From contig CANLZL010000002.1 of NCBI GenBank assembly GCA_947495575.1, positions 620,001 through 684,000 of the forward strand: DNA of 64,000 nt, given 5' to 3'. The notes under the pieces are model-generated. The model ran no database searches, had not been told where the DNA came from, and saw only the letters and a program-made list of their open reading frames with translations. This document shows positions 1-64,000 of this stretch, one piece after another; within the stretch, counting starts at the first letter, position 1; every line of letters begins with the position of its first letter. The position numbers and the translations under genes are program-made. Source of the DNA: an uncultured Nioella sp. Lineage in GTDB: Bacteria; Pseudomonadota; Alphaproteobacteria; Rhodobacterales; Rhodobacteraceae.

Positions 1-293
1 GCGCGTTTCCACATTGGCTTACGCGGTTTTTTACGACGTCGACGATCATCACCATCTCCGTCCCACTCGCGGGCGCGCCCACCCCAGTCATTCTGATCCC
101 GCTTCCAATCCCCTTGCTGCGCATGACGTTGTTTTGACTTCTTTTTCTTGGATGATCGTGCTTCCGGCAGGGCCTTCATCTCGTGCAAGGGAGCGCCGCA
201 CTTTCCACAGGCCAACTCGTGCCCGTCCCGTGCAGTCAGGCGTAGAGCGGTGCGTGACCCGCAGTAACAACAGGTTGCGATCTTGGTCGTCAT
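1..293 (-). CDS. Zinc-ribbon protein, 3' part cut by window edge
   Basis: Reading the minus strand from the ATG at 291-293 gives MTTKIATCCYCGSRTALRL and then ACGKCGAPLHEMK, followed by a Lys/Arg/Asp-rich tail that runs off the left edge. Two CxxC knuckles (CCYC and CGKC) about 20 residues apart make a small treble-clef or TFIIB-like zinc ribbon. The charged, low-complexity tail may bind nucleic acid; this is inference. The gene ends out of view, so its length and function are unknown. It lies just downstream of rlmB on the same strand (10 bases apart) and may be co-transcribed with it. Confidence 0.6.
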   Translation of the reverse strand, partial: MTTKIATCCYCGSRTALRLTARDGHELACGKCGAPLHEMKALPEARSSKKKKSKQRHAQQGDWKRDQNDWGGRAREWDGDGDDRRRRKKPRKPMWKR

Positions 294-303
294 CTGGTGG
301 CCC

Positions 304-1083
304 TTAACTGTTTCTTGTTACAGCATATAGGGAAACTGCGGCGGCATTCGAGACGTTGAGCGACCCAAATTCGCCCGCAAATGGGATGCGGACAAGGTGA
401 TCGCACAGTTCTTTGGTGCGCGCGCGCAAGCCGGGGCCTTCTGCTCCAAGAACAAGAGCCACGGGGCGATCATTCAGTTCGGGCACCAGCGCGTCAATTG
501 TACCTTCCCCCTCGCCGTCCAAACCAACCAGCGTGTAACCAAGCTTGCGCAGCTCTTCCATCGCATCACCAAGGTTCTTGATCCGCAAGTAAGGTTGACG
601 TTCCAGCGCGCCCGAGGCGGTTTTTGCCAAAGCCCCGGTTTCAGGGGCCGAATGCCGGTGTGGCGCCACAACAGCACGCGCGCCGAACACTTCGGCTGAC
701 CGTAAAACGGCGCCAACGTTATGGGGGTCGGTCACCCTATCAAGCAGCAAAACCCTAGGGGCACCTGGGCCAGGGTCACAGGCGTCGCGCAGTTTGCCCC
801 AATCAAGTGGCTTCACTTCCAAGGCCGCCCCCTGATGCACAGACCCCGGATCCAACGGCACCGGAAATTTCCTTGGATCCGCAATCTCTGGCTCCATCCC
901 CGAAAAGGCAATGGCTTCGGCCAGACGGTCGGACGCGTTTTTGGTGACGACCAGACGTAACCGGTCGCGCGCCTGATTCATCAACGCATCCCGCACCGCA
1001 TGCAGACCGAACAGCCAGACTGTTTCCGCAGCAGATTTGCGTTTTGCGCGTTCTTTTTCGACGACCCAGGTTGGTTTTTTCAT
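304..1083 (-). CDS. rlmB: 23S rRNA (guanosine-2'-O)-methyltransferase RlmB (TrmH/SpoU family)
   Basis: SPOUT-fold methyltransferase expected to 2'-O-methylate a guanosine of 23S rRNA using SAM. The 259-residue product has an N-terminal substrate-binding domain (FGLHAVRDAL near residue 25). The catalytic SPOUT domain carries motif 1 LLLDRVTDPHNVGAVLRSAE at about 112-131 (Asn122 and Arg128), motif 2 LGAEGPGLR, and motif 3 LNVSNAAAVSLY close to the C-terminus. These match the TrmH family in order and spacing. I chose the ATG at 1083 because GGAGGG precedes it at good spacing and the protein then starts MKKPTWV, as in relatives; the longer frame adds 15 unlikely residues. A TrmH paralogue with another target cannot be excluded. 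Confidence 0.88.
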   Translation of the reverse strand: MKKPTWVVEKERAKRKSAAETVWLFGLHAVRDALMNQARDRLRLVVTKNASDRLAEAIAFSGMEPEIADPRKFPVPLDPGSVHQGAALEVKPLDWGKLRDACDPGPGAPRVLLLDRVTDPHNVGAVLRSAEVFGARAVVAPHRHSAPETGALAKTASGALERQPYLRIKNLGDAMEELRKLGYTLVGLDGEGEGTIDALVPELNDRPVALVLGAEGPGLRARTKELCDHLVRIPFAGEFGSLNVSNAAAVSLYAVTRNS

Positions 1084-1166
1084 ATCGCGGCCCTCCAGAT
1101 CGGCCTTGCCGCCAGCTATGCCGCCCACCTTGGGAAAGGCAAGTGCAGATGCATGAGTTTTTCGTC

Positions 1167-1195
1167 TTGACGCCCTCTGCGCCGCGCATTATCCC
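1167..1195 (+). promoter_or_regulatory. Probable sigma70 promoter of tRNA-Tyr
   Basis: TTGACG (1167-1172) and TATCCC (1190-1195) are separated by exactly 17 bases and lie about 33 bases upstream of the mature tRNA 5' end. This is the usual distance for a short leader before a stable RNA. The -10 matches consensus only moderately. Confidence 0.45.
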
Positions 1196-1227
1196 CACCC
1201 AGCATTCAGTCGAAAGACTGAGGAAGT

Positions 1228-1311
1228 GGGCGACAGGCCGCAAGGTGTGGCAGGGGACTGTAACTCCCTCGCGGAGACGCACGCCTGGTTCGATTCCAGG
1301 GTCGCCCACCA
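1228..1311 (+). tRNA. tRNA-Tyr (anticodon GTA)
   Basis: Acceptor arms GGGCGAC (1228-1234) and GTCGCCC (1301-1307) pair perfectly and are followed by A and an encoded CCA (1309-1311). The anticodon stem GGGGA/TCCCT encloses the loop CTGTAAC with anticodon GTA. The variable arm is long, as expected of class II tRNA-Tyr. The T arm is CCTGG-TTCGATT-CCAGG. The gene is divergent from rlmB. Confidence 0.96.
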
Positions 1312-1597
1312 CTTTCCTTTCTCTCAGATGACCTTGGAAGCGCTCTTGAACAGAGAGAGCTATTGGACAGTTGCGTCATCCTTCTCACTAGTTCCCTCTG
1401 AAAAACCACCCGTTTCTTTGTATTTCAAACCGGTATTTCCGTTTCGGCACTTTTGGGACTCTAGTCCGTTTTTGCAAATATAAAAATGACTCCCATATTT
1501 GGAAAGTTCGTGCTAGATCATCTGCAAGAAAGCGAGACGCCTGCCAGCCACCTGCCAGATCGTTTCGTCTTCTTGAAACTCGACACGGGAGGAAAAC

Positions 1598-2584
1598 ATG
1601 TCGTTTCTGAACTACAAATTGGCCGCAGCTGTGGCCGCCATCGCGCTGACCCCGGCAATCGGGGCCGCGCAGGACTATACATTCCGTCTTGCCCATGTGA
1701 CCTCGGACCAGGAGCCCCTTCAGCAAGCCATGGAAGAGTATGTGGCGAATGTGGAAGAACGCACCGAAGGCCGTGTCAGCATCCAGATTTTCCCCAATGC
1801 GCAGCTAGGCTCGAATCCGGAAGTGTTCGAACAGGTCCGCGCGGGTGCACCGATCATCACAATTTCCGATCCCGGCTACCTCAGTGATTTCGTGCCTGAT
1901 TTTGGGGTTCTCGGTGGGCCATACCTGATGGAAGACCCGCGTGATTTCCAACGCATCGTCGAATCTGACCTCTATACCGATATGTCGGATCGTCTGCGCG
2001 GCGAGGCCGGGATCGAGCTTTTGGCTCTGAATTGGCTCTTTGGTTCGCGCCATATGTTGACCGATACGCCGATCAGCACGCCCGATGACATCGCCGGAAT
2101 GACCTTCCGTACTCCACCCAACATTATGTGGGTTGAAACCTTTAACGCAATGGGCGCTCGTCCGACCCAAGTGGCATGGGGCGAAGTGTATTCCGCGCTT
2201 TCGGCCGGAGTGGTTGACGGAGCCGAGGCTCCTTTGCCTTCGATCTACGGCGCACGTTTGCATGAAACCAAATCCGTGATCTCACTGACCGCGCATTTCC
2301 GCGGCTTTACGGGTCTCATGATGAATTCTGACGTCTTTGCATCATTGCCAGAGGACATTCAGACCATCATGGCCGAAGAAGCGCTTTTGGCTGGTGAGTT
2401 CATGACCGACCTCATGCTCAACAGCGAAGAGGAATGGATTGCACGTCTTGAAGATGAAGGCATCACGTTCAACCGGGACGTCGACATCGCTGCGTTCCAG
2501 GCAGTTACGGCTGATGTCTATAACCAGTTCCCTGATTGGTCCGACGGCCTTTACGACCAGGTACGGGCGATCCTCGACAACTAA
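1598..2584 (+). CDS. dctP: TRAP transporter substrate-binding protein (DctP family)
   Basis: Periplasmic receptor of a tripartite ATP-independent transporter, 328 residues. A Sec signal peptide (MSFLNYKLAAAVAAIAL, probable cleavage after residue 24 in AIGAA-QDY) is followed by the DctP-type opening YTFRLAHVTSDQEPL and the segment IQIFPNAQLGSNPEVFEQVR. The middle part contains GMTFRTPPNIMW, where the family's carboxylate-binding arginine usually lies. GGGAGG stands before the ATG. The gene is first in the order dctP-dctQ-dctM and is separated from dctQ by a perfect stem-loop. The substrate cannot be read from the sequence, but a dicarboxylate or other small organic acid is usual. The symbol denotes the family only. 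Confidence 0.9.
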   Translation: MSFLNYKLAAAVAAIALTPAIGAAQDYTFRLAHVTSDQEPLQQAMEEYVANVEERTEGRVSIQIFPNAQLGSNPEVFEQVRAGAPIITISDPGYLSDFVPDFGVLGGPYLMEDPRDFQRIVESDLYTDMSDRLRGEAGIELLALNWLFGSRHMLTDTPISTPDDIAGMTFRTPPNIMWVETFNAMGARPTQVAWGEVYSALSAGVVDGAEAPLPSIYGARLHETKSVISLTAHFRGFTGLMMNSDVFASLPEDIQTIMAEEALLAGEFMTDLMLNSEEEWIARLEDEGITFNRDVDIAAFQAVTADVYNQFPDWSDGLYDQVRAILDN

Positions 2585-2592
2585 TCCAATTC

Positions 2593-2628
2593 GGCCCGGC
2601 GCAACGATCATTCGCGCCGGGCCCTTTT
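2593..2628 (+). terminator. Intra-operon stem-loop between dctP and dctQ
   Basis: GGCCCGGCGC (2593-2602) and GCGCCGGGCC (2614-2623) form a perfect 10-bp stem with an 11-base loop, followed by CTTTT. It sits inside the operon. It may partially terminate transcription or protect the dctP 3' end, so that the binding protein is made in excess over the membrane subunits. Confidence 0.7.
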
Positions 2629-2647
2629 CTGCCGGGAGGGGTCCGAA

Positions 2648-3139
2648 ATGAAACAGGTCGCAATATGGGTGCGCCGCGCGGAAAATGCGATCTCTCTTAC
2701 GGCATTGGCCATCTTGGTGCTGTCGGTTCTTTGGGGAGTCCTGACACGATACGTCACCTCTCGCCCCGCGGTTTGGACGACGGAACTTTCCGGTATTTTG
2801 TTCACTTGGGTCGTCTTTATTGGCGCTATGACTGCCTATCGTGAAGGCCGACATATTCGCGTGACCCTGCTGGTCGATATTCTGCCAACCGCTCTTCAGA
2901 TTCTGCTGATCAAGGCAAGCGACATCCTGGTCGCGGCGTTCCTGATTTACATGACATATCTGAGCGTTATCATGATGCAAAACGGCGCAAGCAGGCCGTC
3001 GCCCGTGCTCGATATCCCGTTTTCATGGGTCTACCTGGCGACTGTAATCAGCTTTGGAGGCATGTCCGTGACCTCTTTGTTGAGATTGACCGGAGTGATG
3101 CCACAACCCGAGCCTGATCAGGCGGAGGATATCCTATGA
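2648..3139 (+). CDS. dctQ: TRAP transporter small membrane subunit (DctQ family)
   Basis: The 163-residue protein shows four hydrophobic segments: ISLTALAILVLSVLWGVL; ELSGILFTWVVFIGAMTAY; the segment around ILLIKASDILVAAFLIYMTY; and YLATVISFGGMSVTSLL. It also has the typical RRAEN motif at the start and REGRHIRVTLLVD in the middle. DctQ subunits dock on DctM and are needed for sodium-driven uptake. The 3' end overlaps the dctM start by four bases (ATGA), which implies translational coupling. Confidence 0.88.
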   Translation: MKQVAIWVRRAENAISLTALAILVLSVLWGVLTRYVTSRPAVWTTELSGILFTWVVFIGAMTAYREGRHIRVTLLVDILPTALQILLIKASDILVAAFLIYMTYLSVIMMQNGASRPSPVLDIPFSWVYLATVISFGGMSVTSLLRLTGVMPQPEPDQAEDIL

Positions 3140-4416
3140 CCCTTCTGCCTGTACTCATTCTACTCCTCGCGATCGCCATTGGCATCCCTGTGGGCTTAGG
3201 CATTGGCATAGCGGCCCTGTCGTTTTTTCTGGTCTCCGGGGCGATGCCGCCCGAAATTTTCGTGCAGCGTCTTGTTGCCGTGACCCACTCTTTCCCGCTT
3301 CTGGCCGTGCCGCTATTTGTCATGACCGGGGTCGTTATGAATTATGCAGGCATTACGAAGCGGATGATGAACTTCGCTGAGTCTCTGACCGGGCATTGGC
3401 GCGGGGGGCTGGCACAAGTCAACGTTCTGCTTTCCACGCTTATGGGCGGCGTCTCTGGCTCGGCCAATGCCGATGCCGCGATGCAATCAAAGGTCTTGGT
3501 GCCTGAGATGACGCGGCGCGGGTATGACCCGGCCTTTTCAACGGCTGTCACAGCCTCCTCATCCATTATTTCGGTGATCATCCCGCCGGGTATTGGCCTT
3601 ATCCTTTATGGCTTTATGGGCAATGTCTCGATCGGGCAGCTTTTTCTGGCGGGCATCGTACCTGGTATCGTGATCTGTGCAGGCATGATGATGGTCGTGG
3701 CTATGCAAGCACGGCGCCTAGACCTCAAACCCGCCTTCCCTGCCCCAATGCCCTGGTCACAGCGCGGACATGCCTTTATCGGTGCTTTTCTGGCGCTGCT
3801 GGTCCCTGTCGGCATCGTCGTCGGAATCCGGTTTGGTTTTTTCACGCCGACCGAGGCGGGCGCCATGGCCATCCTTTTTGCCGTGATCGTGGGCCTGGTC
3901 TATGGCGAATTAAAGCTGGTCCATATCCGACCCATTCTGGAACAGACCATGCAGGCCACGGCGGTCATTCTTCTGGTTATTTGCGCGGCCAACGCCTTTG
4001 GCTTTTACATGACCTGGGAGCAGATCCCGCGCACTGTTGCGCAAGCCATGCTAGCCTTAACCGAAAACCCTATCCTGTTGCTTTTGCTTATAAACCTTCT
4101 GCTCATTCTTGCAGGCATGTTTATCGAAGGCTCGGCCGCACTGATCCTGTTGACGCCAATTCTTGTCCCAGTCATCCGTCAGGTGGGCATCGATCCAGTT
4201 CATTTCGGGGTCGTAATGGTGTTCAACCTGACCGTTGCGGGTGTCACACCGCCACTTGGCACACTGATGTTCACGACCTGCGCCATCACTCGGGTTCCAA
4301 TCGCGAAATTCATCCGGGCTTCTGTGCCCTTCTACATCCTGCTCTTTGGCATGCTGATCGTGCTTACTTTCGTACCAAAGTTGTCACTTTGGTTGCCTCA
4401 ACTGCGGTTTGGATAG
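3136..4416 (+). CDS. dctM: TRAP transporter large permease subunit (DctM family)
   Basis: Large transport subunit of 426 residues with about 12 hydrophobic segments, the usual DctM size. Family hallmarks include LLAVPLFVMTGVVMNYAGIT, GGVSGSANADAAMQSKVLVP, ASSSIISVIIPPGIGLILYG, and the C-terminal FNLTVAGVTPPLGTLMF, which corresponds to the second Na+/substrate-binding hairpin. It is translationally coupled to dctQ. With DctP and DctQ it forms a complete high-affinity importer driven by the sodium gradient. No dedicated regulator is adjacent. Confidence 0.92.
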   Translation: MTLLPVLILLLAIAIGIPVGLGIGIAALSFFLVSGAMPPEIFVQRLVAVTHSFPLLAVPLFVMTGVVMNYAGITKRMMNFAESLTGHWRGGLAQVNVLLSTLMGGVSGSANADAAMQSKVLVPEMTRRGYDPAFSTAVTASSSIISVIIPPGIGLILYGFMGNVSIGQLFLAGIVPGIVICAGMMMVVAMQARRLDLKPAFPAPMPWSQRGHAFIGAFLALLVPVGIVVGIRFGFFTPTEAGAMAILFAVIVGLVYGELKLVHIRPILEQTMQATAVILLVICAANAFGFYMTWEQIPRTVAQAMLALTENPILLLLLINLLLILAGMFIEGSAALILLTPILVPVIRQVGIDPVHFGVVMVFNLTVAGVTPPLGTLMFTTCAITRVPIAKFIRASVPFYILLFGMLIVLTFVPKLSLWLPQLRFG

Positions 4417-4509
4417 AGGCTGAGGACAAACTCCCTGCCTTTGGGATAGCCACGGGCCGGGGCGCTCGGTAGACTGTGGGCAACACAGGCAAAAGGGCGG
4501 GCAGGCAGG

Positions 4510-5502
4510 ATGGCAAAGGCTGACAATTTCAATGTCGTTATTGTAGGCCAAAATGGGCGGTTGCAGTTCGAGGCAGCGCTTTTTGCCGTCAGTTTTCGCC
4601 ACTTCAATCCGAATTTCAAAGGTCGTTTTTTTGTGGCCGAACCGCAACCGGGCCCGCTGTGGCACGGCAACCAAGCTATGGGAAACCAGGAAATCCGTGC
4701 CTTGATCGAGGCGCAGGGTGCGGAGATTATTCCGTTTGAAAGCAACCACTTCGGAAAAGATTATCCCTATGGTAACAAGATCGAAATGTTAACAGCTCTC
4801 CCCAAGGGAGAACCGTTCGTCTTTTTCGATACAGACACGCTTATCTTGGACGACCTGACGGACGTTCCCTTTGAATTCGACAAACCCTCCGCCTCTCTCA
4901 AAGTGGAAGGCACCTGGCCTCAGATTGAGCTGTACGGGCCAGGATATACCGCCATCTGGAAGTCGCTCTACGATCGGTTCGGGCTGGATTTCGATAGTTC
5001 CCTGGACCTTGATCAACCCGATGAATATTGGCGGCGCTACCTCTATTTCAATGCCGGTTTTTTCTACTTCCGGTGTCCACATGAATTTGGGGAACGTTTC
5101 CTTGAATACGCCACATCTATCCGCAATGATCCGCCGGATGAGCTTGTGTGCCAGACGCTGGACCCATGGCTCGACCAGGTGGCCCTGCCCCTTGTCATCC
5201 ACTCATTTGGCGGTGGTCGCGATGCGCTGGCGCCCGGTTACCTTGATGGGTCGCATAGTTGTCACTACCGAGTGTTGCCGCTGCTGTATGCGCGGGAAGC
5301 ACAGCGGGTGGTCGACGTGTTGGAGGAGTTGACCGCGCCGAATAAGATAAAAAAGGTAATCAAGGGCTACGAGCCTTTCAAGCGCATGATTTTCCAAGGA
5401 AAAGGCGCGCGCGCGCGCGCCCTGTTTGACCAAGAGAACCTGCCGCGAAAAGAACAGGCCATTCGCAACCGATTGAAACGCGAAAAGCTTTGGCTGCGAT
5501 AA
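4510..5502 (+). CDS. Putative GT-A-fold (glycosyltransferase-like) protein
   Basis: A 330-residue soluble protein without signal peptide. It begins with a beta-strand and loop FNVVIVGQNGRLQFEAALFA. At residues 104-110 it has VFFDTDT, a DxD motif in the position typical of GT-A nucleotide-sugar transferases, preceded by NKIEMLTALP. Later YFNAGFFYFRCP resembles the acceptor-loop region of family 8-like enzymes. The C-terminus is strongly basic. Transfer of a sugar from a metal-bound nucleotide sugar is inferred from the fold only; the acceptor is unknown and the protein may be inactive. AGGCAGG precedes the ATG. A (GC)8 tract lies in the coding region near codon 300. It stands alone between the TRAP operon and a secreted protein. 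Confidence 0.55.
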   Translation: MAKADNFNVVIVGQNGRLQFEAALFAVSFRHFNPNFKGRFFVAEPQPGPLWHGNQAMGNQEIRALIEAQGAEIIPFESNHFGKDYPYGNKIEMLTALPKGEPFVFFDTDTLILDDLTDVPFEFDKPSASLKVEGTWPQIELYGPGYTAIWKSLYDRFGLDFDSSLDLDQPDEYWRRYLYFNAGFFYFRCPHEFGERFLEYATSIRNDPPDELVCQTLDPWLDQVALPLVIHSFGGGRDALAPGYLDGSHSCHYRVLPLLYAREAQRVVDVLEELTAPNKIKKVIKGYEPFKRMIFQGKGARARALFDQENLPRKEQAIRNRLKREKLWLR

Positions 5503-5684
5503 ACCTCCCTCCATACCTAGCTCCATGTTTTGCGCGGTTTTGACCTGCAGGACTGTATTCACTATCCTTTACGACCTGTGATCATTCGGAGTGGCTTCGC
5601 CAAACGGGTCATAGGGTTGCGAGCCCACGCCCCTCATCTGATTGATCCCAAAAGGGTCGATACGTGACCAAGGGGAGTGCCACA

Positions 5685-6878
5685 ATGAAGCAAGTAGCAA
5701 TTTCAATGGAGTTTGCCTGCCGGCTTCTTTTGGGTTTATTCCTTTCGTTTCTGGCCACGTCCTTCGGCAACGCTCAGGAGGTCGAGCTTTACCCTGGGAC
5801 GAATTTTCAGGGTCAGGTGTTGCGTTTAACCAGCAGTGCGCCTGATCTGGACGAATTTGGCTACGACAATGTTGTGTCATCCATCCGCATTTTATCTGGC
5901 CAATGGAGCTTTCATCGCGACGATGGGTTTCAGAACAACAATGGCCCCGCACTGATACTTGGCCCCGGAAACTACGCTGATATTCAGGATCTGAACTTTC
6001 CGCGCAACAGGATGTCTTCGGTCCAACTGCTGCATATTGATGAAGGGAACGGCGACCCTGGCGAACCGCTGACACCCGTTGCGGAATGCCGTCCACCCTA
6101 TCAGGGCCCTGACCGTTTCGGCCGCTGCTTTTTTCGATGTGCCGCAGGGACAGAGCCAAACACAAGGACTGGCGAATGCAGTTGTCTTGCCGGCCATCGC
6201 GAAGTTGGCATTGATGATCAGGGCCGGCGTGTTTGCCAGATTTCAGGCGCAGCGCCGGGTCTTGGTGGTGTGGCCCCAGAGGTGTCTCCGACCGTCAGGC
6301 CCGTGACACAACCCAACCTCGAAGCTCTGCCCCAAACGCCGGTTCGCCCGAATGTTACGCCTCTCCCACAAGGTGAGATTGCAGATTACCGCGTACCAGC
6401 GGGCGAGGCACGGAGAGTGGCCGCCCAAAACGGCTTTACCTTCCTCGTCGAAAGCCGTGGATCAGAGCCTGTGCACGCTTGCGAAATATTCAACGACGCC
6501 GGGTGGGTTGATCTGGTCAGCCGTTATAATCGCGGAAATGAAGGCGGGATTCGACATCTGCTGCAGACTTGTGTTTTTCGCCTGTTTGGCGCGCGCGCTC
6601 TGGCACCAGGATGGGTCATGCTCCAAGACGCACCGGTTTTTGCCTCAGACAATTGCGCCAGCCAGTTTGGCCAGGTTCTGGTTGGCGAACAAAGCCAGCT
6701 GGGCAATCAGCTGTTTACAGGCATGGTGACCGGAAACCCATATCCGGAACAGCCCAATCTGATCATACAGGTTGCCATTAACGTCAATGACAACACGTGT
6801 CGCCGTTTCGAATTTGACTTGAGTGAGATCAGGCTTCGTGGCCCGGCGGGACGTGACTGGCGTGAGGCGTTTCAATAG
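5685..6878 (+). CDS. Secreted beta/gamma-crystallin-like protein with unknown C-terminal domain
   Basis: The signal peptide covers about residues 1-30 (LLLGLFLSFLATSFGNA). Next comes a segment resembling one beta/gamma-crystallin unit: LYPGTNFQG fits the [YF]xxxxFxG Greek-key signature, and SFHRDDGFQ and LILGPGNY follow. Residues about 135-185 are Cys-rich (RCFFRC, CSCLAGH). A Pro-rich linker leads to a C-terminal domain of about 145 residues with several Cys (HACEIFND, QTCVFRLFG) that I do not recognise. I took the ATG at 5685 because AAGGGGAG precedes it; a start 21 bases upstream is possible. It probably acts in the periplasm or outside the cell, perhaps binding Ca2+ or wall material, which is inference. 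Confidence 0.6.
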   Translation: MKQVAISMEFACRLLLGLFLSFLATSFGNAQEVELYPGTNFQGQVLRLTSSAPDLDEFGYDNVVSSIRILSGQWSFHRDDGFQNNNGPALILGPGNYADIQDLNFPRNRMSSVQLLHIDEGNGDPGEPLTPVAECRPPYQGPDRFGRCFFRCAAGTEPNTRTGECSCLAGHREVGIDDQGRRVCQISGAAPGLGGVAPEVSPTVRPVTQPNLEALPQTPVRPNVTPLPQGEIADYRVPAGEARRVAAQNGFTFLVESRGSEPVHACEIFNDAGWVDLVSRYNRGNEGGIRHLLQTCVFRLFGARALAPGWVMLQDAPVFASDNCASQFGQVLVGEQSQLGNQLFTGMVTGNPYPEQPNLIIQVAINVNDNTCRRFEFDLSEIRLRGPAGRDWREAFQ

Positions 6879-6912
6879 CAGGGTTAAATGGACAATCTCA
6901 ACAAACGCCATA

Positions 6913-6943
6913 CAGGCCACGGTCCCACTGGCATTGTGGCCTG
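6913..6943. terminator. Weak hairpin between convergent genes
   Basis: CAGGCCAC (6913-6920) and GTGGCCTG (6936-6943) pair perfectly across a 15-base loop in the short gap between two convergent genes, so the hairpin could act on either strand. There is no T tract, so termination efficiency is doubtful. Confidence 0.3.
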
Positions 6944-6980
6944 CGCCGTTTGCTCGTTACCAATTTGGTGACCGCCAACA

Positions 6981-8246
6981 CTAGCCCGCGCTAGCTGGTT
7001 CTTCCTTGCTGCGCTCGGCATAAATCAAAAGCGGTTGAGCATCTGAGGTTACGGCCTCTTCGTTCACCACCACTTCTTCTACGCCATCGGTGCCGGGCAG
7101 TTCGAACATGGTATCCAGCAGGATATCTTCCATGATCGAGCGCAGGCCGCGCGCGCCGGTTTTGCGTTCAATAGCGCGTTTAGAGATCGCAGAAAGGGCG
7201 TCATCGGTGAATTTCAGCTTCGCATCTTCTAGTTCAAAGAGGCGTTGATACTGTTTGACCAATGCGTTCTTTGGCGCAGTCAGAATGGTCACAAGGGCGT
7301 CTTCGTCCAGGTCTTCCAAGGTCGCAATTACGGGCAGACGACCGACAAATTCCGGGATCAGACCAAATTTCAGCAGATCCTCTGGTTCCAGATCCTTAAA
7401 GTATTCGCCGACGGTCTTCTGTGTTTCGTCGCGAACATCGGCGCCAAACCCCATGGCTGAGCCCTTGCCGCGCTGCGCGATGATCTTGTCGAGTCCAGCA
7501 AAAGCGCCGCCACAGATGAAGAGGATATTGGTTGTGTCCACTTGCAGGAATTCCTGTTGCGGATGCTTGCGCCCGCCCTGTGGCGGCACAGAGGCCACTG
7601 TGCCCTCCATGATCTTCAGAAGCGCCTGCTGCACGCCCTCACCCGACACATCGCGTGTGATCGAAGGGTTGTCGGACTTACGCGTGATCTTGTCGACCTC
7701 GTCGATATAGACGATGCCGCGCTGCGCACGATCAACATTGTATTCCGAGGCCTGAAGCAGCTTGAGAATGATGTTCTCAACATCTTCGCCTACATACCCC
7801 GCTTCTGTCAGCGTGGTGGCGTCGGCCATGGTGAACGGCACATCCAGAATACGGGCCAACGTTTGGGCAAGAAGCGTCTTACCACAGCCAGTTGGACCGA
7901 TCAGGAGAATGTTCGACTTCGCCAGTTCAATATCGGATTTTCCGGAATGGTTCAGGCGTTTGTAGTGGTTGTGAACCGCGACCGACAGCACGCGCTTGGC
8001 GTGGGCCTGCCCGATAACGTAATCGTCCAGAACTTCGCAAATCTCTTTCGGGCTGGGCACGCCATCGGCGGATTTCAGACCGGCTGTCTTGGTTTCTTCA
8101 CGGATAATGTCCATGCAAAGCTCAACGCATTCATCACAGATGAACACAGTTGGGCCCGCGATCAGCTTGCGCACCTCGTGCTGGCTCTTGCCGCAGAAGC
8201 TGCAATAAAGCGTGTTTTTCGAGTCGCCGCTGGAAGAATTCGCCAT
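6981..8246 (-). CDS. clpX: ATP-dependent Clp protease ATP-binding subunit ClpX
   Basis: AAA+ unfoldase of 421 residues that recognises tagged substrates, unfolds them and feeds them to ClpP. The N-terminal zinc-binding domain has four Cys at about residues 15, 18, 37 and 40 (CSFC, CDEC). Walker A is GPTGCGKT at 117-124, Walker B is [10 protein letters not shown], and sensor/arginine-finger elements and pore segments follow ([21 protein letters not shown]). The ClpP-docking IGF-type loop is present as KFGLIPEF. Length and order are canonical. It lies directly downstream of clpP on the same strand, separated by about 170 bases with a perfect stem-loop. Confidence 0.98.
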
Positions 8247-8377
8247 GTCGTCTTTACCTCACCGGGGCTGTCGTCGGACCGCCAGGAGGTCCCTTTATCA
8301 AATCGTTCCCCAAGCCTAGTGCAGCCCTGCGGGGTCCACAATGTCAAAATGCACCTTCGGGGCTATCCTTTGGGTCA

Positions 8378-8411
8378 CACCCGCGCGACAATTATGTGAG
8401 CCGCGCGGGTG
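8378..8411 (-). promoter_or_regulatory. Stem-loop in the clpP-clpX intergenic region
   Basis: CACCCGCGCG (8378-8387) and CGCGCGGGTG (8402-8411) form a perfect 10-bp GC-rich stem with a 14-base loop, starting six bases after the clpP stop. No T tract follows on the minus strand. An mRNA-stability or attenuation element is more likely than a strong terminator. Confidence 0.45.
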
Positions 8412-8416
8412 ATGAA

Positions 8417-9040
8417 TTATGCGTCGTCCGCGTTGCGGTTCTCGACAATCTCGTCAATCAGACCCCAATCCTTGGCCTGCTCTGCATCCATGAAATTGTC
8501 GCGTTCCAGAGCATCAACCACGGCTTCAAATTTTTGGCCGGTATGTTTGACATAGATCTGGTTCAGACGGTCCTTTAGCTTTTGCGTTTCTTGCGCATGG
8601 ATCATGATATCAGTGGCCTGACCCTGGTACCCGCCGGATGGCTGGTGAACCATGATACGGCTGTTGGGCAACGAAAAGCGCATGCCGGGTTCGCCGGCAG
8701 TCAAAAGTAGTGACCCCATCGAGGCCGCCTGCCCTACGCACAGCGTGGACACTTTCGGTTTGATATATTGCATGGTGTCGTAAATCGACAATCCACTGGT
8801 CACAACGCCGCCGGGACTGTTGATATACATAGAGATTTCCTTGGACGGGTTTTCCGCCTCAAGGTGCAAAAGCTGCGCCACGATTAGGCTGGACATACCA
8901 TCATGCACCGGGCCGGAGAGGAAAATAATCCGCTCTTTCAGCAGACGCGAAAAGATATCATATGCGCGCTCACCCCGGCTGGTCTGCTCAACGACCATCG
9001 GAACGAGGGTATTCATGTAAAACTCTTGGGGATCTCTCAT
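8417..9040 (-). CDS. clpP: ATP-dependent Clp protease proteolytic subunit ClpP
   Basis: Serine protease of 207 residues that forms the tetradecameric chamber used by ClpX and ClpA. The catalytic triad is Ser107 (GQAASMGS), His132 (MVHQPSGG) and Asp181 (LERDNFM), all at canonical spacing. The oxyanion and strand motif [10 protein letters not shown] is present. I chose the ATG at 9040 because the protein then begins [10 protein letters not shown], as in close relatives, with GAGGC upstream; the longer reading frame adds 34 unrelated residues. It is followed by clpX. The TIR-WD40 gene lies upstream on the same strand. Confidence 0.97.
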
Positions 9041-9172
9041 AACGCCTGCCTCAGCTAAAGCTCTTCTGTTCGACAAGATGCTATGGTCGGGGTTCGGGGA
9101 CTGCAAGGGGCGGTGAACAGTTTTCCAGCAATGCATCTGCACGCGGACCCCGCGCGATGCCTGATGCCGGTC

Positions 9173-11509
9173 TCAGCCGCCGCCAAGAATGCTCAACACC
9201 AGCGACCAGCGCGGTCCAAGCTCGACACCAACACAAGGGTCGTCTTCACTGGTGTCCGTGGCATCATCAGCCACAGAAAGCAAACGATGGCCATCTTCAA
9301 ATGGCAACAGCCTACAGGCCGTGCGAAACAGGTCACTTTCCATGCTGTGAACGGACATTACACGACGATCACCATTGTTGTCCCAGCTGACAACATAGCG
9401 TCCATCCGGCGAGAAATCGGCGCTGACATAAGTGATCAGCAAATCGCTTGCATGCTCGTAGGCGTGAATTTCCTGGCCGGTATGTGTGTCCCAGATGCGC
9501 ACAAACCCGTCGATCGACCCTGTAACAAGCAAACGCTCGTCGGCAGAAAGCGCCATCGACGTGACGGCCGCCAGCCTGTGGCGCAGGCGATCCTGGTAGA
9601 CCGGCGGACCGCCCGCCTGATTGTGCGACAAGATCAGGACATCCTCTTGGTTTGGTTCAACCATCACCGACAATGTTTCTGTTTCAATCCGCCCGGCTGA
9701 CAAGTTCTGCCGGGCCTGACTTTCCTGTTGCACTTCAAGGGCCGATCCGCCGGGGATATCGCGATGAAATTGCCATGTAGAAATGTCAAAAATGCGCATG
9801 TGACCTGCTTGGTCAAACGTCATCAGGACATCACCGGAGGGCGAAAATTGCACCCCTTCGACCGGGCTGCGATGCCCGCGTAGCGTGGTCAAAACTTTTC
9901 CGGTCGCGGTGTCATGAATGCGTGCGCGCTTGTCAGAGGCACCAACTGCGAGGCTTAACCCGTCCGGGCTGAGGCCAATGGAACTGATGAAGATGTCGTC
10001 CTGGTTCAGCACAGTCGGCGGCAAAACCTCGGTCAGCGTTGTCAGGTCCCAGATCGCAGCCGTCGTGCGCCCCGCCATCGCAACGGTGCTGCCGTCCAAT
10101 GAAACATCCATGGCAATGATTGGCTCTGGCAGTTCTGACAGGCGGTGCAACATGTCGGGACCCCGCCCGCCCAAGGCCGGCACCATATCGACCACCATAA
10201 CCGCATTGTCCAGGACGGCCACAAGGCGAGGCGAATTGGGCACAAAAGCCAATTCGGTGACACTGCCATCCTGCCCCAGGTCTATGGGATCTCTTACAGA
10301 GCGTCCCGATAACATGGAATGAAAGTACAACTGGTTGTCAGCCGTTGCTACAACCAGCGTGTCGCCCTCATCCGAAAGCGCCGCAGCCAAAATGGGGTGA
10401 GCGCCGCTATATCTCAGGCCTGCCCAACTGCCGTCAGCCGGGTTCCACACGGTCACGCGGGTGTCCCGGATCATCACGAACCGTCCATTGTCGTTGATGA
10501 CCAGCGGGGCCGGACTACTGGATGGCATTTCCAAAGTGGATTCCGTCAGCGCCCCTGTGTCCGGATCAAATTCAACGGTGCTGCCATCTAATGTGGCCGC
10601 AACCACATGGCCGGTCTCTGGCATGAATTCTACGAAATGCGCTGCTATTTCCGGCAAAGTGATAGTGGCCCGCAACCTTTGGCGTTCCACTGTATCACCA
10701 AGCGTTTCCAAAACATCCAACCATGCCCGATCTGCATTGCAAAGAGTAAACTCGGACAAGGGAAGCAATGTTCGGATTGCCAAAACCGGTTCGAGAGAGC
10801 GGGCCAGCTCTGCGCGGCGGTAAAACTCATCGCATTGCGAATTGCTGAGGTAGTTTAACCCAAAAAGTAGCCCGACAACGGTCGCCAGTGTGCCCAGAAT
10901 CGTCGACCCGATTTGGGTCCATTTCCGACGTCTAAGGCCCGCCTTGAGGTATAGCCAATGCTCGGTCGAGGGGGATGGCGCGCCACTGGGATGGCGTTCG
11001 ATCCAGCTGCGCATCGCCCTAAGCTCACGCCCCCATAACGTACCCACCTGACCGCGCACCCACCGGTTGGCAAGATCGCCATAACGCGTGTGGTCGCGAA
11101 CCCATGTGATATCGCGCCCTAACGCATCGTCCAGACGGCCAAGCGCGCTGTCCCAATCCCCGTCCTGCCCATAGAAGCGGACATAGTTGATTTCTCGGAT
11201 CGCACTGGGTAGATCGGCGCCGACATCTTCGAAAGCCGCGGGAAGGATGCGTTTGTTCAGCTCAAGCGAAAAGTGCATTTCCTGGCGACAAGCAGGTGAT
11301 GTGATCCAATTTGGCCCAAGAACGAAAACCACAACATCAGAGGCCTGAACCATCTCGCGAATGCGGTCAGTGATGTTTTCGGCCTCAAAAATCCCTTCTC
11401 GGTCAATGAAAACCTCATGACCAAGCCCCTTCAGCCCGTCGAACAGGAAATCAGCCCGCTCACGATCCTTGTGCGAATAAGAAATGAAGATTCGGGACGC
11501 GTCGCTCAT
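9173..11509 (-). CDS. TIR domain - transmembrane - WD40 repeat protein
   Basis: A protein of about 778 residues. It starts with a TIR domain (IFISYSHKDRERADFLFDG, then ITSPACRQEM, KRILPAAF). The Glu of SPACRQE sits where the catalytic NADase glutamate of TIR domains usually lies. Around residue 200 a positively charged GLRRRKW precedes one transmembrane helix (STILGTLATVVGLLFGLNYL). The rest is a beta-propeller with degenerate WD40 units (FSPSGDVLMTFDQAGHMRIF, RIWDTHTGQEI, FSPDGRYVVSWDNNGD). By the positive-inside rule the TIR is cytoplasmic and the propeller periplasmic. NAD+ cleavage or TIR signalling triggered by an external ligand is inference. I took MSDASRIF as the start (11509); an ATG 15 bases upstream also fits. 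There is no clear ribosome binding site for either. Confidence 0.75.
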   Translation of the reverse strand: MSDASRIFISYSHKDRERADFLFDGLKGLGHEVFIDREGIFEAENITDRIREMVQASDVVVFVLGPNWITSPACRQEMHFSLELNKRILPAAFEDVGADLPSAIREINYVRFYGQDGDWDSALGRLDDALGRDITWVRDHTRYGDLANRWVRGQVGTLWGRELRAMRSWIERHPSGAPSPSTEHWLYLKAGLRRRKWTQIGSTILGTLATVVGLLFGLNYLSNSQCDEFYRRAELARSLEPVLAIRTLLPLSEFTLCNADRAWLDVLETLGDTVERQRLRATITLPEIAAHFVEFMPETGHVVAATLDGSTVEFDPDTGALTESTLEMPSSSPAPLVINDNGRFVMIRDTRVTVWNPADGSWAGLRYSGAHPILAAALSDEGDTLVVATADNQLYFHSMLSGRSVRDPIDLGQDGSVTELAFVPNSPRLVAVLDNAVMVVDMVPALGGRGPDMLHRLSELPEPIIAMDVSLDGSTVAMAGRTTAAIWDLTTLTEVLPPTVLNQDDIFISSIGLSPDGLSLAVGASDKRARIHDTATGKVLTTLRGHRSPVEGVQFSPSGDVLMTFDQAGHMRIFDISTWQFHRDIPGGSALEVQQESQARQNLSAGRIETETLSVMVEPNQEDVLILSHNQAGGPPVYQDRLRHRLAAVTSMALSADERLLVTGSIDGFVRIWDTHTGQEIHAYEHASDLLITYVSADFSPDGRYVVSWDNNGDRRVMSVHSMESDLFRTACRLLPFEDGHRLLSVADDATDTSEDDPCVGVELGPRWSLVLSILGGG

Positions 11510-11710
11510 CCGAACATAAAGCATCGACGCGGGTAATAAATCCAGTGCCGACAGGGTCTTGTGGAGCGAATCCCGGGTGTAGATTCGACAGTTTCATGAA
11601 AAATGAATTCCGGAACGCCGCCATCGCGCGTTCCCAGTTGTGATTTTTTATTACTTAGATACAGGGTCTTACATGGTTTCCGTGGGTTTTTCACCGGAAT
11701 TCCCAATAAG

Positions 11711-11725
11711 TGTGTTTACAACACA
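11711..11725. promoter_or_regulatory. Inverted repeat TGTGTT-TAC-AACACA, candidate operator
   Basis: TGTGTT (11711-11716) and AACACA (11720-11725) are perfect complements around TAC. The repeat lies in the AT-rich divergent region upstream of both the TIR gene and the NrtR-like gene, so it could be a binding site of the latter. It is 8 bases from a second inverted repeat. Confidence 0.4.
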
Positions 11726-11733
11726 TTTATTTA

Positions 11734-11748
11734 GTGTCATAAAGACAC
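11734..11748. promoter_or_regulatory. Inverted repeat GTGTC-ATAAA-GACAC, candidate operator
   Basis: GTGTC (11734-11738) and GACAC (11744-11748) are perfect complements around ATAAA. Its centre is 23 bases from the centre of the neighbouring repeat, about two helical turns. That spacing suits two regulator dimers on one DNA face. Confidence 0.4.
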
Positions 11749-12053
11749 CATAATTTAACAACATCACTTAAGACCTACTTCAAACTCTACCAGATCAAAC
11801 GGATTTCTTCAGACCTTCCTTCATTTCTTTTTCTTTCTTCCTTTTTTCCTCCCAATGACGATCCGTCCCCTTGTCCCTGTCCCTTTGGATCGTCCGGCCG
11901 GCCCTCTTTGTCCCAGGGGGTCGGCCATTTTTCTTGACCTGACTGGCGTCGCGTGGTGTTTTGATGACACGATCGCCGGTAAGCCATCGACCGCCCGACA
12001 GAATTGGGCAAAAAACGAAAGGGTTGGGCCAAATGTGCCCGACAGAGGCAGAC

Positions 12054-12722
12054 ATGAGTTTTACATATGAGTATCCGCATCCAGCGGTCACAGCCGATAT
12101 TTGCATATTCTCGATCCGGGAAGGCAAATTGCATGTTCTTCTGATCGAACGACTGGCGGAACCTTTCGTCGGATCATGGGCGATCCCAGGCGGTTTTATC
12201 AAGATGGACGAAGACCTTGTCACCGGCGCATTGCGTGAGCTGGAAGAGGAAACCGGCGTTGCCGGTGTTCCACTGGAACAGTTGGGCGCTTATGGCGCGC
12301 CCGATCGCGACCCGCGGGAACGTGTGATCACCATCGCATTTTTGGCGCTTGTGCCCTCGGACCAAATGGTTTTGGCGGCCGCAACAGACGCGTCCGATGC
12401 CCGCTGGTTTGATATGGATGAGTTGCCCCCCCTTGCCTTCGATCATGACGTGATCTTGGCCGATGCACGGGCAAAGCTGGCTGATAAGGTCACCAACCGG
12501 GTGACAGAAACCGCGAAGTCAGCCTTTCAGTTCTTGCCGAAAAAATTCACCCTGGCCCAAGCGCAGGCTGTGTTTGAAACACTCAAAGGCGAAGAACTGG
12601 ACAAACGCAATTTTCGCAAGTGGATTGCCGCCAATTGGGAGTTGACCGATCTCAAGGAAAAGACGTCCGGCGGGCGCCACAGACCGGCAGCCCTCTATTC
12701 CGTGGATTTCGCCGCAGACTGA
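12054..12722 (+). CDS. NrtR-like Nudix-winged-helix protein
   Basis: The 222-residue protein has a Nudix domain followed by a C-terminal winged helix. The Nudix box is complete: GGFIKMDED then RELEEETGV fits Gx5Ex7REUxEExGU. The C-terminal region FLPKKFTLAQAQAVFE, LDKRNFRKWIA and RHRPAALYSVD matches the DNA-binding part of the NrtR family. NrtR proteins repress or activate NAD-metabolism genes and sense ADP-ribose-type ligands; many lack catalytic residues, but this box looks intact, so hydrolase activity is possible. The ATG at 12054 follows AGAGGCAG. Divergent from the TIR protein, whose predicted product class (ADP-ribose) is the ligand class of this family. No NAD-biosynthesis gene is nearby. 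Confidence 0.78.
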   Translation: MSFTYEYPHPAVTADICIFSIREGKLHVLLIERLAEPFVGSWAIPGGFIKMDEDLVTGALRELEEETGVAGVPLEQLGAYGAPDRDPRERVITIAFLALVPSDQMVLAAATDASDARWFDMDELPPLAFDHDVILADARAKLADKVTNRVTETAKSAFQFLPKKFTLAQAQAVFETLKGEELDKRNFRKWIAANWELTDLKEKTSGGRHRPAALYSVDFAAD

Positions 12723-12761
12723 TCTGGATCAAGGCAGGCTCAGGTCTCATGCGTAATCTCG

Positions 12762-12776
12762 CCCCTCTAAGAGGGG
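12762..12776. promoter_or_regulatory. Palindrome overlapping the Rrf2 gene ribosome binding site
   Basis: CCCCTCT (12762-12768) and AGAGGGG (12770-12776) are perfect arms around a single A. The right arm is also the Shine-Dalgarno sequence (GAGGGGAG) of the gene starting at 12786. It may be an autoregulatory operator, or a hairpin that masks the ribosome binding site. Confidence 0.35.
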
Positions 12777-12785
12777 AGCCCGCCA

Positions 12786-13259
12786 ATGCGATTGACCATT
12801 CGCACCAATATCGCCATGCGCACGTTGATGACCTGCGCCGTAAATCCGGATTGCACCTTACGCAAGGCAGAGGTGGCAGAGGCCTGCGGCGTGTCCGAGG
12901 CACATTTGGGACTGGTCATTCACCAGCTCTCCAAAACCGGGTTTCTAGAGACATTGCGGGGTCGTAATGGCGGCATCCGCTTGAAAGTGCCACCATCAGC
13001 CATCAGCGTTGGCCGGGTGTTCCGTGTCTTCGAGGCGAATACGCCCTTTGCCGAGTGCTTTTCGGCTATCGACAATCACTGCCCGCTGGCTTGTTCGTGC
13101 AAATTGCGCCCTGCGCTCGATGCGGCCTTGGACGCCTTTTATGCCTCGCTTGATGGGGTAACTCTGGCCGATCTGACAACTGACAACCCCGGCCTAAAAA
13201 AGCTTTTGTCCTGTGGACCGATTGCTCAGGCTTTGGAAAAAAGCCCCGTCACATCGTAA
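12786..13259 (+). CDS. Rrf2-family (NsrR/IscR-like) transcriptional regulator
   Basis: A 157-residue protein opening MRLTIRTNIAMRTLM, as in NsrR/Rrf2 repressors. It has a winged helix (VAEACGVSEAHLGLVIHQLS, LRGRNGGIRLKVP) and a cysteine cluster at about residues 91, 99, 103 and 105 (AECFSAIDNHCPLACSC) placed like the [Fe-S] ligands of NsrR. NO, redox or sulfide-stress sensing through an iron-sulfur cluster is therefore likely. Its 3' end overlaps the convergent sulfur-operon gene by 34 bases, suggesting regulation of that operon (inference). Strong GAGGGGAG upstream. Confidence 0.82.
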   Translation: MRLTIRTNIAMRTLMTCAVNPDCTLRKAEVAEACGVSEAHLGLVIHQLSKTGFLETLRGRNGGIRLKVPPSAISVGRVFRVFEANTPFAECFSAIDNHCPLACSCKLRPALDAALDAFYASLDGVTLADLTTDNPGLKKLLSCGPIAQALEKSPVTS

Positions 13260-13633
13260 CCAGCAGCTTCGGCGGCCGCCGCGATATCCTCTTGTGACAT
13301 TTGATCTGTCTGGGCGTAGGACCATAGTTGCGCACATCGGGTTCCCGTGCGGCAATAGGCAAAAACTGGTTTGGGCAGCTCGGCCAGCTTGGCGCGAAAC
13401 TCGGCCCCATCCTCCTTGCACACCGTTCCAGAAATCACTGGCTGAAAGCAGGTAGTCATGCCCAATTTTTGTGCAGCAGCCTCAATCTCGGCCCAGTTCG
13501 GCTGATCAGGCGTTTCGCCATCGGGGCGATTACAAATGATGGACGCGAACCCAAGCTCTTTGATTCGCGCCAAATCGCTGATTTCAATCTGCGGGGACAC
13601 AACAACTTCGTCGCTGATGCGTTTGATTTCCAT
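13226..13633 (-). CDS. DUF442 / TIGR01244 sulfurtransferase-phosphatase-like protein
   Basis: The 135-residue protein has the family core VVVSPQIEISDLARIKELGF, SIICNRPDGETPDQP, and the Cx5R signature CRTGTR (Cys94-Arg99) in a phosphatase-like or rhodanese-like loop. In many proteobacteria this domain is fused to, or encoded next to, an ETHE1-like metallo-beta-lactamase and is linked to sulfide and persulfide metabolism. Here it is the separate downstream gene of such a pair. The start at 13633 follows AAAGGGGAA. A start at 13660 overlapping the previous stop is possible but lacks a good ribosome binding site. Confidence 0.82.
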   Translation of the reverse strand: MEIKRISDEVVVSPQIEISDLARIKELGFASIICNRPDGETPDQPNWAEIEAAAQKLGMTTCFQPVISGTVCKEDGAEFRAKLAELPKPVFAYCRTGTRCAQLWSYAQTDQMSQEDIAAAAEAAGYDVTGLFSKA

Positions 13634-13656
13634 AGTCTTTTCCCCTTTCGCGATCT

Positions 13657-14538
13657 TCAAAGCCCGTTTACGGGCACTTTGAGAACCGGATTGCCATCCT
13701 TGTCGCGGGGGATTTCACCTGCTCGCATGTTGACCTGCAAGGAGGGAATGATGAGTTTCGGCACATCAAGCTGTGCATCTCTTTCGGTTCTGAACTTGAT
13801 GAACTCTTCTCGCGTCTTGCCGCCACCCACATGAATGTTGTGTGCTTTCTCTTCTGCGACCGAGGTTTCCCACTGAATATCGCGCCCATTGGGTCCGTAG
13901 TCGTGGCACATGAACAGGCGCATGTCGTCGGGCAGTGACAGCACTTTCTGGATTGAGTCATAAAGCTCACCCGCGTCGCCCCCCGGGAAATCCGCGCGGG
14001 CCGAACCACCATCAGGCATAAAAAGCGTATCCCCTACAAAGGCCGCATTCCCCATGACATGAACCATGCATGCGGGCGTGTGGCCTGGTGTATAGATCGT
14101 CAGCGCCGTCAAATCACCAATCTGGTACGTGTCACCATCCTCAAACAGCTTATCGAACTGGCTTCCGTCGCGTTGAAATTCGGTGCCTTCGTTAAAGATC
14201 TTTCCGAACGTGTCCTGAATGACCATGATCTTCGAGCCGACGCCGATCTTTCCGCCCAGTTTTTCCTGAATATACGGAGCCGCTGAAAGGTGGTCAGCAT
14301 GAACATGCGTCTCGATCAGCCAATCAAGGGTCAGGCCGTTTTCGGTGATGTAGGCAATCATCTCATCGGCATGAACATAGGTGATCCGCCCTGCCGCATA
14401 GTCGATATCCATGACAGAATCGATGATGGCACAATGGCTGGAGGCCGGATCCTTCACCACGTAACTGATCGTATTTGTGGCCTCGTCAAAGAAGGCTTTG
14501 ACCTCAGGTTTGATCGTCATTTCAACGGGATAGGTCAT
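13657..14538 (-). CDS. ETHE1-like persulfide dioxygenase family MBL-fold hydrolase (Blh type)
   Basis: The 293-residue MBL-fold protein has the metal motif THVHADH at about residues 77-83 (His78, His80, Asp82, His83), TPGHTPACMVH, VGDTLFMPDGGSAR and MCHDYGPN, all diagnostic of the ETHE1/Blh group rather than glyoxalase II. These iron enzymes oxidise glutathione persulfide to sulfite during sulfide detoxification. It lies in the operon 15441-13226: two YeeE/YedE-like membrane halves, this enzyme, then DUF442. This order is known from BigR-controlled operons of alphaproteobacteria. AGGAGG-type bases precede the ATG (reverse of cctccttctt). Confidence 0.9.
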   Translation of the reverse strand: MTYPVEMTIKPEVKAFFDEATNTISYVVKDPASSHCAIIDSVMDIDYAAGRITYVHADEMIAYITENGLTLDWLIETHVHADHLSAAPYIQEKLGGKIGVGSKIMVIQDTFGKIFNEGTEFQRDGSQFDKLFEDGDTYQIGDLTALTIYTPGHTPACMVHVMGNAAFVGDTLFMPDGGSARADFPGGDAGELYDSIQKVLSLPDDMRLFMCHDYGPNGRDIQWETSVAEEKAHNIHVGGGKTREEFIKFRTERDAQLDVPKLIIPSLQVNMRAGEIPRDKDGNPVLKVPVNGL

Positions 14539-14562
14539 ATTTCCTCCTTCTTCGAATTATGG

Positions 14563-15006
14563 TCAGGCTTGGGTTGGCGCAGGCGGCCTGCGGAAGGTCA
14601 TCAGCATTCTGGCTGCAAGAATACCTGCAATCATCGCTGCCACGAACAGGATAACATCGGTTTGGCCGGTCCCTAGTGCCGGAATCGCGCCGCCCGGGCA
14701 GAATCCGGACAGGCCCCAGCCGATGCCAAACAGTGCCGAGCCGCCAAGCAACTTGCCATCAAGGTCCCGCGCCGTCGGCACCAAAAACTCTTTGTCCAAG
14801 ATGGGCCCGGCGTTGTGGCCAAGCACATACCGATAGCCAAAAAATGTGACAAGCAGAGCCGCCCCCATGACAAAGGCAAGACTGGGGTCCCACGTCCCGG
14901 CAACGTCGAAAAAGTTCAGCACCTTCGCGGGATTGGCCATGCCGGATAGAGAAATACCAAGTCCAAATATCGCGCCAATCACGTAAGCGGTCAGAATACG
15001 TTTCAT
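14563..15006 (-). CDS. YeeE/YedE-family sulfur-compound transporter half (DUF6691/PmpB-like)
   Basis: A 147-residue membrane protein with about four helices (VIGAIFGLGISLSG, LAFVMGAALLVTFFGY, DVILFVAAMIAGILAARML) and the signature GIGWGLSGFCPGGAIPALG, whose Cys is conserved in thiosulfate and sulfide channels of the YeeE family. It is one half of a two-gene transporter, with the other half encoded immediately upstream. Import of a reduced sulfur species for the downstream persulfide dioxygenase, or its export, is inferred from context. Confidence 0.85.
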   Translation of the reverse strand: MKRILTAYVIGAIFGLGISLSGMANPAKVLNFFDVAGTWDPSLAFVMGAALLVTFFGYRYVLGHNAGPILDKEFLVPTARDLDGKLLGGSALFGIGWGLSGFCPGGAIPALGTGQTDVILFVAAMIAGILAARMLMTFRRPPAPTQA

Positions 15007-15009
15007 CGC

Positions 15010-15441
15010 TCAGGCTCCGATCAGATGGCGGGTGGCATAGACCGTCACCCCGCAAGCAAACATGAAGGTCAGGGTGGCCGCAATCGACCGCGGTGATAGC
15101 CGCGCCATGCCGCAAACCCCGTGGCCGGACGTGCAGCCAGAACCATAGGTGACGCCCATTCCCACGATAAACCCACCGATCAACATTTGCGGGGTCGAGA
15201 TTGGCACCTGCACGGCTGGGAACCCTCCGGTAAGGCCAAGGTAGATCACCGGACCCGTGATCATGCCCGCGACAACAGCCGCACGCCAAAGGAAGTCAGC
15301 GCGCGACGCAGGCGTCAAAAGCCCCGCCAAAATGCCTGTCGCGCCCATGATCCGGCCAAGCGTCAGCATCAAAAGAACGGCGGATGCGCCGATCAGGCCG
15401 CCACCTATCGCACTTGCGATCGGAGTAAATTCAGTTTCCAT
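15010..15441 (-). CDS. YeeE/YedE-family sulfur-compound transporter half (PmpA-like)
   Basis: First gene of the sulfur operon. The 143-residue membrane protein has helices AIGGGLIGASAVLLMLTLG, VAGMITGPVIYLGL, MLIGGFIVGMGVTYGSG and AATLTFMFACGVTVYA. The motif YGSGCTSGHGVCGMARLS carries the conserved Cys pair of YeeE/YedE sulfur channels. It is separated by only three bases from the partner half. The promoter must lie in the 220 bases shared with the divergent methyltransferase gene. I could not identify a BigR-type operator there with confidence. Confidence 0.86.
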   Translation of the reverse strand: METEFTPIASAIGGGLIGASAVLLMLTLGRIMGATGILAGLLTPASRADFLWRAAVVAGMITGPVIYLGLTGGFPAVQVPISTPQMLIGGFIVGMGVTYGSGCTSGHGVCGMARLSPRSIAATLTFMFACGVTVYATRHLIGA

Positions 15442-15661
15442 TATGTCCTCTTTGCCTGGTCGCGCGTTAGTTTATCGAGTTAATTGACAATGACAGTTAT
15501 ATGGTCGCAGAACGGTTTCGACAAGGTCCGCGACCAAACCGTACTCCAATTGCCAGTCTCGTCCCGGATTTCGTGGCAAAACTCAGGGGCTTTTGCGTGT
15601 GTGTTGCAATTGGCTAATATCCTGAACGTGACCCGTTATGGACGACTTGCTTGAGGTATTG

Positions 15662-16285
15662 ATGTTTTCTGAGCCCACTATGCCTGCGCTGATCACGCCA
15701 ATTCTTTGGCTGGCAATCACGACAGGCGTCGCATTATGCGGATTCTTGATCTGGTCGCTTCTGAACCCTGCCCTCGGGTTTTGGCCTGCCTCCTCCGGCG
15801 CTGGCTGGCAACACAAAGTGTCCTTTTCCCTCTTTCGTGGATTTTGCGGCGCACTGGTGGTCTATGCCTTGCTGTTCATCTGGCAAACTGACGGCGGTGT
15901 CTTGGCCAACTGGTTGATTGGCCTTCCAATTATGGGCGTAGCTTACGGCGTAACTTTGTGGGGCTACCGATCGCTTGGCGTTGCAAACACCTATTGCAAT
16001 GCAGACGGATTGGTCACAGGTGGGCTCTATACCTTCTCACGCAACCCGCAATATGTGTCTTCCGTCATGGCAACAGTTGGGCTTGCGATAACCGCAGGGT
16101 CTTGGGTCGTCTTGGCTTTGGCCGGTCTTCTTTTTGCGATTTACCTGCTCTTTGCCCTCAATGAAGAACGCTGGTTGAAAGCTGGCTACGGGCAGGATTT
16201 TCTGGACTATATGCAAACAACGCCAAGATTTTTGGACCTACGAAGCCTGCGACGGGCGCAGGATGCTTTTCTACAGCGGCGCTAA
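15662..16285 (+). CDS. Membrane methyltransferase, isoprenylcysteine carboxyl methyltransferase/PEMT type
   Basis: A protein of about 207 residues with five or six hydrophobic helices. The C-terminal catalytic signature is GLYTFSRNPQYVSSV, then FALNEERWLKAGYGQDFLDY, matching the ICMT/PEMT family: an RxPxY loop for SAM and EE.. L...yG..y..Y. The substrate in bacteria is usually unknown, with lipids, sulfides or small amphipathic molecules proposed for relatives. The ATG at 15662 has GAGG at good spacing; an ATG at 15638 would add eight residues. It is divergent from the sulfide operon, so methylation of a sulfur compound is possible but speculative. The 3' end overlaps the convergent DUF2478 gene by 15 bases. 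Confidence 0.75.
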   Translation: MFSEPTMPALITPILWLAITTGVALCGFLIWSLLNPALGFWPASSGAGWQHKVSFSLFRGFCGALVVYALLFIWQTDGGVLANWLIGLPIMGVAYGVTLWGYRSLGVANTYCNADGLVTGGLYTFSRNPQYVSSVMATVGLAITAGSWVVLALAGLLFAIYLLFALNEERWLKAGYGQDFLDYMQTTPRFLDLRSLRRAQDAFLQRR

Positions 16286-16804
16286 GGCATCATCGCCATC
16301 AAACCATGCCATAAGCGAGTCCTGATCTGGTGCGACAGGGTCCGCAGCGCCGTCCGTAAAGGCTTCGAATGCCTCTCGGTTCAGTCCGTTCACGCCCACG
16401 ACAACCGGAATCCCCTGAGCCAAGGCCTCGCCGATCAAAGGCCTGAAACCGCGGCCATCGGCCTCTTGCTTCCCAAATTTGTTGATCAGCAAGAGTTCCG
16501 GTTTTTCCGTAAGGCTGCCCCCCACGAGGCCAACGGCCTCTTCCAAAACCATTGGATCCAGTCGACAGCCACGAGACCCTGGGCCCAAATCTTGTGATAT
16601 TCGCAAGACCGGCCCGGCGGGCAAAACAATGACGTCCATGTCGCAAGGGCGGTCCGGCCCGCAGTCGGTATTAACCTGCACAACGCCCGCGACCGAAACA
16701 CCCCGTGCCATCAAAGTGTCGGCAAATCCTTTCAGGATCATATCCAGATCGCCCCGCCCGGGCGAGGTCACATAAGCGATTTTCACGTCATCGGCCTTTC
16801 GCAT
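16271..16804 (-). CDS. DUF2478 domain protein (predicted P-loop NTPase-like)
   Basis: The 177-residue protein has the DUF2478 pattern: IAYVTSPGRGDLDMILKGFA at the start, a Cys-containing loop TDCGPDRPCDMDV, ISQDLGPGSRGCRLDP, and LLLINKFGKQEADGRGFRPL. The last includes NKFGKQE, which resembles a nucleotide-specificity (NKxD-like) segment. Family members often neighbour molybdate transport or nucleotide-dependent enzymes, but the function is not established. No molybdate transporter is adjacent, although a molybdenum hydroxylase lies 4.4 kb away. The start could be 16804 (MRKADD) or 16813. Confidence 0.7.
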   Translation of the reverse strand: MRKADDVKIAYVTSPGRGDLDMILKGFADTLMARGVSVAGVVQVNTDCGPDRPCDMDVIVLPAGPVLRISQDLGPGSRGCRLDPMVLEEAVGLVGGSLTEKPELLLINKFGKQEADGRGFRPLIGEALAQGIPVVVGVNGLNREAFEAFTDGAADPVAPDQDSLMAWFDGDDALAPL

Positions 16805-17077
16805 GTCAGACACTTCAGATGCGGTGGCATCAAACCAAGGTCAAGCTCCATTCACAAACTGCCTAATATTGTAACATTCCCAAAACCTCGGCCCGTTTCA
16901 CGCAACATTATTCCGGCTTTCTGGTTGTACTCGCTGAAATACCTGCCAAGATCAGATTATGTTGGTCATGCCAAACAAAAGAACAACAGAAAACGCGGGC
17001 CGCCCGACAAGGGCGCCACGCGAAATGGCAAACCAAACTCTTCTATATAAACAACCGCCAAGCCCATCAGGGGGACC

Positions 17078-18505
17078 ATGGTAGAATCACCCAACACATT
17101 TGATGAGATGCTGCGCGCTATTGACGATCCGCGCACGCCTTATGACGCCTATTACAAATGGTTCAGCCAGGAGAATGTCAAAGACCTCATGCGCAAGTCG
17201 CAGCAGGCCGAAGATTTCTTTCGTAAGATTGGCATCACATTCAATGTCTATGGACAGGAAGAGGCGCAAGAGCGTTTGATCCCGTTCGACATCGTCCCGC
17301 GCATCATTGCTGCGCGGGAATGGAAACAGCTGGAACGCGGGATTGAGCAGCGTGTACGCGCCATCAACGCGTTTTTGCACGATATTTATCACCGACAGGA
17401 AATCATCCGCGCAGGTCGCGTTCCGAAAGAGCTGATCGCAACCAACGAAGCTTACCTGCCCGAGATGATCGGGGTGAACCCTCCCGGCGGCGTCTATACG
17501 CATATAGTCGGCACTGACCTGGTGCGCACAGGTGAAAATGAGTTCTTTGTATTGGAAGATAACGCACGCACGCCTTCCGGCGTCTCCTATATGCTGGAGA
17601 ACCGGGAAACGATGCTTCAGATGTTCCCGGAACTCTTCCCCAAACTGAAAGTGCGGCCTGTAAGTAGCTATCCGCAGCTCTTGCGGCGGTCGCTTGCAAA
17701 TTGCGCCCCGGATGGAACTCAGGGCAAACCGACAGTGGCCGTGCTGACCCCCGGCATCCATAACTCCGCCTATTTCGAACATGCGTTTCTGGCCGATCAG
17801 ATGGGTGCGGAGCTGGTCGAAGCCCATGACTTGCGCGTCGAAAACGGCAAAGTCGCAATGCGCACGACCCAAGGCTACCAGGCGATTGACGTACTGTATC
17901 GCCGGGTCGATGACGAATATCTTGATCCGCTGACGTTCAATCCTGAAAGCATGTTGGGTGTGCCGGGGATCATGGACGTTTACCGCGCTGGCGGGATCAC
18001 CATTGCCAATGCTCCCGGCACTGGTATCGCTGACGATAAGGCGCTTTATAGCTATATGCCTGATATCGTTGAATTCTATACCGGTGAACGCGCAATCCTA
18101 AAAAACGTGCCAACCTATCGCTGTTCAGAAGACGATAGCCTGAAATATGTTCTTGAAAACCTCGCCGAACTGGTGGTGAAAGAGGTGCACGGATCGGGCG
18201 GCTACGGTATGTTGGTTGGCCCAGCAGCATCGAGAAAGGAACTTTCCGAGTTTGAGAAAAAGCTGCGGGCAAGGCCATCAAACTACATTGCGCAGCCCAC
18301 TTTGGCTCTCTCAACAGTACCGATTCTGACCAAGGCGGGGCTTGCCCCCCGCCATGTCGATCTGCGGCCCTTCGTGCTGGTCTCCCCCAATAAAATCGAC
18401 ATCGTGCCGGGCGGTCTGACCCGGGTGGCGTTGAAGAAAGGGTCACTGGTGGTGAACTCGTCGCAAGGCGGCGGCACCAAGGACACTTGGGTTTTGGGGG
18501 ATTGA
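17078..18505 (+). CDS. Circularly permuted ATP-grasp type 2 protein
   Basis: First gene of the Anbu-associated operon, 475 residues. Recognisable segments are GITFNVYGQEEAQERLIPFD, VPRIIAAREWKQLERGIEQR, DIYHRQEIIRAGRVPKEL, FVLEDNARTPSGVSYMLENR, ANAPGTGIADDKALYSYMPD, VVKEVHGSGGYGMLVGP, and the C-terminal VDLRPFVL with GGLTRVALKKGSLVVNSSQG. These define the permuted ATP-grasp family (DUF404/DUF407), predicted to ligate amino acids or peptides through acyl phosphates. CAGGGGG precedes the ATG. The adjacent alpha-E, transglutaminase-like and Anbu genes form a conserved syntenic unit proposed to make and process a peptide conjugate. The substrate is unknown. Confidence 0.92.
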   Translation: MVESPNTFDEMLRAIDDPRTPYDAYYKWFSQENVKDLMRKSQQAEDFFRKIGITFNVYGQEEAQERLIPFDIVPRIIAAREWKQLERGIEQRVRAINAFLHDIYHRQEIIRAGRVPKELIATNEAYLPEMIGVNPPGGVYTHIVGTDLVRTGENEFFVLEDNARTPSGVSYMLENRETMLQMFPELFPKLKVRPVSSYPQLLRRSLANCAPDGTQGKPTVAVLTPGIHNSAYFEHAFLADQMGAELVEAHDLRVENGKVAMRTTQGYQAIDVLYRRVDDEYLDPLTFNPESMLGVPGIMDVYRAGGITIANAPGTGIADDKALYSYMPDIVEFYTGERAILKNVPTYRCSEDDSLKYVLENLAELVVKEVHGSGGYGMLVGPAASRKELSEFEKKLRARPSNYIAQPTLALSTVPILTKAGLAPRHVDLRPFVLVSPNKIDIVPGGLTRVALKKGSLVVNSSQGGGTKDTWVLGD

Positions 18506-18509
18506 GGGC

Positions 18510-19454
18510 ATGATGTTAGGAAAAACAGCTGGCGGTCTCTTTTGGATGTACCGCTATTTTGAGCGGGCAGAAAACACTGCACGACTCTTGGAAGCCGGGT
18601 GGCGCATCGCGCTGACACGGGGTGAGGACGACTCGAATGAGTGGGAATCCGTCGTGGCGACCGCAGGCAGCGCGGCCACCTACAACGCCAAATACGACAC
18701 GTATGACTCGGCCAATGTGGTAAATTTTCTTCTTAGAGATAAGGACAATCCGTCATCGGTCATGTCCTCCATCGAGGCGGCAAGGTCAAACGCGCGACTC
18801 GTGCGAACAGCTCTGTCATCAGAAGTGTGGGAAGCCACCAATGAATGCTGGATGGCTTTGAAAGAGGCACTGACGCGCCCAGTATCTGATCGCAATCTTT
18901 ACGATACCTTGTCAGCGATCCGGTTTCGCACATCGGTCGTACGCGGCGCGCTGCATGGTACTATGCTGCGCAACGATATTTTTTCATTCTCGCGCCTAGG
19001 GACCTTCCTTGAGCGTGCCGATAACACTGCGCGCATTTTGGATGTGAAGTATTACGTTTTGTTGCCTTCTGCGGCCTTTGTCGGCAGCAAAATGGACAAT
19101 GTGCAATGGGAAGTCATTCTGCGCTCAGTCTCAGCGGAACAAAGCTATCGCTGGTTGAACGGGGGCGATACGACGCCGATGGGCATCGCGGATTTCTTGT
19201 TGCTGGATCGACGTATGCCGCGGTCACTGGCCTTTTGCTATGCCAATATCGGAGAGCAGTTGGAGGCACTGGCACGTGAATATGGTGAGCGTCATGAGTG
19301 CCACGCTCTGGCCGACCGAATGTGCAACCGACTGAACTCCGCTACCATTCAAAGTGTGTTCGAAGAGGGGCTTCATGAGTTCCTGACTGAAAGCATCAGC
19401 TGCACCTCAATGCTGGCAGGGCTTATCGAATCCGATTTTAGCTTCTATGAGTGA
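18510..19454 (+). CDS. Alpha-E domain protein (DUF403)
   Basis: An all-alpha 314-residue protein starting MMLGKTAGGLFWMYRYFERA, with RFRTSVVRGALHGTMLRND, FSRLGTFLERADNTARILD, and a helical C-terminus. FERAENTARLLEAGW and FLERADNTARILDV show an internal repeat of the alpha-E motif. Alpha-E proteins always accompany the permuted ATP-grasp and are thought to be its scaffold or partner. It starts four bases after the ATP-grasp stop. Confidence 0.9.
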   Translation: MMLGKTAGGLFWMYRYFERAENTARLLEAGWRIALTRGEDDSNEWESVVATAGSAATYNAKYDTYDSANVVNFLLRDKDNPSSVMSSIEAARSNARLVRTALSSEVWEATNECWMALKEALTRPVSDRNLYDTLSAIRFRTSVVRGALHGTMLRNDIFSFSRLGTFLERADNTARILDVKYYVLLPSAAFVGSKMDNVQWEVILRSVSAEQSYRWLNGGDTTPMGIADFLLLDRRMPRSLAFCYANIGEQLEALAREYGERHECHALADRMCNRLNSATIQSVFEEGLHEFLTESISCTSMLAGLIESDFSFYE

Positions 19455-19460
19455 CGCTTA

Positions 19461-20267
19461 ATGGAACTCAAAATCACCCACGTCACCACTTATCGCTACG
19501 ATCAGCCGGTGGCCTATGCCCTACAGCAATTGCGCCTTGTGCCCCGGTCGGCACACGGTCAAACGGTTCTGAATTGGCAAACCTCGATCACAGGCGGTAC
19601 CAAGCAGGTCAGTTTTGACGATCAGTTCGTCAATCACACTGATCTTGTCAAAGCCGATCCTGGCACGACCGAGATTAGGATCGTCAGCGAAGGCCTTGTC
19701 GATGTTGAAGACAAGGCGGGCGTCATCGGACCCCATCGCGGCTATGCGCCCCTTTGGTTGTTTGAAAACACCACCAAACAAACCGATCCCGGACCAAATA
19801 TTCGAAACCTTGCCCGAAACATCTCGGCTGAGACATCTGCAATGGATCCGCTGGATCGCTTGCACCAATTGTCGAATACCATTCGCGAAAATGTTGCCTA
19901 TGAAACCGGGCGAACCGATAGCGAAACAACTGCCGAGGCTTCGCTGACGGCAGGCCATGGCGTCTGTCAGGATCACGCACAAATCATGATCACGGCGGCC
20001 CGTCTGATGGGGCACCCTGCCCGTTATATCTCGGGTTATCTGATGATGAATGATCGCGTTGATCAGGATGCAAGCCATGCCTGGTGCGAGGTCTGGACAG
20101 AAACGCTTGGCTGGGTCGGGTTTGATGTGTCGAACGGAATTGCACCCGATGCTCGCTATGTACGCGTTGCGACAGGTCGCGATTACCGTGACGCCGCCCC
20201 GATTATGGGCATTCGTCACGGGGCAGGAAATGAGAGCCTTCAGGTTAGCTTGCAAGTTCAGCAATAG
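19461..20267 (+). CDS. Transglutaminase-like cysteine peptidase family protein
   Basis: The 268-residue protein has an N-terminal beta-sandwich (LKITHVTTYRYDQPVAYALQ, LRLVPRS) and a papain-like transglutaminase core. The catalytic triad is readable as Cys in GHGVCQDHAQIM, His in DASHAWCEVW, and Asp in WVGFDVSNG. Such enzymes cleave or transfer at amide bonds, and here probably act on the product of the ATP-grasp ligase. It starts six bases after the alpha-E stop. Confidence 0.92.
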   Translation: MELKITHVTTYRYDQPVAYALQQLRLVPRSAHGQTVLNWQTSITGGTKQVSFDDQFVNHTDLVKADPGTTEIRIVSEGLVDVEDKAGVIGPHRGYAPLWLFENTTKQTDPGPNIRNLARNISAETSAMDPLDRLHQLSNTIRENVAYETGRTDSETTAEASLTAGHGVCQDHAQIMITAARLMGHPARYISGYLMMNDRVDQDASHAWCEVWTETLGWVGFDVSNGIAPDARYVRVATGRDYRDAAPIMGIRHGAGNESLQVSLQVQQ

Positions 20268-20307
20268 CCTGATTAATGAGCATCAGCGTCAACATTGAGG
20301 ATCGCGC

Positions 20308-21045
20308 ATGACCTATTGCGTTGGATTGAAGCTGGATTGTGGATTGGTGTTTATGTCAGACACCCGCACAAACGCTGGCGTCGATAATATTTCGACCTTC
20401 CGCAAGATGTTCCTCTTCGAGGCCCCTCAAGAGCGTTGCATTACTCTGATGACAGCCGGCAATTTGGCGACGACGCAAGCCGTCGTCAGCCTGCTGGAAG
20501 AACGCGGAAAAGCGCCGGAAAACCGCAGCCCGTCGATCTTTCGCGCCAAATCTATGTTTGGTGTTGCCAAGCTAATCGGTGAAACCCTGCGCGAAGTGAT
20601 CGAAAGCCACTCCACTTCGGGTCAACAGGCCGATAGTTCCTTCCACGCGACCATGATTGTAGGTGGTCAGATTGCGGGCGGTGAGCCACGGCTATTCCTG
20701 ATCTACCCAGAGGGAAATTTCATCGAAGCCAGTGAGGACACACCATTCTTTCAAATAGGTGAGACCAAATATGGCCGACCAATTCTGGTCCGGGTCTACG
20801 ATCCGAACATGAGCTTTGAGGCGGCGGTCAAACTACTCACACTGAGCTTTGATTCTACAATCAAAGCCAATCTATCAGTTAACTTGCCCTTGGATGTGCA
20901 TTGTTATGAAAATGATAGCCTGACCGAGGGCCGCGTTTTCAGGCTCCATGCCGAGGATCCGTATTTCCAGACAATCTCAGCCGGCTGGGGCGTGGCGTTG
21001 AACAATGCGTTCTCGGAATTACCTGACTTTTCCTTCGAAAATTAG
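20308..21045 (+). CDS. Proteasome-related peptidase Anbu
   Basis: Ntn-hydrolase of 245 residues. After removal of Met, Thr2 becomes the N-terminal nucleophile (M-TYCVGLKLDCGLVFMSDTRT), followed by the beta-subunit core with the catalytic Asp (SDTRTNAG) and the GNLATTQAVVSLL segment. Later SSFHATMIVGGQIAGGEPRL and DVHCYENDSL match Anbu (ancestral beta-subunit) proteins. Anbu forms ring or helical assemblies with weak peptidase activity and occurs with ATP-grasp, alpha-E and transglutaminase genes, exactly as here. It is probably the last gene of the operon. Confidence 0.92.
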   Translation: MTYCVGLKLDCGLVFMSDTRTNAGVDNISTFRKMFLFEAPQERCITLMTAGNLATTQAVVSLLEERGKAPENRSPSIFRAKSMFGVAKLIGETLREVIESHSTSGQQADSSFHATMIVGGQIAGGEPRLFLIYPEGNFIEASEDTPFFQIGETKYGRPILVRVYDPNMSFEAAVKLLTLSFDSTIKANLSVNLPLDVHCYENDSLTEGRVFRLHAEDPYFQTISAGWGVALNNAFSELPDFSFEN

Positions 21046-21200
21046 CCGTCGGTCATTGGACCAGAGTCATGACGCAAAATCCCCTCCTTTTTTCGCATTG
21101 AAACCATCGACACAGCCATTAGCTCAGGTAGGGTATGGCGAGTTTCGCGAATTCTAAAGACAGCGCCAAATTGGGCGGCTGTCCTGACCATGGTGACCTG

Positions 21201-22067
21201 ATGAACTATCACACTCCGACTAGCTTTTCTGACGCTTCGGCAATCGCCTCGGCCACCTCGGGCGTCACCCGTTTTCTGGCGGGCGGCACAGATGTTCTGG
21301 TACAGCTACGGTCAGATCTGGTGACACCGGATGACCTGATCGACATCAAACATATCGAGGGTGTGAAAGACATCACTCAGCGCGCTGACGGGGGTTGGGA
21401 TCTGGGCGTGGCCGTGGCAGGCGCTGAGATGACGGAACATGCTGCACTTATTGCGGATTGGCCGGGACTGGTCGAAGGGATGGATCTGATCGGTTCAACC
21501 CAAGTGCAGGGCCGCGCGACGCTTGTTGGCAATCTCTGCAATGGCTCTCCTGCGGCGGATTCCGTGCCGGGCATGGTCGCGGCAGGATGCACTGTCACCG
21601 TCACAGGGCCGGATGGTAGCCGCAAAGTGGCCGTCGAAGACATTCCTGCCGGGCCGGGGCGCACCACATTGCAAAAGGGCGAGCTGATTTCAAAAGTGCA
21701 CATTCCGGCACGTGGCGAAAATGGCGGCGACGCTTACCTGCGCTTCATCCCCCGGACCGAGATGGATATCGCCGTTGTCGGCTGTGCAGTGAACCTGCGC
21801 ATTGAGGGCGATATCATCACCGAGGCACGCGTTGTCATGGGCGCTGTGGCGCCAACAGTTGTGTTGGTTAATGACGCCGCAACGGCCATTATTGGCAGCA
21901 CGTTGGATGAAACCGCGCTTGATGCACTTGCTCAGGCCGCAACTGCCGCTTGCAACCCGATCGACGACAAACGCGGCACCATCGAGTTCCGTAAAGATGT
22001 GGCCGGAGTTCTGGCCAAACGCGCCGCCAAGATCGCCTACGGGCGCGCGAAAGGAGAAGCACAATGA
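21201..22067 (+). CDS. Molybdenum hydroxylase FAD-binding subunit (CoxM/XdhB type)
   Basis: The 288-residue medium subunit carries FAD-binding PCMH motifs: FLAGGTDVLVQLRSDLVTP, IGSTQVQGRATLVGNLCNGS, AADSVPGMVAAGC, and a C-terminal CO-dehydrogenase flavoprotein domain (FIPRTEMDIAVVGCAVNLRI). It passes electrons from the Fe-S subunit to FAD. I chose ATG 21201 (MNYHTPTSF), which fits homologues; the longer frame from 21135 adds 22 unrelated residues. The stop overlaps the next start by four bases. Confidence 0.9.
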   Translation: MNYHTPTSFSDASAIASATSGVTRFLAGGTDVLVQLRSDLVTPDDLIDIKHIEGVKDITQRADGGWDLGVAVAGAEMTEHAALIADWPGLVEGMDLIGSTQVQGRATLVGNLCNGSPAADSVPGMVAAGCTVTVTGPDGSRKVAVEDIPAGPGRTTLQKGELISKVHIPARGENGGDAYLRFIPRTEMDIAVVGCAVNLRIEGDIITEARVVMGAVAPTVVLVNDAATAIIGSTLDETALDALAQAATAACNPIDDKRGTIEFRKDVAGVLAKRAAKIAYGRAKGEAQ

Positions 22068-22543
22068 GCAAGATCCACGTCACAACCACTGTAAATGGCG
22101 ATGAGGTCGAGTATCTCTGCGATCCGCGCGAAACCCTTCTGGATTGCCTTCGCGACCGTGTCGGAATGATGGGCGTGAAGGAAGGCTGCGGCACCGGCGA
22201 TTGCGGGGCATGCTCAGTTACTGTTGATGGCCGGTTGGTCTGCTCCTGCCTGATGTTGGGGGCTGAGGCCGAGGGCAAAGAGATCGGCACCATCGAAGGC
22301 ATGGCCGATGGCGACCAGCTGCACCCGTTGCAGCAAAAATTCATCGAACATGCGGCGTTACAATGCGGAATCTGTACCCCCGGCATTCTGGTCGCTGCCG
22401 AAGCTCTTTTGAAAAAGAACCCCGACCCGACCGAAACCGAGTTGCGCTATTGGCTGGCCGGAAACCTGTGTCGCTGTACCGGTTATGACAAGATCATTCG
22501 CGCCGTTATGGATGCGGCAGCAGATATGCGGGAGGCATCCTAA
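22064..22543 (+). CDS. Molybdenum hydroxylase [2Fe-2S] subunit (CoxS/XdhC type)
   Basis: A 159-residue protein with two [2Fe-2S] clusters. The plant-ferredoxin-type cluster is in KEGCGTGDCGACSVTVDG with the fourth Cys in LVCSCLML. The second, helical cluster is in QCGICTPGILVAA and LCRCTGYDKI. It relays electrons from the molybdopterin centre to FAD. The ATGA overlap with the FAD subunit and the one-base overlap with the large subunit show a tight operon. Confidence 0.95.
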   Translation: MSKIHVTTTVNGDEVEYLCDPRETLLDCLRDRVGMMGVKEGCGTGDCGACSVTVDGRLVCSCLMLGAEAEGKEIGTIEGMADGDQLHPLQQKFIEHAALQCGICTPGILVAAEALLKKNPDPTETELRYWLAGNLCRCTGYDKIIRAVMDAAADMREAS

Positions 22544-24792
22544 TGGCCCTTGATGGATCGAAACCCCAGTTCAAACTTCTGGGCACCCGCCCGAACCGAC
22601 CCGATGGGTTGGATAAAGTGACGGGCCGAGCCCGATATGGCGCGGATTTGAACGCGCCCGGTCAGTTACACGGAGCGATCTTGCGCAGCCCCCATGCCCA
22701 TGCGCGGATCGTAAGTATCGACGCGAGTAAGGCGCTGGCACTGAAGGGCGTGAAGGCAGTGGTCACACGCGCCGATTTTGCCACAGGGCTGACCGGCGAT
22801 GACTGGAACATGCAGGAAAACTGCATGGCCGGTGAAAAGGCCCTTTATGACGGTCATGCTGTCGCTGCTGTTGCCGCGACTACGCCTCTGCTTGCCAAGG
22901 ACGCGGCGAAACTGATCGAGGTGGAATACGAAATTCTGCCGCATGTCACCGATGTCGATGAGGCCATGAAAGAGGGCGCGCCAGTGATCCGGGACGGCGC
23001 GGCGGATTATTCTGTGCCGGACGGGCTGCACCCTAATGTCGTGCGCTATTATGAGAATGGTAAAGGTGATCTTGAGGCCGGTTTTGCTGAAGCCGATTTG
23101 ATCGTCGAGCGCAGCTTCAAAACCGAAGCCGCACATCAGGGCTATATCGAACCCCATGCTTGCCTTGCCCAACTTGGCACTGACGGACAGGGTGAGCTTT
23201 GGTGCTGCACGCAAGGCCATTGGTTTGTGCGCCAGATGTGCACCGCCGCCCTTGGCATCGAAACCAGCCAACTCAAAGTGACGCCTTCGGAAATCGGCGG
23301 CGGCTTTGGCGGCAAGACCACCGTCTTTATTGATCCCGTCGCCTTGGCATTGAGCCGCAAAGCTGGCGGCACGCCAGTCAAATTGGTGATGAGCCGGTCT
23401 GAAGTGCTGCGCGCTACCGGGCCGACGGCCTCGGCGTCGATGGATATTAAGATGGGCATGACCAAAGACGGGCGCATAACGGCCGCCTCTGGTGTGTTCC
23501 GGATGCAAGGGGGCGCCTTTCCCGGCGCGCCTGTCGATGTCACGACTGATCTCGCTTTTGCCAATTACCGGATCGAAAACGTGCATCACGTTGGATATGA
23601 CGTGATGACTAACAGACCCAAACAAGCAGCCTATCGGGCACCGGGTGCGCCGATGGCGGCCTTTGCTTGCGAAAGTGTTGTGGATGAGATGGCCACCAAG
23701 CTAGGCATCGATCCGCTGGATATCCGCCTGAAAAACGGCGTGGTTGAAGGCGACCGCTCAACCTATGGGCCGAAAGTGAAAAAGGTCGGCCTTATCGAAA
23801 CTCTTGAAGCTGCGAAAGCGCATCCAAACTACGCTGCGCCGCTAGGCCCCAACCAAGGGCGCGGCGTAGCTTCGGGCTATTGGATGAACTGGGGCGGCGA
23901 TACGTCTGCTTCGGTGGCTATTGGCGAGGATGGTGCTGTGGCGGTCACGGTTGGCACGCCGGATATTGGCGGCAGCCGAGCCTCCATGGCGCTGATGGCT
24001 GCAGAAACCTTTGGAATCCCATACGAAAACGTCCGGGTCCATATTGCGGACACAGCTTCGCTTGGCATCAATGAACCTACGCATGGCAGCCGGGCCACCT
24101 TTGCCAGCGGGTTGGCAGTGATCCAATCGGCTAAGGAGTGCATCCAGAAAATGTGCGTTCGCGCGGCTGAGAAATGGGACATCGATCCTGACGCCGTGAC
24201 GTGGGAAGATGGCTTTGCCAAGCCCTCTGGACCCAATGCCGGAGATTTCGAACCGCTCTCGATTGCTGAAATTGCCGGCGAGATGAGCGACACTGGCGGG
24301 CCGATTGCAGGCCATTTCGAAGCCAATCCCGGCAAGTTTGGCGGGTCTTTTGGCACGCATGTTGTCGATGTCGAAGTAGATCCTGAAACCGGCCGCACAA
24401 CGATCCTACGCTACCTTGTGGTTCAGGATGCAGGCAAAGCGATCCATCCCTCCTATGTGGAAGGTCAGTTTCAGGGCGGCGCGGTGCAGGGCATTGGGTG
24501 GGCGTTGAACGAGGAATATGTTTACGGGCCCGACGGTCGCCTGCAGAACCCAATTTTCCTCGATTACCGCGTGCCCGTCGCCTCGGACCTGCCGATGATT
24601 GACACGGTGATTGTTGAGGTTCCGAACCCCGGTCACCCTTACGGTGTGCGTGGTGTGGGCGAGACTGGAATCACGCCCCCCCTGCCCGCGATTGCCAATG
24701 CGGTTGCAGCAGCGACCGGAGTTCGGTTCACCGAATTGCCCTTATCACCGCCCAAAGTTCTGGCGGGGATCAAGGCCGCGAAACATGCCTGA
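22543..24792 (+). CDS. Molybdenum hydroxylase molybdopterin-binding large subunit (xanthine dehydrogenase family)
   Basis: The 749-residue catalytic subunit has the substrate-channel and Moco motifs GGGFGGKT, AYRAPGAPMAAFACES, GSRASMALMAAE, and the C-terminal GVRGVGETGITPPLPA, whose Glu is the usual active-site base. The active-site loop reads AYRAPG rather than the AYxCSFR of form I CO dehydrogenase, so CO oxidation is unlikely. Hydroxylation of an aromatic heterocycle, aldehyde or acyl-CoA is more probable. The substrate cannot be fixed from the sequence. The gene is followed by an overlapping MoaD-like gene. Confidence 0.88.
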   Translation: MALDGSKPQFKLLGTRPNRPDGLDKVTGRARYGADLNAPGQLHGAILRSPHAHARIVSIDASKALALKGVKAVVTRADFATGLTGDDWNMQENCMAGEKALYDGHAVAAVAATTPLLAKDAAKLIEVEYEILPHVTDVDEAMKEGAPVIRDGAADYSVPDGLHPNVVRYYENGKGDLEAGFAEADLIVERSFKTEAAHQGYIEPHACLAQLGTDGQGELWCCTQGHWFVRQMCTAALGIETSQLKVTPSEIGGGFGGKTTVFIDPVALALSRKAGGTPVKLVMSRSEVLRATGPTASASMDIKMGMTKDGRITAASGVFRMQGGAFPGAPVDVTTDLAFANYRIENVHHVGYDVMTNRPKQAAYRAPGAPMAAFACESVVDEMATKLGIDPLDIRLKNGVVEGDRSTYGPKVKKVGLIETLEAAKAHPNYAAPLGPNQGRGVASGYWMNWGGDTSASVAIGEDGAVAVTVGTPDIGGSRASMALMAAETFGIPYENVRVHIADTASLGINEPTHGSRATFASGLAVIQSAKECIQKMCVRAAEKWDIDPDAVTWEDGFAKPSGPNAGDFEPLSIAEIAGEMSDTGGPIAGHFEANPGKFGGSFGTHVVDVEVDPETGRTTILRYLVVQDAGKAIHPSYVEGQFQGGAVQGIGWALNEEYVYGPDGRLQNPIFLDYRVPVASDLPMIDTVIVEVPNPGHPYGVRGVGETGITPPLPAIANAVAAATGVRFTELPLSPPKVLAGIKAAKHA

Positions 24793-25030
24793 GATCCATC
24801 TCTGGTCTGGCCTGCGGTCGTTGGCCGATGGCAAAGAGGTCGTCGAGGTTGAGGGCAAGACCGTACGGCAGGTCTTGGATGATCTGGTCGCTAAACACCC
24901 GGCCCTTGCCCCTGCCATCGCAGCGGGCGTATCGGTCGCGGTGGATGGCGAGATTTTGCCCTCCAACAAGGCGGAACCGGTTGATGAGGATAGTGAGATC
25001 TTTCTGCTCAACAAACTGCGCGGCGGGTGA
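24785..25030 (+). CDS. MoaD/ThiS-like ubiquitin-fold sulfur carrier
   Basis: The 81-residue protein PEIHLWSGLRSLADG... has a beta-grasp pattern and ends in LRGG, the C-terminal Gly-Gly that is adenylated and thiocarboxylated in MoaD and ThiS. It overlaps the 3' end of the molybdenum hydroxylase large-subunit gene by eight bases, so it is translationally coupled. A dedicated molybdopterin-synthase small subunit, or a sulfur carrier for the enzyme's Mo-sulfido ligand, is inferred from context. No MoaE, MoeB or XdhC is present in the window. Confidence 0.8.
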   Translation: MPEIHLWSGLRSLADGKEVVEVEGKTVRQVLDDLVAKHPALAPAIAAGVSVAVDGEILPSNKAEPVDEDSEIFLLNKLRGG

Positions 25031-25040
25031 TCCCGGCACG

Positions 25041-25973
25041 TTAGGTCGTGGGGCAAATCCAATCAGGTCGGATGCCTGAGCGCGCGATGTAATCGTCAAC
25101 ATCACATCCCCGAAAGAGACCGTGATCGGTAATCAGAACCGTGCGCAACCCTGCAGCCGCACCGCCAAGGATATCCGTGTGCAACGTATCGCCCACCATC
25201 GCGATCCGGTTTCGGACAATACCCGGCAGGCGGTCAAGAGCGGCGGCAAAGGCGTTGCCATGCGGCTTGCCGAAATATCGCGGCTTGATACCGGTCGCCT
25301 CATAAACCGCATGCGCAAAATGGCCGGGCTCCATCGTCAGCCCCGCCTCATCCGGTGCCACCAGATCGGGATTGGCGATAATGAAGGGGCGCGGGTTTGC
25401 TTTCAGCGCTGCAATCAAACGGTTGTTGAGGTCCGAATTCCAAGCGTTGGATGACAAGAACAGGAACCCTCCGGCGCGGTCAAAAAGACTGTCATCCGCC
25501 AAAAGGTTTTCAACCATGTCTAGGCAATCCTGAAACCCATCCGAACGGCGTGCGATGCTCGCCCAAACTTGTCCCGGACCAAGAAGAGGCAAACCCGCCA
25601 ATGCAACCTCACGGGAAGCAACAACGTTTTCCTCTGTGAACTCAAACCCATACCGGCGATATTTCGCGACCGCTTGATCGTGAGTGATACTGGCGCCATT
25701 AGTCAACACGATCAGTTGCTTGCCCATGGCCTGCAGGTCCGACATCCGCGCAACAGCACCCCGAACCGCCGTGTCGCCCGTGTTGAGAACTCCGTAAGCA
25801 TCCAAGACAAAGGCATCAACATGCGGTGCTATATCTGCCAATGAGCCTGCGCGGATGGAGTGTTCTGGAAACTCTGCATCAGGCAAGTCCGGGCGCATGA
25901 CCTCATAGCGTTGAAACGCCCATTCAGCCCCCGGGGCACGTTCAAGATGGGGGGGGACTGCTTGTTCATTCAT
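25041..25973 (-). CDS. HAD-superfamily class IIA hydrolase (TIGR01459 type)
   Basis: The 310-residue NagD-like phosphatase has HAD motif I in VLDAYGVLNTGDTAVRGAV (nucleophile Asp of DAYGV), motif II VLTNGASITHDQAVAKYR, and motif III/IV KPHGNAFAAALDRL with MVGDTLHTDILGGAAAGLRT. This matches the alphaproteobacterial TIGR01459 family of unknown substrate, probably a sugar or nucleotide phosphate. It lies just downstream of a ribokinase-like gene on the same strand (66 bases), so a kinase/phosphatase pair in sugar metabolism is possible. Confidence 0.85.
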   Translation of the reverse strand: MNEQAVPPHLERAPGAEWAFQRYEVMRPDLPDAEFPEHSIRAGSLADIAPHVDAFVLDAYGVLNTGDTAVRGAVARMSDLQAMGKQLIVLTNGASITHDQAVAKYRRYGFEFTEENVVASREVALAGLPLLGPGQVWASIARRSDGFQDCLDMVENLLADDSLFDRAGGFLFLSSNAWNSDLNNRLIAALKANPRPFIIANPDLVAPDEAGLTMEPGHFAHAVYEATGIKPRYFGKPHGNAFAAALDRLPGIVRNRIAMVGDTLHTDILGGAAAGLRTVLITDHGLFRGCDVDDYIARSGIRPDWICPTT

Positions 25974-26039
25974 TGGGAGTGCCTCAAGGCTGTCTTCCGC
26001 GCCGGAATAGGCGCATTTGCCCGGGAAGGAAAGACCGGG

Positions 26040-26909
26040 TCAGGCTTGATCCTGTAGAAAGGCCGTCACCTCGTCAGCCGTTGGAATGGTCTCAGCCGCC
26101 CCCGGCCGTGTCACCTGGATCGCGGCCGCAGCCGAGGCGCGCCGCATCGCATCCTCCACAGACAATCCAGTGTCGAACCCCGCAAGACTGTAGCCCAGAA
26201 ACGTGTCCCCTGCCCCCGTGGTATCCACTGGATCAACGGCGAACGAGGCAACGTCTGCGCGCCCTTCTGGCCCAATCAACGCAGCACCTTTGGCACCATA
26301 AGTTATCAGTTGCTGGATCGATCCCAGATCAGCATCGGGCAAATCCGCCGCCAAACTGGCCGCTTCGCCTTCATTGACCGACAACAGATCGATGAAGGGC
26401 AATATTTGCGCCACTGCTTTGCTTTCAAAAGGTGCCGCACAATAGGCAACTTTCAGCCCCTTGGATTTGGCCAATTTGGCTGCGTCCACGCCCGCACTGG
26501 TCTCGTTCTGCAACAGCAGCCAGTCACCTGGCCCGGCCTGTGCCAGAGCCCCCATAACCATATCAATCGTGATTGCACGATTGGCACCGGAGAAAAGAAC
26601 AATCGCATTTTCTGCTGCATCATCGACGTTGATGATGGCGTGCCCCGTCGGAATATCGAGACGCGAGACATGAGCTATGTCCACGCCTGCATTGCCAAGC
26701 ACTTTTGCGGTCCATTCCCCCTCTGGTCCGGTAGCCCCGATATGCAATACCTGGCCACCGGCTCGCGCAATCGCGATGGATTGGTTTGCGCCCTTTCCGC
26801 CAAGGCCCGTGATCAGATTGCTTGCGGCCAAAGTCTCACCGGGGCGCGGCAGATGCGGCACCAGATAGGTATGGTCGATATTGATCGACCCAAGATTGAA
26901 AATGGCCAT
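26040..26909 (-). CDS. rbsK: PfkB-family carbohydrate kinase, ribokinase-like
   Basis: The 289-residue kinase has the PfkB signatures IFNLGSINIDHTYLVPHLPR, GGKGANQSIAIARAGG and the C-terminal DTTGAGDTFLGYSLAG, which forms the anion hole with the catalytic Asp of GAGD. GGKGANQ is typical of ribokinases (ribose + ATP to ribose-5-phosphate). No ribose transporter is adjacent, so another sugar or nucleoside is possible; the symbol is tentative. It is divergent from kbl, and both share the region 26910-27069. Confidence 0.78.
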   Translation of the reverse strand: MAIFNLGSINIDHTYLVPHLPRPGETLAASNLITGLGGKGANQSIAIARAGGQVLHIGATGPEGEWTAKVLGNAGVDIAHVSRLDIPTGHAIINVDDAAENAIVLFSGANRAITIDMVMGALAQAGPGDWLLLQNETSAGVDAAKLAKSKGLKVAYCAAPFESKAVAQILPFIDLLSVNEGEAASLAADLPDADLGSIQQLITYGAKGAALIGPEGRADVASFAVDPVDTTGAGDTFLGYSLAGFDTGLSVEDAMRRASAAAAIQVTRPGAAETIPTADEVTAFLQDQA

Positions 26910-27069
26910 ATCCGCGCCTTTGCTCGTCAGATCCAGGTCACCCTAGGAAGACTGCCGGGCGCACGCAAGTCAGCCGGCAAATTGCTGGAAGAACATGCTA
27001 GACTTGATGGAGGCTTCAGGCTTAATAGGTCAACACCTCACCCCTAAATGCGCCATCAGGATTTCCATC

Positions 27070-28257
27070 ATGACACAGAGCTTTCTCGAACATCTTACAG
27101 AAGAACTGAATGGGTTGCGTGATGCGGGATTGTTCAAATCAGAGCGAGTGATTACCACTAAACAGTCCGGAACCGTTGCGCTCGATAACGGCAAAGAAGT
27201 CATCAACCTCTGCGCGAACAATTACCTTGGCCTATCGGATAACGTTGAACTAATCGAAGCGGGGCGCGAGGCGCTGGATCGATATGGTTATGGCATGTCC
27301 TCGGTCCGGTTCATTTGCGGCACGCAGGAAGAACATAAAAAACTTGAGGGGCGCATTTCCAGTTTCCTCGGGATGGAGGACACTATCCTCTATTCCAGCT
27401 GTTTCGACGCAAACACCGGGCTTTTCGAGACACTTTTGGGGCCTGAAGATGCGATCATCTCGGACGCTCTGAATCACGCCTCGATCATCGACGGAGTGCG
27501 CCTCTGCAAAGCAAAACGGCTACGCTATGCAAATTCGGATATGGCCGATCTTGAGGCCAAGCTGCAAGACGCTGAGGGCTGCCGCTTCAAGATGATTGCG
27601 ACTGATGGCGTATTCTCAATGGATGGCTATATCGCCAAACTGGAAGAGATTTGCGACTTGGCTGAGAAATATGGTGCGATGGTGATGGTCGATGACAGCC
27701 ACTCGGTCGGGTTCATGGGCGCAACCGGGCGCGGCACGCATGAACATTGCGGCGTGATGGGCCGGGTCGATATCATCACCGGCACGCTTGGCAAGGCGCT
27801 TGGCGGGGCCTCAGGCGGCTATACATCAGCCAAGAAAGAGGTTGTCGAATGGTTGCGTCAACGCTCGCGCCCTTACCTGTTCTCGAACACGCTGGCCCCG
27901 GTCATTGCCCAAACGTCGATCAAGGTACTGGATATGCTGGAAGCCTCGACAGAACGGCGTGAAAAGCTGATGGATCATGCCGGGCATTTTCGCGCAAGGA
28001 TGGCGGCGGCAGGGTTTGACCTGTTGCCGGGCGAACACCCGATTATTCCTGTGATGCTGCGCGACCCCAAAAAAGCGCAAGAGATGGCGGCGCGCCTGGA
28101 TGCCAAGGGCGTCTATGTCGCGGCCTTCAGTTTTCCGGTTGTGCCAAAAGGGCAGGACCGTATCCGCACGCAGATGTCCGCAGCCCTAAGCCGAGAAGAA
28201 CTGGATAAGGCGATTGACGCGTTTATCGAGGTTGGTCGCGATATGGGGATCATCTAA
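27070..28257 (+). CDS. kbl: Glycine C-acetyltransferase (2-amino-3-ketobutyrate CoA ligase)
   Basis: PLP enzyme of 395 residues converting 2-amino-3-oxobutyrate + CoA to glycine + acetyl-CoA, the second step of threonine degradation. Key motifs are [37 protein letters not shown], and the Schiff-base lysine of [15 protein letters not shown] (Lys242), with SNTLAP near the end. The start at 27070 follows AGGA. It is immediately followed by tdh, one base after the stop, the standard kbl-tdh pair. BioF (elsewhere in the window) is a paralogue but differs in context. Confidence 0.96.
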
Positions 28258-28258
28258 A

Positions 28259-29296
28259 ATGTCCAATGAAATGAAAGCACTGGTCAAAGCCAAGCCCGAA
28301 GTGGGTCTTTGGATGGAACGTGTGCCTGTGCCGGAACCCGGCCCAAACGAAGTGCTGATCAAGGTACGGAAATCGGCCATCTGTGGCACCGATGTCCATA
28401 TCTGGAAATGGGATGAATGGTCGGCAAAAACCGTTCCTGTCCCAATGGTCGTAGGCCATGAGTTTTGTGGAGAGATTGTCGATTGCGGCAAAGCGGCCAT
28501 GAAATTCAGCATAGGCCAACGCGTTTCGGGCGAGGGCCACGTGACTTGCGGCACCTGCCGCAATTGCCGCGCAGGTCGAGGGCATCTTTGCCGGAACACC
28601 AAGGGCGTCGGCGTGAACAGGCCGGGCAGCTTTGCGGAATATCTTTGCATCCCCGAGGCCAATGTTGTGCCGATCCCGGATGATATCCCCGATGAGATTG
28701 CAGCGATTTTCGATCCGTTTGGTAACGCGGTGCATACCGCCCTCAGCTTTGACCTTGTGGGCGAGGATGTGCTGGTCACGGGCGCTGGCCCCATTGGCAT
28801 CATGGGGGCCTTGGTCGCGCAAAAGGTCGGCGCCCGCAAAGTGGTCATCACCGATATCGCACCTTACCGCCTGCAACTGGCCCGCGATATGGGCGTGCAA
28901 CATGTCGTTGACGTTTCGAGTGAAACTTTGCTCGATGTCATGGGCGAGATTGGCATGACAGAAGGCTTTGATGTGGGCCTTGAGATGTCTGGCGCGGCCG
29001 CCGCCATGCGCCAGATGCTCCACCGGATGAACAATGGTGGCAAGATCGCCCTTCTGGGCATCGCGCCAACGGAATTTGCCGTCGATTGGAACGAGATCAT
29101 CTTCAAGATGTTGCAGGTCAAAGGTATCTATGGGCGCGAGATATTTGAAACCTGGTACAAAATGATCGCATTGGTCCAATCGGGGCTGGATCTGTCTGGG
29201 CTCATCACCCACCGCATCGGCATTGATGATTACGAGGAAGGCTTTTCCGCCATGTTGTCTGGCGAAGCTGGAAAAGTTGTCATGGACTGGGGATAG
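28259..29296 (+). CDS. tdh: L-threonine 3-dehydrogenase
   Basis: Zinc-dependent NAD+ medium-chain dehydrogenase of 345 residues that oxidises threonine to 2-amino-3-oxobutyrate for Kbl. Catalytic-zinc ligands are in ICGTDVHIW (Cys42) and GHEFCGEI (His67). Structural-zinc Cys are at about 97, 100, 103 and 111 ([15 protein letters not shown]). The Rossmann loop is [14 protein letters not shown], and [11 protein letters not shown] is a Tdh hallmark. Length and pairing with kbl are canonical. Confidence 0.96.
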
Positions 29297-29358
29297 GTCT
29301 GCCCCTTGCAAAACACCTCCCATTGCCCGCACCCTGCGATCAAAGGGAGGCTGGGTAT

Positions 29359-30144
29359 ATGAACATTGCTGAGGTGAACAACACACGATTGCATTGGCGC
29401 GAGGATGGCGACCCGGATAGCCGGCCGGTCGTGTTCTCAAACGCCCTTGGCGTTGATTTGCGGCTCTGGGATGCGGTAATTCAGCGACTCCCAAAAGACC
29501 TACGCCTTGTTCGGTATGACACCCGGGGGCATGGCCTGTCAGATTGCCCGGCGGGGCCCTACACAATACCCGGTCTCGCGCGCGACGCAGAGGCGTTCAT
29601 AGAACATCTTGGACTTCAAAACGCTGTCTTTGTTGGTCTTTCACTTGGCGGCGCAACGGGAATGGAACTGGCCGCAAAACGACCCGATCTTGTGTCGGCG
29701 CTGGTCATATCGAATATCGCAGATACCACTGAAAACCCGGATATGTGGCGCAACCGTATGGCTGCCGTACGTGAAGGCGGCGTGGCGGGAATCGCCGAAG
29801 GTATTCTGGATCGTTGGTTTGGCCCCAACTACCGCAACCGACCCGAAGCGCGGATCTGGCGCACCATGTTGGCGCGTTGCCCGAAAGAAGGGTATCTGGG
29901 CGCCTGTGCCGCGATTGCTGACGCCGATCAGCAAGCTGCGGCGCGCAATATCACTCAACCGGTATTGGCAATCAGCGGCGCATTGGACCGCGCCTGCCCC
30001 CCTTTGCGAACACAGGCCACAGCTGCCAGAATAACCAATGCGCGCTACCATATGATGCCGGAGGTTGCGCATTTGCCTTGCGTTGAAGCGCCAGAGGCAT
30101 ATGCGGACCTGCTGATAGAGTTTATCGCAAGTATCGCGGCGTGA
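29359..30144 (+). CDS. Alpha/beta hydrolase, 3-oxoadipate enol-lactonase (PcaD) like
   Basis: The 261-residue protein has the alpha/beta-hydrolase nucleophile elbow GLSLGG (Ser95), oxyanion region FSNALGVDLRLWD, and RYDTRGHGLSD. Asp in GALDRACPP and His in EVAHLPCVE are the likely acid and base. FSNALG.. LW and YDTRGHGLS are typical of 3-oxoadipate enol-lactonases in the beta-ketoadipate pathway. No other pca gene is present in the window, so a different ester or lactone substrate is possible. GGGAGG precedes the ATG. Confidence 0.7.
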   Translation: MNIAEVNNTRLHWREDGDPDSRPVVFSNALGVDLRLWDAVIQRLPKDLRLVRYDTRGHGLSDCPAGPYTIPGLARDAEAFIEHLGLQNAVFVGLSLGGATGMELAAKRPDLVSALVISNIADTTENPDMWRNRMAAVREGGVAGIAEGILDRWFGPNYRNRPEARIWRTMLARCPKEGYLGACAAIADADQQAAARNITQPVLAISGALDRACPPLRTQATAARITNARYHMMPEVAHLPCVEAPEAYADLLIEFIASIAA

Positions 30145-30148
30145 ATGA

Positions 30149-30847
30149 TTACTCAGGTGGCAAAATCGTCAACTCGACAGAGGCAAGACCGCCAACACGG
30201 CCTACCAATTTGTCCCCAACATCCACTGGCCCCACTCCCGCAGGTGTGCCAGTCATGATCAGATCGCCCGGAACAAGGTGATAGTATTGCGATAGATCCG
30301 CGATGATCTCGGGCACCGAATGAACCATGCCCGACAGGCGCCCTGTCTGACGGTGTTCTCCGTTAACCTCCAATTCGATAGCCTGCGGACCAACTTGTCC
30401 GAAATCCCCAGCTGGGGTCAGCGGGCCAAGAACAGCGGCACCCTCTACATCTTTGCCAATGTCCCAAGGACGCCTCTTTTCTTTGGCTTTGGCTTGCAAA
30501 TCGCGCCGGGTCATATCCAGCCCGCATCCATATCCAAGGACGGTCGCCACGGCTGCCTCTGGCGTTATCCTGAAGGCAGGCGCGCCCAGCGCTACAACGA
30601 ATTCAACTTCGTGATGGTAATCGTACGTTCCCGGCGGATAAGGCACCTGCGCCGGGCTTTCGGCCACCGCGGTCAGAGACTTGGTAAAATAAAATGGGGC
30701 GGCCCGATCCACTTCCGAGCCCATCTCAGCGGCATGCTCCGCGTAGTTTCGACCGACGCAAAAAATGCGGGAGATCGGGAAGCGGGCCGTGTGCCCCAAA
30801 ACAGGCAGGCTGCGCACGGCAGGCGGAGGAAACAGGTAGTCTGGCAA
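30149..30847 (-). CDS. Fumarylacetoacetate hydrolase family protein
   Basis: The 232-residue protein has the FAH-fold signatures IFCVGRNYAEHAAEMG, HHEVEFVVALG (metal ligands Glu/Glu/Asp in the E.E...D pattern), GLDMTRRDLQAKAKEKRRPW, GDLIMTGTPAGVGPV. This subgroup includes fumarylpyruvate hydrolases and acylpyruvases/oxaloacetate decarboxylases that act on 2,4-dioxo acids. The start codon is TTG with GGAG upstream. The 3' end converges on the PcaD-like gene with a five-base gap; both may act in aromatic catabolism, but that is weak. Confidence 0.85.
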   Translation of the reverse strand: MPDYLFPPPAVRSLPVLGHTARFPISRIFCVGRNYAEHAAEMGSEVDRAAPFYFTKSLTAVAESPAQVPYPPGTYDYHHEVEFVVALGAPAFRITPEAAVATVLGYGCGLDMTRRDLQAKAKEKRRPWDIGKDVEGAAVLGPLTPAGDFGQVGPQAIELEVNGEHRQTGRLSGMVHSVPEIIADLSQYYHLVPGDLIMTGTPAGVGPVDVGDKLVGRVGGLASVELTILPPE

Positions 30848-30997
30848 CGGGATGCTCCGGTCAAATCATCGGTTGCGCCACTTTGAGCCTTCCGCGTGAA
30901 TTGACAAGGGGGTGCCCCGTCTTGCCGCTCAGATATGGACCTTTGGCCCAAATATGTGCATGTGTTTCGTAACCTGAATGACCAAGGCCCTCGCTCA

Positions 30998-31954
30998 ATG
31001 TCTCTGCCCTTGCCCGCCTCACGGGACGCTCCGAAATCCTGCTGCACGCCAGCGCGTGTGGGCGGGGCGCAATCAGATCCTTTTGAGGTCACAGAGAAGA
31101 CAGGACAGGATCAGTCTGAACCTGTTGATATCCCTGGTGGCACCGCCCTGGTTGGCACCAAGGAGCCGATTATTGTCGCTGACGCCGAAGGCCCGCTGCG
31201 CAAGAAGAAAGTAAGGCCATTTCGCATGGATGCCGAGGCTGTCACCAACAAACGCTTTGCGGCTTTTGTCGAAGACACGGGCTATGTCACCGAAGCAGAG
31301 CGTTTTGGAAATTCCTTCGTGTTTCACACGCATCTGCCGCAAGATTTCCCACCGACGCAAGGTGTAGCTGGCGCCGAATGGTGGCGCATGGTCGATGGTG
31401 CCTGCTGGCGCAGACCCAATGGCCCGGGCAGTGAAGACGAGTGCAAGGATGATCATCCTGCGGTGCAGATCAGCTGGAACGACGCCCGCGCCTTTGCGGA
31501 TTGGGCTGGAGGGCGTTTGCCCACAGAGGCCGAGTGGGAACATGCCGCGCGTGGTGGGTTGGGCGATGTTCGTTTTCCATGGGGCGATCAGGAACCCAAT
31601 GATGAGGATTACATGCCTTGCAATATCTGGCAGGGCCGGTTTCCGCACGTAAATACCGGTTTGGACGGCTACAAAAGCACCGCCCCCGCTCGGTCTTTTG
31701 AGCCAAATGGCTATGGGCTTTTCAACATGGTCGGCAATGTCTGGGAATGGACGTCCGAGCCATTCAAAATCCGGACGCTGCGCAAAGCCTCTCGTCAGGT
31801 CCATGCAGGCAAAGAGGGATATAAATTGCAAAAGGGCGGATCGTTCCTCTGCCATATCTCCTACTGCTATCGGTACAGGATCGCGGCGCGCCACGGCAAT
31901 TCGCCCGATACGGCAACCGGGCATCAAGGATTACGACTGGTCTATGACGCCTGA
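30998..31954 (+). CDS. Formylglycine-generating enzyme (SUMF1/FGE family)
   Basis: The 318-residue protein shows FGE hallmarks: VTNKRFAAFVEDTGYVTEAE, GGRLPTEAEWEHAARGG, NMVGNVWEWTSEPF, and the C-terminal GGSFLCHISYCYRYRIAAR. The last segment contains the two active-site cysteines (about Cys285 and Cys290) in the order found in true FGEs, which bind copper and oxidise a sulfatase Cys to formylglycine. Most FGE-sulfatase-domain proteins lack this pair, so genuine sulfatase maturation is likely. No sulfatase gene is visible in the window. The next gene overlaps its 3' end. Confidence 0.87.
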   Translation: MSLPLPASRDAPKSCCTPARVGGAQSDPFEVTEKTGQDQSEPVDIPGGTALVGTKEPIIVADAEGPLRKKKVRPFRMDAEAVTNKRFAAFVEDTGYVTEAERFGNSFVFHTHLPQDFPPTQGVAGAEWWRMVDGACWRRPNGPGSEDECKDDHPAVQISWNDARAFADWAGGRLPTEAEWEHAARGGLGDVRFPWGDQEPNDEDYMPCNIWQGRFPHVNTGLDGYKSTAPARSFEPNGYGLFNMVGNVWEWTSEPFKIRTLRKASRQVHAGKEGYKLQKGGSFLCHISYCYRYRIAARHGNSPDTATGHQGLRLVYDA

Positions 31955-32459
31955 AACGGAAGTGTTGCGGTCAGATTGCGCCAATTGCGCCGGACTTTGC
32001 TGCGTGGCTTTTGCCTTTGATCGAGATCAGGGCTTTGGCTATGACAAAGCCCCCAATGATCCTTGCAAGCATCTGGACGCGGCCTGTCGTTGCGCCGTCC
32101 ACGACAACCGCAAATCCCATGGCATGACCGCCTGCGCACTTTATGAGTGCTATGGGGCCGGACAATATGTGGTTCAGGCGCTGTTTGACGGTCAATCCTG
32201 GCAGGACGACCCGGCGCATTTCGGCCCGATGACCGAGGCGTTCCGCGAATTGGCGCGTATCCACACGGAACTGGCTTTGTTACGACAGGCCGAACGGCTG
32301 GCCCTACCGGCCGGACCCATGGCAGAATTGAACAACCTGATCCGGCAGCTTGCACCGGAAGACGGATGGACCTTGTCCGATCTGGCCGCCCGTCCAGCAG
32401 GGCAACTTGTGAAAGCATCCCGTCGCTTTCTGGCCGATCTGAAATCACATCTGACATAG
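31944..32459 (+). CDS. Cys-rich CxxC protein, metal-binding family of unknown function
   Basis: The 171-residue protein begins with a cluster CANCAGLCCVAFAF, then PCKHLDAACRCAVHD and CALYECYGAGQYVVQ, resembling the YkgJ-like zinc or iron-cysteine families and the N-terminal domain found in some pentapeptide-repeat proteins. The C-terminal half is helical and lacks Cys. It starts inside the FGE gene (11-base overlap), implying coupled translation. A role in metal (Cu) delivery to FGE is conceivable but unproven. It is followed by a strong terminator. Confidence 0.65.
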   Translation: MTPETEVLRSDCANCAGLCCVAFAFDRDQGFGYDKAPNDPCKHLDAACRCAVHDNRKSHGMTACALYECYGAGQYVVQALFDGQSWQDDPAHFGPMTEAFRELARIHTELALLRQAERLALPAGPMAELNNLIRQLAPEDGWTLSDLAARPAGQLVKASRRFLADLKSHLT

Positions 32460-32462
32460 AGA

Positions 32463-32499
32463 ACGGGCCGCCAGTTTCCTGACGGCCCGTCTGATTTTT
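32463..32499 (+). terminator. Rho-independent terminator after the FGE-CxxC operon
   Basis: ACGGGCCG (32463-32470) pairs with CGGCCCGT (32483-32490) with an extended inner CAG/CTG, and TTTTT follows at 32495-32499. It also lies downstream of the convergent symporter gene, so it may work in both directions, though with fewer Ts on the minus strand. Confidence 0.75.
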
Positions 32500-32528
32500 C
32501 GGCAAAGGGCGGTTAGGCCCCTACCCTA

Positions 32529-34082
32529 TTAGTGTTTGAACTTGCGGATTTCGCCGGAACGCAGACGCGAAGCGTAGGAGTTCAGTTCTGCACGCACCAG
32601 CTTCATCAGGAAGTAGAGCGCGAAGATGTTCACAACAGCCATCGCAAAGATCGCCGCATCCGAGAAGTCGATGACCGGGCCAAGGCTGGCTGCAGCGCCG
32701 ATAACAACGAAGACGCAGAACAGAACCTTGAAGACCAGCTCAGTCGTTTGACCTTCACCAAAGAGGTAGGTCCATGCTTTCAGGCCGTAGTAGGACCAGG
32801 AAATCATGGTGGAGAAGGCAAAGAGAACAACCGCGATAGCGAGGATGTAGGGGAACCAGCTGATGGAGGCACCAAAGGCTGCAGAGGTCAGCGCAACACC
32901 GGTGTTACCGTCGACAGTTGCGATATGGGAGCCACCTTCGGACAGAACGTAGAAGCCCGTCTCAGGATCGGTGATCAACTGCTGCGAAATGGTGATGACC
33001 AATGCGGTCATGGTACAGATCACAACGGTGTCGATCAGCGGTTCAAGCAGCGAAACGAATCCTTCGGTGATTGGCTCTTTGGTTTTCACCGCAGAGTGTG
33101 CAATCGCCGCCGAGCCGACGCCCGCTTCGTTCGAGAATGCCGCACGTTTGAAACCCTGGATCAGGGCGCCAACAACGCCGCCAGCCACACCGAGGCCAGT
33201 AAAGGCACCTGCAAAGATCTGACCAAAGGCCCAACCGATCATGTCGAAATTGGCAATGAGGATGATCAGTGCCGCACCGACATAGAGGATGCCCATGAAG
33301 GGAACCACTTTTTCGGTCACGCGTGCGATGGATTTGATGCCGCCAACGATAACGGCAAACACAACGGCTGCAAACACGATACCAGTGATCCAGCCGGGAT
33401 AATCCCCAACGATGCCCGAAATCTGAGCATGTGCCTGGTTCGCCTGGAACATGTTACCTCCGCCGAACGCGCCGAGGATACAGAAGATCGAGAACAGAAC
33501 CGCGAGGATTTTGCCGCCGGGCAGACCAAGTTCATCAAACCCCTTGGAAATGTAATACATCGGACCACCCGAGACGGAGCCGTCTGGATATTCGTTCCGA
33601 TATTTTACGCCAAGGGTACATTCGGTGAATTTAGACGCCATGCCCAAAAGACCCGCGAGGATCATCCAGAATGTCGCGCCCGGACCACCGATACCTACGG
33701 CAACAGCCACACCGGCGATATTACCAAGGCCGACAGTCCCTGACAGTGCGGTTGCAAGCGCCTGGAAGTGACTAACCTCACCCGCATCTTCCGGGTCAGA
33801 ATAGTCGCCTTTTACAAGGCTGATCGCGTGGCCGAAAAACCGGAACTGAACAAACGCGAAATACAAGGTGAAAACTGTTGCCGCAACAACCAGCCAACCA
33901 ACGATCCATGGGAACGATGTGCCGGGAAACGGCGAAAAGATGAAGCTTACAAACGGGCCGGTTGCGGTGGCGAAAACTTCGTTCACGCGCTCATCCAGGG
34001 TTTGTGCGGCTTCCTGCGCAAATGCAGGTGCAGCTGTCAGGGCCGAGGCCGCTGCCAGCGCAAGTGTGTTTAGCGATTTCAT
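32529..34082 (-). CDS. Alanine/glycine:cation symporter (AGCS family)
   Basis: A 517-residue membrane protein with about 11 helices. Family signatures are [59 protein letters not shown], and [20 protein letters not shown]. It imports alanine, glycine or related amino acids with Na+. An apparent cleavable signal peptide ([20 protein letters not shown]) precedes the first core helix, which is unusual but seen in marine AGCS proteins. It lies 12 bases downstream of a universal stress gene on the same strand and may be regulated by the divergent Lrp protein. Confidence 0.93.
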
Positions 34083-34094
34083 TGGACCTGTTCC

Positions 34095-34532
34095 TTATCC
34101 GACAACCGTCACGGGGACGCTTGCGCTCATCACCAAATTGGCGGTCGAGCTTCCGAAAATGCGTTTGGCAAAGCCACCTTCCGAAGACCGGCTGACGACG
34201 ATCTGATCTGCGCCTTCCGAAACACAGACAGAGTTGAGCGTATCAGCAACATCGCCGTGACGAACGACGCCGCGTGCCGTGATGCCAGCTTTGGCCAAAT
34301 CGGCCAGCGCGGGCGTCACAACACGATCCATCGCGGTCTGGATTTCCTTCTCGCGACGCATGTGCCGTTCGGCGTTTTCTTCAGGTGTCTGAAAGGTAAA
34401 TGGTGACCATTCAATGACATAACAAACGAGAAGTTCACACTCCCCGATCAGTGTGGCCAGGCGCTTACCATAGGCAAGCGCACGATCTCCGGAGCTGTGT
34501 CCGTCGAGGCCGATTACGAGTGTAGCGGACAT
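34095..34532 (-). CDS. Universal stress protein family
   Basis: The 145-residue UspA-fold protein starts MSATLVIGLDGHSSGDRALA. The ATP-binding-type C-terminal motif is SRSSEGGFAKRIFGSSTANL, followed by VPVTVV. The P-loop-like Gx2Gx9G(S/T) pattern is nearly complete (SSEGGFAKRIFGSS). The start at 34532 follows GGAGGG. It is the first gene of an operon with the AGCS symporter 12 bases downstream, an arrangement in which Usp proteins may tune transporter activity, as reported for TRAP-associated UspA proteins. Confidence 0.87.
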   Translation of the reverse strand: MSATLVIGLDGHSSGDRALAYGKRLATLIGECELLVCYVIEWSPFTFQTPEENAERHMRREKEIQTAMDRVVTPALADLAKAGITARGVVRHGDVADTLNSVCVSEGADQIVVSRSSEGGFAKRIFGSSTANLVMSASVPVTVVG

Positions 34533-34696
34533 AAAAGTCCCTCCCTCCGACATTTCCCTTTTTGCGTCGCACCCAAGGGCAAACAATGCGGCGTGCCTTT
34601 TGGCATGGGAAATTGTTCTGTTCCCGCCCCTGTAAGGGCGATAAATAGCCATTACGTCTGGACATAGGGACCAAATTGAGGGATATTTCGGTCGTT

Positions 34697-34747
34697 TTTC
34701 CTAAAATAGCAGAACTTAATAGGAAATATGGGACATTGGATAGGAAA
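34697..34747. promoter_or_regulatory. Three phased TAGGAAA repeats, candidate Lrp-type operator
   Basis: TTTCCTA (34697-34703, inverted) and TAGGAAA (34720-34726) form a perfect inverted repeat. A third TAGGAAA (34741-34747) follows exactly 21 bases after the second, about two helical turns. Lrp/AsnC proteins bind such phased arrays. The array overlaps the start region of the Lrp-family gene, consistent with autoregulation. Confidence 0.45.
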
Positions 34748-35218
34748 TTAGACCATATAGATCGACGCATTCTCGACGTTTTGCAACGAGAGGGGCGGAT
34801 TTCCATTGTTGATCTGGCCGAAAAGGTGAACCTGACAAAAACGCCCTGCACGGAGCGGGTCAGGCGGCTGGAACGCGAGGGAGCCATCCAGGGCTATCGT
34901 GCCGTGATCGAGCCCGAATTCTTCGGCCTCAACCATCTCACCTTGGTACATGTCATCATGAGCAGCACCAGTCATGAGAACCTGCGCGCCTTTTCCAGCG
35001 CTGTCCAGAGAATTGATGAAGTTGAAACCTGCATGATGATCGCGGGCAATTTCGATTTCATGCTGCAAATCCGGACCCGCGACATGGGCCATTTCCGCGA
35101 AGTGCTGGGTGATAAGGTCAGCGCCCTGCCCTTTGTTCAACAAACAAACTCATTCGCGGTTATCGAAAATGTAAAGAATACTGATACGTTGCCGCCCGGT
35201 GCCTTGTCTGGGTATTGA
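34736..35218 (+). CDS. Lrp/AsnC family transcriptional regulator
   Basis: The protein has an N-terminal helix-turn-helix (LDHIDRRILDVLQREGRISI, VDLAEKVNLTKTPCTERVRR) and a C-terminal RAM ligand-binding domain (GLNHLTLVHVIM, NFDFMLQIRTRDMGHFREVL). TPCTERVRRLEREGAI resembles PutR/BkdR-type regulators of proline or branched amino acid catabolism. It is divergent from the Usp-AGCS operon, so amino-acid-responsive control of the symporter is likely (inference). No ATG fits. A TTG at 34736 gives a typical N-terminus; a TTG at 34676 would add 20 residues and overlap the repeat array. Confidence 0.8.
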   Translation: MDRKLDHIDRRILDVLQREGRISIVDLAEKVNLTKTPCTERVRRLEREGAIQGYRAVIEPEFFGLNHLTLVHVIMSSTSHENLRAFSSAVQRIDEVETCMMIAGNFDFMLQIRTRDMGHFREVLGDKVSALPFVQQTNSFAVIENVKNTDTLPPGALSGY

Positions 35219-35239
35219 ACAAATGGATCGCAGTCCGCG

Positions 35240-35854
35240 CTAGAACAATCCGGCTTCGGTGGCGATAATTGCGGCTTGTGTCCGGTTGCGCGCATCCAGT
35301 TTGCGGCAAAGCGTTTTTACATGCAGCTTGATCGTCACTTCTTGCAAATCAAGCGTGCGGGCAATCTCTTTGTTGGACTGTCCCTTGCACAGCCCGGACA
35401 ATACCTCGATTTCTCTTGAGGTCAGTTTTTCTGCCAACGGATGCACCTCGGAGCTTTCGTCTTCCTGCATGAATGACGCCGGAACATACACCTCGCCTGA
35501 CGACATAAACCGGATGGCATTGACCAGCGATTTGGCCCCCATTGTCTTGGGCAAAAAACCGATCGCCCCCGCCTCCATCGCGTCTTGGGCGACCTGACGC
35601 TTGGCCGTTCCCGACAAGATGGCCACGCTGTCAGACCCATTCGCCGAAATCGCCGTTTCCAATCCTTTTAACCCGTCCATTCCGGGCATGGCATAATCCA
35701 GAAGGACAACGTCATAGGCGCCATTGGTGTGAATGGCCTCCAGGGCCTCTGACAAATTGGTGACTGTATCCACCGCAATGTCACTGGCGGCTTCAACAAA
35801 AGCAGCGATCGTATCACGAACCAGACTATGATCATCGGCAATCAACACGCGCAT
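35240..35854 (-). CDS. NarL/LuxR-family response regulator (module A)
   Basis: A 204-residue regulator with an N-terminal receiver domain (MRVLIADDHSLVRD, phospho-acceptor Asp53 in VVLLDYAMPGMD, Lys in LPKTMG) and a C-terminal LuxR helix-turn-helix (LTSREIEVLSGLCKGQSNKE, LQEVTIKLHVKTLCRKL). The ATG at 35854 follows GGGG; upstream in-frame starts lack a ribosome binding site. It is divergent from the sulfite-oxidase-fold gene and hybrid kinase at 36081-39205, whose HPt domain could phosphorylate it. That link is inference from position. Confidence 0.88.
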   Translation of the reverse strand: MRVLIADDHSLVRDTIAAFVEAASDIAVDTVTNLSEALEAIHTNGAYDVVLLDYAMPGMDGLKGLETAISANGSDSVAILSGTAKRQVAQDAMEAGAIGFLPKTMGAKSLVNAIRFMSSGEVYVPASFMQEDESSEVHPLAEKLTSREIEVLSGLCKGQSNKEIARTLDLQEVTIKLHVKTLCRKLDARNRTQAAIIATEAGLF

Positions 35855-36080
35855 GGGCGACCCCATAAAAAAACAAAACCGATCCGGCACACACAAAAAG
35901 CCAACTACCTTTGGCCCTGCTTTGCGGCAGAATATGGGTTCAGATCGTAGACCCATGCAGGGTTTTCTTCAATGCCGGACTATTCGAAAGGATATAAAAC
36001 TGCTCTGATGCATATATCCCAATTGTACGAAATTGAGGCGATAAACCAATGGTTGCAAACGGTCCGCAGGAGGACATTCG

Positions 36081-36599
36081 ATGACCCACCGGCATCTCTT
36101 GGCTGTCATATCAATTTGTTTCTGCGCACTTATTGCAGATGATGCAATTGCCAGCGGCGAACTGATACAGCCACAGGGAGAGGTTCTGTTAACCATTACC
36201 GGCTCTCAAGAGGTTACCAATTCGGAAGAGGCCGCCGCCTTTGACTTCGAAATGTTGGCCGATTTGCCGCAAACGACCATTGAAACCACCACTATATGGA
36301 CCGATGGCGTGCAGGAGTTTACCGGCGTTCTATTGTCTGACTTGCTGGACGTGCTCTGTATTGAAGACGGCGTGCTGCACGCGATGGCTATCAATGATTA
36401 CCAGGTCGACATCCCGGTTGCGGCTGTCGGTCAGCAAGGACCAATCGTAGCACATTCCCAAAACGGGCGCCCGATGTCGGTGCGCGACAAAGGCCCACTC
36501 TGGATAATCTACCCCTATGACAGCGCCCCGGAATACAGAACCGAAGTGGTGTATTCGCGCAGCATCTGGCAACTGGACCGTATCAGAGTGACGCCGTAA
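36081..36599 (+). CDS. Periplasmic sulfite-oxidase/YedY-fold protein lacking Mo ligand (module A)
   Basis: A 172-residue secreted protein with signal peptide to about residue 25 (LADDAIAS-type end). It resembles the oxidoreductase molybdopterin-binding domain: VLLTITG at the start, IWTDGVQEFTGVLLSDLLDV, INDYQVDIPV, and VRDKGPLWIIYP. Where sulfite oxidase and YedY/MsrP have the Mo-coordinating Cys, just before the W.GV.L..LL strand, this protein has ETTTIWTDG and no Cys. The only mature-part Cys is in DVLCIEDG. It is therefore likely a cofactor-free fold used for binding or sensing. AGGAGG precedes the ATG. It lies 35 bases upstream of a hybrid kinase; a homologous pair occurs at 59581-62321. 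Confidence 0.75.
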   Translation: MTHRHLLAVISICFCALIADDAIASGELIQPQGEVLLTITGSQEVTNSEEAAAFDFEMLADLPQTTIETTTIWTDGVQEFTGVLLSDLLDVLCIEDGVLHAMAINDYQVDIPVAAVGQQGPIVAHSQNGRPMSVRDKGPLWIIYPYDSAPEYRTEVVYSRSIWQLDRIRVTP

Positions 36600-36634
36600 G
36601 CTGACCCCCTCATAGAGAGGTGAGACAGCCAGAA

Positions 36635-39205
36635 ATGAAACGCAGATGGCCAGGGATAGACCGCTTGCGGACTTGGCAGAGGTTGGCCTTGCTCGCAGTT
36701 GGCGTGGCTGTAGTCACGACGACAATTTTGCTATTGGTCGAAGACGTGTTTCGCAAAGTCGATGCGCTGGCGACAGCAGGCTCGGATACCAGTATTTGGA
36801 CCTTGTCACAGGTCGAGGTGGAATTCCGGCGTCTTGAAATCGCACTGTTAAGCGCAGATGGCAGCGACCCAACGGAACTTGCCGAACTTCGCCGGCGGTT
36901 TGATATTTTCTACAGCCGCGTGGAAACCGTAAATTCCAGTCCGGTCTTCAGTGGGCTGCGAGAAACCTCTGAATTTGCAGCAGCCTTGAACGAGGCTTTG
37001 GACTTCCTTGATCGGTCAGTCCCCGCAATCGACGCCGACGACACAGTTCTGGCCGCCGCGTTGCCAGATTTGATCGCCCAATCCGGGATCGTCAGCCCTT
37101 CAATACGGTTTCTCGGACTGGGCGGCATCAGCAGCTATGCCCAGCTTTCAGACAACCAACGGGCGGGGCTTAGGGATACATTAGTTCGCATTGGTACAGC
37201 CGCCATTATCTTTTTCGCAGCGCTCGTTTTGGCACTGTTCCTTGTCTCACGCCTGTTACGCGAACGCGGCGCACAAGCGCGGGCGGCGGCGGCAACATCC
37301 TCTCGGCTAGGTGCAGTTGTCAGCACCTCTCAAGATGCCATTCTTGTAACCGATCACAACGGTGTCCTCTTGGACTATAACGGTGCTGCAGAAGACATTT
37401 TTGGCTATTCTCGTTATGAAGCGATCGGCCAAAACGTTGCGGATCTGGTGATCCCTGCTCATTTACGGGCCCGTCATGAAAAGGCAATGGATCTTTTTCG
37501 ACGCACTGGCAAAGCCCATATTGTTGGCACGGGCCGTGTCCAACTCGAAGCGAAACGCAAGGGCGGTGGCCTGTTCCCGGTTGAATTGTCGATCAACACC
37601 GCCCTCAGCCAGGATGGCACTGTCTTTGTTTCCTATATCCGCGATATCTCTACCCGCCTCGCCGCAGAATCCGCCTTGATGGAAGCGCGTGATAAGGCGC
37701 TTGCAGGAGAGCAGGCCAAAGCCGATTTACTTGCCGTCATGAGCCACGAAATGCGAACACCCCTGAACGGCATGCTTGGAACAATGGAATTGATGTCCCT
37801 CACGGTCTCGGATGAGGAACAGGCCGCACATCTGCGCGCGATGCAGACTTCTGGCGACCTACTTCTTGGGCATGTGAACGACGTTCTTGGCATTGCCAGC
37901 CTAGATTCCGGCAAAACCACATTGTCCCTTTCCAGTTTTTCCGTACCCGATCTGATTGAGGATATCGTCAACAGCATGTCAGGCGTCCTTGCCAAAGCAC
38001 ACAATAACCTTGTTGTCGACGCGATCCTACCGGATCTGGAGATTGTGGAAGGCGACGCGCGCCGGGTGCGACAGGTCCTGATCAACTTGCTGGGCAACGC
38101 CGTAAAATTTACCCGGAATGGAACGATCACCCTGAGGGCCTTTCGTGATGGGGGAGGTGATATCGTCATTTTTGAAGTTTGCGACACAGGGCTCGGAATT
38201 GACGCCACAGAGCATGACCGGATTTTCGATGATTTCGTGACAATCGATACAACCTATGGGCGTGAGGCTGAGGGAACCGGTCTGGGGCTGTCCATTACAC
38301 GGCGCCTTGTCGATATCATGGATGGTGAAATTACTGTCGACAGCCATCTTGGCAAAGGCAGCACGTTTTCTGTCGCCCTACCCCTGCCCGCTGCTTTGGT
38401 CACAAAGCCAGCCTCAAAGGCCGATGTCGATACGCATGAGGATATGAAGCAGGACAGTGCATTACGGGTCTTGGTTGTTGAGGACAATGCGATCAACCAG
38501 CGCGTAGTTCAGGGCATGTTAAGCCGCCTTGGTTGCGAAATCGAACAGGCCAGCAATGGGTGCGATGGTGTCCAAAAAGCCCGAGAAACGGCCTTCGACG
38601 TGATCTTGATGGATATCAGTATGCCGGTGTTGGACGGGCTTGAAGCCACTGAGCAGATTCGCTCTCTACCCGGCGCGTCGCAACACGCTCGTATTCTTGC
38701 TTTGACCGCACATGCCTTGCCAGCCGAACGGGACAGGTTCCTGACATCCGGGCTGGATGGCGTTGTGACCAAACCTGTTTCATTACGTGATTTGCAGCGC
38801 GCCTTGGCCGGCGGGTCGCCGGAACAGCCGGGGCCTGAGTTACAGCACCTGGTAAACCCAACCTATGTGAAAGATTTGCAAGACGTGTTGGGTTCTGCCG
38901 CCGTGCTGGAGGCGATTGAAGGGTTTTCCCTTCAGTTCGAGGGCGCGCTTGAGAAAATGGATGCGGCCGAACAGGCCGGGGATTTTGACAGCTTGGTGAA
39001 AGAATCCCATGAATTGGCCGGTACGTCCGCGCTTATCGGGGCTGCGGCTCTTAGCCGGGAACTGATTAAAATCGAGCGTGTCAGCGAAAAAAACAATCAC
39101 AAAGACTTGCCAAAGCGGTTGGCAAATCTGCGCAAATCCTGGGCTGAGGCCGAAATCGCCCTCAAAGGCCAGATCGCGCCTGAACCGTCAGATCTTGCGC
39201 GTTGA
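36635..39205 (+). CDS. Hybrid sensor histidine kinase with receiver and HPt domains (module A)
   Basis: A protein of about 856 residues (a GTG 15 bases upstream is possible). Domains in order: TM1 (LALLAVGVAVVTTTILLLV); a periplasmic helical region of about 150 residues containing RRLEIALLSADGS; TM2 (IIFFAALVLALFLVSRLL); PAS (DAILVTDHNGVLLDYN); HisKA with phospho-His in VMSHEMRTPLNG; HATPase (NLLGNAVKFT, DTGLGID, GTGLGLSI); receiver (VVEDNAINQRVV, Asp in LMDISMPVLDG, KPVS); and C-terminal HPt (KESHELAGTSALIG). A full phosphorelay can be drawn inside one chain, with the LuxR regulator as the likely output. The 3' end overlaps the convergent LacI gene by 18 bases. Confidence 0.9.
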   Translation: MKRRWPGIDRLRTWQRLALLAVGVAVVTTTILLLVEDVFRKVDALATAGSDTSIWTLSQVEVEFRRLEIALLSADGSDPTELAELRRRFDIFYSRVETVNSSPVFSGLRETSEFAAALNEALDFLDRSVPAIDADDTVLAAALPDLIAQSGIVSPSIRFLGLGGISSYAQLSDNQRAGLRDTLVRIGTAAIIFFAALVLALFLVSRLLRERGAQARAAAATSSRLGAVVSTSQDAILVTDHNGVLLDYNGAAEDIFGYSRYEAIGQNVADLVIPAHLRARHEKAMDLFRRTGKAHIVGTGRVQLEAKRKGGGLFPVELSINTALSQDGTVFVSYIRDISTRLAAESALMEARDKALAGEQAKADLLAVMSHEMRTPLNGMLGTMELMSLTVSDEEQAAHLRAMQTSGDLLLGHVNDVLGIASLDSGKTTLSLSSFSVPDLIEDIVNSMSGVLAKAHNNLVVDAILPDLEIVEGDARRVRQVLINLLGNAVKFTRNGTITLRAFRDGGGDIVIFEVCDTGLGIDATEHDRIFDDFVTIDTTYGREAEGTGLGLSITRRLVDIMDGEITVDSHLGKGSTFSVALPLPAALVTKPASKADVDTHEDMKQDSALRVLVVEDNAINQRVVQGMLSRLGCEIEQASNGCDGVQKARETAFDVILMDISMPVLDGLEATEQIRSLPGASQHARILALTAHALPAERDRFLTSGLDGVVTKPVSLRDLQRALAGGSPEQPGPELQHLVNPTYVKDLQDVLGSAAVLEAIEGFSLQFEGALEKMDAAEQAGDFDSLVKESHELAGTSALIGAAALSRELIKIERVSEKNNHKDLPKRLANLRKSWAEAEIALKGQIAPEPSDLAR

Positions 39206-40180
39206 TCCGCGGCTGACGATTTCGGCCTTGAGGTCTAGCGGTTCGGCCGGAAAGTTTGTGGTCAACCAACTGGCCATTGCCTCGGCTGCCTTCAAGCCCA
39301 TCTTCGCAGCTGGCAAGGCGATGGAGGTAATTCCCGGGTTGCTGATCGACGACCATTCAAGATTGTCAAATCCCATAAGTGACACATCCTGTGGGACCGA
39401 GATTTTCTGGCGCTGCAACTCAAAGAGCGCGCCAAGGGCCTGAACATCGGACAAGCATAAAACGGCTGTCGTGCTCTGCCTGTCGATTTTTGCCTGCAAG
39501 ATGCCTTCAGCCCCGCCCTTGACGCTCAATTCGGTCTCAACGAATTCCAAAGTTACGTCGCCCTGGGCCCGTTTCAAACCGTCCAGGCGCGCTTCGATCC
39601 GGTCATTCCCTTCCAATGGCCCATGTAAAACCGCAACGTGCCTATGGTTTAGATCGCGCAAATAGCGCAGCGCACTTTCTGCAATGGCCGCGTTGTTATA
39701 TCCGATGGTCGGATAGTCAGCCAAAGGATCGAAATAGGAGGTTATGATCATCGGCACATCAAACCGCCGCAGCAGACGATTCAGCCCTTCGGCATGGCTG
39801 CGACCAGAAACAATCACCCCTTCGACGCCCATATCAAGAAGGTTATGGGCCTTCTTGACCTCAATATCACCCGACCCGTTGGTGACAGAGACGATCAACC
39901 CATAGCCAAGTTCCGACAGACGATCTTCTAGGGCGTTCAGATAGCGCGCAAAAATCGAATGATCCAGCGTGGGGACAAGCGCCCCGATTGTGCGCGTTCG
40001 CCCGCTGTTCAAAGACCGCGCCGCGGCGCTTGGCACGAAGCCAAGGTCTTCGATGGCTGCTGATACCCGAACTCTGGTCTTCTCGGTCACGCTCTGTGAG
40101 TCGTTCAGCACGCGCGACACTGTCGCAACAGAAACGCCGGATTGGCGGGCGACATCCCTCAAAGTTGACTTCTTTTTCAT
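39188..40180 (-). CDS. LacI-family transcriptional regulator
   Basis: A 330-residue repressor with the LacI helix-turn-helix and hinge (TLRDVARQSGVSVATVSRVL, NSGRTRTIGALVP) and a periplasmic-binding-protein-like effector domain (DVPMIITSYFDPLADYPTIG, VSLMGFDNLEWSSISNPGIT). The ATG at 40180 follows AGGGATTGG. It is divergent from the DUF1989-GcvT/ABC operon, and two perfect TGTAACCGGTTACA operators lie in the shared 110-base region. The central CCGG with TGTAA arms is typical of LacI-family sites. The effector may be a methylated amine or sugar; unknown. Confidence 0.92.
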   Translation of the reverse strand: MKKKSTLRDVARQSGVSVATVSRVLNDSQSVTEKTRVRVSAAIEDLGFVPSAAARSLNSGRTRTIGALVPTLDHSIFARYLNALEDRLSELGYGLIVSVTNGSGDIEVKKAHNLLDMGVEGVIVSGRSHAEGLNRLLRRFDVPMIITSYFDPLADYPTIGYNNAAIAESALRYLRDLNHRHVAVLHGPLEGNDRIEARLDGLKRAQGDVTLEFVETELSVKGGAEGILQAKIDRQSTTAVLCLSDVQALGALFELQRQKISVPQDVSLMGFDNLEWSSISNPGITSIALPAAKMGLKAAEAMASWLTTNFPAEPLDLKAEIVSRGSTRKI

Positions 40181-40249
40181 CCAATCCCTGCCCCCACACA
40201 TAAGACGTACCAAAAAACGGACCTCAGGGTAACATTGTTTATTGACTCA

Positions 40250-40263
40250 TGTAACCGGTTACA
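40250..40263. promoter_or_regulatory. LacI-type operator 1 (TGTAACCGGTTACA)
   Basis: A perfect 14-bp palindrome that starts three bases downstream of a TTGACT -35-like hexamer (40242-40247), so it falls in the spacer of the probable promoter. Its centre is 24 bp from that of operator 2. Confidence 0.9.
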
Positions 40264-40273
40264 AATAGCTTTA

Positions 40274-40287
40274 TGTAACCGGTTACA
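40274..40287. promoter_or_regulatory. LacI-type operator 2 (TGTAACCGGTTACA)
   Basis: The same perfect palindrome, extended to 16 bp here (ATGTAACCGGTTACAT, 40273-40288). It ends only three bases before the ATG at 40291, so it would overlap the transcription start. Repression of the operon and probably of lacI is expected. Confidence 0.9.
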
Positions 40288-40290
40288 TTT

Positions 40291-42633
40291 ATGGCGAACC
40301 TCATGCAGGGCACATCCCTCATCCATACGATCAACAACCGCGCCACCTTGGCGCGCGGGCGCAAATTCCCCGGAATGGACGCCCCCCACCCCGCTCAAAC
40401 TCACGTGTTGCAACAGCGCGAAGCAGTGCTGATTTCGCTGAAAGCGGACGACCTTCTAGCGTTACGTTGGCAGGTCGACCAACACCCCATTCGATTGGTT
40501 GCATTTGATGGTTCTGGCCACGATGCCTTGCCCACACTCTCGCTGGCGGCCTCTTCAGATCTGGCATTTTCCGAGTTTCGGTCCCACGCCCTGACAGGCT
40601 GGATGTCATCCCGGGGAAAACCTACAAAGTCGCATATCCCGTGCGCAGTTCTGGCCCCGCAGAATGGGGAAGCCATCTTGAAAGCCAGCGCGGATTGCGA
40701 CCTTTGGCTTGTCCGTGACGTCAGCGCGGCTGATCTTGTCACCGGCGCGTCTGTCGGCCAGGTGATTGTCGAGCACAAGGGCGGATCGCAAACCACCTTG
40801 CCCCTGTTGCCAACCCCGTTCGGGGATATCCGTGACGAATTCACCGTCAAGCGCGGGTCGGCTATGGCCTATGAGCTTGAACCGGGAGAGATCCTTCAGA
40901 TCATTGACGTTGAAGGCCAGCAGTGTTCGGACTTCATGGCATTCAAAAGCGATAGTCTGGATGCGGGGCACGAACAAATGATCGACAGCACCGCGACCCG
41001 GTCGATGGTGCGCCGTTCATTTCCAGGTCCCGGCTTGTTCGACAAGTTCTATGACAGCGAAATGAACCCGCTTCTGAACCTTGTCCAAGATACATGCGGA
41101 CGCCATGACACATTTGGACTGGCCTGCACCTCGCGCGGATATGAGGAACGTGGGTTTCCCGGCCATGTCAATTGTTCCGACAATATCAGCCAAGTGATGG
41201 CCTCCTACGGGGTCGCCCGCCGATCAGCTTGGCCGGCGATCAACTTTTTCTGGAATACATGGGTGGACCCCTCGAACCACCACATCATGACCGAGGAAAG
41301 CTGGTCACGCCCCGGCGATTACGTTGCACTGCGCGCGATGGACCGTTTGGTCTGCGTCAGCACTGCCTGCCCAGATGATATTGACCCAATAAACGGCTGG
41401 AATCCCACGGATATTCATGTGCGGATTTACAAGCCCGAGACTCCCCTGAGGCGCGCAGTCGCCTATCGGGAAAAGGAAGACGCGCCCATGTCGCTTAGCC
41501 AGGAATCTGCATTCCACCCCAAAACCAGCAAGTTGACCCAGCAATTCGCGCCAGCGCGTGATCTTTGGGCGCCGGTGTCTTACCCGTCCGTAGGAACCCT
41601 TGGGGAATACTGGGCCTGCCGCGAAGCGGTCACCCTGCAGGATATGAGCGGGCTGCGCAAATATGACATTATCGGCCCGGATGCCGAACGCCTGTTGCAA
41701 GAGGCAACCACCCGCAATGTCGCAAAGCTGGCGGTTTGGCGCGGGCAATATACGTTGATGTGTGACGATCAGGGCCAGGTCATTGACGACGGTACCCTGT
41801 TCCGTCTGTCGCCCAACTTGTTCCGCTGGTGCTGTGGTTCTGAGGAATCTGGGCGCAACCTGAATGAATTGGCTGAGGCGAATAATTGGCAGGCGCGTGT
41901 TGTTGCCCTTGGGGGCGCAATGCCAAACCTTGCTCTGCAAGGCCCCAAATCCCGCGATGTGTTGCGAAAGATCGCTTTCACGCAACCTCATGTTCCAACT
42001 CTGGATGATCTGAAATGGTTCGGAGTGACCGTGGCCCGGATCGGCGATCGTGACGGAATCCCTTTTATGTTGTCGCGTTCAGGCTACACGGGCGAGCTGG
42101 GATATGAATTATTTTGCTCAGCAACGGATGCGCCCGCCCTTTGGGATGCAGTCATGGACGCTGGAGAGGAGTTCGGGATCGCCCCCATGGGTTCAGCCGC
42201 ACTGGAAACCATACGTATCGAGGCAGGGCTCGCGGCCGCAAATGCGGAATTCGCACCTGGCGTCGATGCATTGGAAGCCGGACTCGGCTTTGCAGTCGAT
42301 TTCCGTAAGGAACAATTCCGAGGGCGTGAAGCCCTTGCAAGAAATGCCAAAGATCCACGCCGCGTTCTGACGGGCCTGATCTTTGACCAAGACGACGTGC
42401 CGGCCCACGGGGCGCATGTCTATCTGGGCGAGCGCCCGGTTGGCGTCATCACGTCGGCAACGCGCTCCCCGTCGCTGGAGGTCGCCATCGCAATGGCGCG
42501 CCTTTCTGTCGAGCATTCAGAGCCGGGAACAAAGCTCGAAGTGGGACAAATGGACGGACACATGAAGAAGCTGTCTGCCACTGTCACAAATGTTCCGTTC
42601 ATCGATCCGACCCGCGCACGCGCGCGGGCCTGA
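40291..42633 (+). CDS. DUF1989 - GcvT-type aminomethyltransferase fusion
   Basis: A 780-residue two-part enzyme. The N-terminal half (to about residue 390) holds a DUF1989/urea-carboxylase-associated region, with LEPGEILQIIDVEGQQCSDF, CGRHDTFGLACTSRGY and NFFWNTWVDP. The C-terminal half is a GcvT-like folate-dependent domain (LGEYWACREAVTLQDMSGLR, LMCDDQGQVIDDGTLFRL, RSGYTGELGYELF, IAPMGSAALETIRIEAGLA). GcvT relatives demethylate or deaminate glycine, dimethylglycine, sarcosine or DMSP with tetrahydrofolate. With a betaine-type ABC importer downstream, removal of a C1 unit from a methylated amine is likely. The substrate is unknown. The role of DUF1989 is inference. The 5' leader is very short and has no ribosome binding site. 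Confidence 0.82.
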   Translation: MANLMQGTSLIHTINNRATLARGRKFPGMDAPHPAQTHVLQQREAVLISLKADDLLALRWQVDQHPIRLVAFDGSGHDALPTLSLAASSDLAFSEFRSHALTGWMSSRGKPTKSHIPCAVLAPQNGEAILKASADCDLWLVRDVSAADLVTGASVGQVIVEHKGGSQTTLPLLPTPFGDIRDEFTVKRGSAMAYELEPGEILQIIDVEGQQCSDFMAFKSDSLDAGHEQMIDSTATRSMVRRSFPGPGLFDKFYDSEMNPLLNLVQDTCGRHDTFGLACTSRGYEERGFPGHVNCSDNISQVMASYGVARRSAWPAINFFWNTWVDPSNHHIMTEESWSRPGDYVALRAMDRLVCVSTACPDDIDPINGWNPTDIHVRIYKPETPLRRAVAYREKEDAPMSLSQESAFHPKTSKLTQQFAPARDLWAPVSYPSVGTLGEYWACREAVTLQDMSGLRKYDIIGPDAERLLQEATTRNVAKLAVWRGQYTLMCDDQGQVIDDGTLFRLSPNLFRWCCGSEESGRNLNELAEANNWQARVVALGGAMPNLALQGPKSRDVLRKIAFTQPHVPTLDDLKWFGVTVARIGDRDGIPFMLSRSGYTGELGYELFCSATDAPALWDAVMDAGEEFGIAPMGSAALETIRIEAGLAAANAEFAPGVDALEAGLGFAVDFRKEQFRGREALARNAKDPRRVLTGLIFDQDDVPAHGAHVYLGERPVGVITSATRSPSLEVAIAMARLSVEHSEPGTKLEVGQMDGHMKKLSATVTNVPFIDPTRARARA

Positions 42634-42666
42634 GAACTATCAAGAGACCAACAAGGAGAAGTTACA

Positions 42667-43623
42667 ATGAAAAAACTGCTTTCCACAGCGCTGGCCGCCA
42701 GCCTTGCCCTATCGGCAACATCTGCGGCAGCGCAAGAAACCGTTATGGTCGGCGAACCCAGCTGGCCCGGAGCGCGGATCATGGCCAACTTGATCGGTCA
42801 GATCATTGAATCCCGCCTAGGTGGCGAAGTGGGCTATGCCCCTGGCGCAAACGCAGTCATCTTTGCCGCAATGGCCGGTGGCCGTGGTGACATTGACGTG
42901 CATCCGGATGTTTGGTTGCCAAACCAGCAGAGCTTTGTCGATGAATATGGCGACGGCGTTACCCTGTCCGAAGGCAACTATGAAGGCAGCGCTGGCATCT
43001 GTGTTCCAACATACATGGCCGAAGATCACAACATTCGCACGATCTACGACCTTGCGACCCCGATGGCGCAGGAGCTGTTCGACAGCGATGGCGACGGCAT
43101 GGGCGAGGTTTGGGTTGGCGCGTCCGGTTGGGCATCGACCAATACGTTCCGCGTGCGCGTCCGTGATTACGGTATCGAAACCTTCCTGACGCCAACCACC
43201 GAGGATGAAACGGTTTTCTACAGCCGCCTGCGTGATTTGATCGAGGCCGGTGAAGGGGCCGCGTTCTACTGCTACGCGCCACATTACGTGCACGCTCTCT
43301 ATGACGTCACCATGCTCGAAGAGCCTGCGTATGACGAATCCATGTACACCATGGTGTCGGCAGACCAGACTGCAAACTGGTTCGAGGAAAGCTCGATCAT
43401 GACCGGCGAGCCTGTGAAAACCGTCCGTGTGGCCTTTTCGAACTCGCTGAACGAGCGCAACCCTGCGGCGGCCTCGTTCCTGCAAGCGATCGACATGGAC
43501 GCGTTGGCACTGTCGCAGCTGACTTACCAAGTGGTTGTTCAGGGTCAGGAAATTGACGAAGCGGTTGCCGGATGGATGGCTGAAAACGGCGATATCATCG
43601 ACGGCTGGCTTGGCCTGAACTGA
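42667..43623 (+). CDS. Quaternary-amine ABC transporter substrate-binding protein (OpuAC/ProX type)
   Basis: A 318-residue periplasmic protein. Signal peptide MKKLLSTALAASLALSATSA with cleavage near AAAQ-ETV, then VMVGEPSWPGARIMANLIGQ, GRGDIDVHPDVWLPNQQSFV, and Trp-rich segments (WLPNQ, WVGASGWASTN) that could form an aromatic cage for a quaternary ammonium group. A family including glycine betaine, choline and carnitine receptors is indicated. GGAG precedes the ATG. It follows the DUF1989-GcvT gene by 33 bases and is separated from the ATPase gene by a strong stem-loop. Confidence 0.88.
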   Translation: MKKLLSTALAASLALSATSAAAQETVMVGEPSWPGARIMANLIGQIIESRLGGEVGYAPGANAVIFAAMAGGRGDIDVHPDVWLPNQQSFVDEYGDGVTLSEGNYEGSAGICVPTYMAEDHNIRTIYDLATPMAQELFDSDGDGMGEVWVGASGWASTNTFRVRVRDYGIETFLTPTTEDETVFYSRLRDLIEAGEGAAFYCYAPHYVHALYDVTMLEEPAYDESMYTMVSADQTANWFEESSIMTGEPVKTVRVAFSNSLNERNPAAASFLQAIDMDALALSQLTYQVVVQGQEIDEAVAGWMAENGDIIDGWLGLN

Positions 43624-43638
43624 TCGTAACCTTGCAAC

Positions 43639-43672
43639 GGCTCTGGCGGATCGTTCCGCCAGAGCCCTTTTT
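43639..43672 (+). terminator. Strong stem-loop between binding protein and ATPase genes
   Basis: GGCTCTGGCGGA (43639-43650) and TCCGCCAGAGCC (43655-43666) form a perfect 12-bp stem with loop TCGT, followed by CTTTTTC. It is inside the operon, so partial termination may set a high binding-protein to ATPase ratio. Confidence 0.8.
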
Positions 43673-43695
43673 CTTTAAATTGAGGGGCGGGGTAC

Positions 43696-44745
43696 ATGTC
43701 GAAAGAGATTGCAATTGACGCACGGGGCGTCTGGAAAGTGTTCGGCGAAAAAGCCGATCAAGCATTGGCGGCGATCCACGCCGAAGGATTGAGCAAAAAA
43801 GAAGTTCTCAATCGGTTTGGCTGTGTGGTCGGTGTGGCCGATGCCAGCTTTGAGATTGAAAAGGGCGAACTGTTCTGCGTTATGGGCCTGTCCGGGTCGG
43901 GCAAATCCACATTGGTGCGTCACGTAAACCGCCTGTTGGAACCGACTGCTGGACAGATCTTGATCGGCGACGAAGACGTTATGGGCCTCAACGCAGAGCG
44001 CCTTCGCGAATTGCGAAACCACCGGGTTGCGATGGTGTTCCAAAATTTCGGGCTGATGCCGCACCGCACGGTACGCGACAATGTCGCCATGCCGCTGGAA
44101 ATCCGCGGCACTGGCAAGGCTCAACGATGGGCCGAGGCGGACCGTGTTCTGGAACTGGTGGAACTGACCGGTTGGGAAGATAAATACGCCCACGAGCTTT
44201 CGGGCGGGATGCAGCAGCGTGTGGGCCTTGCTCGCGCCATTGCCTCAGACCCGGAAATTCTGCTTATGGATGAACCCTTTTCGGCGCTTGACCCGCTGAT
44301 CCGCAAACAGTTGCAGGAGCAGTTCATGGCGCTCAGCCGTGAGTTGAACAAAACCACGATGTTCATCACGCATGACCTTGATGAGGCGATCCGTATCGGA
44401 CACCGCATCGCGATCATGAAGGACGGACGGATCGTTCAGATTGGCACGCCCGAGGACATCATCTTGAACCCGGCAGATGAGTATGTGTCTGACTTTGTGG
44501 CGGGCATTTCCAAGCTCAACATGGTTTTTGCCCATTCCGTCATGACTCCGGTCGACCGGTTCAAAGCCGATCACGGCGATTTGCCGAAAGACGCACAAGT
44601 GGCCCATCCGGAAATGGACCTTTCAGCGTTGATGGACCTTGCCGTCGAAGGCAGTGGGATCGTCAAGGTTGTGGCCGACGGATCAACTGTCGGGGTCATC
44701 AACCGAACCGGTCTAATCCGCGCCATCAAAGAAAATCAGGGATAA
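43696..44745 (+). CDS. Quaternary-amine ABC transporter ATP-binding protein (ProV/OpuAA type)
   Basis: The 349-residue ATPase has N-terminal extension ALAAIHAEGLSKKEVLNRFG, typical of glycine betaine ATPases. Walker A is GLSGSGKSTL, the Q-loop is VFQNFGLMPHRTVRDN, the signature is LSGGMQQRVGLARA, Walker B is ILLMDEPFSALD, and the switch His is in FITHDLDEA. The C-terminal region from about residue 285 is a short CBS-like regulatory tail (GSGIVKVVADGSTVGVINRT), as in ProV. GAGGGGCGGGG precedes the ATG. Confidence 0.93.
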   Translation: MSKEIAIDARGVWKVFGEKADQALAAIHAEGLSKKEVLNRFGCVVGVADASFEIEKGELFCVMGLSGSGKSTLVRHVNRLLEPTAGQILIGDEDVMGLNAERLRELRNHRVAMVFQNFGLMPHRTVRDNVAMPLEIRGTGKAQRWAEADRVLELVELTGWEDKYAHELSGGMQQRVGLARAIASDPEILLMDEPFSALDPLIRKQLQEQFMALSRELNKTTMFITHDLDEAIRIGHRIAIMKDGRIVQIGTPEDIILNPADEYVSDFVAGISKLNMVFAHSVMTPVDRFKADHGDLPKDAQVAHPEMDLSALMDLAVEGSGIVKVVADGSTVGVINRTGLIRAIKENQG

Positions 44746-44757
44746 GGGGGCAGAGAC

Positions 44758-46260
44758 ATGTCAGATAATCACGCAACAGAACGCCTTAACCCGCTGATCG
44801 ACGAATTCGTCGGCCAAAACCAATCCTATTACCGCGGTGTTTTCGGCACCATGCTTCTGGCGCCGGGCTACAAATTCACGCTCAATTGGGCCGCTGCCCT
44901 TTTGGGTCCCGTCTGGTATGGCGCACGTGGCCTTTGGTCTTGGTTCCTCGGCATGTTGCTGTTGGAAACAGTCGCCTTCATCCTAATTGGGATGGGCCTG
45001 TTTGGCGATCTCGGCGCAAGCTCGCGCGAGAGGGCCGTCAGCATTCAATCCACTTTGGACCTGCGTTATCAGCAAATTGAAGTTGCCGAACAAAACGGTG
45101 CTTCGTCACTGGAGTCTCTTCAACGCGCCGCAGAAGCCCTTGAAGGAGCGCTGGCCGATGCTCAGGCAGCAGCAACCGCTGCGGACGCAACAGGTTTGCG
45201 CTTCATTTTCGCCGGTCTGGTCATTTTGGCCGGTTTCAAACTCGTGACAGCAGCATTGGCAAACTGGAACCTGGAAAAACAGTTTGCGCGATGGCGTTCG
45301 GATCGAGATGTGGCCAACGGTTGGTCGATGAGCAGAATGTTGATTGCCGCGGGGGCATTTGCCTTCACGGTAATCGTTTCGACCATCCAGTTTGCTCAGC
45401 CTGAGGCTATTGGCGTATTGGGAGAATTCCCGACAGACGGCAATTGGCGTATCCTTGTTGGTGACTGGATCCAAGCCGGGTTTGACTGGCTGCGCACGTC
45501 CGGGCGCGGTGTCTTTGACGGCATCACATGGTTCATGCGGACCCTGCTGGACTGGATCGAAGTTGTTCTTGTCGACAGCCCATGGCCGGTTGTGGCCTTC
45601 GTGATCTGCATGTTGGCCTATCTGTCAGCCGGACCGCGTGTTGCAATCTTTACCGGCGTCGCCCTTGCCTATCTGGGCCTGCTCAGCTTCTGGGAAAAGG
45701 CTATGACCACGGTTGCCCTTCTGGGCGCTGCGGCGATGATCTCGATCGTTGTCGGTATCCCGCTCGGCATTTACTGCGCGCGGCGGCCCAAGGCCTATGC
45801 CATCGTGCGGCCCATTCTGGATTTCATGCAGTCGATGCCCAGCTTCGTTTACCTGATCCCGGTTGTGGCCTTTATCGGATCGGGCAAGCCCGCGGGCGTG
45901 GTCGCAACCATGATCTTTGGCTCACCCCCGGTTATTCGCTTTACCGTTCTTGGCCTGCAACAGGTACCAGAAACGGTTCGCGAAGCGGCCTTGGCATTCG
46001 GGGCAACCCCCCGATACCTCCTTTGGCGGGTCGATCTGCCATTGGCGGCGCGCACTATTATGGCAGGCGTCAACCAAACCATCCTCCTCTCCCTGGCCAT
46101 GGTTGTTGTGGCGTCGCTGATTGGTGCGCAAGGTTTGGGTGAGGATGTTCTGGAGGCCCTGCAATTTGCGGCCGCCGGTCAGGGCATCCTTGCCGGCCTC
46201 GCCATCCTGTTCTGTGCTTTGATCCTTGACCGGATCGTTGCCGGGAAAGGTAAAAGCTAA
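44758..46260 (+). CDS. Quaternary-amine ABC transporter permease with long N-terminal extension
   Basis: A 500-residue permease. Residues about 290-495 are a normal BPD-type permease (LGAAAMISIVVGIPLGIYCA, DFMQSMPSFVYLIPVVAFIG, and the EAA-loop EAALAFGATPRYLLWRVDLP). The N-terminal 200 residues are extra: LAPGYKFTLNWAAALLGPVW resembles a DUF2628-like segment, and a coiled-coil stretch of Gln/Ala-rich heptads follows (LQRAAEALEGALADAQAA). The extension may anchor the complex or sense osmotic state (inference). It starts 12 bases after the ATPase stop and is followed by a terminator. Confidence 0.88.
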   Translation: MSDNHATERLNPLIDEFVGQNQSYYRGVFGTMLLAPGYKFTLNWAAALLGPVWYGARGLWSWFLGMLLLETVAFILIGMGLFGDLGASSRERAVSIQSTLDLRYQQIEVAEQNGASSLESLQRAAEALEGALADAQAAATAADATGLRFIFAGLVILAGFKLVTAALANWNLEKQFARWRSDRDVANGWSMSRMLIAAGAFAFTVIVSTIQFAQPEAIGVLGEFPTDGNWRILVGDWIQAGFDWLRTSGRGVFDGITWFMRTLLDWIEVVLVDSPWPVVAFVICMLAYLSAGPRVAIFTGVALAYLGLLSFWEKAMTTVALLGAAAMISIVVGIPLGIYCARRPKAYAIVRPILDFMQSMPSFVYLIPVVAFIGSGKPAGVVATMIFGSPPVIRFTVLGLQQVPETVREAALAFGATPRYLLWRVDLPLAARTIMAGVNQTILLSLAMVVVASLIGAQGLGEDVLEALQFAAAGQGILAGLAILFCALILDRIVAGKGKS

Positions 46261-46285
46261 ACAGCAGACCATCTAAGACAATTGA

Positions 46286-46316
46286 GGGCGCGGTTTCTAT
46301 GAAGCCGCGCCCTTTT
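46286..46316 (+). terminator. Rho-independent terminator after the ABC transporter operon
   Basis: GGGCGCGG (46286-46293) and CCGCGCCC (46305-46312) form a perfect 8-bp stem, with TTC/GAA extending it across a mismatch, and TTTT follows at 46313-46316. It separates the transporter from the Rieske-glutamate synthase gene. Confidence 0.75.
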
Positions 46317-46452
46317 GCTGTTTCGCGCAGCGGTACCGAAAGGAACGGTGTGCAGAATGATCACGAAATCGTCAGTTTCTTTGTAAGCTAAGCCAACGCA
46401 ACACTGTGATCCTAACCCGCTGCACTGCCCTGCTGAAAAATGGAGCCAATCG

Positions 46453-48063
46453 ATGACGCCAGTTGAAATTGCCCGCTTCGACGAGATTGCTGATCGCAAA
46501 CCGGCCTATGCGCTGGTTGGCGAAGTTGATTTGGTCGTAGTTAAATTCGACGACGATATTTCAGTCTTTTATGGGCGCTGCCTGCATCGTGGTGCCTTGA
46601 TGGCGGATGGGTTTGTCAGCGGCAATAACCTGATGTGCGGTGTGCACTATTGGGACTATCGCCTTGATAGCGGCGTGTCGGAATATGCAAATGATGAGGC
46701 ACTACCTAAGTTCAAATCATGGGTCGAAGACGGCGCCATCCTTGTAGACGAGGATGAGATCAACGCGTGGGCGAAAGACAATCCGCAGCCCTATAAACGC
46801 GATCAATACCTGGGCCTTTACGCCGACCCCAGCCACGGAACCGAGGAAGAGCCCTATAACGGTCTGATCCAGCGTTACGCAAAATCCGGCCTGACCAAAA
46901 CAGGCCATCACGGGACGGTTGAATCGATGGGCGTCCCACGCGCACAGCTGCCTGATTGGGATGACATCCAGCTGCTGACCGCGCAATTGGCCAAGCCTCC
47001 TTTGCTGGATGATGATCCGGTTGGAACTGAGGTGATCATCGGCCCCAATGCGCAAAGACCGCTGCGGCTTGAGATTCCCTTGTTTGTCTCAGACATGAGC
47101 TTCGGGGCATTGTCTGAACCCGCCAAGGTCGCGTTAGCGACGGGCGCGGAAATGGCCGGAACTGGCATTTGTTCCGGAGAGGGCGGGATGCTGCCGGAAG
47201 AACAACAAGCCAACAGTCGCTATTTCTACGAATTGGCCTCAGGCCGGTTCGGCTTCTCGTGGGACAAACTGGCAAAGGTGCAGGCCTTTCACTTCAAAGG
47301 GGGCCAAGGGGCCAAAACCGGTACAGGCGGGCATTTGCCCGGCAACAAGGTAAAGGGCAAGATCGCCGAGGTCCGAGGATTGGAGCCCGGCACCGCTGCC
47401 GTCTCCCCTCCCCGCTTTCCCGATTGGACGGAAGTGGCCCAAATCAAAGAATTTGCCGATGAAGTGCGGGATCGCACTGGCGGCATCCCCATCGGTTACA
47501 AACTGTCTGCCCAGCATATCGAGAAAGATATCGACGCAGCGCTGGAAGTTGGCGTGGATTACATCATCCTTGATGGCCGTGGTGGCGGCACCGGGGCTGC
47601 GCCGATTATCTTCCGTGACAATATCTCGGTCCCGACCATCCCGGCATTGGCCCGCGCGCGGCGGCATCTGGACGTATCCGGACGTGGCGATATCAGTCTG
47701 GTGATTACCGGCGGCCTCAGAAAGCCCGCCGATTTCATCAAGGCGATGGCGCTTGGGGCTGATGCCGTTGCGGTATCGAATTCGGCGATGCAAGCCATCG
47801 GCTGCCTTGCTATGCGCGCCTGCCACACAAACAACTGCCCAGTCGGAATTGCGACCCAAAAGGAAAACCTGATTCAGCGTCTCAAGGTTGAACAATCAGC
47901 CCAGCAATTGGCCAATTTCTTCTCAGCCTCGGTCGAGTTGATGCAGGTGATGGCGCGGGCTTGCGGCCACGATCACCTATCCAAGTTTAATGCTGAGGAC
48001 CTCACAACTTGGAAGAAAGAGATGTCCGAGCTGTCCGGCATTTCCTTCGGCGGCCTAGGATAG
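46453..48063 (+). CDS. Rieske domain - FMN-binding glutamate synthase family protein
   Basis: The 536-residue fusion has an N-terminal Rieske [2Fe-2S] domain with ligands CLH (Cys43, His45) and CGVH (Cys62, His65). It then has a glutamate-synthase alpha-subunit-like FMN barrel (LFVSDMSFGALSEPAKVALA, GEGGMLPEEQQANSRYF, AFHFKGGQGAKTGTGGHLPG, LDGRGGGTGAAPI) and the [3Fe-4S] cluster motif ACHTNNCPVGIAT near the end. The glutaminase domain is absent, so glutamine-dependent GOGAT activity is unlikely. N-methylglutamate-synthase-type chemistry on methylated amines or an oxidoreductase role is inferred from the neighbouring demethylase and betaine importer. It is behind its own promoter after the terminator. 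Confidence 0.85.
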   Translation: MTPVEIARFDEIADRKPAYALVGEVDLVVVKFDDDISVFYGRCLHRGALMADGFVSGNNLMCGVHYWDYRLDSGVSEYANDEALPKFKSWVEDGAILVDEDEINAWAKDNPQPYKRDQYLGLYADPSHGTEEEPYNGLIQRYAKSGLTKTGHHGTVESMGVPRAQLPDWDDIQLLTAQLAKPPLLDDDPVGTEVIIGPNAQRPLRLEIPLFVSDMSFGALSEPAKVALATGAEMAGTGICSGEGGMLPEEQQANSRYFYELASGRFGFSWDKLAKVQAFHFKGGQGAKTGTGGHLPGNKVKGKIAEVRGLEPGTAAVSPPRFPDWTEVAQIKEFADEVRDRTGGIPIGYKLSAQHIEKDIDAALEVGVDYIILDGRGGGTGAAPIIFRDNISVPTIPALARARRHLDVSGRGDISLVITGGLRKPADFIKAMALGADAVAVSNSAMQAIGCLAMRACHTNNCPVGIATQKENLIQRLKVEQSAQQLANFFSASVELMQVMARACGHDHLSKFNAEDLTTWKKEMSELSGISFGGLG

Positions 48064-48102
48064 ACGCAACGTTCCAAGGGAAAAACCTTGCATCGCCCCC
48101 CT

Positions 48103-48112
48103 TTGTAGATAA
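48103..48112. promoter_or_regulatory. Second BioR-like box (TTGTAGATAA)
   Basis: It matches the BioR consensus TTATMKATAA with one mismatch (third base). It lies 42 bases upstream of the perfect box, so cooperative binding is possible. Confidence 0.5.
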
Positions 48113-48144
48113 AAAGAAGGGACGAAAGAGAAGTGCCCGAGAAA

Positions 48145-48154
48145 TTATCTATAA
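48145..48154. promoter_or_regulatory. BioR operator (TTATCTATAA) upstream of bioB
   Basis: An exact match to the known alphaproteobacterial BioR consensus TTATMKATAA. It ends 14 bases before the bioB ATG, so bound BioR would overlap the promoter or transcription start. The bioR gene is at the far end of the same cluster. Confidence 0.92.
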
Positions 48155-48168
48155 AATAGGATACCCCC

Positions 48169-49149
48169 ATGAAGGACATGATTTCAGACCTCCGCACGGA
48201 TTGGACCCGCGAAGAGGCCGAAGCGATCTATAACGCCCCCTTCATGGACCTGCTTTATCGCGCGCAAACCGTGCATCGGGAATATTTCGACCCCAACCAA
48301 GTGCAACGCTCGAAGCTCCTCTCGATCAAGACCGGCGGCTGCGCCGAGGATTGCGCTTATTGCAGCCAGTCGGCGCGCAATGGCAGCCAACTGCCCGCAG
48401 CCAAGCTGATCGAGGTGGAACGCGTGATTTCCGAGGCCAAAAAGGCCAAAGAAGGCGGCGCGACCCGTTATTGCATGGGCGCGGCATGGCGATCGCCAAA
48501 GGATCGCGACATGGCCACGCTGGAGGCGATGGTCCAAGGCGTCAAAGATCTGGGCATGGAAACCTGCATGACGCTTGGCATGCTGGATGATGATCAGGTC
48601 TTCCGGCTGAAGGATGCCGGCCTTGACTATTACAACCACAATATCGACACGTCCGAGCGCTATTATTCCGAGATCATCTCGACCCGCACTTTTGCCGACC
48701 GCATCGACACGCTGAACCGCGTGCGCGAGGCCGGGATCAAGGTATGCTCGGGCGGCATTGTCGGCATGGGCGAAAAACAGATGGACCGCATCGACATGCT
48801 GCTGGCCCTAGCAACGCTTGAAGAACATCCAGATTCCGTGCCGGTTAACATGTTGATCCCAATGGACGACACGCCACTGGCCAATGTGCAAAAGCTTGAT
48901 CCGATCGAGTTTGTCCGAACTGTTGCGCTGGCGCGCATCCTGATGCCGAAGAGCCATGTGCGCCTGTCGGCGGGCCGTACTGATATGTCGGATGAGCTGC
49001 AGGCGATGTGTTTCTTTGCCGGGGCCAACTCAATCTTTGTCGGTGACACTTTGTTGACCGCTGACAACCCGGAAGAAGACGCCGATACCGCGCTCTTCGC
49101 AAAACTCGGCCTCACCGCCATGGCCGCAGGCTCGCACGGCACGAAATGA
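48169..49149 (+). CDS. bioB: Biotin synthase
   Basis: Radical-SAM enzyme of 326 residues that inserts sulfur into dethiobiotin. The radical-SAM cluster is CAEDCAYC in [20 protein letters not shown]. BioB hallmarks [25 protein letters not shown] and GGIVGMGE follow, as does [20 protein letters not shown], which contains the conserved Arg ligand of the auxiliary [2Fe-2S] cluster. It is the first gene of the bioBFDAGC operon, under a BioR box. The stop overlaps the bioF start (ATGA). Confidence 0.98.
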
Positions 49150-50276
49150 GCCTGTTGGGCCGTCATGAAAACGCTTTGGCCGCACTGCAAGCACGCGGCC
49201 GCTATCGTGCGCTATCCCCGCGCGCAGGGCACGATTTCGCGTCGAATGACTATTTGGGGCTCGCCGGATCAGATCTTTTGGCAACGGCAGCCCTGCGCGC
49301 CTTGTCCCAGGGCGTTCCGGTTGGCGCTGGAGGCTCTCGTTTATTGCGTGGCAATGACGATGCACATTCTCGGCTGGAGCGGTTTGCAGCCACGTTTTTC
49401 GGCACCGAGGCTGCACTTTTCATGGGTGGTGGTTTTCAGGCCAATACCGCGATTTTCTCTACCCTTCCCGGCCATGAAGACCTCGTGCTTTATGACGCGC
49501 GCATCCATGCGAGCGCCCATGACGGTATGCGCCTGGGCCGCGCCAAAACGCAGAGCTTTGCCCATAACGACATTGCTGCTGCGCGGCAGGCTGCTGCCAA
49601 TTGGTCTGGGGGCGGTCGGATTTGGATCGCTATCGAAAGCCTTTATTCTATGGATGGCAACTTTGCGCCTGTGGCGGAATTTGTTGCTCTTGCCGAAGAA
49701 CTGGACGCGATGCTGGTCATTGACGAGGCGCATGCCACCGGCGTTCTGGGTGATCACGGCCGTGGTTTAAGCCATGCCTTTGCCGGCACCCCGCGTGTGC
49801 TGGCACTACACACTTGCGGAAAGGGTCTTGGGGTGTCTGGCGCATTGATCACCGGCGCCTCTACACTGATCGAGACCCTGATCAACAAGGCCCGCAGCTT
49901 TATCTTTGCCACTGCGCCCTCGCCCCTGAATGCAGCGTTGGTTGAAGCCGCGTTACGCGAGTTGCAGGCCAGCTCCGCGCGTCAGGACACCCTCGCGTCA
50001 CTTGTCGCTCATGCTCATTCTGAGGCTGCCCGGCTTTGTGGTCTGAGCGGCTTCGAAAGCCAGATCATGCCCGTGATAATTGGCGCGGATAAGCCCACCA
50101 TGGCCCTCGCCAATCGACTACAAAATGCTGGATATGACATCCGTGGTATCCGACCGCCGACGGTGCCGCGCCACACCTCGCGGTTGCGCATTTCCATTAC
50201 GCTGAATGTTACTTCAAAAACTGTCACGCAAGCCTTCGAAGACCTCGCACGCGAGATGGAAAGAGAGGCGGCATGA
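49146..50276 (+). CDS. bioF: 8-amino-7-oxononanoate synthase
   Basis: PLP-dependent enzyme of 376 residues condensing pimeloyl-ACP (or CoA) with alanine. Motifs are [52 protein letters not shown], and the Lys of [14 protein letters not shown]. The order and context distinguish it from Kbl. It is translationally coupled to bioB and bioD by ATGA overlaps. Confidence 0.95.
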
Positions 50277-50893
50277 GCGCGCTTATCGTTGCGGGCACCG
50301 ATACAGGCATCGGCAAAACCATTTTTGCCGCCGGGCTGACCCAGGCGCTGAACGGCACCTATTGGAAGCCAGTTCAATCGGGCCGTGAGGAAGAAACCGA
50401 CAGCCAGATCGTCGTGCGCCTGTCTGGCCGTCCGGTCTTGCCCGAGGGGTGTATTTTCGACCTTCCCGCCAGCCCGCACCTATCGGCCGAGGCCGAGGGC
50501 GCTGTCATCGACCCGGACACACTGACCCTGCCTGAAATTGACGGTCCATTGGTTGTCGAAGGTGCCGGTGGCCTTATGGTGCCACTCAACCGCGAGATGC
50601 TTTATGTTGAGCTGTTTGCCCGGTGGCACGCGCCGGTCCTGTTGGTGGCCCGCACCCAGCTTGGCACGATCAATCACAGCCTTCTGTCGATTGCAGCTCT
50701 GCGCGCGCATGGATGCCCGATCCTTGGGATAGGCTTTGTCGGCGACGCGGAACCCGAGGTTGAAAAGACGATTTGCGACTTTGGCGACGTGCCGCATCTA
50801 GGTCGCCTGCCCCGCATCGATCCACTGGCACCTGAGACATTGAAAGGCGCTTTTGCCACCATCGACCTGAACACAATCAAGGTGGCGCTATGA
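50273..50893 (+). CDS. bioD: Dethiobiotin synthetase
   Basis: ATP-dependent carboxylase of 206 residues closing the ureido ring of dethiobiotin. The P-loop is IVAGTDTGIGKTIFAAGL, then YWKPVQSG, and VEGAGGLMVPLN carries the Mg/ATP-binding Glu and Gly loop typical of BioD. It starts with an ATGA overlap after bioF and overlaps bioA by four bases. Confidence 0.96.
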   Translation: MSALIVAGTDTGIGKTIFAAGLTQALNGTYWKPVQSGREEETDSQIVVRLSGRPVLPEGCIFDLPASPHLSAEAEGAVIDPDTLTLPEIDGPLVVEGAGGLMVPLNREMLYVELFARWHAPVLLVARTQLGTINHSLLSIAALRAHGCPILGIGFVGDAEPEVEKTICDFGDVPHLGRLPRIDPLAPETLKGAFATIDLNTIKVAL

Positions 50894-52173
50894 CTCCTCT
50901 AGAATTCGATCAGGCCCATCTGTGGCACCCCTACACCAATGTCGTGAAGCCAGGACCGACTTTTCTGGTAAAGGAAGCCGAGGGCGCGACGATCACGCTG
51001 GACGACGGCACGCAACTCATCGACGCCATGTCCTCTTGGTGGTGTATGCTGCATGGCCATCGCAACCCCAAGATCACCCGAGCCATCCACGACCAGCTAG
51101 ACCGCCTGCCGCATGTGATGTTCGGCGGCTTGACCCACGAACCGGCAATTGAACTGGGGCAACGGTTGTTGGCGATGACCCCGGACAGTCTCACGCGGAT
51201 CTTCTATTGCGACAGCGGTTCTGTTGCCGTTGAGGTCGCGATGAAGATGGCGGTGCAATACCAGCACGGTCAAGGTTGTCCCGGGCGTTCCAAATTCCTC
51301 ACAATCCGCTCTGGCTATCACGGCGACACATGGAAAGCGATGAGTGTTTGCGACCCGGACACGGGCATGCACCACCTCTTCCAAGGCGCTGTTTCCGTTC
51401 AACATTTCCTAGCTCGACCACCCATCCGAATGGGACAAGACTGGCCCGATGATCCAACCCGGAATGGCTTGGCCGAATTGGAACAGGTACTACGTGACCA
51501 TGCAGATGAGATTGCAGGGTTTATTCTGGAACCCGTCGTCCAAGGCACGGGCGGGATGTATTTCTTTCACCCCGAATATCTGAATCAAGCGCGCAGGATT
51601 TGCGACGAATATGGTGTGCTGTTGATCTTTGACGAGATCGCCACCGGATTCGGGCGAACCGGAAAACTATTTGCGACCAGCCACTTGTCAGTTGAACCTG
51701 ACATCATTTGCCTCGGTAAAGCGCTAACCGGCGGGCATATCAGCTTTGCAACAACCATGACCAACGACCGCGTGGCCGAAGGCATTGGCCATGCTGAGCC
51801 TGGGATCTTCATGCATGGGCCGACCTATATGGCAAACCCGCTGGCATGTGCCGCGGCCTCAGCCTCGCTTGAGATCTTGTCAGACGGTGATTGGGAAGCT
51901 CAAACCTCGGCGATCGCAAGACAGATGCAGGTCGAATTGGCCCCCGCCCGCGACTATCCCGGTGTTCGCGATGTTCGGGTTCTGGGCGCGATTGGCGTGA
52001 TCGAGATGGACCACCGCGTTAGTGCGGACGCGGCCCATGCCCGCGCGAAAGACCTTGGGGTTTATCTGCGCCCCTTTGGCCACAACATCTATACCATGCC
52101 GCCATTCATCTGCGCGCCGGACGAAATTTCAAAGATATGCAGCGGAATGCTAACACTTGCGGGGGAACTGTGA
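50890..52173 (+). CDS. bioA: Adenosylmethionine-8-amino-7-oxononanoate aminotransferase
   Basis: Class III PLP aminotransferase of 427 residues converting KAPA to DAPA using SAM as amino donor. BioA hallmarks are HLWHPYTNV, MSSWWCMLHGHRNPKI, YCDSGSVAVEVAMKMAVQYQ, LIFDEIATGFGRTGKLFA, LGKALTGGHISFATTM (PLP Lys), and HGPTYMANPLACAAASASLE. The stop overlaps the next ATG by one base. Confidence 0.97.
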   Translation: MTPLEFDQAHLWHPYTNVVKPGPTFLVKEAEGATITLDDGTQLIDAMSSWWCMLHGHRNPKITRAIHDQLDRLPHVMFGGLTHEPAIELGQRLLAMTPDSLTRIFYCDSGSVAVEVAMKMAVQYQHGQGCPGRSKFLTIRSGYHGDTWKAMSVCDPDTGMHHLFQGAVSVQHFLARPPIRMGQDWPDDPTRNGLAELEQVLRDHADEIAGFILEPVVQGTGGMYFFHPEYLNQARRICDEYGVLLIFDEIATGFGRTGKLFATSHLSVEPDIICLGKALTGGHISFATTMTNDRVAEGIGHAEPGIFMHGPTYMANPLACAAASASLEILSDGDWEAQTSAIARQMQVELAPARDYPGVRDVRVLGAIGVIEMDHRVSADAAHARAKDLGVYLRPFGHNIYTMPPFICAPDEISKICSGMLTLAGEL

Positions 52174-52796
52174 TGCAGGTCCGCTGGCTTAAGAAATCTG
52201 GTGCGGAAGACGTCATTGTCGTCTTCGGGGGATGGGCTTTGGGCGACCACCCGTATCAGGATCTGGCTGGCTCATGTGACGTTTTGTTGGTTGATGATTA
52301 CCGTGATCTCGATGCGGAGCTGCCATCATTGGATCGTTACCGGACGCGGTCACTTGTCGCTTTTTCCCTTGGCGTCGCAGGCTATGGTCACTGGTGCATC
52401 GGCCGCACCGATCCGTTCGCACGCAAAGTGGCCGTTAACGGAAGCCTCACCCCGGTTCACCCGTCAACTGGCATTCCGCCACGCGTTTTTGAACTGACCC
52501 GAAGAACCTTAAATGCCGATAGTTTTCAGACATTTGTGACACGTTGCTACGGCACCCGCCAGGCCGATTTTGCGATAGAATGCGACGCGCGAAAAGACGA
52601 GCTGGCCCAGATTGCAGCGCGCGGTGAAGCGCCTGAAGTCACCTTTGATCGGATTTGGATTGGCCGCAATGACAAGATATTCGCGCCCGCCAATCTCAAC
52701 CGCGCGTGGCAATCACAACAGGCGGTCGTCCGTGAAATCGACGCGCCGCATGTTGCCTTTGCCAAGTGGTCAAATTGGCAGGAGGTTTTGGCATGA
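52173..52796 (+). CDS. bioG: Pimeloyl-ACP methyl ester esterase-like protein BioG (DUF452)
   Basis: The 207-residue DUF452 protein opens MQVRWLKKSGAEDVIVVFGG, with SLVAFSLGVAGYG carrying the likely nucleophile Ser, and AVNGSLTPVHPSTGIPPRVF and HVAFAKWSNWQEVL with the His. BioG replaces BioH by cleaving the methyl ester from pimeloyl-ACP. GGGGGAA precedes the ATG at 52173. It lies between bioA and bioC, which strongly supports the call. Confidence 0.9.
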   Translation: MQVRWLKKSGAEDVIVVFGGWALGDHPYQDLAGSCDVLLVDDYRDLDAELPSLDRYRTRSLVAFSLGVAGYGHWCIGRTDPFARKVAVNGSLTPVHPSTGIPPRVFELTRRTLNADSFQTFVTRCYGTRQADFAIECDARKDELAQIAARGEAPEVTFDRIWIGRNDKIFAPANLNRAWQSQQAVVREIDAPHVAFAKWSNWQEVLA

Positions 52797-53569
52797 AAGA
52801 CCTCGCCCTTCCTCCGTCGCATCAATCGCGCATCCGTCAGAGCTTCTGTAGAAGTTTACGAACCTATCACCATGGTGCCGAAGTTCAGGCCGAAATTGCA
52901 GCGGATCTGGCTGCGGACCTGGACGCCGTGCAGGTCAAAGCCACCCATTTTGAAACAGTTTTCGAATTCGGATGTGGCACCGGCCACCTCACCCGCGCCC
53001 TGTGCGCGCGGTATTCTTTTGAGACCCTGCTCTTAAATGATCTGGTTCCCGATTGCGCGCAACACGTTTCGGATGTCGAGGCCCGATTTTTGCCCGGCCC
53101 GGTCGAATCATTAACGCTTCCCAAAGACTTGTCCTTGATTGCTTCTGCCTCGACCATCCAATGGGTGACGGCTCTGCCCGAGCTTTTGGATCACCTGGCC
53201 CGCAAACTGGCCCCTGATGGATGGTTGGCACTTAGCGGCTTTGGGTCCCGACAATTTCAGGAACTGGCCACCCTCGGCTCAACGGCTGGCGCCCCAAGCT
53301 ACGCCGATGCGGCCGACCTTGCCGCGATGCTGCCGGAAAAGATGGAAATTGTGTCTCTGATTCAATCGCCCAAAACTCTGTGGTTCGACACAACAACCGC
53401 GCTGTTGCGGCATCTGCGGGCGACCGGCGTGAACGGGCAGGCCTCTTCCAATTGGACCCGCAAGTCTCTGAGCGCATTTGATGCGGCTTATCGCGAACGG
53501 TTCGAACAGGATGGGCGTGTACGGCTAACCTATGATCCGGTTCGTCTTGTCGCGCGAAAACGCGGCTAA
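52793..53569 (+). CDS. bioC: Malonyl-ACP O-methyltransferase BioC
   Basis: SAM-dependent methyltransferase of 258 residues that methylates malonyl-ACP to prime pimelate synthesis. It has RQSFCRSLRTYHHGAEVQAE (the BioC entrance helix), VFEFGCGTGHLTRAL (SAM motif I), LLLNDLVPDCAQHV, ASASTIQWV, and a C-terminal LLRHLRATGVNGQA, which is typical of BioC. It starts in the bioG stop (ATGA). The 3' end overlaps convergent bioR by four bases. Confidence 0.93.
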   Translation: MKDLALPPSHQSRIRQSFCRSLRTYHHGAEVQAEIAADLAADLDAVQVKATHFETVFEFGCGTGHLTRALCARYSFETLLLNDLVPDCAQHVSDVEARFLPGPVESLTLPKDLSLIASASTIQWVTALPELLDHLARKLAPDGWLALSGFGSRQFQELATLGSTAGAPSYADAADLAAMLPEKMEIVSLIQSPKTLWFDTTTALLRHLRATGVNGQASSNWTRKSLSAFDAAYRERFEQDGRVRLTYDPVRLVARKRG

Positions 53570-54177
53570 CCCAGTCGCGACAAATGTCGGCGCAACACGG
53601 ATACGGCCAGATCGACATCACGTGCTGCGATGGCCGACATGATCGCCCGATGATCCCGGTCGGCCCGTTTTTCCCAACGCTCGGAATAATTTGCCAGTAA
53701 ATGCCGAGCCGACAAGACCTGCAAATCAGCCAGTTCTGCCAACATGCGTGGCATACCGCATCCCGCGATAATCGCCATGTGAAAGCGCCGGTTCTGCGCC
53801 TCCCAAGTCAGGATGTCCTCGGCCTCATCACAAGCCAAGCGGGCACTTTCGGCCTCATCCTTTTGTGGTTGAGTCAGATTAGGCAGCGAGTGGCGCAGCG
53901 CCGCTGGTTCCAAGGCCAACCGCATTTCCCGAACCTCGCGGGCGGTCGCGGTGTCAAACTCAGCCACACGCACGCCCCGCCGAGGCAGGCTAACCGCCAA
54001 TCCGCGCGCCTCTAACCGCAATAGCGCTTCGCGAACAGGGACATGGCTGGTGTCAAATTCGCGGGCAATGTGATCCTGGCGCAGCTTTTCACCTGCTGGC
54101 AGGTCCCCACGCACAATCCGATCGGTCAGCACGTTCAGGATCTGGTCCGATATGGTTTGTTTTGCGGCGTTTGTCAT
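53566..54177 (-). CDS. bioR: GntR-family biotin regulator BioR
   Basis: A 203-residue FadR-subfamily protein with an N-terminal winged helix (ISDQILNVLTDRIVRGDLPA, FDTSHVPVREALLRLEARGL) and an FCD effector domain (EVREMRLALEPAALRH, NRRFHMAIIAGC, DRDHRAIMSAIAARDVDLAV). BioR represses bio genes in alphaproteobacteria by binding TTATMKATAA, and such a box is present before bioB. I see no box upstream of bioR itself. The ATG at 54177 gives MTNAAKQTISD; the longer frame is unlikely. Confidence 0.9.
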   Translation of the reverse strand: MTNAAKQTISDQILNVLTDRIVRGDLPAGEKLRQDHIAREFDTSHVPVREALLRLEARGLAVSLPRRGVRVAEFDTATAREVREMRLALEPAALRHSLPNLTQPQKDEAESARLACDEAEDILTWEAQNRRFHMAIIAGCGMPRMLAELADLQVLSARHLLANYSERWEKRADRDHRAIMSAIAARDVDLAVSVLRRHLSRLG

Positions 54178-54234
54178 GCCCAAGGTGATAGGCAGAGCGC
54201 CCTGCCCCTGCAAGCCCTCGGACGCTCATAGGAC

Positions 54235-55131
54235 TTATTGTTCACGCGCAGTCTGGGCTGATATCGCCAAACCCGAGAGCACAATCAGGGCGATGCCACC
54301 GATGGCCAGCCAATTGGTCGGCGTCCCCCAAAGCAGATAGGCAAACAGGATCGCAAAAACCAAAAAGGAATAGTCGATCACCGCCACCATATGAGCCGTT
54401 CCGATCTGATAAGCCTTGGCGATCAAAGTTACAGCCACGATCGATCCCGCGGCCTGCAAAACTGTCACGCCCCAGAACCACGAACCGGGCCACACCCAGC
54501 CACGGGTCAGAAAGCCCGGCTGATCAACTGGAGCGACGGTGAAATAAACAAGAAGGACAGCGCCAACCAGACCCAAGGCCAAAATCGTACCCATTGTCAG
54601 CGCCAATGGGCTTTCGTCTTGGCAAATTTTGGCTGTCAGCAGCATCCCCAACCCATAAAATGCACCTGCAAATAACGGAACGATCGATAGCACCGTTAGT
54701 GTAGCGGGATCCGGTTGAAGCAGCATGATCACACCTGCAAAGCCCGCCAGAATGATGGCGTAATGGACAAGAGTGATGCGAACAGCAAAGAAGATCCCGG
54801 AAAAGATCAGCACCCAAATCGGCGCCGTGAACAAACCCGCACCGGCCTGCGCCACGCTCATGATCCCCAAAGCACCGAAATAAATCAGCAACCCCGCAAC
54901 GACACTGACACTGCGCCAGGTCAGTCGGGTCAGGTTTTTGGGTGCAATACCCCATCCAAAGACTGCGCCAATGGCAAAGATCATTGGAACAGCTATGACA
55001 CTGCGCATCAGGTGAAACTGCCAAAGGCTAACCTCATCCGACAGGCTGGCAATGAAGTTATCAATAAAGCCAAGGATCGCGGCACCCGTCAAAGAATAGA
55101 GCGCGGCGCGAAAATTTGCGTGAGCCAGCAT
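54235..55131 (-). CDS. DMT-superfamily (EamA) transporter
   Basis: A 298-residue membrane protein with about ten helices and two EamA repeats, for example SLTGAAILGFIDNFIASLSD, GLLIYFGALGIMSVAQAGAG, LVHYAIILAGFAGVIMLLQP, and AVIDYSFLVFAILFAYLLWG. The substrate is unknown. It neighbours bioR, so a biotin-pathway precursor is conceivable, but there is no operator and no operon link. The start at 55131 has GGA upstream; 55203 would add 24 residues. Confidence 0.85.
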   Translation of the reverse strand: MLAHANFRAALYSLTGAAILGFIDNFIASLSDEVSLWQFHLMRSVIAVPMIFAIGAVFGWGIAPKNLTRLTWRSVSVVAGLLIYFGALGIMSVAQAGAGLFTAPIWVLIFSGIFFAVRITLVHYAIILAGFAGVIMLLQPDPATLTVLSIVPLFAGAFYGLGMLLTAKICQDESPLALTMGTILALGLVGAVLLVYFTVAPVDQPGFLTRGWVWPGSWFWGVTVLQAAGSIVAVTLIAKAYQIGTAHMVAVIDYSFLVFAILFAYLLWGTPTNWLAIGGIALIVLSGLAISAQTAREQ

Positions 55132-55248
55132 CAGAAGATCCAACAAAAAGTGATGAATTGGCAAAACGGCCCCCGAAACTGGGAAGGCCGTCTGCGTCCT
55201 CACTTTAACGCAGGATTGCGCTTTGGTCGACCGAAACTTGGGCTGGGG

Positions 55249-57837
55249 CTAAGCGGCCGCGCTCATAAAACTGCGAAATGCACGTGGCAACAATCCACCT
55301 TGTGCAAAGGTGGCCCGCTCGCCGGCATTATACAGACGCAAGTCCAGGGCAACGGTTTCACTTGCGCCATCCTTGCGGTGAATGGCCAGGGTTGCGGCGC
55401 TAAGATCCCCAGCAAAATCAATATCGAAAAGCTCAGATCCATCCAGCCCCAGAGTTTTGCGCGTCACACCCTCTGGAAAGCAAAGCGGCGCTATGCCCAT
55501 ATTCACAAGGTTCGACCGGTGAATCCGCTCAAAGCTTTCTGCGATGACGGCGCGCACCCCAGCCAGCCAAGGTGCTTTGGCGGCCGTGTCGCGGGATGAC
55601 CCGCACCCATATTCCCGGCCCCCGATCACTACCAAACCCTGTCCGCGACCAGTGTAGGCTTTGATGGCTTTGAAAATTGTCGTCACTTCACCTTCGGGCT
55701 CGATCCGGGTCCACGACCCTTCCTTCCCGGGAACCATCTCATTTTGAAGGCGGTAGTTTGCGAAAGTAGACCGAATGACGATATCAGCGCAGCCACGCCG
55801 CGTTCCAAATGAATTGAAATCGCGCGGCTGAATGCCTTTGCGGATCAGGAACTGCCCAGCCTCGGATTGTGGTGTGATCATCCCAGAGGGTGAAATATGA
55901 TCCGTGGTCACAGAATCGCCAAGGATTGCCAACGGCCGCAATCCGGTCAATTTATGCGTTGTTGGTGCCAGATCTGAGATTTGCTTTACGAATGGCGGAA
56001 AGCTGACATAGGTCGACGGAACCCAGTCATACCGCCCTGCATCAACCGACATGTCGTTCCAATGCTCATTCACATCGCCAATGACCTTGTAGTTATTGGT
56101 AAAGTCCTCAGGCTTCAAATTGGCCGAGATGATCCGATCTACGTCCTCGGAACTTGGCCACAAATCCGAAAGGTAAACTGGCGTCCCGTCAGCGGCCTCA
56201 CCGATCGGATCCTTGGTCAAATCTTTCAGGATTGTGCCCGCCAGAGCGTAAGCCACAACCAAGGGCGGCGAGGCCAGCAGATTGCGCGACGCCAACGGGT
56301 GGATACGCCCCGCGAAATTCCGGTTCCCCGATAGCACGGCGACACCCTTGATATCCTCGGATGTGATCGCGGATTCGTGCGAAGGCGCAAGAGGACCGGA
56401 CATGCCATTACAGGTCGAACAGGAAAAGGCAGCAACGGCAAAACCCAACTGATCCAAAGGCTTTTGCAGGCCGCTTTCCTCAAGATACTGGGCCACCACT
56501 CGCGATCCCGGCGCAAGCGACGTTTTGACATGCGGTGGAACAGTCAGCCCAAGCGCCACCGCGTTTTGGGCAATGAGACCGGCCAGCACCATATTGCGAG
56601 GATTTGCCGTGTTGGTGCAGCTGGTCACCGCCGCAATGATCACATCGCCGTCGCCAATATCATAGTCTTCGTCAGGAACAGGTACCCGACGACGCGCCTC
56701 AGCCTCGGCCTGTGGTGCAAGGCGGGAAAAGGTTGCTGCCAGATCCATACTTTGTTCTGGCCGCGCAGGGCCTGAAACCGTGCGCCCGATACGTGACAAA
56801 TCCAATTCAATTACGTCGTCGTAGTCAACTTTGCCCGCGTCTTCGCCCGCCCAGAGGTTTTGCACTTTGCAAAACGCTTCGGTCTGCGCAACGTGATCGG
56901 AGGACCGTCCCGTTTCCCGTAAATATTTCAATGTGTTAGAATCAACCGGACAAAAAACGCAGGTTGAGCCATATTCCGGAGACATATTGGCAATCGTCGC
57001 ACGGTCTGCGACCCCCAACCGATCGTAACCTGCACCAAACAGCTCAACGAACTGATCCACCACCCCACGAGAGCGCAATTTTTCCGCGACAACAAGCGCA
57101 ATGTCCGTGGCTGTAATATCCGACGAGGGCGAACCAGTCACTTCCAACCCAATAACTGGCGGCACATTGACAAGGCTGGTCTCGCCGAACATCAGCGCCT
57201 CACCCTCCAGCCCACCTATGCCCCACCCCAGAACGCCCAATGCGTTGATCATGGTGGTGTGGCTGTCGGTTCCCAAATTGGTATCCGGGATCAGCAGGTC
57301 AGGCGAACTTGGGTCGGCCAACACAGTCTTCCCAAGGAATTCCAGGTTAACCTGATGCATGATCCCGCCGCCCGGAGGAACAACCCGCAGGTTCGCGAAC
57401 CGCGCTTCGCAAGCCTTCAGGAAGGCAAAGCGCTCGCGATTTACTTCAAATTCGCGGTCCATATTGCGCTTGAGAGCACCCTCTTCGGCCCAATGGTTAA
57501 TTGTCATCGAGTGGTCGATCACCAGGTCAACAGGCAGGCTGATATCTACTGCTGATGGATCACGACCATGGTCCTCAAGTTTGCTGCGCATCGCCATCAG
57601 GTCGACCAACAGTGGAAGGCCAAGCATATCCTGTAGCAGCAACCGTGCAGGACGGAATGGCACGGCTGTGCTGTCCCGGTTGGCAACACTGGCCGCAGCC
57701 TGCCCATCTTTGGAATGTCGGGCCGCGTTTTCGGCCAGCACCCGCAATGAATACGGCATCGAATTCAGCCGTGGGCCAAGCATGCTGGCATAGTTGATGG
57801 CGTGTTTCTGAGTTCCCGGAATAGTAAGAAAATCCAC
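55249..57837 (-). CDS. Aconitate hydratase family protein (AcnA/AcnD type)
   Basis: The 862-residue [4Fe-4S] enzyme has Cys ligands in AAVTSCTNTANPRNM and FSCSTCNGMSGPLA. Further signatures are TDSHTTMINALGVLGWGIGG, SVTTDHISPSGMI, GGREYGCGSSRDTAAKAPWL and AESFERIHRSNLVNMGIAPL. Length is nearer to AcnD (2-methylcitrate dehydratase, about 865) than to typical AcnA (about 890). The gene lies beside an IclR regulator and an isocitrate-lyase/PEP-mutase enzyme, not with TCA genes, so it probably acts in a dedicated pathway on citrate-like acids. The start codon is GTG with AAGGGGA upstream. Confidence 0.88.
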   Translation of the reverse strand: MDFLTIPGTQKHAINYASMLGPRLNSMPYSLRVLAENAARHSKDGQAAASVANRDSTAVPFRPARLLLQDMLGLPLLVDLMAMRSKLEDHGRDPSAVDISLPVDLVIDHSMTINHWAEEGALKRNMDREFEVNRERFAFLKACEARFANLRVVPPGGGIMHQVNLEFLGKTVLADPSSPDLLIPDTNLGTDSHTTMINALGVLGWGIGGLEGEALMFGETSLVNVPPVIGLEVTGSPSSDITATDIALVVAEKLRSRGVVDQFVELFGAGYDRLGVADRATIANMSPEYGSTCVFCPVDSNTLKYLRETGRSSDHVAQTEAFCKVQNLWAGEDAGKVDYDDVIELDLSRIGRTVSGPARPEQSMDLAATFSRLAPQAEAEARRRVPVPDEDYDIGDGDVIIAAVTSCTNTANPRNMVLAGLIAQNAVALGLTVPPHVKTSLAPGSRVVAQYLEESGLQKPLDQLGFAVAAFSCSTCNGMSGPLAPSHESAITSEDIKGVAVLSGNRNFAGRIHPLASRNLLASPPLVVAYALAGTILKDLTKDPIGEAADGTPVYLSDLWPSSEDVDRIISANLKPEDFTNNYKVIGDVNEHWNDMSVDAGRYDWVPSTYVSFPPFVKQISDLAPTTHKLTGLRPLAILGDSVTTDHISPSGMITPQSEAGQFLIRKGIQPRDFNSFGTRRGCADIVIRSTFANYRLQNEMVPGKEGSWTRIEPEGEVTTIFKAIKAYTGRGQGLVVIGGREYGCGSSRDTAAKAPWLAGVRAVIAESFERIHRSNLVNMGIAPLCFPEGVTRKTLGLDGSELFDIDFAGDLSAATLAIHRKDGASETVALDLRLYNAGERATFAQGGLLPRAFRSFMSAAA

Positions 57838-57928
57838 GTTGCGTCCCCTTTTTCAAGTTGTCACCTCCTAGACAAACTCCCTGCTTTGTCACAAGGATTG
57901 AGCCAATGATTTCGTCAGGGAGAACGCC

Positions 57929-58612
57929 ATGTCCGCCAACCGAACAGAATCTGTGGAACGGGCACTTTCAATTCTTAACGCGTTTTCGACACAGCGGCCT
58001 GAGATGACTCTGGCCGAACTTGCCGAGGAAACCGGACTGCACAAAAGCACTATTTTGCGCCTCACAAATTCAATGGATATATTCGGGTTCATCCAGCGCG
58101 ATGCCAGTGGTCGCTTCAGTGTCGGGCCGAGCGTCTGGCGGCTTGGCCTCATTTTCCGCCGCGACTTCTTGCGTCGGTCCGATGTTGCGCCGGCATTAAA
58201 AATGCTGGTCGAGGCGACCGGTGAAACGGCAAGTTTCTACGTAAAAGCAGGGCAAGATCGCGTCTGCCTTTACCGCGAGAACTCTCCCAACCTGTTGCGC
58301 TTTCATGTCGAAGAAGGCATGCGCCTCAAGCTGTCAACAGGTGCGTCAGGAATGGTATTGCGTCATTTCTCAGGTGAACCCATCGGTGATTTATCAGCGT
58401 TCAACAAAAACGGGACCGCGACTTCGGTGGGCCAAACCAACCCAAATATTTCATCCATTGCCGCGCCCGTCTTTTCCCCTGACGGCGATTTATTGGGGGC
58501 TTTGACAGTGTCAGGCCTGTCTGATCGATTGAATGAGCAGGCCCGCGAAGCTGTAACGCCCCTGTTGGAACGTTTGGCTCGAACACTCGCCCGCAAAGAG
58601 AGTTCTATCTGA
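57929..58612 (+). CDS. IclR-family transcriptional regulator
   Basis: The 227-residue regulator has an N-terminal winged helix (ESVERALSILNAFSTQRP, LAELAEETGLHKSTILRL) and a C-terminal IclR effector domain (TGETASFYVKAGQDRVCLYR, SIAAPVFSPDGDLLGALTVS). GGGAGAA precedes the ATG. It is divergent from the aconitase and upstream of the lyase gene, so it is the probable regulator of both. A long inverted repeat with TTCCAAAA arms upstream of tctC may be another of its sites. Confidence 0.9.
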   Translation: MSANRTESVERALSILNAFSTQRPEMTLAELAEETGLHKSTILRLTNSMDIFGFIQRDASGRFSVGPSVWRLGLIFRRDFLRRSDVAPALKMLVEATGETASFYVKAGQDRVCLYRENSPNLLRFHVEEGMRLKLSTGASGMVLRHFSGEPIGDLSAFNKNGTATSVGQTNPNISSIAAPVFSPDGDLLGALTVSGLSDRLNEQAREAVTPLLERLARTLARKESSI

Positions 58613-58692
58613 CGAAATATGACTGACCTGACTTGCATGGCGAAAATGCTATCCCTAGCAGTGCACAAACCAAACACCGCGGAGAGTGACCG

Positions 58693-59568
58693 ATGCTTAC
58701 CACCGAGATCAACAAGGCCTTTCGCAACCGGCTCAATGCAGGCGGCGCGATCCTGATGCCAGGCGCATCGAATGCATTGGCCGCGCGAATTATTGACGAC
58801 CTGGCCTTTGAGGCGATCTATATTTCTGGCGCTGGCGTCACCAATTCCCATCTGGGGATGCCGGATTTGGGCTTCATTTCATTGCCGGAACTCGCCCAAA
58901 CCACCGCGGCCATTCGAAACGTGACCGACCTACCTTTGGTCGTCGATGCGGATACCGGATTTGGCAACGCGGTCAATGTTCATCACACAGTCCGAATGCT
59001 GGAACGTGCAGGCGCAAGCGCCATTCAGCTGGAGGATCAGGTCAGCCCAAAACGGTGCGGACATTTCTCTGGAAAAGACGTAGTGGGCCTAGATGAGGCA
59101 CGGAGCCGCATCCGGGCTGCTGTCGACGCCCGCCAGGATCCAAATTTCCTTGTGGTTGCACGCACAGACGCCCGTGCCGCGCAAGGTCTCAATGCTGCAT
59201 TGGACAGAGCGGAAGCCTTTATTGAAGACGGCGCTGACATCACTTTTGTCGAAGCTCCCGTCTCAGCCGAAGAGATTGCAGCCATTCCCGCCCGCTTGAA
59301 TCCGACGCCGCAACTGATCAACCTGGTGATCGGTGGACAAACGCCGATCCTGGACTATGCCAAATTGGACCATTTGGGATATGGCCTTGTCCTTTACGCA
59401 AACACCGCGCTTCAGGCAGCGATTCTTGGCATGTATAACGCACTCGGAAGCCTCAAACGTGATGGAAAGATGGATGAAACCGGTCCGGTGGCCAGTTTCG
59501 ACTTGCGTCAACGTGTTGTGGCCAAAAGCGAATACGACGCCATGGAAGCCAAATACGCCACACAGTAG
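58693..59568 (+). CDS. Isocitrate lyase / PEP mutase family protein (2-methylisocitrate lyase-like)
   Basis: The 291-residue TIM-barrel lyase has the mobile-loop motif KRCGH (Cys122) and Mg-binding acids in VVDADTGFGN and IQLEDQVSPKRCG. VVARTDARAAQGLNAALDRA is typical of PrpB (2-methylisocitrate lyase) and dimethylmalate lyase. It would split a C-C bond to yield pyruvate (or glyoxylate) plus a short acid. With the aconitase-like enzyme it forms an isomerise-then-cleave pair. The exact substrate is not decidable. GGAGAG precedes the ATG. Confidence 0.85.
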   Translation: MLTTEINKAFRNRLNAGGAILMPGASNALAARIIDDLAFEAIYISGAGVTNSHLGMPDLGFISLPELAQTTAAIRNVTDLPLVVDADTGFGNAVNVHHTVRMLERAGASAIQLEDQVSPKRCGHFSGKDVVGLDEARSRIRAAVDARQDPNFLVVARTDARAAQGLNAALDRAEAFIEDGADITFVEAPVSAEEIAAIPARLNPTPQLINLVIGGQTPILDYAKLDHLGYGLVLYANTALQAAILGMYNALGSLKRDGKMDETGPVASFDLRQRVVAKSEYDAMEAKYATQ

Positions 59569-59580
59569 AAAAGGATACAC

Positions 59581-61803
59581 TCAATCCGCTTCAACCTGTC
59601 GATTTAGGCTTTCCGTCATGGTTGAGATGAGCAACGACTGTGATAATGGCTTTGTCAGCACCGCGTCCATTCCGGCTGCGAGACATTGGGCGCGGTCTTC
59701 CTCCATTGCGTGGGCGGTCAAGGCTATGATCGGGCATCTCGCTCGATTGGTCTTTTCTTCATAGCTTCGAATTGCTTGTGTCGCCGAGTGCCCGTCAAGA
59801 ACCGGCATCGAGACATCCATTAGAACAACGTCGTACCGATCATGTTCGATCGCATCTACGGCCAATTGGCCGTTTTCGACAACTTTTAGTTCAACACCAG
59901 TTTTGCCCAACATCTTTTCTAGCAGCAACCGATTTGTACGGTTGTCCTCTGCAGCAAGTATTTTCTTCCCGGCAAGCTGGGACCGATCGTCCCCTGCCTG
60001 CGTGCCAGCCCGATTGGGCGCCTTTGAATCGGTCGCAACGCAGTCATTTGGTGCCGATTTTGCGATTGAGTGAACAACAGAGAAAAGAGACGACCGCATA
60101 ATGGGTTTGGTCAATACTGCCACGAAACCTTCAGGTCGGTGGGGGGCCGTGCGCTTCACCGATGTCAGCAACACCGACGGGACGGACCATCCCGTTTGAG
60201 CTCTGAGCTCATTTATCATGCCTGCGAAATCAGCCCCGGGCAAATCATCCGCAAAAAACGCGATGTCATGTTGCGAGGGTTTAAGGGTTGCCACGGCCGC
60301 TTGCACGTCTTCGACCGCCGCCACTTGAGTCACTGACAATCCGAGACCTTCTAATTGTTTTTGCAGGATCCCGCGAGATGTGACGGAAGCATCAACGATC
60401 AAGGCTCGCCCTGAATGAGTGGCAACCGGCCGCGCGTCGGGTTGTTGGGGCGGTGCGGCTTGGGTCAATGGCAAGTGCAACTCGAAAGTTGACCCCAAGC
60501 CCAGGTCTGAGCGCACTTCAATGCGTCCGCCCATACCGTCAATCAAACGGTCGGTTATGGCCAATCCAAGCCCCGTTCCATCAAACTGGCGCTCTCTCCC
60601 GTTTTCGACCTGCTCAAAATCGTTAAAAATGCCCTCCAATTTGTCGTGTGGAATACCAATACCGCTATCCTCGACCGCTATTTTTAAATCAGGCCCTGAA
60701 TCGGTCATTTGGTAGTCAACACGAATCTCGATTTGGCCAGAATCTGTGAACTTTATTGCGTTTCCAAGGAGATTGACCAGAACTTGACGAATGCGCCCCG
60801 CATCGCCGACCAACCAAAGATCCGGCCCCGCTGGCAAGTCAACAAAGAGATCAAGGTCCTTTTCAGACGCATTCGGCGCCAAAAGGGCCGAGACACTTTC
60901 CACAAGGTCATGGACGCTGAAACGCGCCGCCTTAAAGGCGAGTTGCCCAGATTCAACTTTCGAAAAATCAAGAATGTCATTTATGATGGCCAGCAAGGCC
61001 TGCGCAGAGGTCGTGATCGTGTTGCTATAGATGCGTTGGTCGTCACTCAAGTCGGATTGCTGCAACAATTCCGACATCCCCAGAATCCCGTTCATCGGCG
61101 TTCGGATTTCATGGCTCATCCGGGCCAGGAAATTGCCCTTTGTTTCGCTGGCCACCAGTGCGCGTTTGCGCAGGCGGATTTCCCTTTGCTTGGATTTGGC
61201 TGCAACGAATAATTCGACGTTCATGTAAATGAACAATAGGAGCACCAAGGACCCGATGACAATCTCTGTCCGGCTGGTCCCGACATGAAAGGCGGCAAGC
61301 GACGACGTAACATTCGTAAACCGGCCAGCTGCATTTTCGTCGATCCAGGCAAGCCTGAGGTTCGTCGACAGCTCCGTCAGTGCCTGCCTTTGACCCACAA
61401 GACGCTCTAACTCGGGGTCTCCGATCGGATAGTAGAGATCTTCTGTTGCATCGAGGTACAGGAAGTAATCGTTGACCGGGCGCATGATGCTGGGATTAGA
61501 CGATATATCATATTGCGGAATATCGTTTACACGGCTCCACAAAATTTCGTATCGGAGCTGCACATCTTCAAGACTTCCATCTGCCAATTCCAGATTGGCC
61601 AAGGCAATTTCAAGTCTCGCCGTTTCATACACAAGCTCATTGATGTACCATGTGTTGCTGGCAGCCCCGAAGGCGATATCGGCTTGGGCCTGCTCCTCGG
61701 CGCGCCGGTGATTGAACATTGCACCGAGGAGAACCCCCAAAAGGGCAATCACCAGCACTCCGCGAACGAAGATGCTGGAGAGTGCTCGGCGAAAAAGGGT
61801 CAT
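59581..61803 (-). CDS. Hybrid sensor histidine kinase with two receiver domains (module B)
   Basis: The 740-residue kinase has TM1 (about 13-30), a periplasmic helical domain with TARLEIALANLELADGS and LRYEILWSRV, and TM2 (about 181-201). HisKA follows with His231 in ARMSHEIRTPMNG, then HATPase (NLLGNAIKF, DSGIGIP, GTGLGLAI). There are two receivers. Receiver 1 (HDIAFFADDLPGADF) has Ala where the phospho-Asp should be, so it is probably a pseudo-receiver. Receiver 2 is canonical (DVVLMDVSMPVLDG, KPLS). The periplasmic segment matches module A's kinase: (R)RLEIAL, DGS, LR, SRV. There is no HPt and no adjacent response regulator. It starts with an ATGA overlap after the sulfite-oxidase-fold gene. 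Confidence 0.9.
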   Translation of the reverse strand: MTLFRRALSSIFVRGVLVIALLGVLLGAMFNHRRAEEQAQADIAFGAASNTWYINELVYETARLEIALANLELADGSLEDVQLRYEILWSRVNDIPQYDISSNPSIMRPVNDYFLYLDATEDLYYPIGDPELERLVGQRQALTELSTNLRLAWIDENAAGRFTNVTSSLAAFHVGTSRTEIVIGSLVLLLFIYMNVELFVAAKSKQREIRLRKRALVASETKGNFLARMSHEIRTPMNGILGMSELLQQSDLSDDQRIYSNTITTSAQALLAIINDILDFSKVESGQLAFKAARFSVHDLVESVSALLAPNASEKDLDLFVDLPAGPDLWLVGDAGRIRQVLVNLLGNAIKFTDSGQIEIRVDYQMTDSGPDLKIAVEDSGIGIPHDKLEGIFNDFEQVENGRERQFDGTGLGLAITDRLIDGMGGRIEVRSDLGLGSTFELHLPLTQAAPPQQPDARPVATHSGRALIVDASVTSRGILQKQLEGLGLSVTQVAAVEDVQAAVATLKPSQHDIAFFADDLPGADFAGMINELRAQTGWSVPSVLLTSVKRTAPHRPEGFVAVLTKPIMRSSLFSVVHSIAKSAPNDCVATDSKAPNRAGTQAGDDRSQLAGKKILAAEDNRTNRLLLEKMLGKTGVELKVVENGQLAVDAIEHDRYDVVLMDVSMPVLDGHSATQAIRSYEEKTNRARCPIIALTAHAMEEDRAQCLAAGMDAVLTKPLSQSLLISTMTESLNRQVEAD

Positions 61804-62321
61804 TCAATGATCTCGATGACCGCCAGTTGCCAAATCATAAACTCGTCAAATTGCGGATCCCGCAAATCGGCTTCGGTTTGCGGGTAGATGAGCCAGATCG
61901 GCCCCTTGTCGCGCACTCGCATGGCACGGCCATTATGATCCAAGGCCAGCAGAATTCCGTGATCTGCCGCATCTTCGATTGGAATGGACACACGATAGTC
62001 ATTCAAAGCGATGGCAACTAATTCACTGCCGCCGCCCCCGACGCGGTCCAAAATGTCACGTAGCAAGACGCCTGAAAATTCCTGCGGACCATCAGTCCAA
62101 GTTGTATGGCTTTCGACTGTTTGCCAATTCAACTCTTCCAGCATCGTCCGATCAAATTGCGCCTCACCGTCGCTATTCGAATGTTCCAAGTCCCCCCGGA
62201 CAGTAAGGACGACATGGCCAGACGGTTGCTCCAAAGCCGTGGCCGCCGCCATCGCGGCAAATAATGGCATCACAAGCAGTGCAAGCAAGGCCGTTCGTAG
62301 ACGGTAGAATTGATTTGGCAT
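61800..62321 (-). CDS. Periplasmic sulfite-oxidase/YedY-fold protein lacking Mo ligand (module B)
   Basis: A 173-residue secreted protein whose signal peptide ends near residue 28 (FAAMAAATA). It aligns with the module A protein over the whole mature part: VVLTVRG, TTWTDGPQEFSGVLLRDILD, LNDYRVSIP, NGRAMRVRDKGPIWLIYP and IWQL. No Cys is present anywhere in the mature part, so the molybdenum ligand of sulfite oxidase and YedY is absent. The ATG at 62321 has GGAG upstream. The stop overlaps the kinase start by four bases (ATGA), showing that the two proteins are made together. Confidence 0.76.
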   Translation of the reverse strand: MPNQFYRLRTALLALLVMPLFAAMAAATALEQPSGHVVLTVRGDLEHSNSDGEAQFDRTMLEELNWQTVESHTTWTDGPQEFSGVLLRDILDRVGGGGSELVAIALNDYRVSIPIEDAADHGILLALDHNGRAMRVRDKGPIWLIYPQTEADLRDPQFDEFMIWQLAVIEIIE

Positions 62322-62721
62322 GAATTTTCTCCAAAATCCCGGGTTTTGCGGCCCTGCCTTGCTAACAAGAGAAAATTGCCAATTGCTTAATCCTTTGCGG
62401 AATAAGACACATTTGAAGAAGAAATGTATGCCCTGCTCTTTGTTCACAACGCAAAATGACACCCAATTCTCAGAGAAGATCAAATTTTATTGATGTCTGC
62501 TCCAACGGCGCCATCCGCGCCAGGGGTCAAGAAACAGCCGTCACTCGACAAAAACACTTGCTCTTCCCACTGCCATTATTTTCCGCAGAGCATGGCGCCT
62601 TTGGCTAAAGGAGTCCGGGCGGCGGCTGGCCTTCTGACCTCCGAAATCTTCAGACCGAGTTGCGTGATTTCAATTTTTGGAATAGTGTTCCAAAATAGAA
62701 TCATATTCCGGGAGGGAACGA
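62322..62721. other. Divergent intergenic region between module B and tctC
   Basis: 400 bases that hold the promoters of module B (minus) and of tctC (plus). The most evident element is the long inverted repeat at 62675-62695. A plus-strand reading frame at 62490-62732 has no ribosome binding site and no recognisable sequence, so I do not call it. Confidence 0.5.
62675..62695. promoter_or_regulatory. Inverted repeat TTTTGGAA-TAGTG-TTCCAAAA, candidate IclR-type operator
   Basis: A perfect 8-5-8 inverted repeat 26 bases before the tctC ATG. The TGGAA...TTCCA arms resemble IclR-family sites, and an IclR gene lies at 57929. Position suggests control of the tct operon, with the effector likely the transported acid. 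Confidence 0.55.
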
Positions 62722-63723
62722 ATGTACCTTAAATCCATCACTTTGGGCCTCGTCTCAGCCGCCTTGTTTGCAAGCAGCGCTGCCGCCGATTGGACCCCTG
62801 ATAGACCCATCCGCATCATCGTCCCTTATGGTGCCGGAGGTGTCACAGACCAGATTGTGCGTGTTGTCGCACAAGAAATGGAACCCGTCCTTGGGCAAAG
62901 CGTTGTTGTCGTCAATCAACCGGGCGCTGCCGGCTCGGTCGGAACGCAGGCCGTGATGGACGCCCCATTGGATGGCTACACATGGCTTTCAGGTGGGGTT
63001 CGCGACATCGGAACCTATGCCGTCGTCGGCACTCTCGATACCGGGATCGAAGATTGGAATATCTTCACAGTCGCAACCATCACAGGCATCCTGAGCGTCA
63101 ATAACGGATCCGATGTGGCTGATGTCTCGGGGTTTGTTGATGCAGTACGGACTGACCCGCAGTCAATGTTTGTCGCAACTGCCGGGATCAACTCCACCGG
63201 AGGCCAGGCCCTTGGCGCGCTGGCAACTGCGGCGGGCATTGAACCGGAACAACTGGTCTATGATGGCGGCAACCCTGCTGTGATGGCCACGGTATCGGGA
63301 GAGGCACAAGCCACTACGCAGTTGTCACTGACCCAAGCGGAAATGATCCGCGCCGGTCAACTGCGCCCCCTGGCCGTTTTTAGCAGCACACCGATGACGC
63401 TGGATGGCAGCGACCCAATTCCGTCCATCAACGATTTCTACCCGGACATTGCACCCACCGAAAACTTCGTCGGAATTTACCTGCCGATGGGCGTGCCGCA
63501 AAATGTTGTGGACCATTTGGCATCGGTTTGGGAAGAGACTCTCTCCGCATCGGAAGCTCTGGCAACTCTGTGCAGCACTCGTGGATGTGGCATTAACCTG
63601 AATGTCACAGAAGAAGCGCTTGAGGCTTCCATGCCTCTTGTTCAGGCGGCAGCCTGGGGCCTGTTCGAACGAAACGAGCATGCGGTTTCGCCTGCTGAAC
63701 TTGGCATCGCGCCGATTGAGTGA
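62722..63723 (+). CDS. tctC: Tripartite tricarboxylate transporter substrate-binding protein (TctC/Bug family)
   Basis: The 333-residue periplasmic protein has a signal peptide (ITLGLVSAALFASSAAA) and then WTPDRPIRIIVPYGAGGVTD, the Bug-family hallmark for carboxylate binding. VVVNQPGAAGSVGTQAVMDA and DGYTWLSGGVRD follow. CGGGAGGGAACGA precedes the ATG. tctB starts directly downstream, so tctA should lie beyond the window. The neighbourhood (aconitase, lyase) suggests a tricarboxylate-like substrate. Confidence 0.9.
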   Translation: MYLKSITLGLVSAALFASSAAADWTPDRPIRIIVPYGAGGVTDQIVRVVAQEMEPVLGQSVVVVNQPGAAGSVGTQAVMDAPLDGYTWLSGGVRDIGTYAVVGTLDTGIEDWNIFTVATITGILSVNNGSDVADVSGFVDAVRTDPQSMFVATAGINSTGGQALGALATAAGIEPEQLVYDGGNPAVMATVSGEAQATTQLSLTQAEMIRAGQLRPLAVFSSTPMTLDGSDPIPSINDFYPDIAPTENFVGIYLPMGVPQNVVDHLASVWEETLSASEALATLCSTRGCGINLNVTEEALEASMPLVQAAAWGLFERNEHAVSPAELGIAPIE

Positions 63724-63731
63724 GCGGTATA

Positions 63732-64000
63732 GTGACTGACCAAAGCAATCATCGTGGCGCTGACCGATTGGTCGGCGCCACGATCGCCGGATTGGGCACC
63801 CTTGTGTTTATCGGCGCTCTCAACATGCCCACATTTGAAGAAAGGTCCGTCAGTCCGTGGACCGTACCCGGGATCTTCCCCGCCTTCGTTGGAGCCGTTC
63901 TTGCGCTGCTTGGCACTGCACTGGCCTTGCGCAACGCGCCGCCGATCCGTACGCAATCCAAGTCCGAACGCCCGCAAATGGGCGGCCTGATTGGCATGCT
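63732..64000 (+). CDS. tctB: Tripartite tricarboxylate transporter small membrane subunit (TctB), cut by window edge
   Basis: From GTG 63732 the frame reads VTDQSNHRGADRLVGATIAG, then LGTLVFIGALNMPTFEE (TM1), SVSPWTVPGIFPAFVGAV and LALLGTALALR (TM2), the start of a four-helix TctB protein. The gene continues beyond base 64000. A GTG at 63720 overlapping the tctC stop is an alternative start; GAGCGG before 63732 favours the later one. Confidence 0.8.
   Translation, partial: MTDQSNHRGADRLVGATIAGLGTLVFIGALNMPTFEERSVSPWTVPGIFPAFVGAVLALLGTALALRNAPPIRTQSKSERPQMGGLIGM

What the first reader, a model, noticed from the sequence alone, without database searches (positions are those of the whole stretch)
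9173..11509. TIR - single TM - WD40 protein with predicted periplasmic propeller
TIR at the N-terminus with the NADase-type Glu (SPACRQE), a positively charged stretch before one helix, then a WD40 propeller. Topology would place the propeller outside the cytoplasm, which makes this a receptor-like NADase rather than a cytosolic TIR-STAND defence protein. It is encoded upstream of clpP and clpX.
Basis: partly seen in the sequence, partly recalled or inferred. Interest (0 to 1): 0.62.

Follow-up and report, generated by a model that had tools for sequence, protein, structure and literature searches.

The report
Membrane TIR receptor paired with NrtR
In a group of marine bacteria, a membrane protein laid out like an animal Toll-like receptor (sensor probably outside, TIR domain inside) sits beside a gene regulator of a kind that can sense a TIR reaction product, and both share DNA control sites with genes for secreted proteins, suggesting an unrecognised way for bacteria to signal across their membrane.

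Summary
In detail: window 9173-11509 (-) encodes TIR (E77), a K/R-flanked TM helix and a WD40 propeller, upstream of clpP-clpX. A periplasmic propeller fits the charge bias and the Cys beyond the TM, which are kept or lost in pairs. NADase activity is untested. The tighter link is the divergent neighbour, an NrtR-family Nudix-wHTH regulator: adjacent in 10 of 11 full-length relatives found (clpPX in 9). In 295 family genomes this NrtR occurs in 6: the five with the receptor, plus one where a split locus appears to put it near a TIR-TM-TPR gene. A palindrome, TTAGTGT-N7-ACACTAA, precedes TIR and nrtR, also precedes a distant NrtR homolog in another family, and recurs before secreted-protein genes (PPC-like 'CPxY' family, I78 inhibitors, curlin-repeat protein); it is absent before 28 readable CPxY promoters of nrtR-less genomes. 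No NAD-biosynthesis gene was recognised among targets. Best reading: a transmembrane TIR receptor whose NAD+ cleavage informs an ADP-ribose-type repressor of an envelope regulon. Pairing and operators are computed; enzyme activity, ligand and circuit are inferred. Cautions: the nearest solved structure is arabinose-sensing AraR, and genome-wide motif counts only partly exceed a reversed-pattern control.

The parts
9173..11509 (-). TIR - single TM - WD40 protein (778 aa)
11132..11491 (-). TIR domain, residues 7-126; candidate catalytic E77 at 11279-11281
   Evidence: Pfam TIR_2 77 bits vs cut-off 28; E77 in 10 of 10 rows
10913..11131 (-). helical linker (residues 127-199) with the RRRK stretch; shared with TIR proteins that have other C-terminal halves
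10856..10912 (-). predicted transmembrane helix, residues 200-218
   Evidence: hydropathy; AF2 continuous helix 182-237
9350..10642 (-). WD40 propeller (about residues 290-720), predicted periplasmic
9233..10834 (-). span of four Cys codons beyond the TM: C226, C257, C732, C759, proposed as two disulfides
12054..12722 (+). divergent NrtR-family regulator (Nudix + NrtR_WHD, 222 aa) with an intact Nudix signature
   Evidence: Pfam; NCBIfam NF050029 132 bits, below cut-off 400; A4; Nudix motif and R33/R88
11709..11725 (.). candidate operator 1, AGTGT-N7-ACAC, on the TIR side
11733..11749 (.). candidate operator 2, AGTGT-N7-ACAC, on the TIR side
11955..11971 (.). candidate operator 3, GTGT-N7-ACAC, about 80 bp before nrtR
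11896..11926 (+). terminator-like hairpin between operators and nrtR; in Alterinioella it lies between the CPxY gene and nrtR
8417..9142 (-). clpP (likely ATG near 9040), downstream neighbour in 9 of 11 relatives
6981..8246 (-). clpX

Best explanation
A transmembrane signalling unit. The WD40 propeller faces the periplasm and, through the single TM helix, controls the cytoplasmic TIR. When activated, the TIR cleaves NAD+ to ADP-ribose or a relative; this binds the Nudix domain of the divergently encoded NrtR-type repressor, which leaves its TTAGTGT-N7-ACACTAA operators and derepresses the receptor gene, its own gene and a set of secreted/envelope genes (PPC-like CPxY proteins, I78 inhibitors, a curlin-repeat protein and others). 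The regulator's intact Nudix signature could also hydrolyse ADP-ribose and end the signal. Computed: domains, topology signals, pairing with nrtR, shared palindrome, secreted targets. Inferred: NADase activity, ligand, repressor sign and the causal loop. What the propeller senses is unknown (a co-regulated secreted protein is a candidate).
For: nrtR is the divergent neighbour in 10 of 11 loci with a match over nearly the whole protein (window plus L173-L181; exception L182). Of 295 family genomes, 6 hold this NrtR (E<=1e-40) and 5 hold the full-length receptor, all 5 among the 6 (Fisher p 3e-10, genomes treated as independent). In the sixth, G051, the contig with a TIR-TM-TPR gene ends in the same tandem palindromes (24 bp apart, one of the two 15-mers identical to the window's) beside the start of a small secreted gene, and the nrtR contig ends in the tail of a gene whose closest matches are the same two proteins of L105, so the two ends are probably one locus. 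At least one strict GTGT-N7-ACAC lies on the TIR side and one before nrtR in 5 of 5 aligned genomes and 9 of 10 nrtR-bearing loci. A distant NrtR homolog in another family (G416) has TTAGTGTTATATTAACACTA about 10 bp before its start and a divergent gene with a signal-peptide-like start. The site precedes CPxY genes in 5 of 5 nrtR+ genomes (8 of 17 genes, 3 of the 17 unreadable at a locus edge) and in 0 of 25 nrtR- genomes (0 of 30 genes, 2 unreadable). In the four closest genomes 49 of 54 strict sites are intergenic and 28 of 54 lie within 260 bp of a signal-peptide-like start, against 14% and 6% of background positions. I78 and curlin Pfam hits among targets. R33 and R88 align with SoNrtR Arg41 and Arg98, which contact ADP-ribose; AraR has Gly at the second (PMC4666351 passages). 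Precedent: in P. aeruginosa a hyperactive mutant of the NADase toxin NatT derepresses the NrtR target pncB1 in a subpopulation, requiring active NatT (PMC11535050 passages).
Against: No enzymatic or binding data. The regulator's nearest solved relative by sequence is the arabinose-responsive AraR (141 bits), ahead of SoNrtR (93 bits); the NrtR equivalog cut-off is not reached. Genome-wide counts exceed the reversed-pattern control only in part: AGTGTN7ACACT true/control per strand 3/1, 7/4, 3/7, 3/3, 8/1 in G000, G001, G037, G187, G209; AGTGTN7ACAC both strands 16/9 in G000 and 23/19, 14/13, 22/6, 13/32 in G001, G187, G209, G037. In G037 6 of 10 strict matches lie inside genes. L180 has only a degenerate site. 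TIR-TM-WD40 proteins without any nrtR in view exist: L182 (7.6 kb contig) and G617 (1.5 kb flanks). In G051 the TIR gene points towards the palindromes rather than away from them, so it may not be under their control. TLR1 shares the Glu position. TIR could make a cyclic product that NrtR does not bind. P-values ignore shared ancestry.
Confidence: 0.44

Rival explanations
1. One-way control: NrtR regulates the receptor gene together with other envelope genes, but the TIR output does not feed back on NrtR. The TIR acts as an NADase effector, for example in defence or growth arrest, when the propeller detects envelope damage or attack.
For: Shared palindromes explain the co-regulation without feedback. 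Best named TIR relatives are defence proteins (PADLOC SAVED_TIR and ThsB; Thoeris III ThcB4). The receptor is patchy: 5 of 295 family genomes.
Against: Repeated pairing of a NAD+-cleaving fold with a Nudix ADP-ribose-type regulator (10 of 11 loci; probably a different TIR-TM protein in G051) would be a coincidence. Recognised targets are secreted proteins, not defence genes. The two NCBIfam defence models hit are far below cut-off.
Confidence: 0.3
2. The palindrome belongs to another transcription factor and nrtR is merely one of its targets.
For: Assigned by location and co-occurrence, not by binding; NrtR motifs vary between taxa (PMC5343134 and PMC4666351 passages); counts only partly exceed the reversed-pattern control.
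Against: Absent before CPxY genes in 25 nrtR- genomes; present before nrtR in 5 of 5 aligned genomes, before a distant NrtR in another family and beside the split nrtR locus of G051; a mycobacterial NrtR palindrome has the same N7 spacer (PMC6800001 passages).
Confidence: 0.09
3. The hydrophobic helix does not cross the membrane, or crosses the other way, and the propeller is a cytoplasmic scaffold.
For: The segment is only moderately hydrophobic (best 19-residue mean KD 1.75-2.71 in the full-length relatives) and the AF2 model runs it into longer helices.
Against: Charge asymmetry in 10 of 10 rows and even, pairwise-lost Cys beyond the helix; co-regulated genes are largely secreted.
Confidence: 0.1
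4. The TIR is an enzymatically dead assembly domain, as in TLRs, recruiting an unknown partner; NrtR senses ADP-ribose from elsewhere.
For: Closest PDB sequence is human TLR1 TIR (E 0.0025).
Against: Glu kept in 10 of 10 rows; a TIR_2 search of the own genome finds no second TIR at E<=0.001 to assemble with.
Confidence: 0.1

Closest known systems
Animal Toll-like receptors
   Same: Predicted extracytoplasmic repeat sensor, one TM helix, cytoplasmic TIR; TLR1 is the best PDB sequence match
   Different: Chain order reversed, WD40 instead of LRR, and proposed output through a nucleotide rather than MyD88
Thoeris (ThsB TIR plus ThsA) and other bacterial TIR NADase systems
   Same: TIR fold with the Glu position; weak profile hits
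   Different: ThcB4 model 40 bits vs cut-off 220; membrane receptor; no SIR2/SLOG protein among the eight neighbours scanned (best 25 matches shown for one of them); linked to a transcription factor
NrtR regulators (Shewanella, Mycobacterium, Pseudomonas) and NatT-NrtR in P. aeruginosa
   Same: Nudix + wHTH, palindrome incl. own promoter, R33/R88 as in SoNrtR; NatT shows an NADase derepressing an NrtR target in vivo (PMC11535050 passages)
   Different: Intact Nudix signature, different palindrome; recognised targets are secreted proteins and a TIR receptor rather than NAD genes
AraR (Bacteroides), NrtR-family arabinose regulator
   Same: Nearest solved structure by sequence
   Different: AraR has Gly where the window protein and SoNrtR have the ADPR-contacting Arg; its Nudix motif is degenerate (PMC4666351 passages)
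Nudix-HTH regulators of ARG conflict systems (Viruses 2022, PMC9503650, passages)
   Same: Nudix transcription factor proposed to sense ADP-ribose beside NAD-related enzymes
   Different: No TIR receptor or secreted regulon in the passages seen
TIR-linker-TM-TPR proteins of the same family (L036, L038)
   Same: Same TIR, linker and K/R-flanked TM (about 35% identity; L036 residues 5-235, L038 residues 5-188); L038 lies beside the palindromes and probably near nrtR
   Different: TPR-like (by eye) instead of propeller, no Cys beyond the TM; L036 has no nrtR in its 20 kb
TIR-TM-WD40 proteins of other families (L182 Xanthobacteraceae MAG; G617)
   Same: Same architecture, 28% identity for L182
   Different: No nrtR and no palindrome in the stretches held

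Membership tests
TIR domain family | Pfam TIR profile over its cut-off | tested here: met
   TIR_2 77 bits vs 28
TIR NADase | conserved Glu in helix alphaC (position recalled from SARM1/plant TIRs) | tested here: met
   E77 in 10 of 10 rows; not diagnostic, as TLR1 shares it
TIR NADase | NAD+ cleavage | not testable with these tools
   needs assay
TIR-STAND defence proteins | STAND/NB-ARC/NACHT NTPase domain between TIR and repeats | tested here: not met
   residues 127-290 scanned alone: 0 Pfam families up to E 1
Thoeris | Thoeris TIR protein over model cut-off | tested here: not met
   ThcB4 40 bits vs cut-off 220
NrtR family | Nudix domain plus NrtR winged helix | tested here: met
   NUDIX 74.6 bits vs 21.1, NrtR_WHD 73.4 vs 27
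NrtR family | NrtR equivalog model (NF050029) cut-off | tested here: not met
   132 bits vs 400
ADPR-responsive NrtR | arginines contacting ADP-ribose (SoNrtR Arg41, Arg98) | tested here: met
   R33 and R88 in 5 of 5 (residues from PMC4666351 passages); I assumed a 3-residue tag offset in the PDB chains, which also places AraR Arg34 and Gly89 as that paper states
ADPR-responsive NrtR | impaired Nudix signature | tested here: not met
   GX5EX7REUXEEXGU intact in 5 of 5
ADPR-responsive NrtR | controls NAD metabolism genes | tested here: inconclusive
   no NAD-biosynthesis gene recognised by eye beside the strict sites read; weaker sites not searched
ADPR-responsive NrtR | ADP-ribose releases it from DNA | not testable with these tools
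   needs assay
Toll-like receptor architecture | extracytoplasmic sensor, single TM, cytoplasmic TIR | tested here: met
   by prediction only, opposite chain order
Toll-like receptor architecture | LRR ectodomain | tested here: not met
   WD40 propeller

The most novel reading that the evidence does not exclude
Bacteria possess a Toll-like transmembrane signalling pathway in which a periplasmic sensor (WD40, or TPR in a variant) drives a cytoplasmic TIR NADase, and NAD+-derived ADP-ribose acts as a second messenger on a bifunctional Nudix repressor/hydrolase to switch on an envelope regulon that may include the receptor's own secreted partner, with no kinase, sigma factor or protease involved.
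Probability: 0.35. Interest if true: 0.92.

Novelty: new variant of a known kind. Interest (0 to 1): 0.73.

Why it matters
Bacterial TIR domains are known mainly as cytosolic defence enzymes; what their membrane-anchored forms do is open. A receptor-regulator pair with mapped candidate operators makes the question testable in a marine genus of which isolates are sequenced: does an outside signal change NAD+-derived nucleotides and thereby transcription? If so, the Toll-like layout (sensor outside, TIR inside) has a bacterial counterpart with a nucleotide-based output.

Tried and rejected
clpP as functional partner: rejected as the defining link, because Pseudohalocynthiibacter keeps nrtR without clpP. 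Read-through into clpPX is possible: no terminator was called between the TIR stop and clpP; the same scan found no sigma-70-like promoter in 8900-12200.

Loci dropped from the ortholog count: of the 11 loci, L183 (Synechococcus, residues 230-747 only, no TIR match) is left out; L182 (28%, residues 5-751) is counted as the one without nrtR.

NadQ operator in the own genome (consensus from PMC5343134 passages): strict pattern 0 hits, inconclusive.

Class-level searches: the receptor alignment matched 16 of 385 genomes at E<=1e-25; only the own genome matched as one full-length piece, while G617 has a TIR-TM-WD40 frame matched in two pieces, with no nrtR in its 1.5 kb flanks. NrtR at E<=1e-50: 2 of 385; G416 has no receptor homolog within 1.5 kb but has the palindrome.

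AF2 of the receptor: mean pLDDT 73.5, pTM 0.43, ten rows; domain placement is not interpretable and no coordinates were available, so Cys-Cys distances were not measured. The Foldseek rows shown are propeller proteins and propeller-bearing complexes.

CPxY fold: PPC/collagen-binding-domain-like beta sandwich, Z about 8-9 to TKSP and ColG domains; matches to a clostridial enterotoxin domain at about 8-14% identity are read as a common fold only. Rfam on the intergenic region: nothing up to E 1. No convincing remnant of a CPxY gene in the window's intergenic region (2 bits).

Literature, open-licence library only: NrtR with TIR domain, 2 papers, neither describing this pair in the passages seen; TIR-WD40 and membrane-anchored TIR terms, 2 papers: PMC7075850 (passages; its one mention is Hydra) and PMC6043800 (listing only); passages also of PMC7159879 and PMC10907252; other combinations seen as listings and abstract starts. 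Huang 2009 and Rodionov 2008 are not held and are known here only through other papers.
Full report
Observation. The minus-strand ORF 9173-11509 encodes 778 residues: TIR (7-126), a helical linker with no Pfam match, one hydrophobic segment (200-218) preceded by RRRK, a short helical part, and a WD40 propeller (about 290-720). clpP and clpX follow on the same strand.

Topology. There is no N-terminal signal sequence, so with a single crossing helix the TIR stays inside and the propeller goes outside. Charge supports this: 4-6 K/R in the 15 residues before the helix and 1-4 after it in the ten rows of A5, window included. Cys give independent support. Beyond the helix there are four Cys (226, 257, 732, 759 in the window) at equivalent positions in eight of ten rows; Pseudohalocynthiibacter (28% identical) lacks the first two and keeps the last two; the Xanthobacteraceae relative also has four. 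L180, counted apart because of unknown residues, has four. The TIR side has one or two Cys (three in L180), and five rows have one Cys inside the helix. Other family TIR-TM proteins have 0 or 2 beyond the helix. Even, pairwise-lost Cys are what disulfides in an oxidising compartment would leave; this is inference. The AF2 model (pLDDT 73.5, pTM 0.43) has one continuous helix through the segment but cannot place the domains.

Distribution and the neighbour that matters. In 295 genomes of the family a match over nearly the whole protein occurs in 5 (the window's genome, G001, G187, G209, G037); 61 of 295 have some match, the rest covering only the TIR-linker-TM part, TIR alone or WD40 alone. The regulator 12054-12722 was found at E<=1e-40 in 6 of the same 295: those 5 plus G051. 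Over the 11 nearly full-length cases (window, nine loci, L182), nrtR is the divergent neighbour in 10 and clpP-clpX the downstream neighbour in 9; L182 has neither on its 7.6 kb contig. At class level G617 also has the architecture, with no nrtR in its short flanks. So the architecture is wider than the pairing, and the pairing is a feature of the Nioella-like group and Pseudohalocynthiibacter.

The sixth nrtR genome. In G051 nrtR lies at the end of one contig, and a TIR-TM-TPR gene near the start of another. The start of the second contig holds two palindromes 24 bp apart, as in the window, about 200 bp from the TIR stop, and the first 26 residues of a small secreted protein; the end of the first contig, before nrtR, holds the last 23 residues of a secreted protein. 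Both fragments match best the same two small proteins of Alterinioella (L105), one of which has the palindrome 22 bp upstream. The likely order is TIR-TM-TPR, palindromes, small secreted gene, nrtR, all on one strand. The contig ends share no 14-base word, so this is an inference; and there the TIR gene ends, rather than starts, at the palindromes. If right, nrtR goes with TIR-TM proteins whose outer halves differ.

The regulator. It is a Nudix + NrtR winged-helix protein. Its best named model is the ADPR-responsive repressor, below the cut-off. Its nearest solved relative by sequence is AraR, an arabinose-responsive member, then (among named regulators) SoNrtR, so similarity does not settle the ligand. 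Residue evidence leans to ADP-ribose: R33 and R88 align with Arg41 and Arg98 of SoNrtR, which contact ADP-ribose, while AraR has Gly at the second place (PMC4666351 passages; alignment; 5 of 5 orthologs). Unlike the NrtR and AraR proteins described there, whose Nudix signature is impaired, this one keeps the signature in 5 of 5, so it might also destroy its ligand.

Palindromes. Aligning the region between nrtR and the TIR gene in five genomes shows one strict GTGT-N7-ACAC before nrtR in 5 of 5, and a tandem pair on the TIR side: both strict in the window and G037, one strict and one degenerate in the other three. Among the ten nrtR-bearing loci nine keep strict cores on both sides; the MAG L180 has a degenerate one. 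The consensus from 49 intergenic sites is roughly TTAGTGT-N7-ACACTAA. In another family, G416's NrtR homolog has TTAGTGTTATATTAACACTA about 10 bp before its start, and its divergent gene has a signal-peptide-like start. A mycobacterial NrtR palindrome has the same spacer length (PMC6800001 passages).

Regulon. Strict AGTGT-N7-ACAC sites were listed in the own genome and four relatives, and their surroundings read. Targets shared between genomes: the receptor (5 of 5); a secreted CPxY family with four Cys invariant in 9 of 9 aligned members (5 of 5 genomes); a secreted protein divergent from an exonuclease gene (4 of 5); a small secreted I78 peptidase inhibitor (4 of 5; Pfam hit in both members scanned); another secreted protein (3); a curlin-repeat protein (2; Pfam hit in the one scanned). 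In G209 and G037 the CPxY gene lies between the palindromes and nrtR. No NAD-biosynthesis gene was recognised by eye; in Rhodobacterales those are reported under NadQ (PMC5343134 passages), whose strict site I did not find here.

Controls. (a) AGTGT-N7-ACACT per genome: 3, 7, 3, 3, 8 in G000, G001, G037, G187, G209 against a mean of 0.32 in the other 290, G051 included with one. The reversed pattern in the same five gives 1, 4, 7, 3, 1, so raw counts exceed it in three of five; the excesses of G209 (+7) and G001 (+3) are the two largest of the 295 and G000 (+2) ties with four genomes without this NrtR (G006, G165, G235, G241). For the shorter pattern, both strands, true/control is 16/9, 23/19, 13/32, 14/13, 22/6 in the same order. 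Counts alone are therefore weak evidence. (b) Upstream of CPxY genes: strict core in 8 of 17 genes of the five nrtR+ genomes (3 unreadable at a locus edge) and 0 of 30 genes in 25 nrtR- genomes (2 unreadable); these are 25 of the 45 nrtR- genomes with the family, those for which loci were returned. (c) In the four closest genomes 49 of 54 sites are intergenic and 28 of 54 precede a signal-peptide-like start within 260 bp; background positions (window and three 20 kb contexts) give 14% and 6%; among intergenic positions only, 26 of 49 against 19%. Signal peptides were judged by a simple rule and genes by codon-position GC, and the genomes are related, so p-values are indicative. (d) In G037, 6 of the 7 strict matches outside the receptor locus lie inside genes; there the regulon seems local.

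Mechanism. The pairing of a NAD+-cleaving fold with an ADP-ribose-type regulator suggests that the TIR product is the regulator's signal. Precedent: a hyperactive NatT mutant derepresses the NrtR target pncB1 in a subpopulation of P. aeruginosa, requiring active NatT (PMC11535050 passages). The secreted targets make sense of a periplasmic sensor. My estimates: periplasmic propeller 0.85; NrtR binds the palindromes 0.88; TIR is an NADase 0.7; ADP-ribose or a relative is the NrtR ligand 0.5; full loop 0.35-0.45. The main rival is one-way control of an NADase effector.

Novelty. Components are known kinds; the receptor-regulator pair, its palindrome and the secreted regulon were not found in the open-licence literature searched. 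Subscription papers were not searched.

Noticed in passing
window 11896-11926 and alignment A1 columns 170-270: Two adjacent strong hairpins (GGCCGGCC... and GACGATCC...GGATCGTC) conserved in four genomes between the TIR-side palindromes and nrtR; in Alterinioella they follow the CPxY gene, so in the window they may be a terminator left after loss of that gene, or end a small transcript.
   Followed up: partly
L067 1364-6882; L128 4198-10100; L108 298-3515; L142 1-3348: Tandem clusters of secreted CPxY genes, some with repeated domains, in Nioella-like genomes; family in 51 of 295 family genomes, no Pfam family over cut-off in the two members scanned.
   Followed up: partly
L205 2133-2270 (G416): NrtR homolog in another family with a near-perfect palindrome before its start and a divergent secreted-protein gene: a possible second, TIR-less setting of the same regulator.
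   Followed up: partly
L038 1-3423 and L074 9602-10461 (G051): Probable single locus split over two contigs: nrtR, small secreted gene, tandem palindromes, TIR-TM-TPR.
   Followed up: partly
L036 8633-10822, L039 11855-13459: Same TIR-linker-TM front half joined to TPR-like (by eye) or unknown C-terminal halves: a modular set of membrane TIR proteins.
   Followed up: partly
L042 6265-9321: Protein with N-terminal TIR, an NTPase-like middle, a hydrophobic helix and a C-terminal sulfatase-modifying-factor-like domain (domain names by eye), with eight Cys beyond the helix.
   Followed up: no
window 12786-15441: Rrf2-family regulator, BLH-like phosphatase, metallo-beta-lactamase fold protein (Pfam) and two YeeE/YedE-like membrane proteins (by eye): looks like a sulfide/persulfide response locus.
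   Followed up: no
window 5664-6878: 404-aa protein with a beta/gamma-crystallin domain (Pfam E 9e-14).
   Followed up: no
L073 4701, L113 2033, L131 2002, L139 2034: Palindrome in four genomes near genes that look like a universal stress protein and an fnr-type regulator (by eye, from L073), without an obvious downstream start.
   Followed up: no
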